A stretch of DNA of 64,000 bases from Aptenodytes patagonicus (Eukaryota; Chordata; Aves; Sphenisciformes; Spheniscidae), in assembly GCF_965638725.1 (NCBI RefSeq), contig NC_134963.1, positions 15,280,501 through 15,344,500 of the forward strand, in the 5' to 3' direction. The translations under genes and the position numbers were made by a program. A model generated the notes under the pieces. That model was not told the DNA's origin. It did no database searches and was given only the letters and a program-made list of their open reading frames with translations. Shown here piece after piece: positions 1 through 64,000 of the stretch. Within the stretch, counting starts at the first letter, position 1; each line of letters starts with the position of its first letter.

Positions 1-21
1 AACATTTTTGGGAATGCTATT

Positions 22-73
22 TCATAGAATCATTTAGGTTGGAAAAGACCCTTAAGATCATCGAGTCCAACCG
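22..73 (-). mobile_element. CR1 LINE 3'-end fragment
   Basis: Read on the minus strand, this short piece is the conserved CR1 3' terminus: GGTTGGACTCGATGATCTTA, then a segment ending in the ATTCTATGA-type tail. Fewer than 60 bases remain, so the subfamily cannot be given. Confidence 0.8.
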
Positions 74-3000
74 TTCAGACCACCCCGTGCTCCTGCACCA
101 CCCATGCTCGTCTCAGCCCATGGAAGGAGCACCAGGACGGGGACGATACGCCACAGCCCCCTCCCCATAACCTACCGACAGGAGACTCGGTAAAACTCAA
201 AGGGCTCTTAGAGGGATGCACTTCGGCCGGTGACTGTGCCAGCTCGGTGCAAGACGCAGCCGCCACCCTTTGGGAGAGACGCAGCTGGGGCTGCGCCAGC
301 CCGGCCCCACGGCAAAAACCTTTCCTCCTCCACAAGCACTAAGCTGCTCCTAAATTAGGCTTTTTCCGCTCCGGGAGTGAAAGGTCTCTCGCTTTTCAGG
401 TAGTGAGCGGAGATAAGGGTGTAAATCCCCTGGGCGGAGGAGGCTATACCTCCTAACCTCTGCCGGCCTCAACTTCCAATTCCCGGGAGCGGTTTCGCCC
501 ATCTCTGGCCAACATTTCCATTTTCCCTCATTTACCCAAGCCAGCATCACACGAGGGGGGGAAAAGCGTGTGCTGGAAATGCATTGCGGTCCTCCCAGCC
601 TAAACCCCCCCAGCACAGCCCGGACCCCACACCCCGGGGGCAGGAGGAGCCCCCTCCTCACCAGGCATCACCTTTCTGCCGGGCTCCCAAACCCAGCAAG
701 GACAGTGGAAGAGAAAAAGGGGATTTTTTAAATTTTTTTTTTTTTTAAAAACAAGGAAGAACATAAGCTTAGTTCAATTTTCCATAGGGATAAAGCCCCG
801 AGACAGCAGCAGACACCCCCCCGCCCCCCCTTACTGGATGGGGGCCAGGCTGGACCTCGCTGCTGGGGATCTCAGACAAACAAGCCCTGGATGGATCGGA
901 AGGAACCAGCAAAGTCCAGCGCACAATGCAAGCCGGGCTCGCTTCAATGCTCGGGGAGGCGGGGGGGGGATCAGCCACACTAATCTCCCCATTAAGCACC
1001 ATTTCAGACCTCTCCAGAAGCTGGCAAGTTCTCAGCTGCTTGGCTGGGGCGGAGGGGGGGGGGGGGTGTGGAAAAGGCGAGCACTCCCCCTAAAACATCC
1101 CGGTGATTATACAGAAATGCTGATGGAGAAGCAAACGCGGCAGAAGGGAAAGCGCAGCACAGCTCTGCAAAGCCGCGGGGCTGCGGAAGGGGCTATTTAG
1201 ATGGTGGCGATACCTCCAAGCCTCCGGGAAGGACCATTTTCCTCCAGTCACAGCTGGACAACTCCCGAAATGAGACTCCAGCCCGCACTGGGGGAAGGCT
1301 GCGAAGCACCAGGCAGGGGGAGCAGGGAGCTAGTCATATACCAGTTCTTTTTTTATTTGTGCTTTAAAGGGTTTGCGGGGAGCGAAGAGGACTACGCGAG
1401 GGCCACCTCTAAGCTTGAAGCTCCCCAAAATCTAGGAGACACCCTGGGGTGACTACGGCCAGCCCCTGCCACCCCCAGGGATGGCAGGAAAAGCGCCACC
1501 GCAGGGACAAGGGCTCCTTTCCTGCCAGATTCAGAGCAGATCCCCAAATCTCAACATCCCGACTATTTTTTTTTGCCACTCCGGGAGCCTCAGGTCCCTT
1601 CTCCACGCTCGCCCCAGCCCTGTCCCCACCGCAAGAGGCTGCAAAGCCAGGCAGCCCCGGAGGCTCTGTAAGCACCAGGCCCCCCTCGCTGCAGGAGTGC
1701 CGGGCTCCCCGCCGGCAAGACGGGGCCAGACCCTGCCCCACGCAGCCCTCGGCTCCCCAAACCCTTTCCGAGATCACCGGTTCTCAGCCCTCCCCACGTT
1801 GCGAGCCCCACGGCTGCTCCTGGACCTGCAGACCCTCCCCAGCATCCCCTGTCAGCCTGCTCCGCCCCGTTACCTCTCACAGTTCCCTAACCCTCCGCAT
1901 GGCCCAAAAAAAACCCAAAACACCCTCATTTTTATCCTTGCCTTCCCTGTGCATCTCCCGGGGGGGACACCAGACACAGCACCCCCCACCCCAGCTCCCC
2001 GAAAGCCGGCTCGTTTCTGCCGCAGGCTGACATGGGTGCTCAGGAAAGTCAGCGCCGCTCGCTGGGAGCGATTCCATGCACAGATAGGTAAATGCCAACT
2101 ATTAGGGACGTAATTTCATGCAAGAACTTGCTAAATATATGATGATGGTTTTCAAATAAAGAAAAAAAAAAAATATCCCAGCTAGTTTGAAGCGCTTAAT
2201 GCAAATCCCTTTAGGTGTCAACCCAGACTGAATGGCTCATCCCCGCCTGCTCTGGGGAATCAGTCAAATGCTTATCACCGGCGTGGGGGGAAAAAAAAAC
2301 AAAAGAGGGTTTCAACAGGCGGTGAAAAACACGAGCAGACACCCAGGACAAAGGGCCCGTCACTCCTTTCAGCCCCAGCAAGGCGCTACGTGCATGGAAG
2401 GCCGGCGGGAGGGCAGGGATTGACAGGACCTTGCGGCGGGAGCCAGGATGCGGGGATGGTATGGATGCTATAGGGTCCCTGACAGAAAGGTAGCCGGCAA
2501 GGATGCGCGGAGCTTTGCTATGCAAAAGCACGGAGCAGCTGGGATGGCCGCAGGTGATTCACAGGTTGGAAGAGTGGGATGGGCTGGGAAAGCGAGCGCT
2601 CGCCAGCAGAATTTGGTGTATGAGGATGAGCACGGGGGAACCTACGTTACGGGGAGCGGAGATGCAAAGGCCATAGGGCTGTCAGCCTCGCAATGCTCCC
2701 GGCGTACGGCTCTGCCCAGGGCTACGGCTGACCCACGGCCATCCCGAAGAGCATCCCGAAGGGGACTCACCAACCGGTCCCCTGCACCCCGGCAGCGTTT
2801 GCTTCTCCATGCCTATTTCTTAAATAGAAGATGGAAATCGGGTAGATAACTATCTGCTCTGCAGGCATTTGTTGTCACTTGCCAATATTATTGTAATAAA
2901 AAAAAATTGAGAGGTTTAAAATTAAAATTTAGCCGAAACAGGTTAGTTGACCCTGCAGCTGACTGCACCAGACTATGTTTTTATTCACCGCTTTGCTCCT

Positions 3001-6000
3001 CTCCAGCACACTCCAATTTCAACGCAAGCGTTTCTTTTAAAGGAGGGGAAATAGAGTGGGGGGAAAAAAAAAAAATCCTCTCATCGGTATTTCAGTTAGC
3101 TCTCTGCAAAGGATTAAAGATAACTGCTGCCTGGCCTGAAGTGCACAGCCTCGGTCAGGATTCAGCCCAGAAGATTTATGGCCTTTTGACTGGCTTAATT
3201 GTACAATATTCTGTATTAAATCAGAGTAAGGAGAAGGTAAGGCGCTTCCCCCACGCCTCGGCAGCCCGCGAGGCTCTGCCCATCCGCACCGGGCAATCGC
3301 CTCCAGCCTGAGCCAGCAGCATCCATGTGCAATGACACAAAAAAAAAGGCGGAAACCCCACAAATTTACTCTTGCATTTTTTTAATGCAAGAAGAGCTGC
3401 CAGTTCTGCTCCCTTCCTGTTGGGTTCCCGTGTTGGCACACGGCTGGCAAAACCCAACTCCTCTCCTCAGGGATTCCCCCCCCCCAAAAAAAACCCACCC
3501 CATAAAAATCCAGGCGACTTCCCTGACCAAGCAGCACGAGCATCCCCAAACCAACAGGCCTGGGGAGTTTGGACCAAAAACTACCATGGTTGGAGCCATC
3601 ACAGCCAGAAAAGGAGGCACCAGGTCACCTTTCACGCACGAGAATAAACGTACAGCATCCATGCCCGGTGCCGTCGCGCATCCCTCCCCGTGCAGCAAGG
3701 ATGGCACCGGCTGCTTTAGCATTTTCAGGGTTCAAGGCAAACACACAGGTAAAGCCAGTGGATTATTTGAACCTGTCTGAGCAGATGAAATTTCTTCATT
3801 ATACACCCAGATCTGCACAAGCTTTATGCAATACTAGCTTGATATTAAAAAAAAAAAAAAAAAAGAGAGAATATCCCCCAGATGTTACATTTATCCTCCT
3901 CATTACCGTAAGAGGCAACAAACCCCTCCTCCTCCGGCTGGAGGAAAAGCAGGTTCTTCATATCAAAGTCTCGACAGTTAAATATTTATCCAAGTGCCTG
4001 TCCCCGCTTCCCTGGATGGCTGAATTTTAAGGTTCAAGTCTTACTGATCTATTATTCTCTTTTTGTAGCACAAAGCGTAACTTTTTATTACAGCTGCAAA
4101 TTATAAAGCCAGGAAATTCTTTGAAGGGAGCTCGAGCCAAAGAGGTTTTTTTTCCCCCTCCCGGGACTCGTGCGCCGACGAGACGATGCTACAGGAGGGC
4201 AGCAGGAACGACACTCGGAGCAGACATAGACTGCTGCGTGGAAGGAGCTCGATGAGATAATTGCCAGGATCCTGAAACAGGTCCTGTTTCTCATTAAACT
4301 CCTTCTGTTTTCTTTGTTTCCACCGTTACGTTTCTTTGAGGGACACACAAGGGCGTTGGTGGACGAGCACCACTCGGCCAACCAACGATGGTGAGGTTGA
4401 GTCTCCTTTTGCTAGAGCCATTTCCACACCGGTTCAGCCCTGGGGTGTCCCCCCTTTGCACCCAGATGAGTGGGTTTCTCCATCCCTAGACAGCACAACC
4501 TCAGCCAGGCAGACCAGCTCCGGGCAATTTTTTTTCCCCCATCAAATCATAGACTCATAGAACAGTTTGGGTTGGAAGGGACCTCTAAAGGTCATCTAGT
4601 CCAACCCCCTGCCGTGGGCAGGGACATCTTCAACTAGATCAGGTTGCTCAGAGCCCCGTCCAACCTGGCCTGGAATGTTTCCAGGGATGGGGCATCCACC
4701 ACCTCTCTGGGCAACCTGGGCCAGTGCTTCACCACTCTCAGCATAAAAAATTCCTTCTTTATATCTAGTCTAAATCTACCCCCCTTTAGTTTAAAGCCAT
4801 TCCCCCTTGTCCTGTCGCAACAGGCCCTGCTAAAAAGTCTGTCCCCATCTTTTTTATCAGCCCCCTTTAAGTACTGACAGGCTGCAATAAGGTCTCCCCG
4901 AAGCCTCCTCTTCTCCAGGCTGAACAACCCCAACTCTCTCAGCCTGTCCTCATAGCAGAGGAGTGGACTGAAGACCACAGAGCTCTCCATCGGTCTAAGA
5001 CCCCATTCTCCAGCCACCATCAACTCTGTGCTTGCAAAACTCAACTAAGAAAAGAGATGCGATCCACTCAAGCACTTGCCTACACCACTTGCATTAACAT
5101 GAGAAGAGCAACGCCCGCATGGCCCAACACCCGGACCTGTTCTGGGAGGCAATTCTCAAAAAATTACACCACTGGAGGGAAAAGCATGGACTGCCCGTGG
5201 CTGGAAAGCCCTGAGGTGCAGGTTCATTACACTAACCTCTGCAAACCTTTCATCTCAGCGGAGACGTGGGGCAATTTTTCTCTGCGGTTTGCTTGCAGGC
5301 TGCCTCTGGATCTGGGGCTGCTGATGCGTGGTGGGCTTGGGCAGCTCTTTAGTTGAAAGAGAAAAAAGTCAGAGCAGTCTCATGGCTTTTTGGGAAGCCT
5401 GCTCTCCCTGCCTTCTCGGAAGAAGGCCAAGGAAGCCACCGGAGCGCTTGACCAACCCACCACCTGCTTGGGTGCTGGGCTGGCCACAGCAGCGGGTCGG
5501 TGGGGGCTTGCAGGATGGTGATGAAATGCGCTCACCAACCTCTTGGGCCACAAAGAAGAGGACAGAGGAGCTGCTTCATGTCTTTCCTGCACAGCTACAG
5601 CTGGGAGGGCTGAGAAGAGCTCAAGCATGTCCTGCTGTCATGACCAACAGTGGTCAATCCATCTCCTGGTCACCAACCGGGACGTTGCCCACAGCACTTG
5701 CCCTCACCATGCCCTCCCCTCCCGCGTGGACACCGCGGAGGCAGCAAATCAGGCAATGGTGCCAGCAGCAGGAGAGCTCTGTCGCCTCTCACCGACCCCC
5801 CCCGAGACGTTAATCCTTATCTAAATTCATAATCACGCTCTCTGCTTTCAAAGTGGCGAAAGGAGGCTCAACTTCTCATTAAAGGACACGGTGGAAAGTT
5901 TCTCCTCCAAGCATGTTAAAGCTCCTGCTCCTCTTGATGGAATACCACAGCAGTAATTAACATTAATGACATACCTAAGGAGAGCCGCAGCCCAGAGCAG

Positions 6001-9000
6001 TGGGATAATTGCAGCAGAGCGCCAGTTTGTTATGGAGGCTACCCATCACTGTCAAGATGCGGTGTGCAGACCATACTTTGAGAGAGCTGGAGACAATCCA
6101 GGACCTGTGCAAAACTCCACAGCCCTGACTCACCATCAAAGGCACTGAGATTAATCAGAAAGATTACTTGGAAACAGAGGGAGAGATGCTGCTTGTTTTG
6201 CTCTCCAAATTCCCTCACTTCAATGCTCTCCCCCTTGCAGAAGTACCAGGCGGGTCTCTGCGTTTTTGGACACCATACAGGATGAGTAACACAAGGCTGA
6301 AGATGCTGCATATGGATTATTTGCACTTGTTGGTAGTGTCCCGCTGCATCCACCTGCTCTGCAAACATCAATCTCTTGCTCGTCCCCAAAGCCCGAGAGC
6401 CCACGTGCCTTTCCAAGCCTGGGAAATGTCAGAGAGACACCAGGCACAAGAGCTCTCTCTGTGCCGCTCTATCAAATCCAGCCCATGCAGAATATCAAAT
6501 AATTGATCTACCTGGTAGAAGCGTTGATTGGAATTGATACAAGGGAAAACATCATTACTATAAAGGTTGCAGAGCAGCAGAATAAATGACCTATCACTCA
6601 GTAGCATTTAAGACCAGCGTAGATGATTAACTCTGAAGGACACTCTAACCACAGGCTGCTCGGTGTGGTGGGGACGGGGGAGAAGACCTCTGGTCCTAGG
6701 TTTCTGCAAGTCTATGACTCGGTCTTTCTCCTCTCCGCCTAGATGCCCCAAGTAGGATCTTACACTAGACTTGGCCAAGTGCCGCAGGAGATACCCTGTT
6801 CTTAGGGGTTTCTGTTATGTGGGATGGAAAAAACCAACCCCACAACAGAGAAAGTGTCGAGTTAGAGTCGGTTCACAGTTGGAAATAATACAAGGGAAAA
6901 GGAAAAGAAGAAAATAGGTACGTGCTCTATCACCGGATCAGATGTGAACTTCGTATCTGACTTCATCCATCCAGGATATCCTCATCCTGATTTTGAAAAC
7001 CAGTACCAAAAAACCACCTCAGCGTCAACAAGGCTAAAGGCAAGGAAGATGACCATCTAAGGCTTTGGATAAACAGCCTTTTCCACCAGAACACCTAACC
7101 CTCGCTGCATCCACGCCTCGAATGCGATTGCAACGATACAGGACAAGGAGACTTCATTGAAAATTTAACTAAAATAAAGCTGCCTTGAGCTGGAGGAGCC
7201 TCCTCCCAGCCCAAACCTGACCTAGGTACACCACAAAAACTGCACGTCCTCTCCAGCAGCTGCTTCACTTTAGCTCTCGGGAGAGTCCAGCATTTCCTCT
7301 GGGGCTCAGCTGTGTCAGGTCACACTGCTTTAATTCATCATCGATACGCTCTGATCCTCCCTCCCCAGCTGCTTGCCAGAGGCTATTCCTTGAAGGCCGT
7401 GGAGTTCATGAATTTGGCCGGACACCAGAGTGGCAAAAGGAACCACGACTAGGAAGCGGAGGAGGTTTTGGGCTCACCTCCCCTTCGCATGGGTCTAAGG
7501 ATGAAGACCACCCAACCACCGCTTTGGGCCAGGACACCCCAGGGCAGATCTTGCCTCCGGAGGGCTATTTTATACGCACCCTTCCACGGGTTAACACATG
7601 CTCTTGAGCTCGCTCTTAACTAGCTTGGCTTTTGTTCCCCAACTAATGTATTTTTAAGACCTTCCATTCAGAGTTTGTTTTTTCTCTGACTTCTTGCTGA
7701 TGAATAATCATTAACTATCCATGAAAGATTTAAATGGCCCGTGGAATTCATGAGGTATTAAATGGGCATTATATTATCAACCACTCTAAATGTTTTGTTT
7801 CCGTTTCAAGACCATTCATGAGATGTTTATGGATTGTGGATTTATGGAAGCCAGGGGATCTTTTTAGGAGTAATGTTCCGTACCCCAGAGTTACGGTCAA
7901 CAGCTGGAGGCTCCGTGCAGGAAAATCTGAGGCTGTAAGCTCAAAAAAATTAACCCCTGCTTCAGAAGATTTCAGCATACAAAAACGATGGATTAAACCC
8001 TAGAAATAAGCTCCGAAACACAAAACACAAGCAAACTTATGAGCTGTCATCAAGAGTCAAGTGGTACGCGGTGGCCTTGCTCCAGAGAGGACCTGGTCGC
8101 TGCTGCTGCTCTCCCAGGTATATGGTGGTGGTTTACTTCTGTGCCTGCACCGAGATGGAAAAATCTGTGGGGGCAGCCCTGCAGCACCCTGACAGCTTCC
8201 CTCCGTCAATACTGACCCACAGCTCATAGCGAGAGAGCTTTTTGCTTTTGCCAAGGGCATCCCTGGCTCCCCAGAGCCCATTTCACCCCATCCTGAGGTG
8301 GTGAAGGACGCCAGGTGAGGAGATAAATCAGCCTGAGGGACACCAGCCTCCCCCTTGGGAGACTTTCAGACGGGTCCGGCCAGACAGCAGTCTGCAAAGA
8401 TGCAGTATGGGGGTAAATCTAGACCCAAAATCGCCCCAGGAGATCCCACCCAGCACTTGGGGTCCCCAGCAGTGTCCCCAGACTATCAGCTCTGCAGGTC
8501 TAGCACCTCTTTCCACGCTGGGACACGATACAAGGAACAGGAAGCCAGGATCCGAAGCAAACCAAGAGCTCACTGGCACAGCTAAAACCAGAAGGGGTTG
8601 ATCAGAGAAGGCTTGGAATAGTTTTTCAGGGATGAGCTCCATTTCATGTTTGAGGTCAGGAGGAAACCTCCCTCCTGCAGAGAGCACAGAGGACTCGGAC
8701 ACGGCAGAAGTTATGACACTAAAAACAAAAACCTACTCTACAACACGTGCATTGCACGGACCCTGCCATAAAACAAGAATTAGCTGATAACAGCCCCAAA
8801 AAGCCACTTTTTCTCTGCGCCAGGCAAAGCATTAGCCACCGCATTCAGGCTAATAAACAGCTAAAACTTCAGCACGCCTCTGCTAGAGAAAAGAAGAAGC
8901 CGCCTTTAATGCACTAATTACTATCCCGAAACACTAATGGGATTAGCAAGCAGGATTTAGTGGTTGCCTCCTGAAAAATCATTAAGTGCCATTAGAGAAA

Positions 9001-10965
9001 ATTAACCACCCCGGTTCTCCGAGCCGCTTTCGGGAGCCTGGGTCCTTCCGCCCCAACACGATGAACCCCCGGTAGGATGCTAGCACAACAGAGCCCTGTT
9101 AATATTGGCTCTTTCTTTCCTCTATTAATTCAGTAACCGTGAATTCAAGTTGCATCACCTAAGGTGGCCCAGCACCGCCGGTAAGGGGAGCACCAGAGAT
9201 GCTGGGCAAACAGGACACCGTCGGCCAGGGACTGAAGGAAAGCAGAGACCGATGAAGGAAGAGGGGACGTGACCGTGTTCACGCAAACCCTGTTTACGGT
9301 TTCCTTCTCCACGCCCTGCCCTGCTCTTTCCCCTTGCGGGAAAGTCAAAGCATCCCGTCCCCGGCTGGCTCGGGGAATCACTGGCCGAAGGGTTTGCTGG
9401 AATAAGGTCCAGACACCCGTGTCCAAACCTCGCCCCAGATCCATGTCAGGGTGACCCGGGGTGTGCAACGACCACGGTGGGGATCAAATGGCTTGGGGGA
9501 ACCAAAGGCGCGCTTTGCCCTCGGTGAGACTCGCTGCGTTGGATCGGATGCCGAAATGCAAATAAAAGTATGAGAGGAGACAGGCTGCTCACGAGGGCTT
9601 TGCTCCCGCAAACGTGGTGATGCTCACTGGGGACGGACCAAAGTAAATACGACTTTCCGGTGCCTAAGCACGGGGGGGAGGGTGGCCTTACAGGAGGCAT
9701 CGCCCAGCTGAAATAAATTAATTTCCAAAAGCTAAAAGCCTTTAAAGACCGAAAGCTCCCAGCCCCGGGGGAGAAGTACGACCGCCCTCATTTCATGTAA
9801 CGACCGCAGCCCGGTGGCTTCCACAGCCTTGGGGACGCGACGGGGAAACAAGTGACACTGTGATGCTGCGGCCACCAGAAACATCCGCCACCCCAAACCC
9901 CGCTCCGGTCTGCCCCTGCCCGAACAGGGGGAGATGAGGGTCTGGCAGCCAGGAGCACCCCGCACAGGCGGCGGATTTTAACCCTTCACGTGCCCCTGCC
10001 AGAGCTGCCTGAGCATCACAGCTGCCTCCGGGGCCGGGCAGGAGGGTCTGCGCCGCCGTGCCAGGGTGCCCAGGCTTTCCCCTGCTCCCACCCACATCCA
10101 TCAGGGGGGTCTGCCCGGGCTTCTGGCATGGCCTTGTTTTCCAAGAACCCCAAATTTGAGGACAAGCAGTGCAGTTTGTCCTGGGGCTCCTGTTCTGGGA
10201 GACTAGCAGGGACCAGCCGTGCTCCATCCCGATGCATCCTCAGGGAGAGGAGATGATGCCCCAATGTGGCCACCGGTCCCCCTCTGCCACCCCACGCTGA
10301 GGCAGCAGAAGGGCTTTCTGAGCACGGCCACCAAAAGGGCCCAAAGGAGATGGAGAGGGAGCATGTTGGTGCCAGGGAGCCCTTTCCCTGCACAGCAGCA
10401 GCCTCTGCCGGCACCGGAGCCACAGAGCAAGAACAGTGGGAAGGAGCCGTGGCATGGCCAGGGACCGAAGAGCCTTCTGCAAACACCAGCAGGGATGGAA
10501 AAGGTACTGGGGAGGTCTCCAGAATATAAAGCACGGTATATAAAATACCCACGTTTCAGCTGAAAGAGGATTCTTCCCATCTCTCTCTCACACGCGCTCA
10601 CACCCACGCGCAGCTCTCACGGCCGGGTTGTGCAGCCCCGTGCTGCGGCTGCAAAATCCCGCCGTCCGACCCACCCACGCCACCGGGGCCACACGCCGGC
10701 ACGCAGGGGCTTTGCCGAGCAGCGGCCCCGGAGCCCCTCGGTGCTCCCCACCCACCCCACGCTCCCAAAATGAGATCCCAGGGGAGCAAAGTAGACACTG
10801 TCCCAGCAGCATCCCCGCTGCCTGTTAGCGCTGCAAAGGGCTTTTCTACCTCAAAGCTCAAAAAAAAAAAGACACCGCGCCCCGACATTTAGGCACCAAA
10901 ACCCCTTTCCAAAGGAGCTGGGATGGGGTTCATCACCGCACCGGCACCCCAGGGCACCCACTTAC
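74..10965 (-). other. KSR2: KSR2 intron 4 (partial)
   Basis: About 10.9 kb follow the exon 4 donor, and I could not find the next KSR2 exon in them. The stretch is GC-rich with AT-rich islands (about 2100-2200, 2850-3000, 5820-6600, 7600-7990 and 8740-9140) that might be conserved regulatory elements; this is judged from composition only. It carries two CR1 fragments, at the far left edge and at 4548-4962, and nothing else I can name. Confidence 0.7.
4548..4962 (-). mobile_element. CR1 LINE, 5'-truncated (3' end with reverse transcriptase C-terminus)
   Basis: This is a minus-strand CR1 remnant of about 415 bp. It encodes the end of ORF2, recognisable as [20 protein letters not shown], then [20 protein letters not shown] and [11 protein letters not shown], followed by the conserved 3' UTR and the ATAGAAC/ATGAGTCTATGA tail. 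The frame is open to the ORF2 end but lacks the catalytic domain, so it is dead. It sits in KSR2 intron 4, in the sense direction of that gene. Confidence 0.95.
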
Positions 10966-11470
10966 TTGGGGGTGTGCGCCTCGTCCACGCGATGCCCCAG
11001 CTGGAACTCGTGGGACTTGCTCCGGTGCAGCGCGGTGAAGCCGGGGATGAGATGGATCAGTTTTCGCGACGAGGGCGGCGGCGTCCCGGGGGGCTTCAGT
11101 TTATTCCTCCGTCGTACCGGCGGCGTGCCCGGCGGCGTCATCGTGGTCACAATGTTGGGGGTACGCGGAGGGGTGTGAGCGACGTGTCGCTGGCGCGGGG
11201 AGGGCGGCAGGGAGCGGTGGCCGGACTCCACGGGTGGGCACAGCCCCGGGTGACCCTCCACAGTCAGCCGGTCCACGTGGGTGTACATGGGTCCGTGGGG
11301 CGAGCCCGCGTGGCAGTGATGCTGCCCACACTTGGGTTGGACCTTGGGGCTCTGCGAGAGGTGCGTCCTGCCCCACTGCCCTGGCTCCAGCTGGCACCCG
11401 GGGCTGTTCTCCTTCCCCGGCTCCGTTGTGGGCCACTGGATGGTCCAATCCTGCTTGGAGAGGCTGCCAC
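10966..11470 (-). CDS. KSR2: KSR2 coding exon 4 (proline-rich linker)
   Basis: This large 505-bp exon starts with two bases that complete the Gly codon from exon 3 and ends with AA of a Lys codon before the donor GTAAGT. It encodes [20 protein letters not shown], then a basic, proline-rich linker with [19 protein letters not shown] (three times) and [17 protein letters not shown]. The TP/SP motifs are candidate proline-directed phosphosites. RSKSHE resembles a 14-3-3-type site, which is an inference. The central part ([20 protein letters not shown]) is less conserved than the two ends. The linker normally leads to the C1 domain, whose exon is outside the window. Confidence 0.95.
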
Positions 11471-14400
11471 CTGCGACAGAGCACACAGACACAGCCATGC
11501 GGCGCGGCAGAAGCCACACGGTTCCCACCCCGGCACCACATTCCTCCCGGAAACACCAGCAAGAAGCTTCTCCACGTTATGCAGATGCAAAGCCAAGCGA
11601 ACGCTTTGCAAGGGTTAGAGAGGCGCTTTGCCCACGTGTTTCCCCACCTACTGAGCCCCCCGTGCGTGTCCTCCCACCATCACCCCAAAACGCGGCACGG
11701 GGATGGGACACCCCTTGCCTGGCCAAGGCTGATGCCCCCATCTCACCCCTGCAAAACCCCTCCGTGCCAGCCAGTTGTGCCATTTGCATAAAGGAGGGGG
11801 GTTGAAATTAAGTGGGGCCCCTCTCCGCTTCTAATTATTCATCTCCACCAGCGCAGAGATGAGCAAAGGGCTGTCGGCAGCAACTTCACAGCACCGAAGT
11901 GATAGACTCAATTCAAGGTCCCTTCGCCGACTCCTTTTGATCGCCTCCGCTAAGAAAACCAACGTAAAACCGTAATCTCTTTATTTTAAAAAGGCTCCTT
12001 CCCCATCCCTTTTTGATTATTAATTGCCTGGCCTCTTCTCTCCCCAGCCTTTTCAAGGGGAATGTTTTATTTCAAGCTCCAGAGGAAAAGTAAAGGAGGA
12101 AGGGGCTTTGGAAATGAAAGCTTTAGGATTGGATTGAAGAGAAAGCTCTGGGGAAAAAGGGGAGCGAGAAGTTTTCTTGAATCGTTCTCCCAAAGCAGAA
12201 AATAAAAAAATAAAAAAATAAAAAAATAAAGCAAGTCCTATCCAGCTGCTTTTACAGTTGCTTCTCCAGCTGCCACAAAAAGCCCTTCAACCCAGCAAGA
12301 AGCTCATAAAAAAGTTCACACCTTTCCTCATGTTTTAACTAATTAAGGAAAAAGTCCTGCCGTAGGAAAGCCTCGCCTCTGCCAGGACGCTTGTGCGTCT
12401 CCGAAGCCACCGCGGGCACACACGAGCCCCCTCCTCACCAAAACAGCCCAGGCCGAGCGGGGACACGGCGGGTGACAGGTTGGGGCGTGTCACACACACA
12501 CACACACACACACCCCGCTCCCCCGAAACACAGCTCTGCACGGGGACGCGTCACCTCCAGCGAGGCCACCCTGCCTGCCGGCACCTGCACCCACGTTGCC
12601 AGCAAAGCTGGGTGCTCGGCCCAGCGCCGGGTAGCCGGGCCGTCTCCTCATCCCCGAGGCCACCCCGGGGCGGTGGCACCCAGCTTCACGCGCGGCCCGG
12701 GGCTGGGGAAGGTGCAGCCGTGGCCGTGCAGGGGCGTAGGTGAGGGAGGACGCAACGCCAGGAATTCAATCCGCCCCCAAGCCCTCGACCCCTCCGGTTA
12801 ATTAACCCGCACCCAGGGATTTGCAAATCAGCAGGCGCGTACGCCAGTCAAGGTGCTCCCCCATTGGTTGCTCGGCATGCATAGATTTACATAACTCAAA
12901 ACTGCCCGGATGCTGCGGGCCTGGCAGCGTCCCCGCGCTCCCACTCCCAGCGGTAATTAGCAGCAGTTAATGAAGAAGAAGAGCCGAGGCTGCTTCCTCC
13001 CCGCGACCCGAAGCTCGGCTGTGGCATCGCGGCCACCGCATCGCCCCCCCCCCCCCCCCGCCCCGTTGCTGTCCCCTTCGACGCTCGGCTGTGTCGTAAC
13101 ACGACTGATGCACTCGAGAGCGAAAATAACCCGTTACGGGGCTGGTGGGTGCGTCAGGGCTAAAAATATCCCGGATAAGCTGGGGAAATGTATTTTCAAC
13201 ACACAGTTGCTTACAGGCGTGCTGCAGGTAGCGGGCACTCCGCTTGATGAGACACGCTTAAACCGAGAACACACTTGAAAGCAAAAATAACAAAAACAAA
13301 CAAAAAAAAATCCCCAAGCTCTTCTTTCTGCAAAGCGTGTTAAACGCTTTCGGATTTCGCCCCCCCCGCAGGGCTCCCCCGGGTGTTGCTGCTCTGCCAG
13401 AGCCGATTCCCAGCCGGAAAAGCAAGGGGAGAGCTCGCACAAAAGCAAATTCCCCTTTGCCCAGTTTTCCCCGAGCTCTGCCTGCCTCGACGGCGCTGCA
13501 AGGCTGCCTGTTTGCTCATAAAAGCCTATTTGTTCTGTTTAGAGAGCAAATATTAATTGCGTCTTGAAACGAGCGCCAGCTACGGCTGCCCACCGCCCCT
13601 CCGACCCCTCGGGCCACCTCTCCCCTCCCAGCTGCCACCCAGCCCCCCGGTCACCGGCACAAAGGGAGAGATGCTCCCCTCGGCCGAATTTGGCTTTATT
13701 AATCCCCTCGGTGCTGCCGCTGCCTCCCCGCTTAGCTCAGCCTCCTTCACTCCACCGTGCTTCATTAGGGAAGAAGCTTTTTCTGACCCACTCCATTAAA
13801 ATAAACAAGAAAACAAACTCCTGGGAGGAGGCGGAGAGGAGCACCCGCCGTCAGGATGCAGCGGAGATGGAGGGATGCAGAGAGATGGCTAAATGTCGCC
13901 AGAAAAGCCGTGTTCCCCCTGTTCCAAAAGACAAAAAGCAAGTTTTGCTTTGATTTCCTAAAACAAAACGCTGGGAATAATTTGCTGCCCTTAGGGAGCT
14001 GGGGGCGGCGGGTCCCGTCCAAAGGAGGAGCCGTACCCGAAGCAGCCCTGCACCCCGACCGCTCCTTGGGGGATGCTCCAATCGCTCTTTTTCCTTCCCC
14101 AAAGGCATCTCCAACCAAACGGAGACACGCACAAAACCAGAGCAAGATCTTGGCCTGCTTCAACAGCGAGGGAAACCCCCGTGGCTGCAGCCGCCTCTCC
14201 CAGCGCCGGCGTCCCGGCGATCGCACCCTCGCCGTGGGGCAAAATAAACCCCGGCGTCACCCAGCCCTTCGGCCCCATCCCGCGCCGGAGGGGAGGCTCT
14301 GCAGGCATGGGGACACCGGTCACCGGGAGGGACCGACTCTGCAAACCTTTACACCGTGGCCAGCGCAGCTTTCGAATTTGCCCCAAACGAGGACGCCCGC

Positions 14401-17400
14401 CACTTTATCATTTACATTGCCCTTCTCCACCCTGCATCCAATTTTCTTTTGAAAAAGCTCACCCCCGCCGAAGCCAAAGCTTTTCTCCCACCACCTAACA
14501 GCTCCCAGCAGGACCTTGCAGCTCTTCGAGGCCGGGACCAAGCCCGCGCACCCCATCCCTGGTACACGCAGCCTCCCCGGGCTCCTCTCGCCCTGCCTGA
14601 CCCCACGCTGTCCCCGAGCCACCCGCAGCCGGGACGACTCATAAATATTCAGCCCCGTAGGACAGCTAATAACCTCCACGCATAACTCGCTAGTCACACG
14701 CCATCAACTCCTCAATCCACAGCGGCCCCACTCAGCTCTTACTTAATAATAAATGAATCCCGCTTCGAGTTCAAAACTGACGCTTTGGCTGCTAATAGAA
14801 TACCGCTGCCAAGTGTAAGGTTTCGCAGCCGAGAAAAATCCAATACAGACTTGTTAACACAATAAAGCAGGGGTTTAATATCGGGTTGCCACTGTATTTG
14901 ATAAATATAACGTGCTTTTGGTTTATAAGCTGCTCCGGGGCTTTCCCTGCTGCTGGAGCTGCCCCCAGGACGCTCGGTATGCAAAGGGCTCCTTCCCCGC
15001 CGTCAGACCCCGTCCTGGCAAGATTCATCAGCGTGTAAGCAATAAAACAGCATCCTGCTTCCTCCCTGCCTCCTCCCCAGCCCCCATGGCCAGGCAGAAT
15101 TGGTCTGGGAAATTAGATGTCTCTAATTAACGACTCAATAAATAGAGATTGATGGAAAAGGTTAATACTGTACCTCATTCCTGCTTTATTAATACTAATC
15201 TTGGCTTCTAGAAATCGACCACTACCGCACTTGCGAAGAAATTACATGATGTTTTAAAGAGGCAGCAACTTGTTCGTTAATTATATTTTCAGACTAGGAC
15301 CGACTCTTGGTTTAAAAGGAGATAAAAAGCCGCTAAGAAGCCATGTCCGTTGTAGCGTGGTACATCTGGGGTTCCTTCCGGAGGGGCTGCGATAACCCGA
15401 TGGACCCGAGATCCCAGCGCTGCATCCCGAGAGCTCATCGCTGCCCTCCTGAGACGCTTTTCAAACCCCCGCCCAGCCAGCCAGCTCCTCGGGGCCGTGC
15501 AAACCTCCCAGGCACCCGGCCGGCGGGGCCCAGCCAGGCGTAGCACCGCTCCCAGGGGTTGCGAGGATCACGGCAATATGTCTAGCAGCTAATTTCTAGA
15601 ACCCTCAACGGAGGGTTGGTGGCGTGTCGGATGGAGCACCAGGGGACAAGGGGACACCAGCGGGACGTAACGCTTGCCAGGCGCTACAGGAGCCGGGCCA
15701 GCTCTCGAAGCCGGCGTAGACCTTCCCTGCCCGAGCTTGCAGACAGGGCAAAGCTGGTGGCCAGTCAGCGAGACGTGGAGCCAGCCAGCAGCTCAGCATC
15801 TGCCGAAATGCAGCGGAGGGACGGATGGGCGGGTGGACGGAAGCAGCACGGCGTTGCCTTAATGCACCCCGGATGGGAGAGCTACAGCCCTATCGCTGCT
15901 CGTTCCCAGCTGCCCCCAACGGCACGGGGGGGACGTTGCCAACATACCAGAAATGCTGCTCTGCCAATTCCCCATCCCCGCGGCCCACCGAAACGCGCTG
16001 CCTGGACCATGGTGCATCTCAGACCCGGCCCTGAGCAGCCGGATGGGACGATCTGCTCCCACCACCTAACCGCAGCCTGGGGCAGCCAGCAAGCATCTCG
16101 CCCTGACCCGGCCAGAGGTACCAACCACTCTCATCTCCCCACCTGCAGAAGAGGGGCAGGGGCTGTCGTCCCCCTATTCCCAGGGGGGGGCAAAAAGCAG
16201 GGGGACTGCTGAGATGGGGCCATTTGACCTGGCAAAGGCTCTTCCAGGCAGGGAAACACCAGTGCAGAGGCAGGGGACACGCGGTTGTGCGGAGCGGGAT
16301 ACAAGGAGACCATCTGCCAACCCGGGTGGCGCTTTCTGCACGCAAATCCTCTGGAAATTCAGGGACGTTTGGTCCCCTCCGCTGCCCGGGGAGCTCCTGC
16401 ATCCCTCCAGGCTGGCAGGGGCTCCACGGTGCCCCAAGCTGCCTGTCCCCTCCCTGTCCCCAAGGCTGGTGCCATCCATTGGACAACGTGCCAAGGATTT
16501 CCGCTGCAGCACACACGGTGCCAGCACAGCAGGAACTCACGCCGGCCGGCAATGCCAGGGACCGTTGCACCGAGGAGCCCAAGTCTCTGGCCCCAACGGA
16601 GCAGGGACGGCGGCTGCAGCATCTCCGCAACGCCAGAGGGGAAAAAACCAGCAGCCCTCGCCGCAAAGCCCAGCCCGCAGCACCCCCGGGAGTGGCGCGA
16701 TGACGGATGGAGTTAAATGGAGCTCTGGGGAAGGCAAACGCACGCGGTGCCTGGATAGCGGCAAACTCCCTCCCGCAGGGACCCAATGGACCACCAAACC
16801 ACGTCCCGCCAGGAGGGCTGGCAGCCCCATCACCTGCCCCATTAAAAGGCAAATCGAGCAGCGAGCATCCCGCAGCCCCCCCGGTACCCGCCCCATCTCT
16901 GCCAGCTAGAAACTACCAGAGGGGCAGAAAGTGTTTTAGCGTCTTCACTGCAGCTGCTGAACTGAAGGCTCACGTGGATTTTCCAAAGCACGGGTCCCAC
17001 CGGGGCGCAGGGGAATTCCCTTTGCAGAGCGATTGGAGGGGCCAGAGGGGGGGATGCAGGGGCTGGGCTGAGGCAGCACGGCGGGTAAAGCAGTATTTGT
17101 TTGCAATGGGCTTTTAAAAGTCAAAGGTGTTTAAACAAAGAGCAGGCCGAGAGCTTTCCCCGGGCTCCGAAGGAGGCATCGATGCCCTTCCTCAAATAGC
17201 GGAGAGACTTAGTGAAAATGCCAAAGGGAAGGAGGGCAGGAGCACAGGCGGGAGACGGATTTAGGGAGTTAAAGAGCATGGGGGGGGGACATGTGCTCCG
17301 CAGGAAATGTCAGGCTGGGATCAGCCATCCCCACCTCGCTGCTCCGGCACAGGGGCGGAAGCGGCTGCTGCACCAGCCCGGTGGCAGCGTGCGGTGGCGG

Positions 17401-20400
17401 GGCCCCTCTGCCGCCGTCCACTGGCACCGCCACGCCGTGCCACGCCACGCGGGAAGCCCAGGGAAAGCCCATCCACAACGGGTGGATGAGGCCGAGACCC
17501 CTCCAGGGCAGGAGCCGGGAACCCCCTGCCTGGGACATGTTGCGCCAAGCAATGGTAATGCGGGGACACTGCCAGTCCCCGAAAGCTGCCCCTCGTTGAA
17601 ACCACAGTCACATCACCCTCCTCGCCGCCAGCCCTGTCCCCAGGGGCTGCTCTGGACCTGCAAAGCCCAGCCGAAAACCCAGCAGCTACACCCCAGCAGG
17701 GCTCATCTCCCATCTCCCCCAGCTCCTGGGATGCAGCTACATTGGAGAAGCCCCCGAGAGATGGCAGGAGCCAGGCAGAGGGGTCTGGGGTCCCCAAATC
17801 CCAGGGGTTTGGCAGGACTGGGGTCTTCCTACAGAAGGGTCCTGCCAGGCCAGGATTCCCAGCAGGGACCACCGCTAAATCAGCCCGCTACCATCACCCC
17901 AGGCTAAGACCAGGAAGGGAGCCCTTGGGAAGGGGACAGCGGGGGGTTCAGCCTGTGAAATGGGGTTTCACTGTTCCCCCCCAGCTGCTCCGAAAGGGAA
18001 CATCCATCCCCCCCACCTTGCTGCTGCCTGTACGCATCCCGCGGGGCAGCACCCTGTGCTGGCAGCGCTCCCCCGAGCTGGCACCAAAGCACCGGTTCCG
18101 CGGGAAGAGCCATGTCAGCAGGATACAGTCCCCATTGCACGTGGGGAGGTGAGGCTGGGCCTCTCCTTGGCGGGGGGGGGGGGGGGGGGGGGTGAGGGGT
18201 GGGCACACATGTAGAGAAGAGCCCCCCCAATTCTCGGGCCAGACGCCACCAACAGCGGCCCCAGGAAGGGAACCCTCGGCCTCTGGACAGCACCATCCAG
18301 CAAGGCTCAGCTGGCCTGGGACAAGACGCCGGGAGAGCCGGATCCTGCACAGCCACGACTGCATTGCTCGCCCCTTCCCCACGCAAACCCAGCCATTCCT
18401 GCAGCCCCCAGCCCCCCGCTCCAGCCCCGCTCCGCTCGCAGGCTGCGAGCGCAGATAAAGCCGCGGCAGCTCCTGCTTCCTTCAGCTGCCTCTGCAGCAC
18501 AGAGCTCTGCTGCCACCGCCCGGGGACCCACCAGCCCAGCACCCGCACCCCAGCACCCTCGCCTGGGGCCGCCAGCATCCCCCGGGGCATCCGCCAGCAT
18601 CCCCCGGGGCGTCCGCTGCGGAGAGGCACCCATGCACCCACCCCTGGGGAAAGGGGAAGCAGGGCTTGTGCGCGCCCTGGGAAGGGGTTTTGGGTTGCGG
18701 GGGTGCAGCCAGCCGGGAAGCGATGCTGAGTGGCAGGAGCTTGCTGAGTCTCAGGGGCTTTTCCTGAGTCTGCTGGCTGTGCTCCTGCAAGCAAGAGGGG
18801 TCGGGGGGGACCCTGTAAGAAATGCTGCGCCCTCCCTGGGCAAAGCCTCCCTGCAGAGAACTAACAACTCATCGCTTCCCAGAGAAGCGAGCCCTCCCGT
18901 GCGCTCCCGAGCCCCAGGGATGCACCAGAGCAAAGACGTCCCTTGCGGGCAGTGGGTACCCGGCCATCCCCCAGGGACAGAGGAACTCTGCAACCCATGG
19001 AGAAGACTCTGCAAACGCCTCCAATGCATTAGAGCCGTGCTCCCGGTGTCACCGCAACGGGACGGTGCCACTCACCCCAACCGGCTCGAGGGTTCCCAGC
19101 CAGCAGGTACAAGGGTGCCTGACTCACCGGACTTGTGGACGCTGCGGAGGCAGGAGAGGGAGGCGTTCAGGCGGGCACACTCCTCGCTGTTGGCCCCAAA
19201 CTTCTCCACAGTCTCACAGACCTGGTCGTCGGTCATGTCCAGCAGCTCCTCCAGGCTCAGCTGCCCGGGGGCAATTTCCTGACGGGAGGAATGGGGCAGG
19301 AGTGAGGAGGGAGGAATAAACCATCCTGGAGCATCCTCTAAACCAGCACCTCAGGGCACGCAGGTGAGAAGCCGTTCCCTCCTGCTGCCCCATTCGGGTC
19401 ACAGACCCAAAACCACTCATTTCCCATCTCAGTCCACATGAAAACCCGGAGGGCACAGCTTGAGCCTCAGCTTTATCTCAAGTTTTTGCACAGTCTGAGG
19501 CATATCAAAACCCAGCTCAAGACTGGGACATCTGGGGGCACCATGAAAACCTGCCCCTGCCCTGAGCGCACATGGGGACTGGCAGCTTCGGCACAGGCTT
19601 TCCTCTTACCCGGGGCGGGGGGGGAGGCCTGTTATGGGAGCACCTCGGGGTGCCACCCCCTCATTGCGCCCATCGCCTGCAGGAGCCCAGGACATGGCAG
19701 AGGGATGCTACGACCTGTCGTGGCACTACCACGCTGTGACAGGGACATGGGGGACCCCCACTGGGGGTGGGGGCAGCACCCAACGAGGTCCCCCTGCCAC
19801 CCACGTCCTTCACTGGGAACAGCAATGGGGTGTCCCCACGGGTGGGTGGAGGAGAGTTGTGGGGTGACCCTGGCCAGCACGTCCCACCACGGGCTTGCAG
19901 CATCTTTCCATGCAGTAAAACAACCTGGTCCCTCTGCTCTGGTCTCCCACCCTGTTCCCCACCACCAGCACCGTCCCCTCCAGCCTGCCCCCAGGGCCCA
20001 AACCCATGGCTTCAAGCCAGTCTCCATCTCAGAAAAAACCACCCCCCTTGCCTAGTTTTGCTCCAGGATCCCACAACCCCCTGGGCAAAACGCTACCAGA
20101 GAGGTTCAGCACCCAAACCCACAGCAGGGCCCTTCCCTTCCCACACCAGCACACTCGATGGCCAGCCCTTACCTCCATCACCTCCTTGCGGATGTCAACG
20201 ATGCGGAACCAGTGCAGGAGCTGGGGGAAGCCCTCCAGCTTGGCATTACGCTCCTGCAAGGCCACCTTCCTCTTGCAGGACAGCTGCCGGCTGAAGTACT
20301 TGACCAGCTTGCTCTGGAAGAGAAGGTGAAAGCCCCGTGGGACCCCCAGCTGTGACCCCCCCCCTCAACCCACCCCGCGGCAAGAGGGGGACACAGGAGG

Positions 20401-23400
20401 GGGTGACCACAGGCAGCTTGGGCTCTGCCCTCCCTCTGCCCCATCCCCAGGGCACACGCAGCCCCTCCTGCCCTCAAAACACCCCCCCTGTTACCTGCTG
20501 CCAAGCTTCTGCAGCCAAAGGCTCCTTTGGCATCAAGCTGGGTGTCCAAGGGGGGCATTTCCCTCCCAAAAAAGCCCTTTCTCAGCTCCTTTATCCCCAG
20601 GCCAGCGTGCTGCAGTGCTGGGGTCTTGCTGTCCAGATAACGGACAGCTCTCGCCACCCCGGGGACCCCAGGGTGGGTGGATGAGGAGAGAGGACAGGGG
20701 ACACAGAGGCATCGCTTCTCCCACACACTAACACAAACACCACCCCCTCCCAGCACTGCCCAGCACCCAAAGGACACGCTCCTCTCTCTTATACCCCGGC
20801 TCGGTGCAAAGGGACCCCCCGAGCATCCCCCACTGGGAGCAGCCACAGCATCGCACAGTGCCAAGGCTGGGACGTGGACATTTGCTCCTTATTCCACCCC
20901 CACCAGCCCGCGTCTGCCCCAGCCCTCCTTCCTCCCACTGCTCCTCATCACCACGACCGGAGCCATCGACCCCTCTTTGCTCAGCTGTGGCCCCCATCCC
21001 TCCACCAACCGCCCCCCCCCCACCCCCCCCAAGCCCTCCCACCACGAGGCCAAAGACGCCGCGTTAGCAACCGTAGCCTGACAGCTCCCAAAATAAAGAC
21101 GCTGAGCGACTGGCCTCCTTTCTCGGAAATATAGAGCAGAGCCCAGCTCGCTGGAAACCTGCTGGGATTTCCTGCTCCCGCTTTTCCAGCTGGGTGATTC
21201 CCCGCCACCGGCAGCGCTAGATGGTGCTGTGCCCCTGCCCACTGCCGGCTCCCGCGCACCCCAAAAATAGATGAGCAAAATACGCAATGGTTTGGAATAA
21301 AGAAGCAAGGGGAGAAGCGCCATCGCGGCGTTTGGGAGAGCTTTCCCATCTCTCCTGAATCCCTTCCCTCGGTGGTACCCAGCGGCGATGGCCACGGGGC
21401 TTGGCATGACGAGACGCATGTGAGTGGAGGGGGTGAAAACCAGCCCCCCCGCGCCCACCCATCGTGGTTGGGGTGAGCTGGGTGCACCCAGAGAGATGAA
21501 AAACAGGCAAAACCAGCCCTCTCCTTGCTGCGGGGGGGGGGGACCAGGCGGCACAGACGTGGGAGAGGCTAGTGGTCCCCATCCCCTCGCAAGCAGCGAG
21601 TCCCCGCCGCGATGTCCCACCAGCATCGCCACCAGCATCACCCAAGCGGGTGACAGCTCTGCCAGGAGCCAGACACCCCGACCAGGCGGCTTCTCCCGAC
21701 ATGGCTAACGGCCACGGAGATTAATTACCGAAAATTAGTACCCAGAAGAGAGCCGGGGCTAGCGAAGCGAATGGCCAGGGAGGCTGCAGGGAGCCCCGTG
21801 GGGCTGACTGGGCTCAGCTGCGCCCCGACGAGCTGCCAGGTCTGCTTTTTAAGAAAAACCACTCTCCTAACGCAGACCATCGAAAGGTTTCGGGGTCAGC
21901 CCCGAGCACACATCCTAAACGCACCCCAGGCCCTTGGAGGAGAAATAGCAGCAGGCACCTTGAATGCACACAGATGCAGCTCCTGCCCCCCCCCCCCCCC
22001 CCAAAAAAAAACCCTTCCCCACACACAACCACAGCAAAACACCAGCAAAAACCCTCTTTAAAAAAAAAATCACCTCCAACCCCACCAGCCTGCTCTTCAT
22101 CCGTTCCTCCAGCCCCCCCAGGCTGAGAGCCCAGGGGGAACCAAAGGGGATGCCAGAGCCACAACGGCCTCTCCAGTGCGAAAATCAGCACCCTGGAATG
22201 GGGACAAAGCTGGGGAACTGGGCAACCTCCACCACCGTACGGAGACGAGCTGGGAACAGGGCAAGGATGGGGGAAGTGGAGGGAGGTACTTTAATTTCCA
22301 GGCTCCAGGTGGGAGAAATTCACCCCACCCAGCCCTGGAGAGACCAGAGGGGCCATCGTTAGCGCAAACGAGGACCCAGACGGGACCCCCAGGCGCAGGC
22401 TGATGCTCTGGCCCATGGGTCTGCTCAAGCTGAGGGAAAAGAAGCCCACCAAACCTCCGTGAAGTCCAAAAGCACTTCTTGTTTTGCTGAGAGCTTCACC
22501 AACGGGGCTGGAAAGGGAAGCGATTGAGACAGCCCCATGCCGCAGGGAAAGCCCCATCCCGCGGCTGCGGAGCTGCTTTCGCTCACCGCTGCTCAGCCCT
22601 CCCTGCGCGGGACGGAGATTTTGCAAACGTGCTACGTGCTGCTCTGCTGCAAAGGCCAGATCCTGCCTTGCGCTCCTCCTTCCCCCCCTCAGCTTTTCGG
22701 TGCCTCAGTTTACCCACCTGGGAAATGGCAGGGGGCACCCTGGAGTGCTGTGACGGCGGGTGTGCAAGCGGGGTCGGAGTCCCGGCAGCACGGGGGGTTG
22801 CTCGCTGTTTTGGGGGGATACGCTGCCGGTGGGGCTGGGGCCGCGGGGTGGCCCGCACACCTTCCCCTGGAGCTGGGGCTCGGTTTTCATGCCCTTTCAA
22901 GCACCTCTCCCCCCTCCGGCACTGCAAGGGGATAAGGGAGGGTGCGATGCTCCAACAAAAGGGGATAAAGCCATGAACAGCCCCTTCCCTTTGGCCATGG
23001 CGAGGGGCTGGTGGCTCCTGGGTCCCCCCCCGAGGCAGAGACCTTCCGCTAAAAAACAAGACCCCAGCAGGTCTCTGCTGCCCAGCGGGGATGGGCGCAG
23101 GCAGAGGAGGGATGTCCCCACTCCATGTCGCTCCTCTGGGACCCTGGGCGACCCCGGCGAGGCAAGGAGCTGGGGACACCCGAGGCTGGAGCCCCCTCTG
23201 CGCCCGTGCAAACCCTGCCTCCCCTCCACACCCCCGACGGGGATTTCCCGCCTCCTCCCATCACCCCAAGCAGGATTTCCCCTTGGCAGGCGCTCGCCCC
23301 GAAACCTGGCACGGTGGTGAGCCGCTGCCCACCCCGCACCCCCCACCCCCTCCCCGCAGAGCAGGCACCAGGCACGGGGAGCGAAGCAGCCGGTCTCCAA

Positions 23401-26400
23401 GGAGCGGGAGGGCGGCTGCACCCCCCGGCATGGCACCCTGCGCCCGCCCTGACGTCAGCTGGGCTGGAGACGGCACCGAGCCCTGCCTGGAGACCGGGGA
23501 GAGACGGCGGAAAATCCACCTGCAGGAGCACGAGGTGAAAGTTAATTAACCTCAGGCGGGCTGGGCCATGCGCCGCCAACGCCGGCACTCGGTGAGCCGT
23601 TGAGAGGGAGCCCGCGCCTGCCGGGGTGCCCGTCCCGCTCGGCACGGCAGGATCGGCATGTGCCTGTGCTGGATGCCTTCGTGCTGTGAAGTGGAGAGGT
23701 TGCTCTGTGCCTCCAAATATTCCCAGCACTGCAGCGGGCCGCAGTGGACGCTTTCCCACAGTGCGTAGCTGCAACCGGAGCGACTTTTCCCCGACTCCTA
23801 CCACGGGGCTCGTTATTCCAGAGACACCTGGAGCACCCTCAGGCTGGGGAATACCTCGCCGCGGTTATATTTTCCCTCTCAGGGCTCTTTCAAGGCCCTG
23901 CTAGGCTCACGTGCCATCTCCGGCTCTGCGCATCATTTATTTCAAGCGCTGCTAAATGGTCCCCGGGGCTCTGTCCGGGAGTACAGGGGCTGAAATGGCT
24001 CAACCCAGCATCCTGGAGATGCCTGGCTCTCCGGGAGGATACAGCCCATCCTCTGCCATCTCCCGGCCACCCTGGCAAAGGGCTGAGCCAGGACTGGCAG
24101 GGCAATGCTGCCCGGCTGGCACGGGGCGAATGGGGTTGCCATCATCCCTGGGGGGCTGCAGGTCGGTCCGAAACAACGCGGCTGCAATCAGAGAGACACC
24201 ATGCCGCAGGGAGAAAAGCACTGTGCGCACCCACAGTATTAGACACCAGAGAATCCACACGCCCAGGCAGTGAAAATCCCAGCGCTGGGGCAGCGTATCC
24301 TTTGGCCACGGCCCGTGCAAGTTTGGAAACGGCCACGGCTCTTCGCCGGGTGCCTCTTCCCATCCTCACTCGCATGTTCACGCGGCAGCCGAAAGCGTCC
24401 CGAGAGGGTTCCCCCTTCCCGGCGGAAGCACGGCAGCCCGGGGAGGGGGAACTGCCGATCCTGGGTTATCCTTGGAGCCACTCGCCGGTTTCTGGGAGCC
24501 CTGTCCCACACTTTGAAATGGGGTGGGGGTTTGACCCCGCTGGGATAACACAGAGAGCAACACGGCACAGGACAGCCGGAAAAAAATCACCCAGCGCCGA
24601 GCGACTTTTCCTTCTTGCTTTTACTCCGTGCTGCCCCCACACCTCTGGCAAACAGGCGGGTAGCAGCGCCGCTCTTCCGTATTTACACCCCGAAACCCAA
24701 ATTTAGAGATGCAAAGCCTGACTGCCATGCTCAGGCGGGGAATAAGACGGGGAGAGACGGTCCCAACCGCCCGTGCAGGACCAGGCAGGGCTAACGGGAG
24801 CGGCCGCTTGGCTCCCACCCTCCTGCTCCGACGATGCTCAGCCCCAGATCCGCTGCCACCCCCGTGGGAAGCAAACCAGCCCCGACTCCCACCCCAGGCG
24901 GTGTCGGTCGGCGTTTTGGTCCCAGCCGCTGCCTTGGTTTCCGCTGGAGCCTGTCCCGAGGCGCAAGCAGGACCTAAAAGCCTCCCAGTCCCGAGGGCTG
25001 CCACCGAAGCCGGGCTGCAGCCCGCGGTACCCCTCCCAAAGGAAGGATGCTGCATCACGGGATGCTGTTACCAGCTCCCCGCGCAACCACAGCACACAAG
25101 GGATGGGGACTCGTGTGTACCTTAGGGTGGGTTAAAAAAGAAAGAATGGAAAAACTTCTATTAATCTGGCAAAATCAGGGCTTAGCATATGAGGATTAAG
25201 CAAAAAATGTGGATTCACCCGTTTTATTCCAGGCTCGCGCTGATGCGAGGGCCGTGCAAAGTCTCCCCAGGGCACTCAGGGTGAGGTGCCCTCCCAGCCC
25301 ACCCGTCCCTGGCCACCGTCCCCTTCACCTTGCCGGTGCCTGGCCCGGCTCTGCTGCCGCCAGATGGGAAGGGAAGAAGTGCCGAGCGTGGGGCCTCTGC
25401 GTCTGCATCACGTCCTTGGGACGCGGCGGTGGCGGCAGGGACTCAGGGCCAAGCTCGGCTCCTGCTTACGCTGGCGGCAACCCAGGACAACGCCACTGAG
25501 AGCCGGTCCAGACCTACACCGATGTGCCGGCATCGGGAATCTGGCCCCGGATTCACCCGTTGTCACTCCTCTCCTGGGAATCGCCCCGTTTCTGTGCTGA
25601 AATGCAACGGGTTAGCGTCAGCAGGGATGCCCATCGCTGAGACACACAGCAGGCGCCCCGGTTTGGGGGTGTTTTAGGGAAGGCGATGCCAGGGCTCCCC
25701 GTGGCGGGCGCAGCACGATCCATAGGGGCTGGAGAGATGCTTCCCTTGTGAGCGCCCGGGATTTGCGGGGTGGCATCCCCACAGCCACCTCCGAACCCTC
25801 CGGCCGGACCAAGCTGAGCTGCCCCAGCGACACCAGGACGCTGCTTCGCCCACACGCCGTCACGGAATGCGGGGAAGGAGCATCCCACCAGGATGGCTTC
25901 ACCACGCTCTTCAGCTCCCCTTGCTCCCGTCCGCAGAGGGAGGCAGTAACTCGTCAGCCGTGCTGACCCTAACGAGGAGGTCACTCCACGTGGGATAAAC
26001 TTCTGTAGTCCTGCACCTCCGGGCATCGGCTCTTCTGGGGGGGTCTTTGAGCCTGCCTGCCCCCCGCAAAGTCTCCCGCACACCCGAAAACCGCTGCTGC
26101 TTCATCCCCGCCTCCCTGTCCCTCTTCCGAGGTTGCTCCGGGGCCACGCGTGGACCAACAGCTCCAGGCTGAGCCCGCAGCCCCTCGTGCTGAGAGGTGG
26201 GACGGGACAGGGCTTGGATCAAGGAGAGGCGACGGCAGGATTGGTGCAGGAACGCGGCGCAAGTCAGCGCCTGGGATGTAGAGGTGGGAACTGCACCCCA
26301 ACCCCGGGGTCCCCCCCCGTGAGCGGCACAGCAGCGGCACGGCGATGTCCCACTTGCTCCCGCAGCGCTCGGGACCTTCAGGAGCGAAAGCAGCGGGATG

Positions 26401-27937
26401 GGGAGTTTCGGTCGTGGGCCAGAGATGAAAGCCACCCCACAGAGGGGCTGCGGGACCCCAGCAGGGTCCTGTGCAGCCGAGCACAGGAACCGCTGTGCCA
26501 CCACGTTCGGGTTCTCGGTGAGCGCGGCCAGGTTAGAAAGCACCAGCCAAACGGCCTGAGCGGGGCCGGGCTCTGAAATCCCCCCACCCACAGCCCCGGC
26601 TCCGCATCAGCCACCTCCACGCCACCACGGCCCTGCCGGCGTCTCCGCAGGGGTCACGGCACCGTCGCGGCCACGCTTCTCCCTGCTCTGCCACCGGTGT
26701 GGGGCCTTGCTCACCCCCGGGGCATCCCAGCCCGCCCAGACCTTCCCTGCCCATCCCGGCCTGCCAACCTCCTGTTGAACCCCAAATCCATCCCCAGCCA
26801 AGTCCCAGCACGCTCCAAGGGGAACCTCTTCCTATGGGGAACCTCTTCCTCTGGGGCTACAACAGACAGGGCCCCGCTCGGCAGCTTTTACTTATACGTA
26901 TTTTTCCCATCTATGAAACATAAATAAATCCAGCTGTTGCTCCCCTTGGCACGGCCTCGCCGCCGTTGCCCCCGGCAGCATCGAGGCTGCAGCTGGCAAA
27001 GCTTCCCCTTCCCACCGGGACTCTCCCTGCTGCCGGGGAAGGCTGGAGGGTTCGAGCAGGCGCTGCATCGCCGCGGCGGAGGAACCGGGGGCGAGGACAC
27101 TGGCCTGCCTCCCGGCGAGAGGCCGGAGCCCGGCCGAGGGGATGCAGCCTGCTCGGGAGGTAGGACCACAGGGGGAAGGATGCGGCCGGGCCGGCGGGGA
27201 TGCTGCCCGGTGGGGAGGGATGCAGGTGGGCTTGAGGGGATGCCGCTCGGTGGGGAGGTAGGAGCCCATGGAAGGGATGCAGCTGGGCCAGGAGGATGCA
27301 GCCCGGCCGAAGCAGGAGCCCAGTGGAAGGGATGCGGCCGAGCCGGGGGGATGCAGCCCCGTGGGGAGGTGGGAGCCCATGGAAGGGATTGCGGCCAGGC
27401 CGGGGGGCTGCAGCCCGGCGGAAGGGATGCAGGCGGGCCGAGGGGATGCAGCCCGCCGGGGTGGTAGGAGCCCGGGGGGGAGTGATGCGGCCGGGCCGGG
27501 AGGATGCTGTGGGGCCGGGGCCGGGCCGGGGGGATACCGGGGGACCGGGACCGGGACCGGGACCGGGCCCCTCCGGGCGCTACCGGCAGGAGGGTTTGGC
27601 GATGCCGGACCCACCTCGGGGCCACCTGCAGAGCGCGCAGCCTCACTCGGGCGCACCGCAGCGCCGCGGGGGAGCCCGGCGCGGCCCGGGGGGGGGGGGG
27701 GGTGGGGGTGGGGGGGTGTTGGGTACTGGGGGGGGGGGGGGGGTGTCGGCGGGCCCCTACCTCCAGGGTGCGGATCTCCTTCTGCGTGAGGTCGTTGGAG
27801 GCGGCGCACTTGGTGCGGAGCCCCTCCAGGTTGGAGATGCTGATGTCGATCATGTTCTGGACCAGCTCGCACTGCTGCAGCGCCTTCTGCAGACTCAGCT
27901 GCTGCTCCTCGCTCCTCGTCATGTTGTCCTCATCCAT
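10966..27937 (-). CDS. KSR2: KSR2, kinase suppressor of Ras 2, 5' four coding exons (partial gene)
   Basis: KSR2 is a pseudokinase scaffold that brings RAF, MEK and ERK together at the membrane. Four exons join in frame: 27761-27937 (177 bp), 20173-20313 (141 bp), 19128-19278 (151 bp) and 10966-11470 (505 bp). All have GT donors and AG acceptors and compatible phases (0, 0, 1, then 2). Together they encode about 324 residues. Exons 1-3 match the N-terminal CA1 region (coiled coil plus SAM-like fold). Exon 4 matches the proline-rich linker, which has many TPP and PPGTPP motifs. The atypical C1 domain and kinase-like domain are not in the window and must lie beyond base 1. The identification rests on recognising the protein sequence; KSR1 is the main alternative, but the exon 4 sequence fits KSR2. 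Confidence 0.95.
12199..12230. repeat. (AAAAAAT)n simple repeat
   Basis: A short A-rich stretch with a T about every eight bases. It sits in the AT-rich part of KSR2 intron 3. Confidence 0.85.
12491..12513. repeat. (CA)n microsatellite
   Basis: Eleven to twelve CA dinucleotides in a row lie within KSR2 intron 3. This is a simple repeat with no coding meaning. Confidence 0.95.
18172..18192. repeat. Poly-G tract
   Basis: This is an uninterrupted run of 21 G on the plus strand inside KSR2 intron 3. It is a likely site of length variation and sequencing error, and it can form a G-quadruplex. Confidence 0.9.
19128..19278 (-). CDS. KSR2: KSR2 coding exon 3
   Basis: This 151-bp exon encodes the rest of the SAM-like part of the CA1 region: [20 protein letters not shown], then [20 protein letters not shown] and a tail ending VHKS. 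It ends one base into a Gly codon, before the donor GTGAGT (19127-19122). The acceptor AG is at 19280-19279. The split codon is completed by the first two bases of exon 4, which confirms that the two exons belong together. Confidence 0.95.
19279..20172 (-). other. KSR2: KSR2 intron 2
   Basis: This short intron (894 bp) lies between exons 2 and 3, with GTAAGG at its 5' end and CAG at its 3' end. It is GC-rich and I see no repeats or further genes in it. Confidence 0.85.
20173..20313 (-). CDS. KSR2: KSR2 coding exon 2
   Basis: This 141-bp exon (47 codons, phase 0 at both ends) encodes [16 protein letters not shown] at its start and [14 protein letters not shown] at its end. The acceptor AG is at 20315-20314 and the donor GTAAGG begins at 20172. 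It continues the CA1 region from coiled coil into the SAM-like fold. The sequence is very close to the known vertebrate protein, with a few conservative changes. Confidence 0.95.
20314..27760 (-). other. KSR2: KSR2 intron 1
   Basis: This is a 7.4-kb GC-rich intron bounded by GTAGGG at 27760 and an AG acceptor at 20315-20314. It holds no exon I can support. It contains a degenerate minisatellite at about 27130-27530 and several G or C homopolymer runs (for example near 21000, 21530 and 21990). The many apparent reading frames are GC-driven and show no family resemblance. An alternative KSR2 first exon is possible but I see no direct sign of one. Confidence 0.8.
27130..27530. repeat. Degenerate GC-rich minisatellite in KSR2 intron 1
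   Basis: Phrases such as GGGATGCAGCC, GGTGGGGAGG and GGAGCCCATGGAAGGGATG recur every 25-75 bases in shuffled order across this stretch. The pattern fits a decayed GC-rich minisatellite. It starts a few hundred bases inside the intron, next to exon 1. It creates long open frames on both strands, which are artefacts. Confidence 0.65.
27761..27937 (-). CDS. KSR2: KSR2 coding exon 1
   Basis: This exon encodes residues 1-59, starting [13 protein letters not shown] and ending KEIRTLE. The ATG is at 27937-27935 in a strong context (G at -3 and at +4). It reads straight into a donor, GAG|GTAGGG, at 27760. Heptad-like leucines and glutamines ([18 protein letters not shown]) fit the coiled-coil part of the CA1 region that helps bind BRAF. 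It lies in a CpG-rich island, as expected for a first exon. The 5' UTR boundary cannot be seen. Confidence 0.95.
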
Positions 27938-28330
27938 CGCTCGCCGCGCCCCCCCTCCCCACCCCCCCACCTCCACCCTCCGCCGCCGCGGCCCCCCCCC
28001 TCCCCTCCCCTGCCCGCCCGCCCCCCCCCCCCCGCGCCGCTCAGCCCCGCTCCGCCGCGGCCCGCAGCATCGCGGCCCCGCGGTGCCCACCGAGCCGTCA
28101 GCGCGGCGCCGCGGCCGCCTCCCCCCCCCCCCCCCGGGCGCGGCGGGGCGGGGGCGGGGGCGGCGCGCTCCGGCACGGCGGGGCCGCGCTCGCTGCGCGC
28201 CGCTCCGCGCGGTAACACCCCCCACCCCCCCCTCCCAATCCCTCCTCCATCCCTCCGCCACCGCGTACCGGCACCCGCCCCCCGGCCCGGGCATGGGGCG
28301 GCGAGGGGAGCGGCGGGTGAGGGGGGGGTA
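27938..28330. promoter_or_regulatory. KSR2: KSR2 5' flank, CpG-rich probable promoter region
   Basis: The 390 bp upstream of the KSR2 start codon are extremely CpG-rich, with repeated GGGGCGG/CCGCCCC-type GC boxes (for example around 28143-28160) and no TATA box. This is typical of a CpG-island promoter. The transcription start cannot be placed from sequence alone. Confidence 0.55.
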
Positions 28331-29370
28331 GTGGGGGGGCTGCTGCAATGGGGGGCCCTGCTGCAATGGGGGACACTGCAGCGGGGGGGGGGGACGGGAC
28401 CTGGGGCAATGGGGGGGGCCGGGGGGGGGCCTGGGGCAATAGGGGTCCCTGCTGCAACAGGGGTCCCTGCTGCAATGGGGGGCTCTGCTGCAATGGGGGG
28501 GCCCTGCTGCAATGGGGGGGGCTGCTGCAATGGGGGGGGCCCTGCTGCAATGGGGGGCCCTGCTGCAATGGGGGACACTGCAGCGGGGGGGGGGGACGGG
28601 ACCTGGGGCAATGGGGGGGGCGGGGGGGGGCCCTGGGGCAATAGGGGTCCCTGCTGCAATAGGGGTCCCTGCTGCAATGGGGGGCCCTGCTGCAATGGGG
28701 GGGGGGCTGCTGCAATGGGGGGCCCTGCTGCAATGGGGGACACTGCAGCGGGGGGGGGGGAACGGGACCTGGGGCAATGGGGGGGGCGGGGGGGGGGGGC
28801 CTGGGGCAATAGGGGTCCCTGCTGCAATAGGGGTCCCTGCTGCAATGGGGGGCCCTGCTGCAATGGGGGGGGGGCTGCTGCAATGGGGGGCCCTGCTGCA
28901 ATGGGGGGGGCTGCTGCAATGGGGGGCCCTGCTGCAATGGGGGACACTGCAGCGGGGGGGGGGACGGGACCTGGGGCAATGGGGGGGGCAGGGGGGGGGC
29001 CTGGGGCAATAGGGGTCCCTGCTGCAATAGGGGTCCCTGCTGCAATGGGGGGCTCTGCTGCAATGGGGGGCCCTGCTGCAATGGGGGGGGGCTGCTGCAA
29101 TGGGGGGGGCCCTGCTGCAATGGGGGGCCCTGATGCAATGGGGGGCCCTGATGCAATGGGGGGGGGCTGCTGCAATGGGGATCCCTGCCGCAATTGGGGT
29201 GCAGCTGCAATGGGAGGCCCTGCTGCAATGGGGGGACGATGACACTGCTGCAATGGGGGTCCCTGCTGCAATTGGGGTGCAGCTGCAATGGGGGGACGAT
29301 GACACTGCTGCAGTGGGGGGGTTCTGCTGCAACGGGGGTTCCTGCCGCAACAGGGAGCCCTGCTGCAGAG
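28330..29370. repeat. G-rich minisatellite with higher-order structure upstream of KSR2
   Basis: The basic unit is about 17 bases (GGGGGGCCCTGCTGCAAT and variants), repeated dozens of times. Larger blocks are also repeated: the phrase CACTGCAGCGGGGG followed by GACGGGACCTGGGGCAAT begins near 28374, 28576, 28741 and 28945, giving blocks of about 165-204 bp. Both strands are open for hundreds of codons because the unit lacks stops in several frames. These frames are low-complexity artefacts. The G runs are dense enough for G-quadruplexes. Confidence 0.9.
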
Positions 29371-29835
29371 GCGGCCAGGCCAGGCTGTGTTGTGTGTGAC
29401 TGCAGGGCAGGAGCAGCAGGTGCAGGTGGGGGGGTACAGGGGATGTGCACCCCCAAAGGCCTAAGGAAGCCATATTGGGGTGCAACGGGGAACTGTGCTG
29501 CAGCCCCCACTGCGGAAGAAACAGGGCAGGATTCACATCACTGGGGGTGAGGAGGGGCCAGTTCCCCCCAGCTGCCCTCCCACCCCACGACCCCTCCTGG
29601 CACAGAGGGGATGCCAATGTTGCTCAGGGCCAGGCCAAATCCTGCCTCACCCTATGGACCCCAAGGGTCGCACAAAAGGGGACGAGCAGGGAGGGCAGCC
29701 GGGACGGAAAGCTGCAGCAGGATCCAGGGAAAGCCAAGGAGGGACCCTGTGGTCCCTGCTGTAGCAACGGGATTTGGCCTGAAAGGGAGCAAAACCAAAT
29801 AAAATCCGAGCTGCCACGCACCACAGCATGCCTCC

Positions 29836-29914
29836 CCCTCCTCTCCCCCAGCTCCCCTCTCCCCCCAGCTCCCCTCTCCCCCCAGCTCCCCTCTCCCCCC
29901 AGCTCCCCTCTCCC
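29836..29914. repeat. Pyrimidine-rich minisatellite, unit about 17 bp
   Basis: Four to five near-perfect copies of CAGCTCCCCTCTCCCCC lie in a row. No gene overlaps them. Confidence 0.9.
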
Positions 29915-30359
29915 AGCGCTGCTCCAGCTGCCATAAAGGGATTTGAAATACCAAGGATGCAGTTTGGGAAGCAGCAGTGGGGTGCAGGGGAGGAGGAGGA
30001 CACCCAGACACCCCTCCGCTCCCCCCCCACCCAGAGGCCACAGTGATGGTCCCACGCTCACTCCCAGGTTGCTGGGTAGAAGCCAAAAACGCCCCCCCCA
30101 GCCCTGCGCACATCCCTGGATCTCCATTTCCCAACGGCCAGAGCCCCTGTAGAAGCACTAACCCCACACGCAGGGGATGAACCCCGCTCCTCTCTAGCAT
30201 GCTCGGATATTTCAGGGTTCAGCCCAGCCCCAGGGACGGCAGAGGAAAGGGGGGGCGGGCGGCAGGCACACACTGACCCCCCGATGCTGAAGCCTTTCCC
30301 TTGGAGAAGAGCCTTTCCCTCTGCAGGCCGCCGTGCTCGAGAAGCTTTACAGAAGCTTG

Positions 30360-30482
30360 GTATATGGATATAAAACATTTTATATACATATTATATGTGT
30401 ATATATATAAAAATCTATATATAAATCTATATAAAATTTTATATATAATTTTATATATGATTTTTAGACATATATCTATAAA
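30360..30482. repeat. AT-rich self-complementary stretch
   Basis: About 120 bases of almost pure A and T, with TATATATA, AAATCTATATATAAATC and AAAATTTTATATATAATTTT segments that are largely self-complementary. It is probably an expanded simple repeat able to form cruciforms. Confidence 0.8.
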
Positions 30483-31254
30483 AGGTACCCAGAGCCAGCC
30501 AGGAATGGCCAAGCCTGGCCAACAAGCTCAGCAGTTATTCAGGAGAGACGGAGCCAGGACGATGCTGCAAGAAGCTCCGCCCGTCCCACTCCCCCAGAGC
30601 AAAGCTCCCCCTTACCCCGGACCTCCTCGGCTTTGGATATTTGACTTTATTCCCAGCTGACGTACCCATCCCAGTCCATATCAACTCCAGGGAGAACACA
30701 AGCCAAACCCCCAACGGCTTTATCCGTCAAATTAAACTGGCCGTGCTTGCAGTGGTCATCTCCGTCCGAGTCAGGGTATGGCTAAAAAAGTTTGGAATTT
30801 GCTGATTTTTGCCTTTTTTTAATCAGAAGTTTTAATTTCCAGGCTTGCCCCCGTGTTGGGATGAGCACGCGTGTCCCTTTTCCTCCCTCTCACTAACAAC
30901 CCACTTGCTTACCTAGAAAAACTCTCTTTGAGGGTCGGAAGAAGCAGGTTAGAGGAATTTTATAGAAATTACCGGAATTTTAGCTTTCCGGTCGGTTATG
31001 TGCTGTCCTGCTGGGAAGGGACCTAAAGCTGCAGCCACCCCGGCTCCGCAGGGCGTCCCCAGCCCTGGCTGTAAGGGGGACTCAGAGGGACTCCCCCCAG
31101 GGTGGGAAACATCAGCAGCTCCCCCGGGTGACAGCGGGGCAGTGGCCGAGGGCAGGACCCTGCCTGCACCCGCTGCCGACGGCCAGGGGAGCCTCCGAAA
31201 GGAGGGGTGGCAAAGGGGAGGAAAACACAGCAAAAGGGTTCAAAAAGCCAGTTC

Positions 31255-31340
31255 TGGGAGAAGGAGGAGAAGAAGAAGAAGAAGGAGAAGGAGAAGAAGG
31301 AGAAGGAGGAGAAGGAGAAGGAGGAGAAGAAGAAGATACA
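31255..31340. repeat. (GGAGAA/GAAGAA)n polypurine microsatellite
   Basis: This is an unbroken purine run on the plus strand made of GGAGAAG and AAGAAG triplets. It is followed directly by a degenerate (ATACG/ATATG)n stretch to about 31385. Confidence 0.9.
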
Positions 31341-31440
31341 ATACGATATAGTACAATATGATACGATATGACACGATACGGTATAATATAAATAAAAAGG
31401 GGATGCCAGACTATCATACCTGAACTAAGGATAAGGATAA

Positions 31441-31570
31441 GGGAGGAAAAGGAAAAGGAAAAGGAAAAGGAAAAGGAAAAGGAAAAGGAAAAGGAAAAGG
31501 AAAAGGAAAAGGAAAAGGAAAGGGAAAGGGAAAGGGAAAAGGAACAAAAAAGGGAAAGAAAGGAAAAGGG
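31441..31570. repeat. (GGAAAA)n polypurine microsatellite
   Basis: About 20 copies of GGAAAA or GGGAAA lie in tandem. Open frames here (Phe/Pro/Leu or Lys/Gly repeats) are artefacts of the repeat. Confidence 0.95.
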
Positions 31571-31782
31571 GATGCCAGACTACCATACCCAAACTGAACA
31601 GAATAAGAATAGAATAGAACAGAACAGAACAAAACAGAACAGAATAGAATAAAAAAGGGGATGCCAGACTGAACTCCACAGAGCTGTTACCTTCTGCTCA
31701 GCGTGTTTGGATCAGGCTGGGACTCACTCAGGCACTTTGCAAACCACAGCGGGACCAGGCGGTGAAAACCCACCTGAACGAC

Positions 31783-32377
31783 TGTGCTGGTTTTGGCTGG
31801 GATAGAGTTAATTTCCTTCCCAGTAGCTGGTATGGGGCTGTGGTTTGGATTTGGGCTGGAAAGTGTCGATAACACAGGGGTGTTGTCGTTACTGCTGAGC
31901 AGTGCTGACACACAGTCAAGGCCTTTTCTGCTCCTCACCCCACCCCACCAGCGAGCAGGCTGGGGGGGCACAAGAAGTTGGGAGGGGGCACAGCCGGGAC
32001 AGCTGACCCCAACTGACCCAAGGGATATTCCACACCATATGACGTGATGCTCAGCATATAAAGCTGGGGGAAGAAGGAGGAAGGGGGGGATGTTCGGAGC
32101 GATGGCGTTTGTCTTCCCAAGTCACCGTTAGGTGTGATGGAGCCCTGCTTTCCTGGAGATGGCTGAACACCTGCCTGCCCATGGGAAGGAGCGAATGAAT
32201 TCCTTGTTTTGCTTTGCTTGTGCGCACGGCTTTTGCTTTACCTGTTAAACTGTCTTTATCTCAGCCCATGAGTTTTCTCACTTTTACCCTTCTGATTCTC
32301 TTCCCCATCCCACCGGGGGGGGGAGCGAGCGAGCGGCTGCGTGGTGCTTGGTTGCCAGCTGGGGTTAAACCATGACA
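31783..32377 (+). mobile_element. Avian endogenous retrovirus LTR, first copy (array left edge)
   Basis: This 595-bp element begins TGTGCTGGTTTTGGCTGGGA and ends GGGGTTAAACCATGACA. It has the usual TG...CA ends and an internal ATATAAAGC TATA-like box at about 32056-32063. It matches the other three LTRs of the array at about 97%. Its right flank (TATATGAGGCAGCTGAGG) is the same as that of the second and third LTRs. The left flank is unique, and no 4-6 bp target duplication matches the array's right end. Confidence 0.9.
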
Positions 32378-32712
32378 TATATGAGGCAGCTGAGGGAGGA
32401 TGAGAGTTTCATAGCTAAAAATCCTAATTTTGCTTTACCCTAACACCAACATATCCTCATATGCTTCAATCCTAAAAAGAGGATCCTTTTATGAAGAGGA
32501 CCCTTATTCTTTTAATCCTAAAGACAATAGATCCTTATATCCTTTGGTGTATAAAAATCCTAATTTTGCTTTAATTCTCAACCTGTGCTCTGTATGAAGG
32601 GCTGAGGGAGGAGGAGGGCAGTTTGGGTTTGGTATATAAGAAGAAAGGAAGGGGAGGAAGAAAGCACAGCTCCCCCGGGGACTTTGTCAGGCCAATCAGG
32701 AGATGGCGGCCT

Positions 32713-32908
32713 CATAGGATCATCGACTCACAGAATGGCTGGGGTTGGAAAGGACCTTTAAAGATCACCTAGTCCAACCCCCCACCACGGGCAGGGACGT
32801 CTTCAACTAGAGCAGGTTGCTCAGAGCCCCGTCCAACCTGGCCTTGAACACTTCCAGGGATGGGGCATCCACAACCTCTCTGGGCAACCTGGGCCAGGGT
32901 CTCACCAG
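32713..32908 (-). mobile_element. CR1 3' tail in array unit 1
   Basis: This is a minus-strand CR1 fragment of about 195 bp: the ORF2 end plus the 3' UTR (CTTTAAAGGTCCTTTCCAAC) and a terminal ATTCTGTGAGTCGATGATCC tail. It lies directly downstream of the candidate gene and is present in all three units, so it predates the array. Confidence 0.9.
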
Positions 32909-33112
32909 CCCCACGAGCGGAGGCAGTTCCCTCGGCCTGCCCTCGTGCGCCCCGGCCCCTCACCATCCCGAAGGCCCTGGGCTGGGCCCGCACCCCACGC
33001 ACCAGTGTCTTTCCTGGGCTGGGGAGACCAGGAGGGGACAGAGGAGTCCAGATGCAGTTGCCAAAGTACCAAATAAGAGAGAGGGAAAGCATTTTTGCCG
33101 TTACTTTCTTGG

Positions 33113-33118
33113 TTTATT
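33113..33118 (-). terminator. AATAAA poly(A) signal of candidate array gene, copy 1
   Basis: AATAAA on the minus strand, 21 bp beyond the TAA at 33139-33141. It lies between the reading frame and the CR1 tail, where a short 3' UTR would end. Confidence 0.5.
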
Positions 33119-33138
33119 GGTGGGGTTTTAATTTTCTG

Positions 33139-33465
33139 TTACCCAATCTTGAAAAGAACTAACGAAGCAGCTAGCAGGGGCCTTAATGCTGAAGGCCAGC
33201 ACTTCTTCCTGGCAGACCTGCGGTCTTCTGCTTCTCCAGAGGAGCGGCTGTCTCTCTGACGCCTCTTCTTGATCCGTTGCTGTTCTTCCTGCACCAGCGC
33301 AGAGGGTCTGGCTTCATCTCCAACCTCCCGCCGGGCAGCCTTCTCGTCCTCAGGCCGAAGAAACCCTACCTCCAGGCCCCAGGGACCTCGGTGGCCCTCT
33401 GAGGGACTTCTCCCGGCGCAGGAGCCCGGCGGAAGCCATGTTGTCTCATACCCTTTTTCTTGGGG
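33139..33465 (-). CDS. Candidate array gene, copy 1, possible second exon (108 aa)
   Basis: Reading in the same frame as the upstream ORF, this stretch gives PQEKGYETTWLPPGSCAGR, then FLRPEDEKAARREVGDEARP, QEEQQRIKKRRQRDSRSSGE and a tail ending AASLVLFKIG and TAA. A pyrimidine-rich run ending in CTCTGAG at 33466 could be a phase-0 acceptor. ATGGAG|GTGGAT at 33685/33684 could be a phase-0 donor. Splicing there would remove the in-frame TAG and give about 180 residues. An AATAAA follows the stop by 21 bp. The splice sites are an inference without transcript data. Confidence 0.4.
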   Translation of the reverse strand, partial: PQEKGYETTWLPPGSCAGRSPSEGHRGPWGLEVGFLRPEDEKAARREVGDEARPSALVQEEQQRIKKRRQRDSRSSGEAEDRRSARKKCWPSALRPLLAASLVLFKIG

Positions 33466-33546
33466 CTCAGAGCAGAGGAGATGGCACCCCTTCAGAAGGG
33501 GTGGGGGTAGGGGAGAGGGTGGGGGACGGGCGGGTAGGCCTCCCGG

Positions 33547-33900
33547 CTAGTGCCAGGTGCGGAGGCCGGGCCGAGGGTAGGGCGCTGGCCGGGCGCTCCT
33601 GCGGCACCGCGTCGCTGGTCTTGTGGAGGGGAGCCCTGGCACGATGTGGTGGTGCCAGGGGAGCCATCCTGGAGGTGGATCCACCTCCATCAGCTCCTCC
33701 TCATCTCCAGGTGGATCCACCTCCATGGGCTCCACACCATCAGCTACATGAGCGATGGCCATCGCTGCCATGTAGCTGATGGTGCCTCCCGTCTGACGCC
33801 GCCTCTTCCTCTGCGCCTCCCGCAGTCGCTTCTCTGGTTGCCCACGCAGAGGTGGGCACCCGCTCGCTCCGCTGCTGTGGGTCCTCTTTCTTCCAACCAT
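33547..33900 (-). CDS. Candidate array gene, copy 1, 5' reading frame (117 aa)
   Basis: I do not recognise this protein. The frame starts MVGRKRTHSSGASG, then has a very basic stretch (KRLREAQRKRRRQ), a hydrophobic turn (ISYMAAMAIAHVADG) and an acidic duplication, EPMEVDPPGDEEELMEVDPP, then a Pro/Arg-rich tail and TAG. A TATAAATA box lies 58 bp upstream of the ATG and the context CCACGATGG is good. In this copy the second codon differs from copies 2 and 3 (Val, not Met-Ser). The frame stays open after the TAG to a TAA at 33139. The basic stretch suggests nuclear location, which is an inference. It could also be a decayed gene fragment. Confidence 0.5.
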   Translation of the reverse strand: MVGRKRTHSSGASGCPPLRGQPEKRLREAQRKRRRQTGGTISYMAAMAIAHVADGVEPMEVDPPGDEEELMEVDPPPGWLPWHHHIVPGLPSTRPATRCRRSARPAPYPRPGLRTWH

Positions 33901-33957
33901 CGTGGAGGTCGAGGGCCCGGAAGCTCAGCGAATGTGGGCCAGCTGCTGGGGGCCCGG

Positions 33958-33965
33958 TATTTATA
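33958..33965 (-). promoter_or_regulatory. TATA box of candidate array gene, copy 1
   Basis: The minus strand reads CCCTATAAATACC, a close match to the TATA consensus, 58 bp before the ATG, so transcription would start about 30 bases before the ATG. Some 35 bp further upstream lies TGACATCA or its complement (33998-34005), one base from a CRE site. The same arrangement is kept in units 2 and 3. Confidence 0.55.
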
Positions 33966-33998
33966 GGGTCCGGAACAGAACACCGTGAGGTAGCTCGT

Positions 33999-35034
33999 GA
34001 CATCAGGAGGCCACTGTGATGGCTATTCTGGCAGCTGGGGGGCCTGTGGCCTTAAAGGTACCCTACCGTGGGAGGAAGAGGAGGGTCGGGGAGCAGGGGG
34101 GGCTGAAGGCCCCTTTCCTGGGGATCGCTCCCCTGTGTCCGTTCCTAACGGAGGGACATTTCAGGGATCGGGTCTGAAACGTGGGCAAAGATTTTTCTGA
34201 GGAGGGCCAGAATTGTTTGGACTCCACCCACCCATCCCTTCTGGCACTTTAATGGCCGAGGGATTGTTAAAAATCTACGTGAGCCAGATGGAGACTTTCC
34301 ACCGACTTCGGTGGAACTCGGATCAGGCCCAACGTGAGTGGGTCCTGACAGAGCTCGGGGAGAAGAGGGGGAAACTTTGCAAGGTCTAACTGGTCCCGAG
34401 AAGCGAGGCGGAGGGCAAAGAGGATGAGCACGTCACGAGGCAGGGCCACCGTGGCTTTCAAAGTGAGATTTAAATCTGTTTTGTGACTTAACGTACCTTG
34501 ATCTTGTAGAGAGGGTTGGGGTGTGTCTGCAGACTAGGTGGCCTCTGAACTGGACGGATAGTCCAACATATCCCTCTTTTGGCTACTCAGAACCGCCAGT
34601 GAGTTGGTGCCTCTCGTCCAAATGGTGCTTTCCAGCCCTACCTTCCCGACTTTGGGCCAGAGCCCTCCACGGTTGGCTTCTCAAGCCCCTGAACTGCCTT
34701 ATACGCTACGCTGGACCTTATTAATTTGAATCCGTGCCATCCCCTTCTCTCATTTACCACTTATTGCGGGGGGCTTTGGTTGCGTGCGTGTCAGCATCAG
34801 GACGCTGTGAGTTCAAGGCTCCTGCCTTACGTTGGCTGAACTCTGCTGCCTCTGCAGATTGGGACTGGCCTGGCATTTTTCAGGCAGGAGAAAAGTAGTT
34901 CTGATACTCTGGCACTACCAAAAAGCATCAGCGTTTGCGTTATAGCAACACCTAAGAGTCCTGCACCAATGGTCTGGCACTTCACTCCCAAACAACTGCA
35001 GGATCCTGATGAAGTGATAGAATGTTTGGAAAAA
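33999..35034. other. Array unit 1 segment without a supported gene
   Basis: About 1 kb of moderate GC content. The part at 34300-34340 (CCGACTTCGGTGGAACTCGG then ATCAGGCCC) resembles an old, widely dispersed reptile/bird repeat. The part at about 34850-35030 is open on the plus strand (GLAFFRQEKSSSDTLALPKS, then a stretch with PKQLQDPDEVIECLEK) and may be a remnant of retroviral internal sequence. No complete gene is visible. Confidence 0.55.
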
Positions 35035-36520
35035 CATGGGGGCAGGGGGGAGTGAGCGAGCGGCTGTGTGGTGCTTAGTTGCCGGCTGGGGTTAAACCAC
35101 AACAGTCCTTTTTGGTGCCCAACGTGGGGCTCAAAGGGTTCGAGATAACGACAGGTTTGATTGGAATGTGCTAGATCAAATTTACAGCTGTTATTGCTGT
35201 TTAGCCATTAATCGGCAGGCGCCTGTGCTTGCCGTGGGGCTTGCTCGCCTTACTGTATGTTGGAGTCTAGTGCTCATTAGTGGCTGCTTTTTGCTTTCGC
35301 TGCTTGCTGCACTGCTGTGCTGCTGATCATCTTACTGCGCTGTGCCTGGGAACATTTTGATAACAGCCATGGCCATGCGCCTGGGCTGGCAGATGGCCGG
35401 GGCATCGCTGCCGTTCCTGTGCTGCTGTACCGGACAGGCTGGAACTCCAGCGTGAGCTCGAGTCGAAGGGACTGTGACCTGTGGATGAGTCCACGCGGGA
35501 GCAGGTACATCTCGAAGCGTCTGTGGCCGTGGTTATGTCTGTGCCGCAGCAGGTCCACCTCTGAAGGGATTGTGGCCCAAGGATAAGTCCATGCTGGAGA
35601 AGGTGCACCTCGAAGCGTCTGTGGTTGTGGATAAGTCCATGCTGCAGCAGGCACACCTTGAAGCATCAGGGGCTGTGCATGAGGTCATGCTGGAGCGCCT
35701 CAAAGCGTGTGGCCATGGATAAGCCCACGACAGACCCTGGAGGGGCTGCAGCCATGGGTAAGGCCATGTTGGAGCAGGTTCACTTCTGAAGGGACTGTGG
35801 CTGTGGGTAAGGCCACGCTGGAGCAGGTGTATCTCTGAAGGCATTGTGGCCCATGGAGAAGGCCACGCTGGGACAGGCGCGCCTCAAAGCGACTGTGGCT
35901 GTGGATAAATCTATGCTGCAGCAGGTACACCCCTGGAGAGACTGTGGCTCACAGATAAGGCTCCACTTGGAGCGGGTACGCCCCTAAGGGACTGCAGTCT
36001 GCGGATAAGTCCAAGCCGGAGCAGGGGCAAGGGGAGGAGTTCACTGCAACGTTAAACCCGATGGTCTGGCCCGAAGGGACCAGGGGTGGAGATTGTAATG
36101 GAAATACCTTTAAACTGTTGTAACCCGGGATTTGAGTTGCATGTTACAGGAATTACTATAGCAGGAACCGCCTGTGCCAGTGGAGGACAAGCCTTACAAG
36201 AAGCAGGGCAGGTGCAGCAGCGACCCGACCTGAGCTGGCTTTGGGGCCCAGTTACTCCACGCAACACACCACCTCTCCTGTCCTGAGTGACCACCATCAC
36301 AGGTGGAGCCCAAAGCCACGGACTAAATGAACTCAGTGGACATTTTGTGGGCATTTAAAAGACATTTTACAGACACTGCACAGGGGTGGTCCACAGACTA
36401 AGGGAATGATAACTGCGTATTATGTCAAAGGGTGGGAAGGGGGGGGGTGGTTAGTGAGGATGTATCGGATAGTGTGGGACCTGAGCAGGATGTACATGGT
36501 ACGGAATAAGGGGTGGGGAA
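35035..36520 (+). mobile_element. Deleted endogenous retrovirus in unit 1: truncated 5' LTR, PBS, leader repeats, polypurine tract
   Basis: Only the last 70 bp of a 5' LTR remain (to ACCACAACA at 35104). Eight bases on is TGGTGCCCAACGTGGGGC (35113-35130), one mismatch from a tRNA-Lys primer binding site, which points to a class II (ERVK-like) element. The internal 1.4 kb has no gag, protease, polymerase or envelope frame. It consists of leader repeats and a short 3' region ending in the purine tract AATAAGGGGTGGGGAA just before the 3' LTR. It is a non-autonomous, internally deleted element. Confidence 0.8.
35468..36027 (+). repeat. Leader minisatellite in retroviral remnant, unit 1
   Basis: Degenerate repeats of about 48-60 bp of the form GTGGATAAGTCCATGCTG, GAGCAGGTACACCTC, GAAGCGTCTGTGGC. 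The length is about 560 bp here, against 569 bp in unit 2 and 617 bp in unit 3; the differences are whole repeat units gained or lost. Confidence 0.8.
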
Positions 36521-37115
36521 TGTGCTGGTTTTGGCTGGGATGGAGTTAATTTCCTTCCCAGTAGCTGGTATGGGGCTGTGGTTTGGATTTGGGCTGGAAA
36601 CAGTGTTGATAACCCAGGGGTGTTGTCGTTACTGCTGAGCAGTGCTGACACACAGTCAAGGCCTTTCCTGCTCCTCACCCCACCCCACCAGCGAGCAGGC
36701 TGGGGGGGCACAAGAAGTTGGGAGGGGACACAGCCGGGACAGCTGACCCCAACTGACCCAAGGGATATTCCACACCATGGGACGTCATGCTCAGCATATA
36801 AAGCTGGGGGAAGAAGGAGGAAGGGGGGGACGTTCGGAGCGATGGCGTTTGTCTTCCCAAGTCACCGTTAGGCGTGATGGAGCCCTGCTTTCCTGGAGAT
36901 GGCTGAACACCTGCCTGCCCATGGGAAGGAGCAAATGAATTCCTTGTTTTGCTTTGCTTGTGCGCATGGCTTTTGCTTTACCTGTTAAACTGTCTTTATC
37001 TCAGCCCACGAGTTTTCTCACTTTTACCCTTTTGATTCTCTCCCCCACCCCACCAGGGGGGAGCGAGCGAGCGCCTGGGTGGGGCTTAGTTGCCGGTTCG
37101 GGTTAAACCATGACA
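36521..37115 (+). mobile_element. ERV LTR, second copy (3' LTR of unit 1)
   Basis: This 595-bp element runs from TGTGCTGG, directly after the purine tract, to CCATGACA. It contains a TATAAAGC box near 36799-36806. Its right flank is identical to that of the first LTR, which shows tandem duplication rather than independent insertion. Confidence 0.9.
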
Positions 37116-37343
37116 TATATGAGGCAGCTGAGGGAGGAGGAGAGTGGTTCCGTATCTAAAAATCCTAACTTTGTTAACCCTAATGCTAATATATCCTCAT
37201 ATGCTTTAATCCTAAAAGGAGGATCCTTTTAGGAAGAGGATCCTTATAGCCTTTTAATCCTAAAGCAAATAGATCCTTTTATTCCTAAAGGAAATAGAAT
37301 CCTCATAGAACAGTTTGGGTTGGAAGGGACCTCTAAAGTCCAT

Positions 37344-40054
37344 CTAGTCCAACCCCCCTGCCCTGGGCAGGGACATCTTCAACTGGATCAGGTTGCTCAG
37401 AGCCCCGTCCAACCTGACCTGGAATGTTTCCAGGGATGGGGCATCCACCACCTCTCGGGGCAACCTCGGCCAGTGCTTCACCACCCTCAGCATAAAAAAT
37501 TTCTTCCTTATATCTAGTCTAAATCCACCCCCCTTTAGTTTAAAGCCGTTTTCCCTTGTCCTGTCACAACAGGTCCTGCTAAAAAGTCTGCCGCCATCTT
37601 TTTTATAAGCCCCCTTTAAGTACTGACAGGCTGCAATAAGGTCTCCCCGGAGCCTTCTCTTCTCCAGGCTGAACAACCCCAACTCTCTCAGCCTTTCTTC
37701 ATAGCAGAGGTGTTCCATCCCCCTGATCATTTTCGTGGCCCTCCTCTGGACCCGCTCCAACAGGTCCGTGTGTGTCTCATGCTGAGGGCTCCAGAGCTGG
37801 ACGCAGGGCTCCAGGTGGGGTCTCAGCAGAGCAGAGCAGAGGGGCAGAATCCCCTCCCTCGACCTGCTGGCCACGCTGCTTTGGATGCAGCCCAGGATAC
37901 AATTGGCCTTCTGGGCTGCGAGCGCACATTGCCGGCTCAAGTCCAGCTTTTCATCCACCAGTACCCCCAAGTCCTTCTCGGCAGGGCTGCTCTCAAGCCC
38001 TTCACCCCCCAGCCCGTATTGATACTGGGGGCTGCCCCGACCCAGGTGCAGGACCTTGCGCTCAGCCTTGTTCAACCTCATGAGGTTCACACAGGCCCAC
38101 TTCTCCAGCTTGTCCAGGTCCCTCTGGATGGCATCCCGTCCCTCTGGCGTGTCGACCGCACCGCTCAGCTTGGTGTCATCTGCAAACTTCCTAGGGTGCA
38201 CTCGACCCCACTGTCTATGTCACTGATGAAGATATTAAACAGTACCGGTCCCAATACAGACCCCTGAGGGACGCCACTTGTTACCAATCTCCATCTGGAC
38301 ATTGAGCCGTTGACCACTACCCTCTGGATGCAACCATCTAACCAATTCCTCACCCACCGGACAGTCCACCCATCAAATCCATACCTCTCCAGTTTAGAGA
38401 GAAGGATGTTGTGGGGGACCGTGTCAAAGGCCTCACAGAGGTCCAGATAGACGACATCTGTAGCCCTTCCCGTGTCCACTGATGTAGTCACTCCATCATA
38501 GAAGGCCACTAGGTTAGTCAGGCAGGACTTGCCCTTGGTGAAGCCATGCTGGCTGTCTCAAATCACCTCCCTGTCCTCCATGTGCCTTAGCATAGCTTCC
38601 AGGAGGATCTGCTCCATGATCTTCCCAGGCACAGAGGTGAGACTGACTGGCCTGTAGTTCCCCGGCTCTTCCTTTTTTCCCTTTTTAAAAAGGGGGGTTA
38701 TGTTCCCCCTTTTCCAGTCAGTGGGAACTTCACCGGCCTGCCACGACTTCTCAAATACGATGGATAGTGGCCTAACAACTTAATCCGCCAGTTCCTTCAG
38801 GACCCACTGATGGGTCTCATCAGGTCCCATGGACTTGGGCACCTTCAGCTGCCTTAGATGGTCTCGAACCTGATCTTCTCCTATAGTGGGCGGCTCTTCA
38901 TTCTCCCAGTCCCCGCCTTTGCCTTCTGCGGCTCGGGCGGTGAGGCTCGAGCACTTGCCAGTGAAGACCGAGGCAAAAAAGTCATTGAGTACCTCCGCCT
39001 TCTCCGTGTCCCGGGTAACCAGGTCTCCCGTTTCATTCCAGAGAGGGCCCACATTTTCCCCCGTCTTCCTATTATCCCCGACGTACCTATAGAATCTTTT
39101 CTTGTGCCCTTGACGCCCCTGGCCAGATTTAATTCTATCAGGGCTTTAGCTTTCCTAACCTGGTCCCTGGCTGCTCGGACAATTTCTCTGTATTCCTCCC
39201 AGGCCACCTGTCCTTGCTTCCACCCTCTGCAGGCTTCCTTTTTGTGTCGGAGTTTGTGCAGGAGCTCCTTGTCCATCCACACAGGCCTCCTGGCGTTTTT
39301 GCCTGACTTCCTCTTTGTTGGGATGCATCGCTCCTGAGCTTGGAGGAGGTGAGCCTTGAATATCACCCAGCTTTCTTGGGCCCCTCTTCCTTCCAGGGCT
39401 TTGTCCCATGGCACTCTGCCAAGCAGATCCCTGAGGGGGCCAAAGTCCGCTCTCCTGAAGGCCAGGGTAGTGAGCTTGCTGTGCGCCCTCCTCGGTGCCC
39501 TAAGGGTCTTGAACTCCACCATTTCGTGGTCACTGCAGCCCAGGCTGCCCTTGAGCTTCACATTCCCCACCAGCCCCTCCTTGCTGGTGAGAACAAGGTC
39601 CAGCATAGCACCCCTCCTCGTTGGCTGCCGTGTTGTCCCTCCAACAGATGTTGGGGTGGTTGAAGTCCCCCATGAGGACCAGGGCTTGTGAGCGTGAGGC
39701 TGCTCCTATCTGTCTACAGAGGGCCTCCTCCACTCAGTCTTCCTGGTCAGGTTGCCTGTAGCAGACCCCCACTGTAATGTCACCTGTCCCTGCCCTCCCT
39801 TTCATTCTGACCCACAAGCTCTCGGTCGGCTCCTCATCCATCCCCAGGCAGAGCTCCGTGCACGCCAGCTGGTCATTGACACAGAGGGCAACACCCCCTC
39901 CTTGTCTCCCCTGCCCATCCTTCCTAAAGAGCCTGTATCCCTCCATCCCAACACTCCAATCGTAGGAGCCATCCCACCACGTCTCTGTGATGCCAATAAG
40001 GCCGTAGCCCTGCAGGCATGTGCACGTCTCTAACTCCTCTTGTTTATTCCCCAT
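37344..40054 (-). pseudogene. CR1 ORF2 (endonuclease-reverse transcriptase), unit 2 (broken)
   Basis: The endonuclease part starts near 40054 with GLIGITETWWDGSYDW, then [14 protein letters not shown] and [11 protein letters not shown] (APE-type motifs). The reverse transcriptase part has [35 protein letters not shown] and [11 protein letters not shown], which includes the catalytic Asp pair. Lesions: an in-frame TGA after QPDQED (shared with unit 3), a frameshift near 39600, another near 39090, a private TAA at about 38779 and a 1-bp loss near 38190. It cannot make a full-length enzyme. Confidence 0.9.
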
Positions 40055-40376
40055 GCTACGTGCGTTTGCATAGAGGCGTTGAAGTTGGGCCCCCGATGAA
40101 GTGTCTTACTGGCTGGAGCTCCTTTGTGCTGCTCTTCAGGCGCTCTCCTGCTGACCTGTGTTCCTTCTCCAGGCTCTGGGCATCTAGTGCTGGCCCTGGC
40201 ATCAAACTGGTAGGAGCGGGATGGATTGAGGTTCCCCTCCCCCGGCATCTCTAGTTTGAAGCCCTCTTCACCAGCTTGGCAAGCCTGTGACCGAAGACGC
40301 TCTTCCCCTCCTCTGGCAGATGGACCCCGTCAGCCCCCAGCAGACCAGCTTTCTCAAAGCGAGTCCCATGGTGTAA

Positions 40377-41349
40377 TTAGCCGTACCCCCGGCTGTGGCA
40401 CCAGTCCCGTAACCATTTGTTGACTCGCCAGATTCGACCGGCCCTTTCAAACCCCCTCCCTTTGACCGGCAGGACTGATGGAAAAACTACCTGTGCTCCC
40501 GAGTCCCTTACCGCCGCTCCCAGGGCTCTGTAGTCCTTCTTGATAGTCCTCAGGCTGCTCCTGGCTGGGTCACTGGTGCCCACGTGAAACAGCAGCAGCG
40601 GATAATAGTCAGTGGACTGTACGAGGCTTGGCAGCCTCTCGGTGACACCCCTGATGCGAGCCCCCGGTAAGCAGCCCACCTCTCAAGAGAGTGCGTCCGG
40701 TCGGCAAACGGGCACCTCCGTACCGCTCAGAGGAGAGTCGCCTCTGCTGTCACCCGTTGCCTTTTCTTAGTGGCGCTGGTTGTTATACGGGGGCAGATCA
40801 GGCTGCATTACTCAGCTCCAGCGCTTCTCCTGGTGTGACAGGACTTTCCTCTTCGGCCTGCAGAGCGGTGAAGCGGTTCTGCAAGGGCACCTCAGGCTTC
40901 GGGGGAAGTCTCTTCCTCCTGCTGGTCCTCGCCTTTGCAACCGTCCCTTCTTCTGCATTATTGGCCCCCCCGCTCCCTTCTGCCTGTGCCGGTGGGGGAG
41001 TTTTTGGCTGTTTGGCCGTGGGCTGCGGGTCCGCTGCAGACTGCGCTTGGAACCAGCTCTCTAGCTCCTTCTCTGCCTCCCTGATGTTACGCAGCCTTCT
41101 CACCGCCTCCTGCAGCTCAGGCACCTGCTGCAGGAGGTCCTCCACCCGCGCACACCTTTTGCAGGCAGGTCTGCCGCCTGTCCCTGCCCCAGGAGAGAGG
41201 TCCAGGCACGTCCTGCAGCCTGAGGTCTGCGCTGCAGCCTCTCCCTTCAGCAGCTCCGTCTGCATGGAGGCATCGGCCACCGCTGGGGTGGATGGTGCAG
41301 AGCCCCCGGCTGGAGCCGTGGACTTTACCCTCAGACGAGTGCCCGCCAT
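40377..41349 (-). pseudogene. CR1 ORF1, unit 2 (broken)
   Basis: The first part (40798-41349) starts MAGTRLRVKSTAPAGG, contains Cys pairs (CRTCLDLS...CKRC) typical of the CR1 ORF1 zinc-knuckle region, a coiled-coil-like RVEDLLQQVPELQEAVRRLR and a basic RRKRLPPKPEVPLQNRF segment. The second part (40377-40679) has LLLFHVGTSDPARSSLRTIK and DYRALGAAVRDSGAQVVFPS, the SGNH-esterase-like region of CR1 ORF1. The two lie in different frames, so the gene is inactivated. ORF1 proteins bind RNA in the retrotransposition particle. Confidence 0.85.
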
Positions 41350-41587
41350 TCCGCCTTGAGGGTCGGGTAGGATGAGTGCCCTTATAGATAGATCCTTATA
41401 AATAGATCCTTATGCCCTTTGGTGTATAAAAATCCTAATTTTGCTTTAATTCTCAACCTGTGCTCTGTATGAAGGGCTGAGGGAGGAGGAGGGCAGTCTG
41501 GGTTTGGTATATAAGAAGAAAGGAAGGGGAGGAAGAAAGCACAGCTCCCCCGGGGACTTTGTCAGGCCAATCAGGAGATGGCGGCCT

Positions 41588-41783
41588 CATAGGATCATCG
41601 ACTCACAGAATGGCTGGGGTTGGAAAGGACCTTTAAAGATCACCTAGTCCAACCCCCCGCCACGGGCAGGGACGTCTTCAACTAGAGCAGGTTGCTCAGA
41701 GCCCCGTCCAACCTGGCCTTGAACACTTCCAGGGATGGGGCATCCACAACCTCTCTGGGCAACCTGGGCCAGGGTCTCACCAG
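41588..41783 (-). mobile_element. CR1 3' tail in array unit 2
   Basis: This is the unit 2 counterpart of the fragment at 32713, nearly identical, lying between the spacer and the candidate gene. Confidence 0.9.
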
Positions 41784-41987
41784 CCCCACGAGCGGAGGCA
41801 GTTCCCTCGGCCTGCCCTCGTGCGCCCCGGCCCCTCACCGTCCCAAAGGCCCTGGGCTGGGCCCGCACCCCACGCACCAGTGTCTTTCCTGGGCTGGGGA
41901 GACCAGGAGGGGACAGAGGAGTCCAGATGCAGTTGCCAAAGTACCAAATAAGAGAGAGGGAAAGCATTTTTGCCGTTACTTTCTTGG

Positions 41988-41993
41988 TTTATT
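41988..41993 (-). terminator. AATAAA poly(A) signal of candidate array gene, copy 2
   Basis: It lies 21 bp after the TAA stop on the minus strand, identical in placement to copy 1. Confidence 0.5.
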
Positions 41994-42013
41994 GGTGGGG
42001 TTTTAATTTTCTG

Positions 42014-42340
42014 TTACCCAATCTTGAAAAGAACTAACGAAGCAGCTAGCAGGGGCCTTAATGCTGAAGGCCAGCACTTCTTCCTGGCAGACCTGCGGTC
42101 TTCTGCTTCTCCAGAGGAGCGGCTGTCTCTCTGACGCCTCTTCTTGATCCGTTGCTGTTCTTCCTGCACCAGCGCAGAGGGTCTGCCTTCATCTCCAACC
42201 TCCCGCCGGGCAGCCTTCTCGTCCTCAGGCCGAAGAAACCCTACCTCCAGGCCCCAGGGACCTCGGTGGCCCTCTGAGGGACTTCTCCCGGCGCAGGAGC
42301 CCGGCGGAAGCCATGTTGTCTCATACCCTTTTTCTTGGGG
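42014..42340 (-). CDS. Candidate array gene, copy 2, possible second exon
   Basis: This is the counterpart of 33139-33465, in the same frame as the upstream ORF, ending at TAA (42014-42016). One replacement is visible against copy 1: VGDEGRPS for VGDEARPS. The AATAAA signal at 41988-41993 is kept. The splice acceptor at 42341 is an inference. Confidence 0.4.
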   Translation of the reverse strand, partial: PQEKGYETTWLPPGSCAGRSPSEGHRGPWGLEVGFLRPEDEKAARREVGDEGRPSALVQEEQQRIKKRRQRDSRSSGEAEDRRSARKKCWPSALRPLLAASLVLFKIG

Positions 42341-42421
42341 CTCAGAGCAGAGGAGATGGCACCCCTTCAGAAGGGGTGGGGGTAGGGGAGAGGGTGGGGG
42401 ACGGGCGGGTAGGCCTCCCGG

Positions 42422-42778
42422 CTAGTGCCAGGTGCGGAGGCCGGGCCGAGGGTAGGGCGCTGGCCGGGCGCTCCTGCGGCACCGCGTCGCCGGTCTTCTG
42501 GAGGGGAGCCCTGGCACGATGTGGTGGTGCCAGGGGAGCCATCCTGGAGGTGGATCCACCTCCATCAGCTCCTCCTCATCTCCAGGTGGATCCACCTCCA
42601 TGGGCTCCACACCATCAGCTACATGAGCGATGGCCATCGCTGCCATGTAGCTGATGGTGCCTCCCGTCTGACGCCGCCTCTTCCTCTGCGCCTCCCGCAG
42701 TCGCTTCTCTGGTTGCCCACGCAGAGGTGGGCACCCGCTCGCTCCGCTGCTGTGGGTCCTCTTTCTTCCACTCATCAT
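42422..42778 (-). CDS. Candidate array gene, copy 2, 5' reading frame (118 aa)
   Basis: This is the same unrecognised protein as at 33547, starting MMSGRKRTHSSGASG. It differs from copy 1 at the start (MMS for MV) and by LPSRRPATR for LPSTRPATR in the tail. TATA box at 42833-42840, in-frame TAG at 42422-42424. The two ATG codons in tandem make the exact start uncertain by one residue. Confidence 0.5.
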   Translation of the reverse strand: MMSGRKRTHSSGASGCPPLRGQPEKRLREAQRKRRRQTGGTISYMAAMAIAHVADGVEPMEVDPPGDEEELMEVDPPPGWLPWHHHIVPGLPSRRPATRCRRSARPAPYPRPGLRTWH

Positions 42779-42832
42779 GGAGGTCGAGGGCCCAGAAGCT
42801 CAGCGAATGTGGGCCAACTGCTGGGGGCCCGG

Positions 42833-42840
42833 TATTTATA
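42833..42840 (-). promoter_or_regulatory. TATA box of candidate array gene, copy 2
   Basis: TATAAATA on the minus strand, 55 bp upstream of the first ATG, in the same context as in unit 1. Confidence 0.55.
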
Positions 42841-43907
42841 GGGTCCGGAACAGAACACCGTGAGGTAGCTCGTGACATCAGGGGGCCACTCTGATGGCTA
42901 TTCTGGCAGCTGGGGGGCCTGTGGCCTTAAAGGTACCCTACCGTGGGAGGAAGAGGAGGGTCGGGGAGCAGGGGGGGCTGAAGGCCCCTTTCCTGGGATC
43001 GCTCCCCTGGGTCCGTTCCTAACGGAGGGACATTTCAGGGATCGGGTCTGAAACGTGGGCAAAGATTTTTCTGAGGAGGGCCAGAATTGTTTGGACTCCA
43101 CCCACCCATCCCTTCTGGCACTTTAATGGCCGAGGGATTGTTAAAAATCTACGTGAGCCAGATGGAGACTTTCCACCGACTTCGGTGGAACTCGGATCAG
43201 GCCCAACGTGAGTGGGTCCTGACAGAGCTCGGGGAGAAGAGGGGGAAACTTTGCAAGGTCTAACTGGTCCCGAGAAGCGAGGCGGAGGGCAAAGAGGATG
43301 AGCACGTCACGAGGCAGGGCCACCGTGGCTTTCAAAGTGAGATTTAAATCTGTTTTGTGACTTAACGTACCTTGATCTTGTAGAGAGGGTTGGGGTGTGT
43401 CTGCAGACTAGGTGGCCTCTGAACTGGACGGATAGTCCAACATATCCCTCTTTTGGCTACTCAGAACCGCCAGTGAGTTGGTGCCTCTCGTCCAAATGGT
43501 GCTTTCCAGCCCTACCTTCCCGACTTTGGGCCAGAGCCCTCCACGGTTGGCTTCTCAAGCCCCTGAACTGCCTTATACGCTACGCTGGACCTTATTAATT
43601 TGAATCCGTGCCATCCCCTTCTCTCATTTACCACTTATTGCGGGGGGCTTTGGTTGCGTGCGTGTCAGCATCAGGACGCTGTGAGTTCAAGGCTCCTGCC
43701 TTACGTTGGCTGAACTCTGCTGCCTCTGCAGATTGGGACTGGCCTGGCATTTTTCAGGCAGGAGAAAAGTAGTTCTGATACTCTGGCACTACCAAAAAGC
43801 ATCAGCGTTTGCGTTATAGCAACACCTAAGAGTCCTGCACCAATGGTCTGGCACTTCACTCCCAAACAACTGCAGGATCCTGATGAAGTGATAGAATGTT
43901 TGGAAAA

Positions 43908-45403
43908 ACATGGGGGCGGGGGGGAGTGAGCGAGCGGCTGTGCGGTGCTTAGTTGCCGGCTGGGGTTAAACCACAACAGTCCTTTTTGGTGCCCAACGTG
44001 GGGCTCAAAGGGTTCGAGATAACGACAGGTTTGATTGGAATGTGCTAGATCAAATTTACAGCTGTTATTGCTGTTTAGCCATTAATCGGCAGGCGCCTGT
44101 GCTTGCCGTGGGGCTTGCTCGCCTTACTGTATGTTGGAGTCTAGTGCTCGTTAGTGGCTGCTTTTTGCTTTCGCTGCTTGCTGCACTGCTGTGCTGCTGA
44201 TCATCTTACTGCGCTGTGCCTGGGAACATTTTGATAACAGCCATGGCCATGCGCCTGGGCTGGCAGATGGCCGGGGCATCGCTGCCGTTCCTGTGCCGCT
44301 GTACCGGACAGGCTGGAACTCCAGCGTGAGCTCGAGTCGAAGGGACTGTGACCTGTGGATGAGTCCACGCGGGAGCAGGACACCCCGAAGCGTCTGTGGC
44401 CGTGGATAAGCCCAGGCCAGAGCAGGTACATCTCGAAGCGTCTGTGGCCGTGGTTATGTCTGTGCCGCAGCAGGTCCACCTCTGAAGGGATTGTGGCCCA
44501 AGGATAAGACCATGCTGGAGAAGGTGCACCTTGAAGCATCAGGGGCTGTGCATGAGGTCATGCTGGAGCGCCTCAAAGCGTGTGGCCATGGATAAGCCCA
44601 CGACAGAGCAGGTACACCCCTGGAGGGGCTGCAGCCATGGGTAAGGCCATGTTGGAGCAGGTTCACTTCTGAAGGGACTGTGGCTGTGGGTAAGGCCACG
44701 CTGGAGCAGGTGTATCTCTGAAGGCATTGTGGCCCATGGAGAAGGCCACGCTGGGACAGGTGCGCCTCAAAGCGACTGTGGCTGTGGATAAGTCTATGCT
44801 GCAGCAGGTACACCCCTGGAGAGACTGTGGCTCACAGATAAGGCTCCACTTGGAGCGGGTACGCCCCTAAGGGACTGCAGTCTGCGGATAAGTCCAAGCC
44901 GGAGCAGGGGCAAGGGGAGGAGTTCATTGCAACGTTAAACCCGATGGTCTGGCCCGAAGGGACCAGGGGTGGAGATTGTAATGGAAATACCTTTAAACTG
45001 TTGTAACCCGGGATTTGAGTTGCATGTTACAGGAATTACTATAGCAGGAACCGCCTGTGCCAGTGGAGGACAAGCCTTACAAGAAGCAGGGCAGGTGCAG
45101 CAGCGACCCGACCTGAGCTGGCTTTGGGGCCCAGTTACTCCACGCAACACACCACCTCTCCTGTCCTGAGTGACCACCATCACAGGTGGAGCCCAAAGCC
45201 ACGGACTAAATGAACTCAGTGGACATTTTGTGGGCATTTAAAAGACATTTTACAGACACTGCACAGGGGTGGTCCACAGACTAAGGGAATGATAACTGCG
45301 TATTATATCAAAGGGTGGGAAGGGGGGTGGTGGTTAGTGAGGATGTATCGGATAGTGTGGGACCTGAGCAGGATGTACATGGTACGGAATAAGGGGTGGA
45401 GAA
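43908..45403 (+). mobile_element. Deleted endogenous retrovirus in unit 2: truncated 5' LTR, PBS, leader, polypurine tract
   Basis: The 5' LTR stub ends at 43978 and the PBS-like sequence is at 43987-44004. The leader minisatellite occupies about 44342-44910, followed by the same non-coding 3' region and purine tract before the LTR at 45404. No retroviral protein frame survives. Confidence 0.8.
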
Positions 45404-45998
45404 TGTGCTGGTTTTGGCTGGGATAGAGTTAATTTCCTTCCCAGTAGCTGGTATGGGGCTGTGGTTTGGATTTGTGCTGGAAACAGTGTTGATAACACAG
45501 GGGTGTTGTCGTTACTGCTGAGCAGTGCTGACACACAGTCAAGGCCTTTTCTGCTCCTCACCCCACCCCACCAGCGAGCAGGCTGGGGGGGCACAAGAAG
45601 TTGGGAGGGGACACAGCCGGGACAGCTGACCCCAACTGACCCAAGGGATATTCCACACCATATGGCATCATGCTCAGCATATAAAGCTGGTGGAAGAAGG
45701 AGGAAGGGGGGGACGTTCGGAGCGATGGCGTTTGTCTTCCCAAGTCACTGTTAGGCGTGATGGAGCCCTGCTTTCCTGGAGATGGCTGAACACCTGCCTG
45801 CCCATGGGAAGGAGCGAATGAATTCCTTGTTTTGCTTTGCTTACCTGCGCAGCTTTTGCTTTACCTGTTAAACTGTCTTTATCTCAGCCCACGAGTTTTC
45901 TCACTTTTACCCTTTTGATTCTCTCCCCCACCCCACCAGGGGGGAGCGAGCGAGCGCCTGGGTGGGGCTTAGTTGCCGGTTCGGGTTAAACCATGACA
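45404..45998 (+). mobile_element. ERV LTR, third copy (3' LTR of unit 2)
   Basis: 595 bp from TGTGCTGG to CCATGACA, with a TATAAAGC box near 45680-45687. Its right flank TATATGAGGCAGCTGAGG is shared with LTRs 1 and 2. Confidence 0.9.
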
Positions 45999-46228
45999 TA
46001 TATGAGGCAGCTGAGGGAGGAGGAGAGTGGTTCCGTATCTAAAAATCCTAACTTTGCTTTAACCCTAATGCTAATATATCCTCATATGCTTTAATCCTAA
46101 AAGGAGGATCCTTTTAGGAAGAGGATCCTTATAGCCTTTTAATCCTAAAGCAAATAGATCCTTTTATTCCTAAAGGAAATAGAATCCTCATAGAACAGTT
46201 TGGGTTGGAAGGGACCTCTAAAGTCCAT

Positions 46229-48941
46229 CTAGTCCAACCCCCCTGCCATGGGCAGGGACATCTTCAACTGGATCAGGTTGCTCAGAGCCCCGTCCAACCT
46301 GACCTGGAATGTTTCCAGGGATGGGGCATCCACCACCTCTCTGGGCAACCTGGGCCAGTGCTTCACCACCCTCAGCATAAAAAATTTCTTCCTTATATCT
46401 AGTCTAAATCCACCCCCCTTTAGTTTAAAGCCATTCCCCCTTGTCCTGTCGCAACAGGCCCTGCTAAAAAGTCTGCCGCCATCTTTTTTATAAGCCCCCT
46501 TTAAGTACTGACAGGCCGCAATAAGGTCTCCCCAAAGCCTTCTCTTCTCCAGGCTGAACAACCCCAACTCTCTCAGCCTTTCTTCACAGCAGAGGTGTTC
46601 CATCCCCTGATCATTTTCGTGGCCCTCCTCTGGGCCCGCTCCAACAGGTCCGTGTGTGTCTCATGCTGAGGGCTCCAGAGCTGGACGCAGGGCTCCAGGT
46701 GGGGTCTCAGCAGAGCAGAGCAGAGGGGCAGAATCCCCTCCCTCGACCTGCTGGCCACGCTGCTTTGGATGCAGCCCAGGAGACGATTGGCCTTCTGGGC
46801 TGCGAGCGCACATTGCCAGCTCAAGTCCAGCTTTTCATCCCCCAGTACCCCCAAGTCCTTCTCAGCAGGGCTGCTCTCAAGCCCTTCACCCCCGAGCCTG
46901 GATTGATACTGGGGGCTGCCCCGACCCAGGTGCAGGACCTTGCGCTCGGCCTTGTTCAACCTCATGAGGTTCACACAGGCCCACTTCTCCAGCTTGTCCA
47001 GGTCCCTCTGGATGGCATCCCGTCCCTCTGGCGTGTCGACCGCACCGCTCAGCTTGGTGTCATCTGCAAACTTGCTGAGGGTGCACTCGACCCCACTGTC
47101 TGTGTCACTGATGAAGTTATTAAACAGTACCGGTCCCAATACGGACCCCTGCGGGACGCCACTTGTTACCAATCTCCATCTGGACATTGAGCCGTTGACC
47201 ACTACCCTCTGGATGCAACCATCTAACCAATTCCTCACCCACCAGACAGTCCACCCATCAAATCCATACCTCTCCAGTTTAGAGAGAAGGATGTTGTGGG
47301 GGACTGTGTCAAAGGCCTCACAGAGGTCCAGATAGACGACATCTGTAGCCCTTCCCGTGTCCACTGATGTAGTCACTCCATCATAGAAGGCCACGTGGTT
47401 GGTCAGGCAGGACTTGCCCTTGGTGAAGCCATGCTGGCTGTCTCGAAGCACCTCCCTGTCTTCCATGTGCCTTAGCATAGCTTCCAGGAGGATCTGCTCC
47501 ATGACCTTCCCAGGCACAGAGGTGAGACTGACTGGCCTGTAGTTCCCCGGGTCTTCCTTTTTTCCCTTTTTAAAAAGGGGGGTTATGTTCCCCCTTTTCC
47601 AGTCAGTGGGAACTTCACCGGACTGCCACGACTTCTCAAATACAATGGAGAGTGGCTTAGCAACTTCATCCACCAGTTCCTTCAGGACCCACGGATGGGT
47701 CTCATCAGGTCCCATGGACTTGGGCACCTTCAGCTGCCTTAGATGGTCTCGAACCTGATCTTCTCCTATAGTGGGTGGCTCTTCATTCTCCCAGTCCCCG
47801 CCTTTGCCTTCTGCGGCTCGGGCGGTGAGGCTCGAGCACTTGCCGGGGAAGACCGAGGCAAAAAAGTCATTGAGTACCTCTGCCTTCTCCGTGTCCCGGG
47901 TAACCAGGTCTCCCGTTTCATTCCAGAGAGGGCCCACATTTTCCCCCATCTTCCTTTTATCTCCAACGTACCTATAGAATCTTTTCTTGTTGCCCTTGAC
48001 GTCCCTGGCCAGATTTAATTCTATCAGGGCTTTAGCTTTCCTAATCTGGTCCCTGGCTGCTCTCGGACAATTTCTCTTATTCCTCCCAGGCTACCTGTCC
48101 TTGCTTCCACCCTCTGTAGGCTTCCTTTTTGTGTCGGAGTTTGTGCAGGAGCTCCTTGTTCATCCACACAGGCCTCCTGGCGTTTTTGCCTGACTTCCTC
48201 TTTGTTGGGATGCATCGCTCCTGAGCTTGGAGGAGGTGAGCCTTGAATATCACCCAGCTTTCTTGGGCCCCTCTTCCCTCCAGGGCTTTGTCCCATGGCT
48301 CTCTGCCAAGCAGATCCCTGAAGAGGCCAAAGTCCGCTCTCCTGAAGGCCAGGGTAGTGAGCTTGCTGTGCACCCTCCTCGGTGCCCTAAGGGTCTTGAA
48401 CTCCACCATTTCGTGGTCACTGCAGCCCAGGCTGCCCTTGAGCTTCACATTCCCCACCAGCCCCTCCTTGCTGGTGAGAACAAGGTCCAGCATAGCACCC
48501 CTCCTCGTTGGCTGCCGTGTTGTCCCTCCAACAGATGTTGGGGTGGTTGAAGTCCCCCATGAGGACCAGGGCTTGTGAGCGTGAGGCTGCTCCTATCTGT
48601 CTACAGAGGGCCTCCTCCACTCAGTCTTCCTGGTCAGGTTGCCTGTAGCAGACCCCCACTGTAATGTCACCTGTCCCTGCCCTCCCTTTCATTCTGACCC
48701 ACAAGCTCTCGGTCGGCTCCTCATCCATCCCCAGGCAGAGCTCCGTGCACTCCAGCTGGTCATTGACATAGAGGGCGACACCCCCTCCTTGTCTCCCCTG
48801 CCCGTCCTTCCTAAAGAGCCTGTATCCCTCCATCCCAACACTCCAATCGTAGGAGCCATCCCACCATGTCTCTGTGATGCCAATAAGGCCGTAGCCCTGC
48901 AGGCATGTGCACGTCTCTAACTCCTCTTGTTTATTCCCCAT
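46229..48941 (-). pseudogene. CR1 ORF2, unit 3 (broken, long intact reverse transcriptase stretch)
   Basis: The endonuclease is in pieces (48621-48941, 48417-48620, 48077-48493) with the same in-frame TGA as unit 2. The reverse transcriptase is open for 458 codons (46573-47949), from [20 protein letters not shown] through [55 protein letters not shown] and [12 protein letters not shown] 1-bp deletion near 46604 then shifts the frame into the C-terminal 124 codons (46229-46603). It is inactive, but better preserved than unit 2. Confidence 0.9.
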
Positions 48942-49263
48942 GCTACGTGCGTTTGCATAGAGGCGTTGAAGTTGGGCCCCCGATGAAGTGTCTTACTGGC
49001 TGGAGCTCCTTTGTGCTGCTCTTCAGGCGCTCTCCTGCTGACCTGTGTTCCTTCTCCAGGCTCTGGGCATCTAGTGCTGGCCCTGGCATCAAACTGGTAG
49101 GAGCGGGATGGATTGAGGTTCCCCTCCCCCGGCATCTCTAGTTTGAAGCCCTCTTCACCAGCTTGGCAAGCCTGTGACCGAAGACGCTCTTCCCCTCCTC
49201 TGGCAGATGGACCCCGTCAGCCCCCAGCAGACCAGCTTTCTCAAAGCGAGTCCCATGGTGTAA

Positions 49264-50236
49264 TTAGCCGTACCCCCGGCTGTGGCACCAGTCCCGTAAC
49301 CATTTGTTGACTCGCCAGATTCGACCGGCCCTTTCAAACCCCCTCCCTTTGACCAGCAGGATTGATGGAAAAACTACCTGCGCTCCCGAGTCCCTTACCG
49401 CCGCTCCCAGGGCTCTGTAGTCCTTCTTGATAGTCCTCAGGCTGCTCCTGGCTGGGTCACTGGTGCCCACGTGAAACAGCAGCAGCGGATAATAGTCAGT
49501 GGACTGTACGAGGCTTGGCAGCCTCTCGGTGACACCCCTGATGCGAGCCCCCGGTAAGCAGCCCACCTCTCAAGAGAGTGCGTCCGGTCGGCAAACGGGC
49601 ACCTCCGTACCGCTCAGAGGAGAGTCGCCTCTGCTGTCACCCGTTGCCTTTTCTTAGTGGCGCTGGTTGTTATACGGGGGCAGATCAGGCTGCGTTACTC
49701 AGCTCCAGCGCTTCTCCTGGTGTGACAGGACTTCCCTCTTCGGCCTGCAGAGCGGTGAAGCGGTTCTGCAAGGGCACCTCAGGCTTCGGGGGAAGTCTCT
49801 TCCTCCTGCTGGTCCTCGCCTTTGCAACCGTCCCTTCTTCTGCATTATTGGCCCCCCCGCTCCCTTCTGCCTGTGCCGGTGGGGGAGTTTTTGGCTGTTT
49901 GGCCGTGGGCTGCGGGTCCGCTGCAGACTGCGCTTGGAACCAGCTCTCTAGCTCCTTCTCTGCCTCCCTGATGTTACGCAGCCTTCTCACCGCCTCCTGC
50001 AGCTCAGGCACCTGCTGCAGGAGGTCCTCCACCCGCGCACACCTTTGGCAGGCAGGTCTGCCGCCTGTCCCTGCCCCAGGAGAGAGGTCCAGGCACGTCC
50101 TGCAGCCTGAGGTCTGCGCTGCAGCCTCTCCCTTCAGCAGCTCCGTCTGCATGGAGGCATCGGCCACCGCTGGGGTGGATGGTGCAGAGCCCCCGGCTGG
50201 AGCCGTGGCCTTTACCCTCAGACGAGTGCCCGCCAT
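49264..50236 (-). pseudogene. CR1 ORF1, unit 3 (broken)
   Basis: The zinc-knuckle part is at 49685-50236 (MAGTRLRVKATAPAGG, CRTCLDLS, RPACQRCARVEDLLQQV) and the esterase-like part at 49264-49566 (LLLFHVGTSDPARSSLRTIK). They are in different frames, as in unit 2. Lys-to-Gln at the Cys-containing RPACQRC differs from unit 2 but the Cys residues are kept. Confidence 0.85.
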
Positions 50237-50474
50237 TCCGCCTTGAGGGTCGGGTAGGATGAGTGCCCTTATAGATAGATCCTTATAAATAGATCCTTAT
50301 GCCCTTTGGTGTATAAAAATCCTAATTTTGCTTTAATTCTCAACCTGTGCTCTGTATGAAGGGCTGAGGGAGGAGGAGGGCAGTCTGGGTTTGGTATATA
50401 AGAAGAAAGGAAGGGGAGGAAGAAAGCACAGCTCCCCCGGGGACTTTGTCAGGCCAATCAGGAGATGGCGGCCT

Positions 50475-50670
50475 CATAGGATCATCGACTCACAGAATGG
50501 CTGGGGTTGGAAAGGACCTTTAAAGATCACCTAGTCCAACCCCCCGCCACGGGCAGGGACGTCTTCAACTAGAGCAGGTTGCTCAGAGCCCCGTCCAACC
50601 TGGCCTTGAACACTTCCAGGGATGGGGCATCCACAACCTCTCTGGGCAACCTGGGCCAGGGTCTCACCAG
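50475..50670 (-). mobile_element. CR1 3' tail in array unit 3
   Basis: Third copy of the short CR1 fragment, downstream of candidate gene copy 3. Confidence 0.9.
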
Positions 50671-50874
50671 CCCCACGAGCGGAGGCAGTTCCCTCGGCCT
50701 GCCCTCGTGCGCCCCGGCCCCTCACCGTCCCGAAGGCCCTGGGCTGGGCCCGCACCCCACGCACCAGTGTCTTTCCTGGGCTGGGGAGACCAGGAGGGGA
50801 CAGAGGAGTCCAGATGCAGTTGCCAAAGTACCAAATAAGAGAGAGGGAAAGCATTTTTGCCGTTACTTTCTTGG

Positions 50875-50880
50875 TTTATT
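50875..50880 (-). terminator. AATAAA poly(A) signal of candidate array gene, copy 3
   Basis: It lies 21 bp after the TAA stop on the minus strand, as in the other two copies. Confidence 0.5.
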
Positions 50881-50900
50881 GGTGGGGTTTTAATTTTCTG

Positions 50901-51227
50901 TTACCCAATCTTGAAAAGAACTAACGAAGCAGCTAGCAGGGGCCTTAATGCTGAAGGCCAGCACTTCTTCCTGGCAGACCTGCGGTCTTCTGCTTCTCCA
51001 GAGGAGCGGCTGTCTCTCTGACGCCTCTTCTTGATCCGTTGCTGTTCTTCCTGCACCAGCGCAGAGGGTCTGCCTTCATCTCCAACCTCCCGCCGGGCAG
51101 CCTTCTCGTCCTCAGGCCGAAGAAACCCTACCTCCAGGCCCCAGGGACCTCGGTGGCCCTCTGAGGGACTTCTCCCGGCGCAGGAGCCCGGCGGAAGCCA
51201 TGTTGTCTCATACCCTTTTTCTTGGGG
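50901..51227 (-). CDS. Candidate array gene, copy 3, possible second exon
   Basis: Same frame and length as in copies 1 and 2, ending TAA at 50901-50903 with AATAAA at 50875-50880. It reads VGDEGRPS as in copy 2. The basic RIKKRRQRDSRSSGEAEDRR segment is unchanged in all three copies. Confidence 0.4.
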   Translation of the reverse strand, partial: PQEKGYETTWLPPGSCAGRSPSEGHRGPWGLEVGFLRPEDEKAARREVGDEGRPSALVQEEQQRIKKRRQRDSRSSGEAEDRRSARKKCWPSALRPLLAASLVLFKIG

Positions 51228-51308
51228 CTCAGAGCAGAGGAGATGGCACCCCTTCAGAAGGGGTGGGGGTAGGGGAGAGGGTGGGGGACGGGCGGGTAGG
51301 CCTCCCGG

Positions 51309-51665
51309 CTAGTGCCAGGTGCGGAGGCCGGGCCGAGGGTAGGGCGCTGGCCGGGCGCTCCTGCGGCACCGCGTCGCTGGTCTTGTGGAGGGGAGCCCTG
51401 GCACGATGTGGTGGTGCCAGGGGAGCCATCCTGGAGGTGGATCCACCTCCATCAGCTCCTCCTCATCTCCAGGTGGATCCACCTCCATGGGCTCCACACC
51501 ATCAGCTACATGAGCGATGGCCATCGCTGCCATGTAGCTGATGGTGCCTCCCGTCCGACGCTGCCTCTTCCTCTGCGCCTCCCGCAACTGCTTCTCTCGT
51601 TGCCCACGCAGAGGTGGGCACCCGCTCGCTTCGCTGCTGTGGGTCCTCTTTCTTCCACTCATCAT
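51309..51665 (-). CDS. Candidate array gene, copy 3, 5' reading frame (118 aa)
   Basis: It starts MMSGRKRTHSSEASGC and keeps the acidic MEVDPP duplication and the Pro/Arg tail. Against copy 2 it has five replacements within the first 40 codons (Gly-Glu, Pro-Arg, Arg-Gln, Arg-Gln and Gln-Arg) and only one silent change there. The rest of the frame is nearly unchanged. TATA box at 51720-51727 and the same in-frame TAG. Confidence 0.5.
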   Translation of the reverse strand: MMSGRKRTHSSEASGCPPLRGQREKQLREAQRKRQRRTGGTISYMAAMAIAHVADGVEPMEVDPPGDEEELMEVDPPPGWLPWHHHIVPGLPSTRPATRCRRSARPAPYPRPGLRTWH

Positions 51666-51719
51666 GGAGGTCGAGGGCCCAGAAGCTCAGCGAATGTGGG
51701 CCAACTGCTGGGGGCCCGG

Positions 51720-51727
51720 TATTTATA
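51720..51727 (-). promoter_or_regulatory. TATA box of candidate array gene, copy 3
   Basis: TATAAATA on the minus strand, 55 bp upstream of the first ATG, as in copy 2. Confidence 0.55.
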
Positions 51728-52190
51728 GGGTCCGGAACAGAACACCGTGAGGTAGCTCGTGACATCAGGAGGCCACTGTGATGGCTATTCTGGCAGCTGG
51801 GGGGCCTGTGGCCTTAAAGGTACCCTACCGTGGGAGGAAGAGGAGGGTCGGGGAGCAGGGGGGGCTGAAGGCCCCTTTCCTGGGGATCGCTCCCCTGTGT
51901 CCGTTCCTAACGGAGGGACATTTCACGGATCGGGTCTGAAACGTGGGCAAAGATTTTTCTGAGGAGGGCCAGAATTGTTTGGACTCCACCCACCCATCCC
52001 TTCTGGCACTTTAATGGCCGAGGGATTGTTAAAAATCTACGTGAGCCAGATGGAGACTTTCCACCGACTTCGGTGGAACTCGGATCAGGCCCAACGTGAG
52101 TGGGTCCTGACAGAGCTCGGGGAGAAGAGGGGGAAACTTTGCAAGGTCTAACTGGTCCCGAGAAGCGAGGCGGAGGGCAAAGAGGATGAG

Positions 52191-52685
52191 CGCTATGAAG
52201 ATGCTGCTACCATTGCACTTCATTAGCAGAAGGCTGCGTTGCTGATTTCTGAGGGTGGATGGCAATAGAGCCCTGGCTGTGAGTCACATTTGGCTACTGG
52301 GAAAATGAAGGGGAGCTTTACCAGCTGTATGCGTGAAGCCACACAACATCTTCAATCACAGCAGCTATCAATCCGTCCCAAAACCCAAGTGCAAAGCACT
52401 GCTTCCAGGCTCAGTTCGCAGCCTCTCCCAGTCCTGGCCAGACAGGGAGCAGCAAGAACCTGTAGCAATTTTGGCAGCCCAAGGAATGGATCAGATCCAC
52501 GCTGCTCCAGCCCTAGAATGCATCGTCTCCGTCCAAGAGCTACAACTGCCCATCCCGGTGCTGTTCCTGGATGCATCTTTCCACTAGAGGAAACTTCAGC
52601 TGGAGAAGATGGTCTTGCTAACCTTTGCATCCAAAACGATGTGATTCCACCTTGGCTTCTGGGTGTTACGTGGGACAAACACAGC
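52191..52685. other. 495-bp segment present only in unit 3
   Basis: Units 1 and 2 read GAGGATGAGC directly joined to ACGTCACGAGG. In unit 3 these two are separated by about 495 bp that end in AAACACAGC. The AGC at both edges is a 3-base microhomology, so a deletion in the ancestor of units 1 and 2 is simplest. The content is not recognised; a plus-strand open frame of 150 codons over it has no known features. Confidence 0.75.
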
Positions 52686-53287
52686 ACGTCACGAGGCAGG
52701 GCCACTGTGGCTTTCAAAGTGAGATTTAAATCTGTTTTGTGACTTAACGTACCTTGATCTTGTAGAGAGGGTTGGGGTGTGTCTGCAGACTAGGTGGCCT
52801 CTGAACTGGACGGATAGTCCAACATATCCCTCTTTTGGCTACTCAGAACCGCCAGTGAGTTGGTGCCTCTCGTCCAAATGGTGCTTTCCAGCCCTACCTT
52901 CCCGACTTTGGGCCAGAGCCCTCCACGGTTGGCTTCTCAAGCCCCTGAACTGCCTTATACGCTACGCTGGACCTTATTAATTTGAATCCGTGCCATCCCC
53001 TTCTCTCATTTACCACTTATTGCGGGGGGCTTTGGTTGCGTGCGTGTCAGCATCAGGACGCTGTGAGTTCAAGGCTCCTGCCTTACGTTGGCTGAACTCT
53101 GCTGCCTCTGCAGATTGGGACTGGCCTGGCATTTTTCAGGCAGGAGAAAAGTAGTTCTGATACTCTGGCACTACCAAAAAGCATCAGCGTTTGCGTTATA
53201 GCAACACCTAAGAGTCCTGCACCAATGGTCTGGCACTTCACTCCCAAACAACTGCAGGATCCTGATGAAGTGATAGAATGTTTGAAG

Positions 53288-53535
53288 AAAAAAAAAAAAT
53301 ACCGTGGCTGTTCCAAAGAGGCGTAACTTACCGCACGGTGCTGGGCCCTGGCCAGCATCTACCAAACACTGCCCGATATTATGCAGCACCCTCAAGGAGA
53401 AGAGAGGGGAAACACACCAACAGACACGATGGCTAAACCAGACACTGTATCAGCCGCCCCTGTAACTAAAAAGAAACAATGGAAGTGGAAGTCGACTCGT
53501 TCAGTAAGGGATGAAGAAGCTTCCGATTCTCTCCC
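53288..53535 (+). mobile_element. Retroviral internal remnant present only in unit 3
   Basis: Between GATAGAATGTTT and the truncated 5' LTR, unit 3 has about 250 bp that units 1 and 2 lack. It contains a poly-A run and a short open stretch (MAKPDTVSAAPVTKKKQWKW), and looks like a scrap of retroviral internal coding sequence. It abuts a longer 5' LTR stub (from about 53520). It is a decayed fragment and encodes no complete protein. Confidence 0.5.
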
Positions 53536-55085
53536 CCATCCCACCGGGGGCGGGGGGGAGTGAGCGAGCGGCTGTGCGGTGCTTAGTTGCCGGCTGGGGT
53601 TAAACCACAACAGTCCTTTTTGGTGCCCAACGTGGGGCTCAAAGGGTTCGAGATAACGACAGGTTTGATTGGAATGTGCTAGATCAAATTTACAGCTGTT
53701 ATTGCTGTTTAGCCATTAATCGGCAGGCGCCTGTGCTTGCCGTGGGGCTTGCTCGCCTTACTGTATGTTGGAGTCTAGTGCTCGTTAGTGGCTGCTTTTT
53801 GCTTTCGCTGCTTGCTGCACTGCTGTGCTGCTGATCATCTTACTGCACTGTGCCTGGGAACATTTTGATAACAGCCATGGCCATGCGCCTGGGCTGGCAG
53901 ATGGCCGGGGCATCGCTGCCGTTCCTGTGCCGCTGTACCGGACAGGCTGGAACTCCAGCGTGAGCTCGAGTCGAAGGGACTGTGACCTGTGGATGAGTCC
54001 ACGCGGGAGCAGGACACCCCGAAGCGTCTGTGGCCGTGGATAAGCCCAGGCCAGAGCAGGTACATCTCGAAGCGTCTGTGGCCGTGGTTATGTCTGTGCC
54101 GCAGCAGGTCCACCTCTGAAGGGATTGTGGCCCAAGGATAAGTCCATGCTGGAGAAGGTGCACCTCGAAGCGTCTGTGGCTGTGGATAAGTCCATGCTGC
54201 AGCAGGCACACCTTGAAGCATCAGGGGCTGTGCATGAGGTCATGCTGGAGCGCCTCAAAGCGTGTGGCCATGGATAAGCCCACGACAGAGCAGGTACACC
54301 CCTGGAGGGGCTGCAGCCATGGGTAAGGCCATGTTGGAGCAGGTTCACTTCTGAAGGGACTGTGGCTGTGGGTAAGGCCACGCTGGAGCAGGTATATCTC
54401 TGAAGGCATTGTGGCCCATGGAGAAGGCCACGCTGGGACAGGCGCGCCTCAAAGCGACTGTGGCTGTGGATAAGTCTATGCTGCAGCAGGTACACCCCTG
54501 GAGAGACTGTGGCTCACAGATAAGGCTCCACTTGGAGCGGGTACGCCCCTAAGGGACTGCAGTCTGCGGATAAGTCCAAGCCGGAGCAGGGGCAAGGGGA
54601 GGAGTTCATTGCAACATTAAACCCGATGGTCTGGCCCGAAGGGACCAGGGGTGGAGATTGTAATGGAAATACCTTTAAACTGTTGTAACCCGGGATTTGA
54701 GTTGCATGTTACAGGAATTACTATAGCAGGAACCGCCTGTGCCAGTGGAGGACAAGCCTTACAAGAAGCAGGGCAGGTGCAGCAGCGACCCGACCTGAGC
54801 TGGCTTTGGGGCCCAGTTACTCCACGCAACACACCACCTCTCCTGTCCTGAGTGACCACCATCACAGGTGGAGCCCAAAGCCACGGACTAAATGAACTCA
54901 GTGGACATTTTGTGGGCATTTAAAAGACATTTTACAGACACTGCACAGGGGTGGTCCACAGACTAAGGGAATGATAACTGCGTATTATGTCAAAGGGTGG
55001 GAAGGGGGGGGGTGGTTAGTGAGGATGTATCGGATAGTGTGGGACCTGAGCAGGATGTACATGGTACGGAATAAGGGGTGGGGAA
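53520..55085 (+). mobile_element. Deleted endogenous retrovirus in unit 3: truncated 5' LTR, PBS, leader, polypurine tract
   Basis: The 5' LTR stub is slightly longer than in units 1-2 and ends at 53612. The PBS-like sequence is at 53621-53638. The leader minisatellite (about 53976-54592) is the longest of the three and holds both repeat units that are individually missing from units 1 and 2. It ends in the same purine tract before the LTR. Confidence 0.8.
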
Positions 55086-55680
55086 TGTGCTGGTTTTGGC
55101 TGGGATAGAGTTAATTTCCTTCTCAGTAGCTGGTATGGGGCTGTGGTTTGGATTTGGGCTGGAAACAGTGTTGATAACACAGGGGTGTTGTCGTTACTGC
55201 TGAGCAGTGCTGACACAGAGTCAAGGCCTTTCCTGCTCCTCACCCCACCCCACCAGCGAGCAGGCTGGGGGGGCACAAGAAGTTGGGAGGGGGCACAGCC
55301 GGGACAGCTGACCCCAACTGACCCAAGGGATATTCCACACCATATGGCGTCATGCTCAGCATATAAAGCTGGGGGAAGAAGGACAAAGGGGGGGACATTC
55401 GGAGCGATGGCGTTTGTCTTCCCAAGTCACCGTTAGGCATGATGGAGCCCTGCTTTCCTGGAGATGGCTGAACACCTGCCTGCCCATGGGAAGGAGCGAA
55501 TGAATTCCTTGTTTTGCTTTGCTTGTGCGCACGGCTTTTGCTTTGCCTGTTAAACTGTCTTTATCTCAGCCCACGAGTTTTCTCACTTTTACCCTTTTGA
55601 TTCTCTCCCCCACCCCACCAGGGGGGAGTGAGCGAGCGCCTGGGTGGGGCTTAGTTGCCAGCTGGGGTTAAACCACGACA
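55086..55680 (+). mobile_element. ERV LTR, fourth copy (array right edge)
   Basis: 595 bp from TGTGCTGG to GGTTAAACCACGACA. Its last bases (CCAGCTGGGGTTAAACCACG) differ from LTRs 2 and 3, and the right flank is non-repetitive. Confidence 0.9.
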
Positions 55681-58350
55681 GTGACAGAGCAGGCAGCTGG
55701 AAGGAAAAACCTGGTGCAATTTCATACTACAGAGGATCCCATTTTAGCTGGGCTGCGTTCTCTATTTTGTTCTTAATTTCACATGCATAGATAGATATAT
55801 ATATATATGTAGATGTTTCAACTTGGTGTTTTAGCTGGGGTGGATGAGAGGAAGCAGCACTGCAGCAGCTGGGTTCACTGGCGGGCGCTGGTGGGCACTG
55901 GTGTGGCCCCGGGGGCTGCGGGGGTCCCAGGGGAGAAGCATCCTCCCGCCATGCCAGCTTCTCCTCTGGGAAGAAGGAGGCAGAGCCCTCCGGAAAGGCC
56001 GGCATTTGCTTGACTGCTGTGGCAGGCGCTTGGGGAAGGCAGTAATCGCCAGATATTTAACTATCGCCCGCGCTGGGAAGGCAATGCAATTCCTGTCATT
56101 AACTGCAGCACAGGAAAAAAAAAAAAACAAACCCCACCACGCTGGAAATTTTCTCTCCCGATGGCTTCTGTGGTTAATCGAGTCTTTCAATAACCAAACC
56201 GGAGATAAGAGGGCAAGGCACTCTCTGTACTCAGCACATTTGCAACAACAGATTGGTTTTTTTTTCCCTAAAACACCCAAGCTACCAGCCCAGCCATTTC
56301 TGGGTCCGCCGTTCCCAGATCTGATTACAAGGGAGGGAAGCATGGGATGGTACCTGGAGGAGAGAGGATGCTGAGAGCCCCAGCTCAAAATCGGGATGCC
56401 GGGGAGCAAGCGGATCCCCCTTGGCATCCTTTGCCCACACTGCTGCTCCCCCTCCCCACGACTCCGACAGCTTCCAGTGCAAAAAAAATTCCCACCATCC
56501 CAGTATCTGCCCTTCAAAATAAATAAAGTAAAATAAAAGGAAGTAAAATACAGTAAAATACAGTAAAATAAAATGAAGAAAAATAAAATGAAGTAAAATA
56601 CAGTAAAATAAAATAAAATAAAATAAAAATAAAATAAAGTGGAAGCAGGGAGACTCCGCTGGGAAAAAAACACCCAACCCAAAACCACCAGCAGCAGAAG
56701 ACCTGCAGTGATTTCGGGTGTACCCTGAACCTCACGCTCCCCAAAAATACCCTATCGCAGTCGGTGGGACAACTCACACGCTCCAAGCTGGGGCGGCCTG
56801 CAGTGCAAAAGGCGGATGCATGTTGCAGGCAGCGGGAACAGGCCTGAGATCAATAAGAAAACCTGTGTTTTTCTATTCTACAGCCTTGGACAGCTTGAAT
56901 TATTCATTTCCATCGTTATCAGTGCCTGGATTTCGTACACGTGCTAGCTGTGTGCGTTGTCACTCAAGCAACATTAACTGCTTCATTTCTTAAACAGAAG
57001 TTGGTTTTGGCACAATCGGTTTATATAAAATGTATCTTGTAATGACTTAATTCACCTATGTTGGTTTTCTTGCATGTCCGTGAGCTCGGAGCTACCGAGA
57101 GTCTCTTGAAATCAGGTTCATTTTCATGCGGCGCCTAGCAAGGAGGACGCTCTGCTGGGGCACGGCATCCAGCTGGGAAGGGAGAGGGCATCCCCTCAGC
57201 ACGGCCGGCTCGTCACCCGCCGGGCGAACCCCAACCAAACCCACCCTTGCGAAACCAACCCTTCACTGGCTTGAGAGTCCCCGCAGCGTCACACAAGGCT
57301 TTTGTCACCAAACCCCCCATAAAACCACCCCACGAGGCTTTTGCGTGCCGTTGACCATCGGCCACAAGTGCTAAATCGTTGCCCTGGCTTGTTGCTGACC
57401 CCTTAAATTCGGGGTTGTCTCCGTTTGTCTTAAAGGCTGGGTGCCGCTCCGCATGCAAGGGGCCTTTCTGATATTAGCATTTTTATTTCTTTATTATTAA
57501 CATGCCGAACAGCATCTCTGCCTCCGCGATGGATGGGTCCATCCTTTGGACTTTGCCTCTTGAGGAGCCCCCGTTTCTCTTCCCTGCGAAAGAGCATCTC
57601 TGCCACCGTCATCACCTCTGCCACCATCATCTCTGCCACCACGCAGAGCCACCGGCTACCCGGAATTCCTTTGTCTTCTTCCGAAGGGATGCGCCTGATG
57701 CCTCAGGGCTGTTAACGGACCTATCGATAGTGATATAAATTCACAGCGCTGTTTACCAAGTCTGATGTGACCTGCCGGTCCCCTACCCAAGAGGTATAAT
57801 AGGTAAATAAGCCAAGACAGGCAGCTCAGGCACTGGTTAATAATTCAGCCGGTCCTAACGATGCAGAATCATTGCGGGGGGACGCCCCCATCAATTTTAA
57901 GAACGTTAAACAACAAACAATTAAAAAAAAAAAATAATAATCTTTAAAGCAATCTGGTCAAGAAAGAGGTGAAATCGCCCATGAGAAATATCACCGCGGA
58001 TCTGAGCGCACGCACTGGCCGCAAGCAGAAGACTTTGCTTGCCCCCTCCAAAGATTTTGCCTGGTCTGGAGCTCAAGATTTACTAAGGATGGGGCCGGGG
58101 AGGGGAGGGGAGGGGAGGGGAGGAAGAAACGCTTGGAAAAATCAATTTTGAAGGGCAAGAGCCTGCCCCAGGCGAAGGCAGAAGCGAGGAGAGAACAGCA
58201 GCTCCAGACCTGCTATGTAGGGGAGAAGCCCGAGCCCGTCAGGGCTCCAGGTCGCACCTCCCAGGTGGTTCCCAGGTGCTCGGGAAGGACCTCTCGCAGC
58301 TCCTCGCCTGCCATCGGAAGGGCCATCTGTCGCGGCCGCCACGCGCCCAG
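55681..58350. other. Intergenic region right of the array
   Basis: About 2.7 kb with no supported gene. It has an (AAATA)/(AAATACAGT) simple repeat (56517-56640) and (GGGGA)n at 58097-58123. AT-rich stretches at 56850-57110 and 57700-57970 might be conserved non-coding DNA, but nothing marks them as genes. Confidence 0.65.
56517..56640. repeat. (AAATA)n / AAATACAGT simple repeat
   Basis: A degenerate A-rich tandem repeat in plus-strand sense. It creates a spurious Phe/Tyr/Leu-rich open frame on the minus strand. Confidence 0.9.
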
Positions 58351-58566
58351 AGGAACTTGGACGTGAGGAAAAATGTCTTTACTGAAAGAGTGGTTAAACA
58401 TTGGAACAGGCTGCCCGGGGAAGTGGTGGAGTCACCGTCCCTGGAAATATTTAAAAGCCGTGTAGATGAGGCGCTTTGGGACATGGTTTAGTGGACATGG
58501 TGGTGTTGGGTCGATGGTTGGACTCGATGATCTTAGAGGTCTTTTCCAACCTCAGTGATTCTGTGA
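58351..58566 (+). mobile_element. CR1 LINE 3' fragment, plus orientation
   Basis: This is the only CR1 in the window on the plus strand. It encodes the ORF2 C-terminus (RKNVFTERVVKHWNRLPGEV, then SPSLEIFKSRVDEALWDMV) followed by a 3' UTR ending GTTGGACTCGATGATCTTAG and AGTGATTCTGTGA. Its sequence differs from the array CR1s (TERVVKHWNRLPGEVVE), so it belongs to another CR1 subfamily. Confidence 0.93.
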
Positions 58567-58953
58567 ACGGCTGAGGCTTGCTGAGCTCAGCTTCGAGCTC
58601 CTGCTTTCCCTTATGGGGCTGGGGGGAAATGGCGGGGGGGGGGGGGGGGGGGGAGAGAAGGGAGGAAAATTAGGAAAGCAGCTGCCCTCTGGCAGCTCTC
58701 CGGCTTTCTACAGGACTCGACCTGGAGCTCTCGACGTTTCCCCTTCCCTCGCCAGCCGCAGGATTCCCCCACGATTCCCCCCCTCCGGCACGTTCCCCGT
58801 CCGTCACCTCTGCTTCCCCGACGGATGGCTTCCCGCCGTCGGGACTCCTCTTCCTTCTGAGGCGACTCTGGCGAGTAAGAGGCCTCTTCCCCCCAACCCC
58901 GGACCGAGCTTTACCTCAGCTCCAACCGCCCCCCCGCGGGCTCTTCCCGCCGA

Positions 58954-59027
58954 CGCCGGGACGGGGGGCGGGAGCGGGCGGGGCGGCCGTAGGGCCGCCC
59001 CGCCCGCTCCCGCCCCCCGTCCCGGCG
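58954..59027. promoter_or_regulatory. RFC5: Perfect 35-bp inverted repeat with GC boxes in the RFC5 promoter
   Basis: The arms 58954-58988 and 58993-59027 are exact reverse complements separated by GTAG. Each arm contains GGGGCGG/GGGCGGG boxes that fit Sp1-type binding. It ends 20 bp before the RFC5 ATG, so it lies at or next to the transcription start. There is no TATA box. A transcript through it would form a very stable hairpin in the 5' UTR. Confidence 0.85.
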
Positions 59028-59047
59028 CTCTCGTCAGGCGAGGGAAG

Positions 59048-61700
59048 ATGGCGCGGCCGGGCGGCGGGAACCTCCCGTGGTACGACCGGAGCGGGGCGGG
59101 GGGGGGGGGGGGGAAGCGGCGAGCGCTGCCCCGGGCTGACACCCCCCCCCCCCCCCTCACCCGCGGTGCGCTCTCTCCGGTGCAGGGTGGAGAAGTACCG
59201 GCCGCAAGCGCTGTCGGAGCTGGTGTCTCACCGGGATATCCTCAGCACCGGTAAGTAACACCCCCACCACACCGCCCGGGGTGGGGGGGGGAGGGGGGGT
59301 ACCGGGCACCCCCCCAACCCCGTTATCCTTTCTCCAGTGCAGCGGTTCATCAGCGAGGATCGGCTCCCGCATCTTCTCCTCTACGGTCCTCCCGGTACCG
59401 GTAAGACCTCCACCATCCTCGCTTGCGCCAAGCAGCTCTACCGGGAGCGGGAGTTTGGTTCCATGGTGCTGGAGGTAAGTGGGGATGGGATGGGGGGGTC
59501 CCCCCCACCCCTGGGTGCATCCTCAGGCAGGGATGCAGATCCACGCCGTCTCCCACGCCGTCTCCCACGCCGTCTCCCTCCAGCTCAACGCCTCCGATGA
59601 CCGGGGTATCGACATCGTCCGAGGCCCCATCCTGAGCTTCGCCAGCACCAGGACCATCTTTAAGTAAGTGGCGGGTCTGCGCTTCCCAAAGCTCCCCATC
59701 CCTTTGTCATCCCCCCCTCCGACACAGCCTGCCCCGGCGCTCTGCTTGGGAGGTGGGTTTTGGGGGGGGGGCGGCTCCTGGGGTGGGAAGTGTGCCGGAG
59801 CAGATGGGAAGGAGTCAGGGGCGCCCTGCCAGCGGGGAGGATGAGGGTGGTAAGGACGGGTGATAAAGATGCTGGTCCGGAGGGGAAAGGAGGGCTCCCT
59901 GGGAGCGTTCGCAGGGGTCACGCTGGGAATAAGCGTCCCCTGCTCCCCCTTCTCCAGCACCAAGCCAGCAGCCGGGAGCAAAGCCACCCCCTTTTTTCTC
60001 CCTTTTTAAGGAAAGGCTTCAAGCTCGTCATCCTGGATGAAGCCGACGCCATGACCCAGGATGCTCAGAACGCCCTGAGGCGAGGTGAGGGGTGCTGGGG
60101 AGCCCTCATTGCCAGCACCCCTTCAGCCTTTCCCAGCCCAGCGCGGGGTGGGAGCCTGCACGAGGTGGCAAATGAGGACCAGCCCCTGCTCCCTCCTCTT
60201 TGCAGTGATCGAGAAGTTCACGGAAAACACCCGCTTTTGCCTCATCTGCAACTACCTCTCCAAGATCATCCCCGCCTTGCAGTCCCGCTGCACACGCTTC
60301 CGCTTCGGCCCCCTCACCCCGGAGCTGATGGTGCCCCGGCTGCGGCACGTCATACAGGAGGAGGGGTGAGCCGGGGGAGGGGGGGGCAGCACGGGACGTG
60401 GGGGGGCTCCATAGCATCCTCCGCACCCCCTTCTTCCCCATTCCCCTCCATGGGGAGGAGCAGCGGGCTGCGTTTTCCGCAGTTATATTTCCCTCCAGCA
60501 GCGCTGGCTCCCTCTGCAGCCCCAGGTCTTGTTTTCCAGGGTGGATGTGACTGAGGATGGGATGAAGGCTCTGGTTACCCTCTCGAACGGTGACATGCGC
60601 AGGGCCCTCAATATCTTGCAGGTACGGACCGTGGCCGTGGCCGCTCTCCCCTCGTGTAAGCCGGCAGCGGTCGGCCCCACGCAGGCGGCTGCCCTGGAGG
60701 GGTCAGTGGAGGAAAGGCCGAGCTCTTCATCCCTCCTCCACCCTCCTTATCCTCAGAGCACCACCATGGCCTTTGGGAAGGTGACGGAGGAGAACGTCTA
60801 CACCTGCACGGGACACCCCCTCAAGTCTGACATTGCCAACATCCTCGACTGGATGCTGAACCAGGACTTTTCCACCGCCTATCGCAGTATCCTTTTTCCT
60901 CCGCCGGCCCTGGGATTTAACCCCCACTGCTGTAAATCCTCCTCTTTGCCAGGGCTTCCCGTCCTGTGACCTCTTGCTCCGGCTGGGGTGGGTGCTGCTC
61001 GCTGGGGAGGGTCCTCGCGGTTGTCGCGGGGATGAGGAGTGGGATCCCGCAGGGAAAGGCCTGGAAGAAAGCCCTTCACTCGCTCTCATCTCAGAAATCA
61101 CGGAGCTGAAGACGCTGAAGGGCTTGGCCCTGCAGGACATCCTCACCGAGATCCACCTGTTTGTGCACAGAGGTAGGGGCTTGCGGGGCCGGCTCCTGGC
61201 TGACCCTGGGAGGGCCAACCGTCCCCCCCCAGCCCGCACTGACCCACGCCATCTCCTTCTCTCCGCAGTTGATTTCCCGCCCTCGGTCCGCATTCAGCTG
61301 CTGATCAAAATGGCAGACATCGAGTAAGTGTCTGCTCACCCCCGCTCCTTGCCCCGAAACACCCTGGCTGGAGGCGGGGGGGGGCTGCCAGCGCGCTCAC
61401 CCCGCGGGGGTCACCGCTACTGCACTGTGCCGAGTCCTGGCAGCCGGTGGGCACCGCTGGCAGACGCCCACAGCCCCTGTGCATCCGTCCCTGCCGCATA
61501 AACCCGCCAGCACTGCGCTTGGCTTGCTCGCTTGGGGCCATCGCTTTGTCGGGACGCGGACGGTGGTGTAAACACCCAAACCTGCCCTTGCCCCCTGCTC
61601 CAGGTACCGGCTGGCTGCTGGGACCAGTGAAAAGATTCAGCTGAGCTCCCTCATCGCGGCTTTCCAAGTCACCAGGGACCTGATTGTGGCCGAAGCCTGA
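59048..61700 (+). CDS. RFC5: RFC5, replication factor C subunit 5 (complete, 11 coding exons)
   Basis: RFC5 is the small AAA+ subunit of the nuclear clamp loader that puts PCNA on DNA; it also serves RAD17-type loaders. Exons: 59048-59079, 59186-59250, 59338-59474, 59584-59663, 60011-60084, 60206-60365, 60540-60621, 60757-60886, 61095-61172, 61269-61323, 61604-61700. All are GT-AG and the phases add up to 329 codons plus TGA. Motifs: Walker A GPPGTGKTS (residues 49-57), Walker B LVILDEAD (110-117), the arginine-finger SRC (156-158) and GDMRRALNILQ (200-210). The N-terminus (MARPGGGNLPW) is about 11 residues shorter than the 340-residue human protein. The donor of exon 8 (GTATCC) is weak but fits the reading frame. 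Confidence 0.97.
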
Positions 61701-62727
61701 GTCCTGCCGGGTGGATCCTTGCTTGCAAAGCCGGATCTCGCGGAAGCTGGAAGGGATCGTCAGCCCCATGCCCGGAGCTGCTCCCTGCAGCTTTCCACTT
61801 CCTTTTCGCAAGCCTTGAGCCCGCAGCCGGGGCGCGCGAGTCGGGCAGCGTTGTTTCTAAGCTTCACCGGGAAATACAGATGCCTCTAAAGCCCAGCAGG
61901 TTGCACTTGTCTTTTCTTTTCCCTCCCGTACAGCAAGGACCGAAGGGAGGTGGTCGAGCCTCACCCCCTGCCCCTGTCCCATTGCAAAGGCCTTGCGCCC
62001 GCACAGGCTGAAGTCCAGCTGCTGTCACCTGCCTGCAAAACCTCCCTTCCTTGCAGGGCAGAGCTTGTGCCACCCCGTCGCTCATGCAGCCGAGCGGGGC
62101 AGCCGTGCACAGCAAGCTGTGCGGGGACGGCGCAGTTTCTTGCCGTGACATCCCTGTTACAAGAGGGGACGCAGCTGTGGGCGACACCTGTACGGGTTAG
62201 GGAAACGCCAGCTTTCTGGGTTCAGCTGCTCGCAAGGGAAAACATCCCGGGGAGCATTTTAGAGGAGACATTCCCCATCTTCTCCATCAGCTGGGGTCAC
62301 GGCTTCGGGCTCGTGCACAGACCGAGCCCTCTAGCATGCAGGGGGCTCAAAGCACATGCTGTCACTCCAGAGACCGGCTAAGCTGGAGGGAGACAAGCAC
62401 ACGAGACTGCTTCATGCACAGCATGTCCCGACACGGGGCTGCTGGAGTGCCGAGTTCCAGCGGGGAGAGAAAGCAACAGAGGAACGGGAGCTGGGGGCTG
62501 TGTGAAGCCCCGTGTCCCACCTTCACGGTGGACTGATCCTCCCCAGCACCCACCGCTGAACACTCCCTGGTCTGCTGCACTTCAGAGCCGAGCGAGCACT
62601 CGCTGCCGCCCCGACAGCCGCAGCAGGAAGGCTGGAGGCCCTGGGCCCCAGCCCGCTGGAGCCTGCCCTGCCAGGTATTCCCCAGGTCACCTCTACGAGC
62701 CAAGAGGAAAGACGTGAGGAATAATTT
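61701..62727. other. RFC5 3' flank / RFC5-WSB2 intergenic region
   Basis: The RFC5 3' UTR must begin here, but I see no AATAAA on the plus strand, so its end is not defined. The rest is GC-rich with no supported gene. RFC5 and WSB2 converge, so the 3' ends lie close together. Confidence 0.65.
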
Positions 62728-62733
62728 TTTTAT
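62728..62733 (-). terminator. WSB2: Probable WSB2 poly(A) signal
   Basis: AATAAA on the minus strand, 531 bp beyond the WSB2 stop codon. This is a plausible end of a 3' UTR of about 550 bp (62710-63263). A more distal site cannot be excluded. Confidence 0.5.
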
Positions 62734-63263
62734 TCTGTCATCGCTGTCGCCTAATCCGCAGAGACCTGCTCGGGTTTGTCCAAATCACGCCCAGACCAGG
62801 AGAGCGGCAGAGCCCGCGCTCCTCCGGCAACAGTACAAACCGGTCCCGGTGAGGGTCGGTTTTGTCGGGGACGGTCGCAGCCCCGTATTCGTACGAACGA
62901 CAAAAGCTCCGCTCAGACTGCGGCTGCTAACCTTCAACCCACAACATTGCACTTGGAAGCAAAAGCACCTGACCCAAAACTTGCAGACAGCAGGGAGACA
63001 GGGGGACCTGTGTCCCCTGCGGGGCCACCGCAGCTGTGCCCCTTGCCCTCTGCATGCATTTTTGTTGGGTTCTAGTATTATTATACCGAAAAATCCCTCC
63101 ACGTTCACAGACACAGCCCCAAAACAAGGGGAGTAGCAATCCTCCTGCCCCACGGCTCACGAATCAGCGAGACGTCGTTGCTGCGGTGTCTCCTCTGACC
63201 CAGGCCGAGCCCCGCCGCTGGGCAGAGGGCTCTCGCCTCCATGCCTCCGCTTTCTCCACTGCC
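62734..63263 (-). other. WSB2: Probable WSB2 3' untranslated region
   Basis: This is the non-coding sequence between the WSB2 stop and the first AATAAA. It contains no other gene or repeat that I can name. Confidence 0.55.
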
Positions 63264-63751
63264 TTAAAAGGTCCGGTAAGTAAGGAATTCCTTCAGCTTC
63301 CTGGGAATGGGGAGCGCGAGGACCTGGTACGTCGTCAGGAAGGTGCGCAGAGCTTTGCGACACAAGTGCTTTAGCGACGAGAGGACCCTTGGAGCAGTCC
63401 AGAATTGCACGTGGCCATCCCTGGTCCTGCAACGGGACCCAAACAAGCCGTGAGCACAGGGCAGAGCGTCGCGAGAAAACTCAATTACCCCCAGATATCC
63501 CCAGCTCGCAGCAACCACGCGCTCCCCAGCCCAGGAAACCAGCCTGCACCCCCAGGGAAGCCCAGAATTTGCTGAGCAGACCCAGAGCTGCAGGAGGAGG
63601 GAGCAGCCACGTGTTTCCCCGCTCTCTTCTCCCGCATACGCACCCCGTGGCAATGAAACCGCCGTGTGGAAAGTACATGCAGCACAGGCCGTTGGTCATG
63701 GGAGCAAACGCAACCGGAGACCGCAGCTCCAACGCCCAGATCCTCAGGAGC
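63264..63751 (-). CDS. WSB2: WSB2, WD repeat and SOCS box protein 2, last two coding exons (partial)
   Basis: WSB2 is a substrate receptor for Elongin-Cullin ubiquitin ligases. The penultimate exon 63644-63751 (108 bp) gives LLRIWALELRSPVAFAPMTN, then a stretch ending FPHGGFIATG, the last WD-repeat blades. The last exon 63264-63426 gives TRDGHVQFWTAPRVLSSLKH and the SOCS box (LCRKALRTFLTTYQVLALPI, then KLKEFLTYRTF) and stops at TAA (63264-63266). The junction ACG GG|G ACC AGG is in frame with a GTGCGT donor and CAG acceptor. The BC-box-like SLKHLCRKALR and the Cul-box-like LPIPRKLKEFL are intact. The upstream exons are beyond base 64000. Confidence 0.95.
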
Positions 63752-64000
63752 CTAAGGAGAAAGGGAGGGGACACGATGCCAGGCCCACATCCACGCAGTG
63801 CCTGCAGCTAAAATAAAGCCTCTGGGTTCACCTGAATGCATGCAAACTCTGGAGTAGGATTTTCTTCCCATGGGCTTAGAGCATCCCAGGACCGTCACAA
63901 CACGGCAGCAAGGCGGGAGGCACTGTCCCCTGTAGAGCTGAGCTGGACGCAGACAGAGCTAGTGACTGGGCTGACGGGGACAGTGAGGGCGGCACGGCAC
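63752..64000 (-). other. WSB2: WSB2 intron (partial)
   Basis: This is the sequence upstream of the acceptor TTAG at 63752-63753. I see no exon, repeat or other feature in the last 249 bases of the window. Confidence 0.75.

What the first reader, a model, noticed from the sequence alone, without database searches (positions are those of the whole stretch)
33113..33965. Unrecognised TATA-driven small gene repeated in every unit of the array
The sequence shows, on the minus strand and in the same places in all three units, TATAAATA, a short leader, a 117/118-codon frame, a further in-frame open stretch, TAA and AATAAA 21 bp later (copies at 41988-42840 and 50875-51727). The product would be basic (KRLREAQRKRRRQ, RIKKRRQRDSRSS) with a duplicated acidic MEVDPP motif. 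I know no family with this combination. A complete promoter-to-poly(A) layout in a tandem array suggests a lineage-specific amplified gene, possibly germline-expressed. The function is unknown.
Basis: partly seen in the sequence, partly recalled or inferred. Interest (0 to 1): 0.82.

Follow-up and report, generated by a model that had tools for sequence, protein, structure and literature searches.

The report
Unnamed multicopy TATA-driven bird gene family
The three repeated small genes belong to an uncharacterised, fast-changing bird gene family that carries its own promoter, is scattered over several chromosomes in front of the tail of a mobile element, and has a longer relative repeated about eighty times in a row elsewhere in the same genome.

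Summary
The layout is real: TATAAATA, ATG, a 117/118-codon frame and AATAAA in all three units. It is not confined to this array. The same genome holds 8 copies on C15, 18 dispersed copies with the 5' half on C1, C2, C6 and C7, of which 12 keep the frame, and a C2 array of 80 units of about 2.5 kb encoding a longer relative of about 282 aa without a stop. Relatives occur in crane, stork, godwit, antbird, goose, swan and duck, and the window subfamily has a crane member. No Pfam family above cutoff or PDB chain matches. Selection on the frame is modest: omega 0.665 (2dlnL 8.1), but 0-fold and 4-fold sites change at similar rates; triplet indels are slightly enriched (p 0.049). In six locus groups with an uninterrupted tail, homology ends at a CR1 LINE 3' terminus, suggesting dispersal by CR1 machinery. 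I read it as a fast-evolving, mostly disordered, probably nuclear, perhaps germline protein family. Expression is untested.

The parts
33958..33965 (-). TATA box TATAAATA, 65 bp upstream of the ATG, unit 1
   Evidence: a TATA-type site near -65 in 12 of the 15 sequences scanned (9 TATAAATA, 1 TATAGATA, 2 TATAAAAA in the C2 array and C2:60.48); none by that pattern in L016, L021, L024
33547..33900 (-). 117-aa frame (with stop codon), unit 1
   Evidence: homologues in other birds
33735..33784 (-). 50-nt near-perfect palindrome inside the frame (RNA hairpin -34.5 kcal/mol)
   Evidence: no covariation beyond shuffles
   Evidence: open in all three units; its last 51 codons carry stops in 13 of 13 non-C15 copies that have them
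33113..33118 (-). AATAAA poly(A) signal, unit 1
32712..32910 (-). CR1 LINE tail (end of ORF2 plus 3' terminus), unit 1
   Evidence: translates to RLPREVVDAPSLEVFKARLDGALSNLL; 4031 first-look candidates in the genome, 40 scored
34023..34024 (-). place where 16 of 18 dispersed copies hold 22 bp more and one 23 bp more; the extra holds CCATATTTGG (CArG-like, recalled motif) in many copies, absent in the C15 copies scanned
41988..42840 (-). unit 2 gene, TATA to AATAAA; 118-aa frame 42422-42778
41587..41785 (-). CR1 tail, unit 2
50875..51727 (-). unit 3 gene, TATA to AATAAA; 118-aa frame 51309-51665
50474..50672 (-). CR1 tail, unit 3
46576..48090 (-). open frame of a CR1-type LINE with a reverse transcriptase domain; the same kind of tail follows at 46187-46372
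   Evidence: (RVT_1, E 1.1e-27)

Best explanation
The three units carry members of an avian multigene family: short genes, apparently uninterrupted, each with its own TATA promoter and poly(A) signal. They encode small, fast-evolving and mostly disordered proteins with a basic N-terminal helix (KRLREAQRKRRRQ, a plausible nuclear-localisation or nucleic-acid-binding segment), a repeated acidic-proline motif (EPMEVDPP...EELMEVDPPP) and a conserved tail (VPGLPS...RSARPAPY.RP). Shown: the family, its frames, its spread over several birds and its copy numbers. Inferred: that it is transcribed, that the protein acts in the nucleus (basic part on chromatin or nucleic acid, MEVDPP motif as a partner-binding element) at a dose set by copy number, most likely in germ cells or the early embryo. 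Spread had two modes: tandem or segmental duplication (C15, C2, C6, C7 clusters) and, inferred, dispersal of copies that end in a CR1 3' tail, using CR1 reverse transcriptase.
For: Layout. Frame kept in 12 of 18 dispersed copies, in 8 of 8 C15 copies with no stop and in 80 of 80 C2 units without a stop. Relatives in crane, stork, godwit, antbird, goose, swan and duck (some weak, e.g. swan E 1.5e-4). The window subfamily includes a crane protein (support 100/99) and the C2:77.9/79.0 subfamily another (92/98, below the tool's star). The goose and swan models start upstream and contain PYKYR or AYKYR, which is what a TATAAATA region would translate to, fitting an old promoter (my reading). Codon model on 13 sequences: omega 0.665 against 1, 2dlnL 8.14 (p about 0.004 by my arithmetic). 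Indels of three: 10 of 19 in the frame against 16 of 57 in flanks, p 0.049, and frameshifting events per base half those of flanks. C2 array against C2:60.48: 6 of 6 gaps in the frame are multiples of three; the 198 bp before the ATG are 90% identical against 79% for the frame. Model mostly low-confidence with a helix at 21-37, pLDDT 65, pTM 0.18.
Against: No expression data. The frame diverges faster than most of its flanks (mean p-distance 0.171 against 0.130-0.149; only the 65-bp TATA-ATG stretch is higher, 0.184). 0-fold sites change nearly as fast as 4-fold sites: 0.172 against 0.185, or 0.123 against 0.141 with CpG-prone sites masked; by transversions 0.074 against 0.052 unmasked, the wrong way round, and 0.056 against 0.057 masked. 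By region (masked) residues 1-40 look constrained (0.144 against 0.298) but the conserved core 55-92 does not (0.101 against 0.051). For the C2 pair omega is about 0.70, and one wrong frame gives about 0.55. For the window/C1:68.9 pair, neutral drift would leave no stop with probability 0.12-0.14, not unusual. 6 of 18 dispersed copies are broken. Proteins from other birds were found because they are open frames, a bias. Nuclear and germline roles rest on composition and analogy.
Confidence: 0.58

Rival explanations
1. A non-autonomous, CR1-tailed retroposon: the unit spreads selfishly through CR1 machinery and the frame is cargo, or was once a gene but is no longer selected in most copies.
For: In the six locus groups with an uninterrupted tail (C15, C1:68.9, C1:130.6, C2:77.9, C2:79.0, C6), homology between groups stops at the CR1 3' terminus while 5' limits vary. 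The tail is CR1. Amino-acid change is near neutral.
Against: C2:60.48 and the C2 array lack this tail directly behind the gene yet keep frames; open frames exist in other birds; copies include the promoter and up to about 1.4 kb of upstream DNA, more than a TATA-started transcript would hold; target-site duplications were not tested; C2:77.66/77.93 and the C6 pair share flanks and are DNA-level duplicates, as the C7 clustering also suggests.
Confidence: 0.25
2. Old pseudogene or noncoding repeat; open frames survive by chance because copies are GC-rich and partly young.
For: GC-rich DNA gives long frames on both strands; simulated neutral copies keep start and frame without stops at 0.33 for a branch of 0.1 changes per site; weak omega, and 0-fold and 4-fold rates alike.
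Against: Frame kept in many lineages and birds, frameshifts half as frequent as in flanks, 6 of 6 triplet gaps in the C2 pair, chance of no stop along the C2 pair path 0.02-0.05, promoter better conserved than the frame in that pair.
Confidence: 0.15
3. Long terminal repeat or other viral regulatory block, since TATA and AATAAA flank the unit.
For: TATA and poly(A) signal order.
Against: 853 bp from TATA to AATAAA with a frame kept in many copies; no common 5' boundary; the shared 3' boundary is a CR1 terminus.
Confidence: 0.02

Closest known systems
VCX/VCY and SPANX families of primates (recalled, not compared here; one search gave only a listing)
   Same: Small charged proteins, basic N-terminal part then an acidic part, multicopy and fast-evolving; germline there (recalled)
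   Different: No sequence relation tested; those are mammalian X/Y-linked genes; this family is avian, on contigs C1, C2, C6, C7 and C15, TATA-driven and apparently uninterrupted
Gene-bearing macrosatellites such as D4Z4/DUX4 and RS447/USP17 (recalled; DUX4 reviews seen only in the listing)
   Same: Each tandem unit carries a complete uninterrupted gene; tens of units
   Different: No relation found by Pfam; the bird unit is about 2.5 kb in the C2 array
CR1-tailed SINEs such as TguSINE1 (PMC3747384, passages and a table excerpt seen)
   Same: Homology ends at a CR1 3' tail, as for elements thought to borrow LINE reverse transcriptase
   Different: Here the passenger is a protein-coding frame with its own TATA promoter rather than a tRNA-type RNA; retroposition is inferred only
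Unnamed annotated relatives: Grus japonensis GRJ2_001281100 and a crane protein labelled EF-hand calcium-binding domain-containing protein 6, Anser LOC125179780, Cygnus LOC121065891
   Same: Homologous over diagnostic motifs
   Different: Labels are uninformative or look wrong; the two LOC numbers are in no paper held

Membership tests
Unnamed avian MEVDPP family (my label) | Basic N-terminal segment, repeated EPMEVDPP-type motif, VPGLPS and PAPY.RP tail | tested here: met
Unnamed avian MEVDPP family (my label) | Groups with other birds' members in a tree | tested here: met
   window clade with crane P0003 and unnamed P0001, P0004, P0005 at 100/99
Unnamed avian MEVDPP family (my label) | Transcribed and translated | not testable with these tools
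   no RNA or peptide data
Any Pfam or PDB family | Match above threshold | tested here: not met
   one hit below cutoff, DUF7196 (14.8 against 27 bits), for P0001
CR1-mobilised non-autonomous element | Ends at the CR1 3' terminus | tested here: met
   six of six locus groups with an uninterrupted tail; seven C7 copies have a further CR1 piece there
CR1-mobilised non-autonomous element | 5' truncation at variable points | tested here: inconclusive
   5' limits of pairwise homology vary from about -240 to about -1450, but divergence and segmental duplication also give this
CR1-mobilised non-autonomous element | Target-site duplications or empty sites | not tested
   not searched; no other assembly of a related bird at hand
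VCX/SPANX-like germline proteins | Germline-restricted expression | not testable with these tools
   no expression data
microRNA hairpin | Conserved base-paired precursor | tested here: not met
   pairing 89.4% against a shuffled mean of 88.9%; Rfam hits all below gathering scores
LTR of an endogenous retrovirus | Defined ends common to copies | tested here: not met
   no common 5' end; the common 3' end is CR1

The most novel reading that the evidence does not exclude
A host gene with its own promoter gained a downstream CR1 tail and so became a self-dispersing gene cassette in birds, a lineage in which retrocopies are rare, which has been laid to CR1; a relative then expanded into an 80-unit protein-coding macrosatellite.
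Probability: 0.28. Interest if true: 0.78.

Novelty: new variant of a known kind. Interest (0 to 1): 0.6.

Why it matters
A bird gene family with no Pfam model, whose members in one genome range from single copies to an 80-unit array, seems to have gone unnamed. If expressed, it is a bird counterpart of the amplified, fast-evolving germline families of mammals and a candidate for dosage or conflict effects. If the CR1 tail explains its spread, it shows how a gene can escape the bar that CR1 is thought to put on retrocopying in birds: 78 retrocopies were found in chicken in PMC3136929 (passages seen).

Tried and rejected
Second open stretch as coding: rejected for its last 51 codons, stops in 13 of 13 non-C15 copies that have them; some unnamed open frames do run across this part (P0016, P0029, P0030), which I read as chance extension. 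Coding-region hairpin as conserved RNA: very stable in the window copy (-34.5 kcal/mol, z -7.4; 6 copies folded), but on 11 copies no covariation beyond shuffles. LTR reading: rejected. dN/dS as decisive proof: not decisive. Indel counts: a first count with inflated gap lengths gave 7 of 19 in the frame against 12 of 55 in flanks; a mixed recount gave p 0.014, 6-of-6 p 0.0001 and a frameshift deficit p 0.012; the uniform recount is 10 of 19 against 16 of 57, p 0.049, and I rely on that one. Pfam scan of 10 other long frames of the window: one reverse transcriptase, nine without a match. No tRNA in the window. Paper searches, judged by their listings, showed nothing on this family. Species not identified; 'bird' rests on the relatives and the CR1 repeats.

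Full report
Observation. On the minus strand each unit is an 853-base block from TATAAATA to AATAAA with an ATG and a 117- or 118-codon frame. In unit 1 the ATG has A at -3 and G at +4. A frame of this length is not remarkable in such GC-rich DNA: the other strand has 138 codons open. The evidence must come from copies.

Copies in the same genome. The DNA search gave 79 matching pieces, with 40 of 123 candidates scored, so this is a lower bound. A protein search gave 36 matches, 150 of 229 candidates scored. C15 holds 8 copies: three in the window, one at 13.93 Mb, one at 14.64 Mb, three at 16.10 Mb. Outside C15 I read 18 dispersed copies that retain the 5' half: C1 two, C2 three, C6 two, C7 eleven. 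One C3 locus and two further C2 loci hold only parts. 12 of the 18 keep one open frame from the start codon to the conserved end (one reads on, one has lost 87 nt); 6 of 18 are broken. On C2 at 72.09-72.30 Mb there are 80 units of about 2.5 kb (82 rows, two units split), none with a stop, encoding a longer relative of about 282 aa; the unit read has TATAAAAA at -67. A relative of 190 aa lies at C2:60.48 Mb, and one with two stops at C2:76.36 Mb.

Other birds. A profile search found 77 proteins at E up to 10. Named sources are Grus japonensis, Mycteria americana, Willisornis vidua, Limosa lapponica, Anser cygnoides, Anas platyrhynchos and Cygnus olor; most other hits are from unnamed contigs, and the weakest hits may be chance. 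The goose model keeps MLGSKRSQSRKMGGCPSL, EEPMEVDPP and RSAWTAPYARRSL; the swan model keeps the first two and lacks the tail; they contain PYKYR and AYKYR, what a TATAAATA region would give (my reading). In a tree of 27 proteins (6 of 24 inner branches starred) the window clade holds a crane protein and three unnamed ones (100/99), and the C2 clade another crane protein (92/98, not starred). If this bird is not itself a crane, and 68% identity makes that unlikely, at least the window subfamily predates the split from cranes. Pfam: 0 families for the window protein; of 8 other members one has a hit below cutoff. PDB: none at E up to 1.

Selection. Pairwise dN/dS ran from 0.40 to 0.74 over 21 pairs. 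The codon model gave omega 0.665, 2dlnL 8.14 against omega 1. Against this, 0-fold and 4-fold sites change at similar rates (0.172 against 0.185; CpG-masked 0.123 against 0.141); unmasked transversions even run the other way (0.074 against 0.052; masked 0.056 against 0.057); the frame diverges more than most flanks. Of the regions only residues 1-40 look constrained in the masked count. Indels of three are 10 of 19 in the frame against 16 of 57 in flanks (p 0.049), and frameshifting events per base are half those of the flanks. For C2 array against C2:60.48, 6 of 6 gaps in the frame are multiples of three, the 198 bp before the ATG are 90% identical without gaps, and the frame is 79% identical. 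Simulated neutral drift leaves no stop with probability 0.02-0.05 along that path, but 0.12-0.14 for window against C1:68.9. I conclude that the frame is probably held open by selection while its residues change fast; this is not proven.

Second stretch and hairpin. After one TAG the frame stays open for about 135 codons in the three window units. Its last 51 codons are open in 6 of 6 C15 copies read and closed in 13 of 13 others that have them. A 50-nt palindrome inside the frame folds strongly but shows no covariation beyond shuffles, and the Rfam hits are below their gathering scores.

CR1 tail. Within about 200 bases after AATAAA the aligned copies run into a CR1 LINE end; 16 of 18 dispersed copies match the window at least to the middle of it, L021 less far and L026 not at all. 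It translates to RLPREVVDAPSLEVFKARL, has 4031 first-look candidates in the genome with 40 scored, and the window's own reverse-transcriptase LINE (46576-48090) is followed by the same kind of tail. In the six locus groups with an uninterrupted tail, homology between groups stops at that terminus and the DNA beyond differs. Within groups, C2:77.66 and 77.93, and the two C6 copies, share flanks and so are DNA-level duplicates. Seven C7 copies have a further CR1 piece there and share about 1.3 kb more. The C2 array and C2:60.48 share the poly(A)-side sequence but not this tail, so the tail was probably gained in the dispersed branch. Pairwise 5' limits vary. This resembles elements that borrow LINE machinery through a shared tail (PMC3747384, passages). 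It would matter because chicken has few retrocopies, which has been laid to CR1 (PMC3136929, passages). I rate this inference at about 0.28: upstream DNA and the promoter are included, and target-site duplications were not tested.

Promoter. 16 of 18 dispersed copies have 22 bp, and one 23 bp, that the window units lack at about 34024; 9 of the 15 sequences scanned hold CCATATTTGG upstream, the C2 array among them, both C15 copies not. The window copies may therefore be regulated differently.

Protein. The model has mean pLDDT 65 and pTM 0.18, with helices at 21-37 and 43-53: mostly without a confident fold, with a basic helix. The proposed role (nuclear, basic part on nucleic acid or chromatin, MEVDPP as a docking motif, dose by copy number, germline or early embryo) is inference from composition and from recalled analogues (VCX, SPANX, DUX4, USP17).

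Verdict. Most likely a real, unnamed, multicopy avian gene family, of which the window array is one modest branch. Expression is the missing proof. On checking I lowered the best reading from 0.60 to 0.58 and raised the chance reading from 0.13 to 0.15, because the unmasked transversion count and the window/C1 simulation had been left out.

Noticed in passing
G000:C2:72090829-72304205 (L028, L034, L035): 80 tandem units of about 2.5 kb, each with an open frame of about 282 aa of the same family; frame length varies by a few codons, in L028 in a poly-arginine run.
   Followed up: partly
window 46576-48090 (-): Long open frame of a CR1-type LINE with reverse transcriptase domain in unit 2; the list of long frames shows only shorter pieces in the same region of unit 1.
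   Followed up: no
window 35463-36029, 44337-44880, 53971-54562: Degenerate 48/98-bp minisatellite in every unit of the array.
   Followed up: no
window 33735-33784: 50-nt near-perfect palindrome within the coding frame; strongest in the window copy of the six folded.
   Followed up: yes
P0007, P0082: Family members in public annotation carry unlikely names (EF-hand calcium-binding domain-containing protein 6 in crane, re1-silencing transcription factor-like in godwit).
   Followed up: partly
G000:C33: Many of the 40 scored CR1-tail matches lie on C33, which may be a repeat-rich sex chromosome (guess).
   Followed up: no
P0045, P0046, P0054, P0059, P0074, P0075: Short proteins of 69-126 aa with repeated EPMEVD-type motifs but no VPGLPS tail, two of them from duck: perhaps a second branch, perhaps chance similarity for the weakest.
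   Followed up: partly
window 26891-29623: GC-rich tandem repeats with very long open frames on both strands, probably composition only.
   Followed up: no
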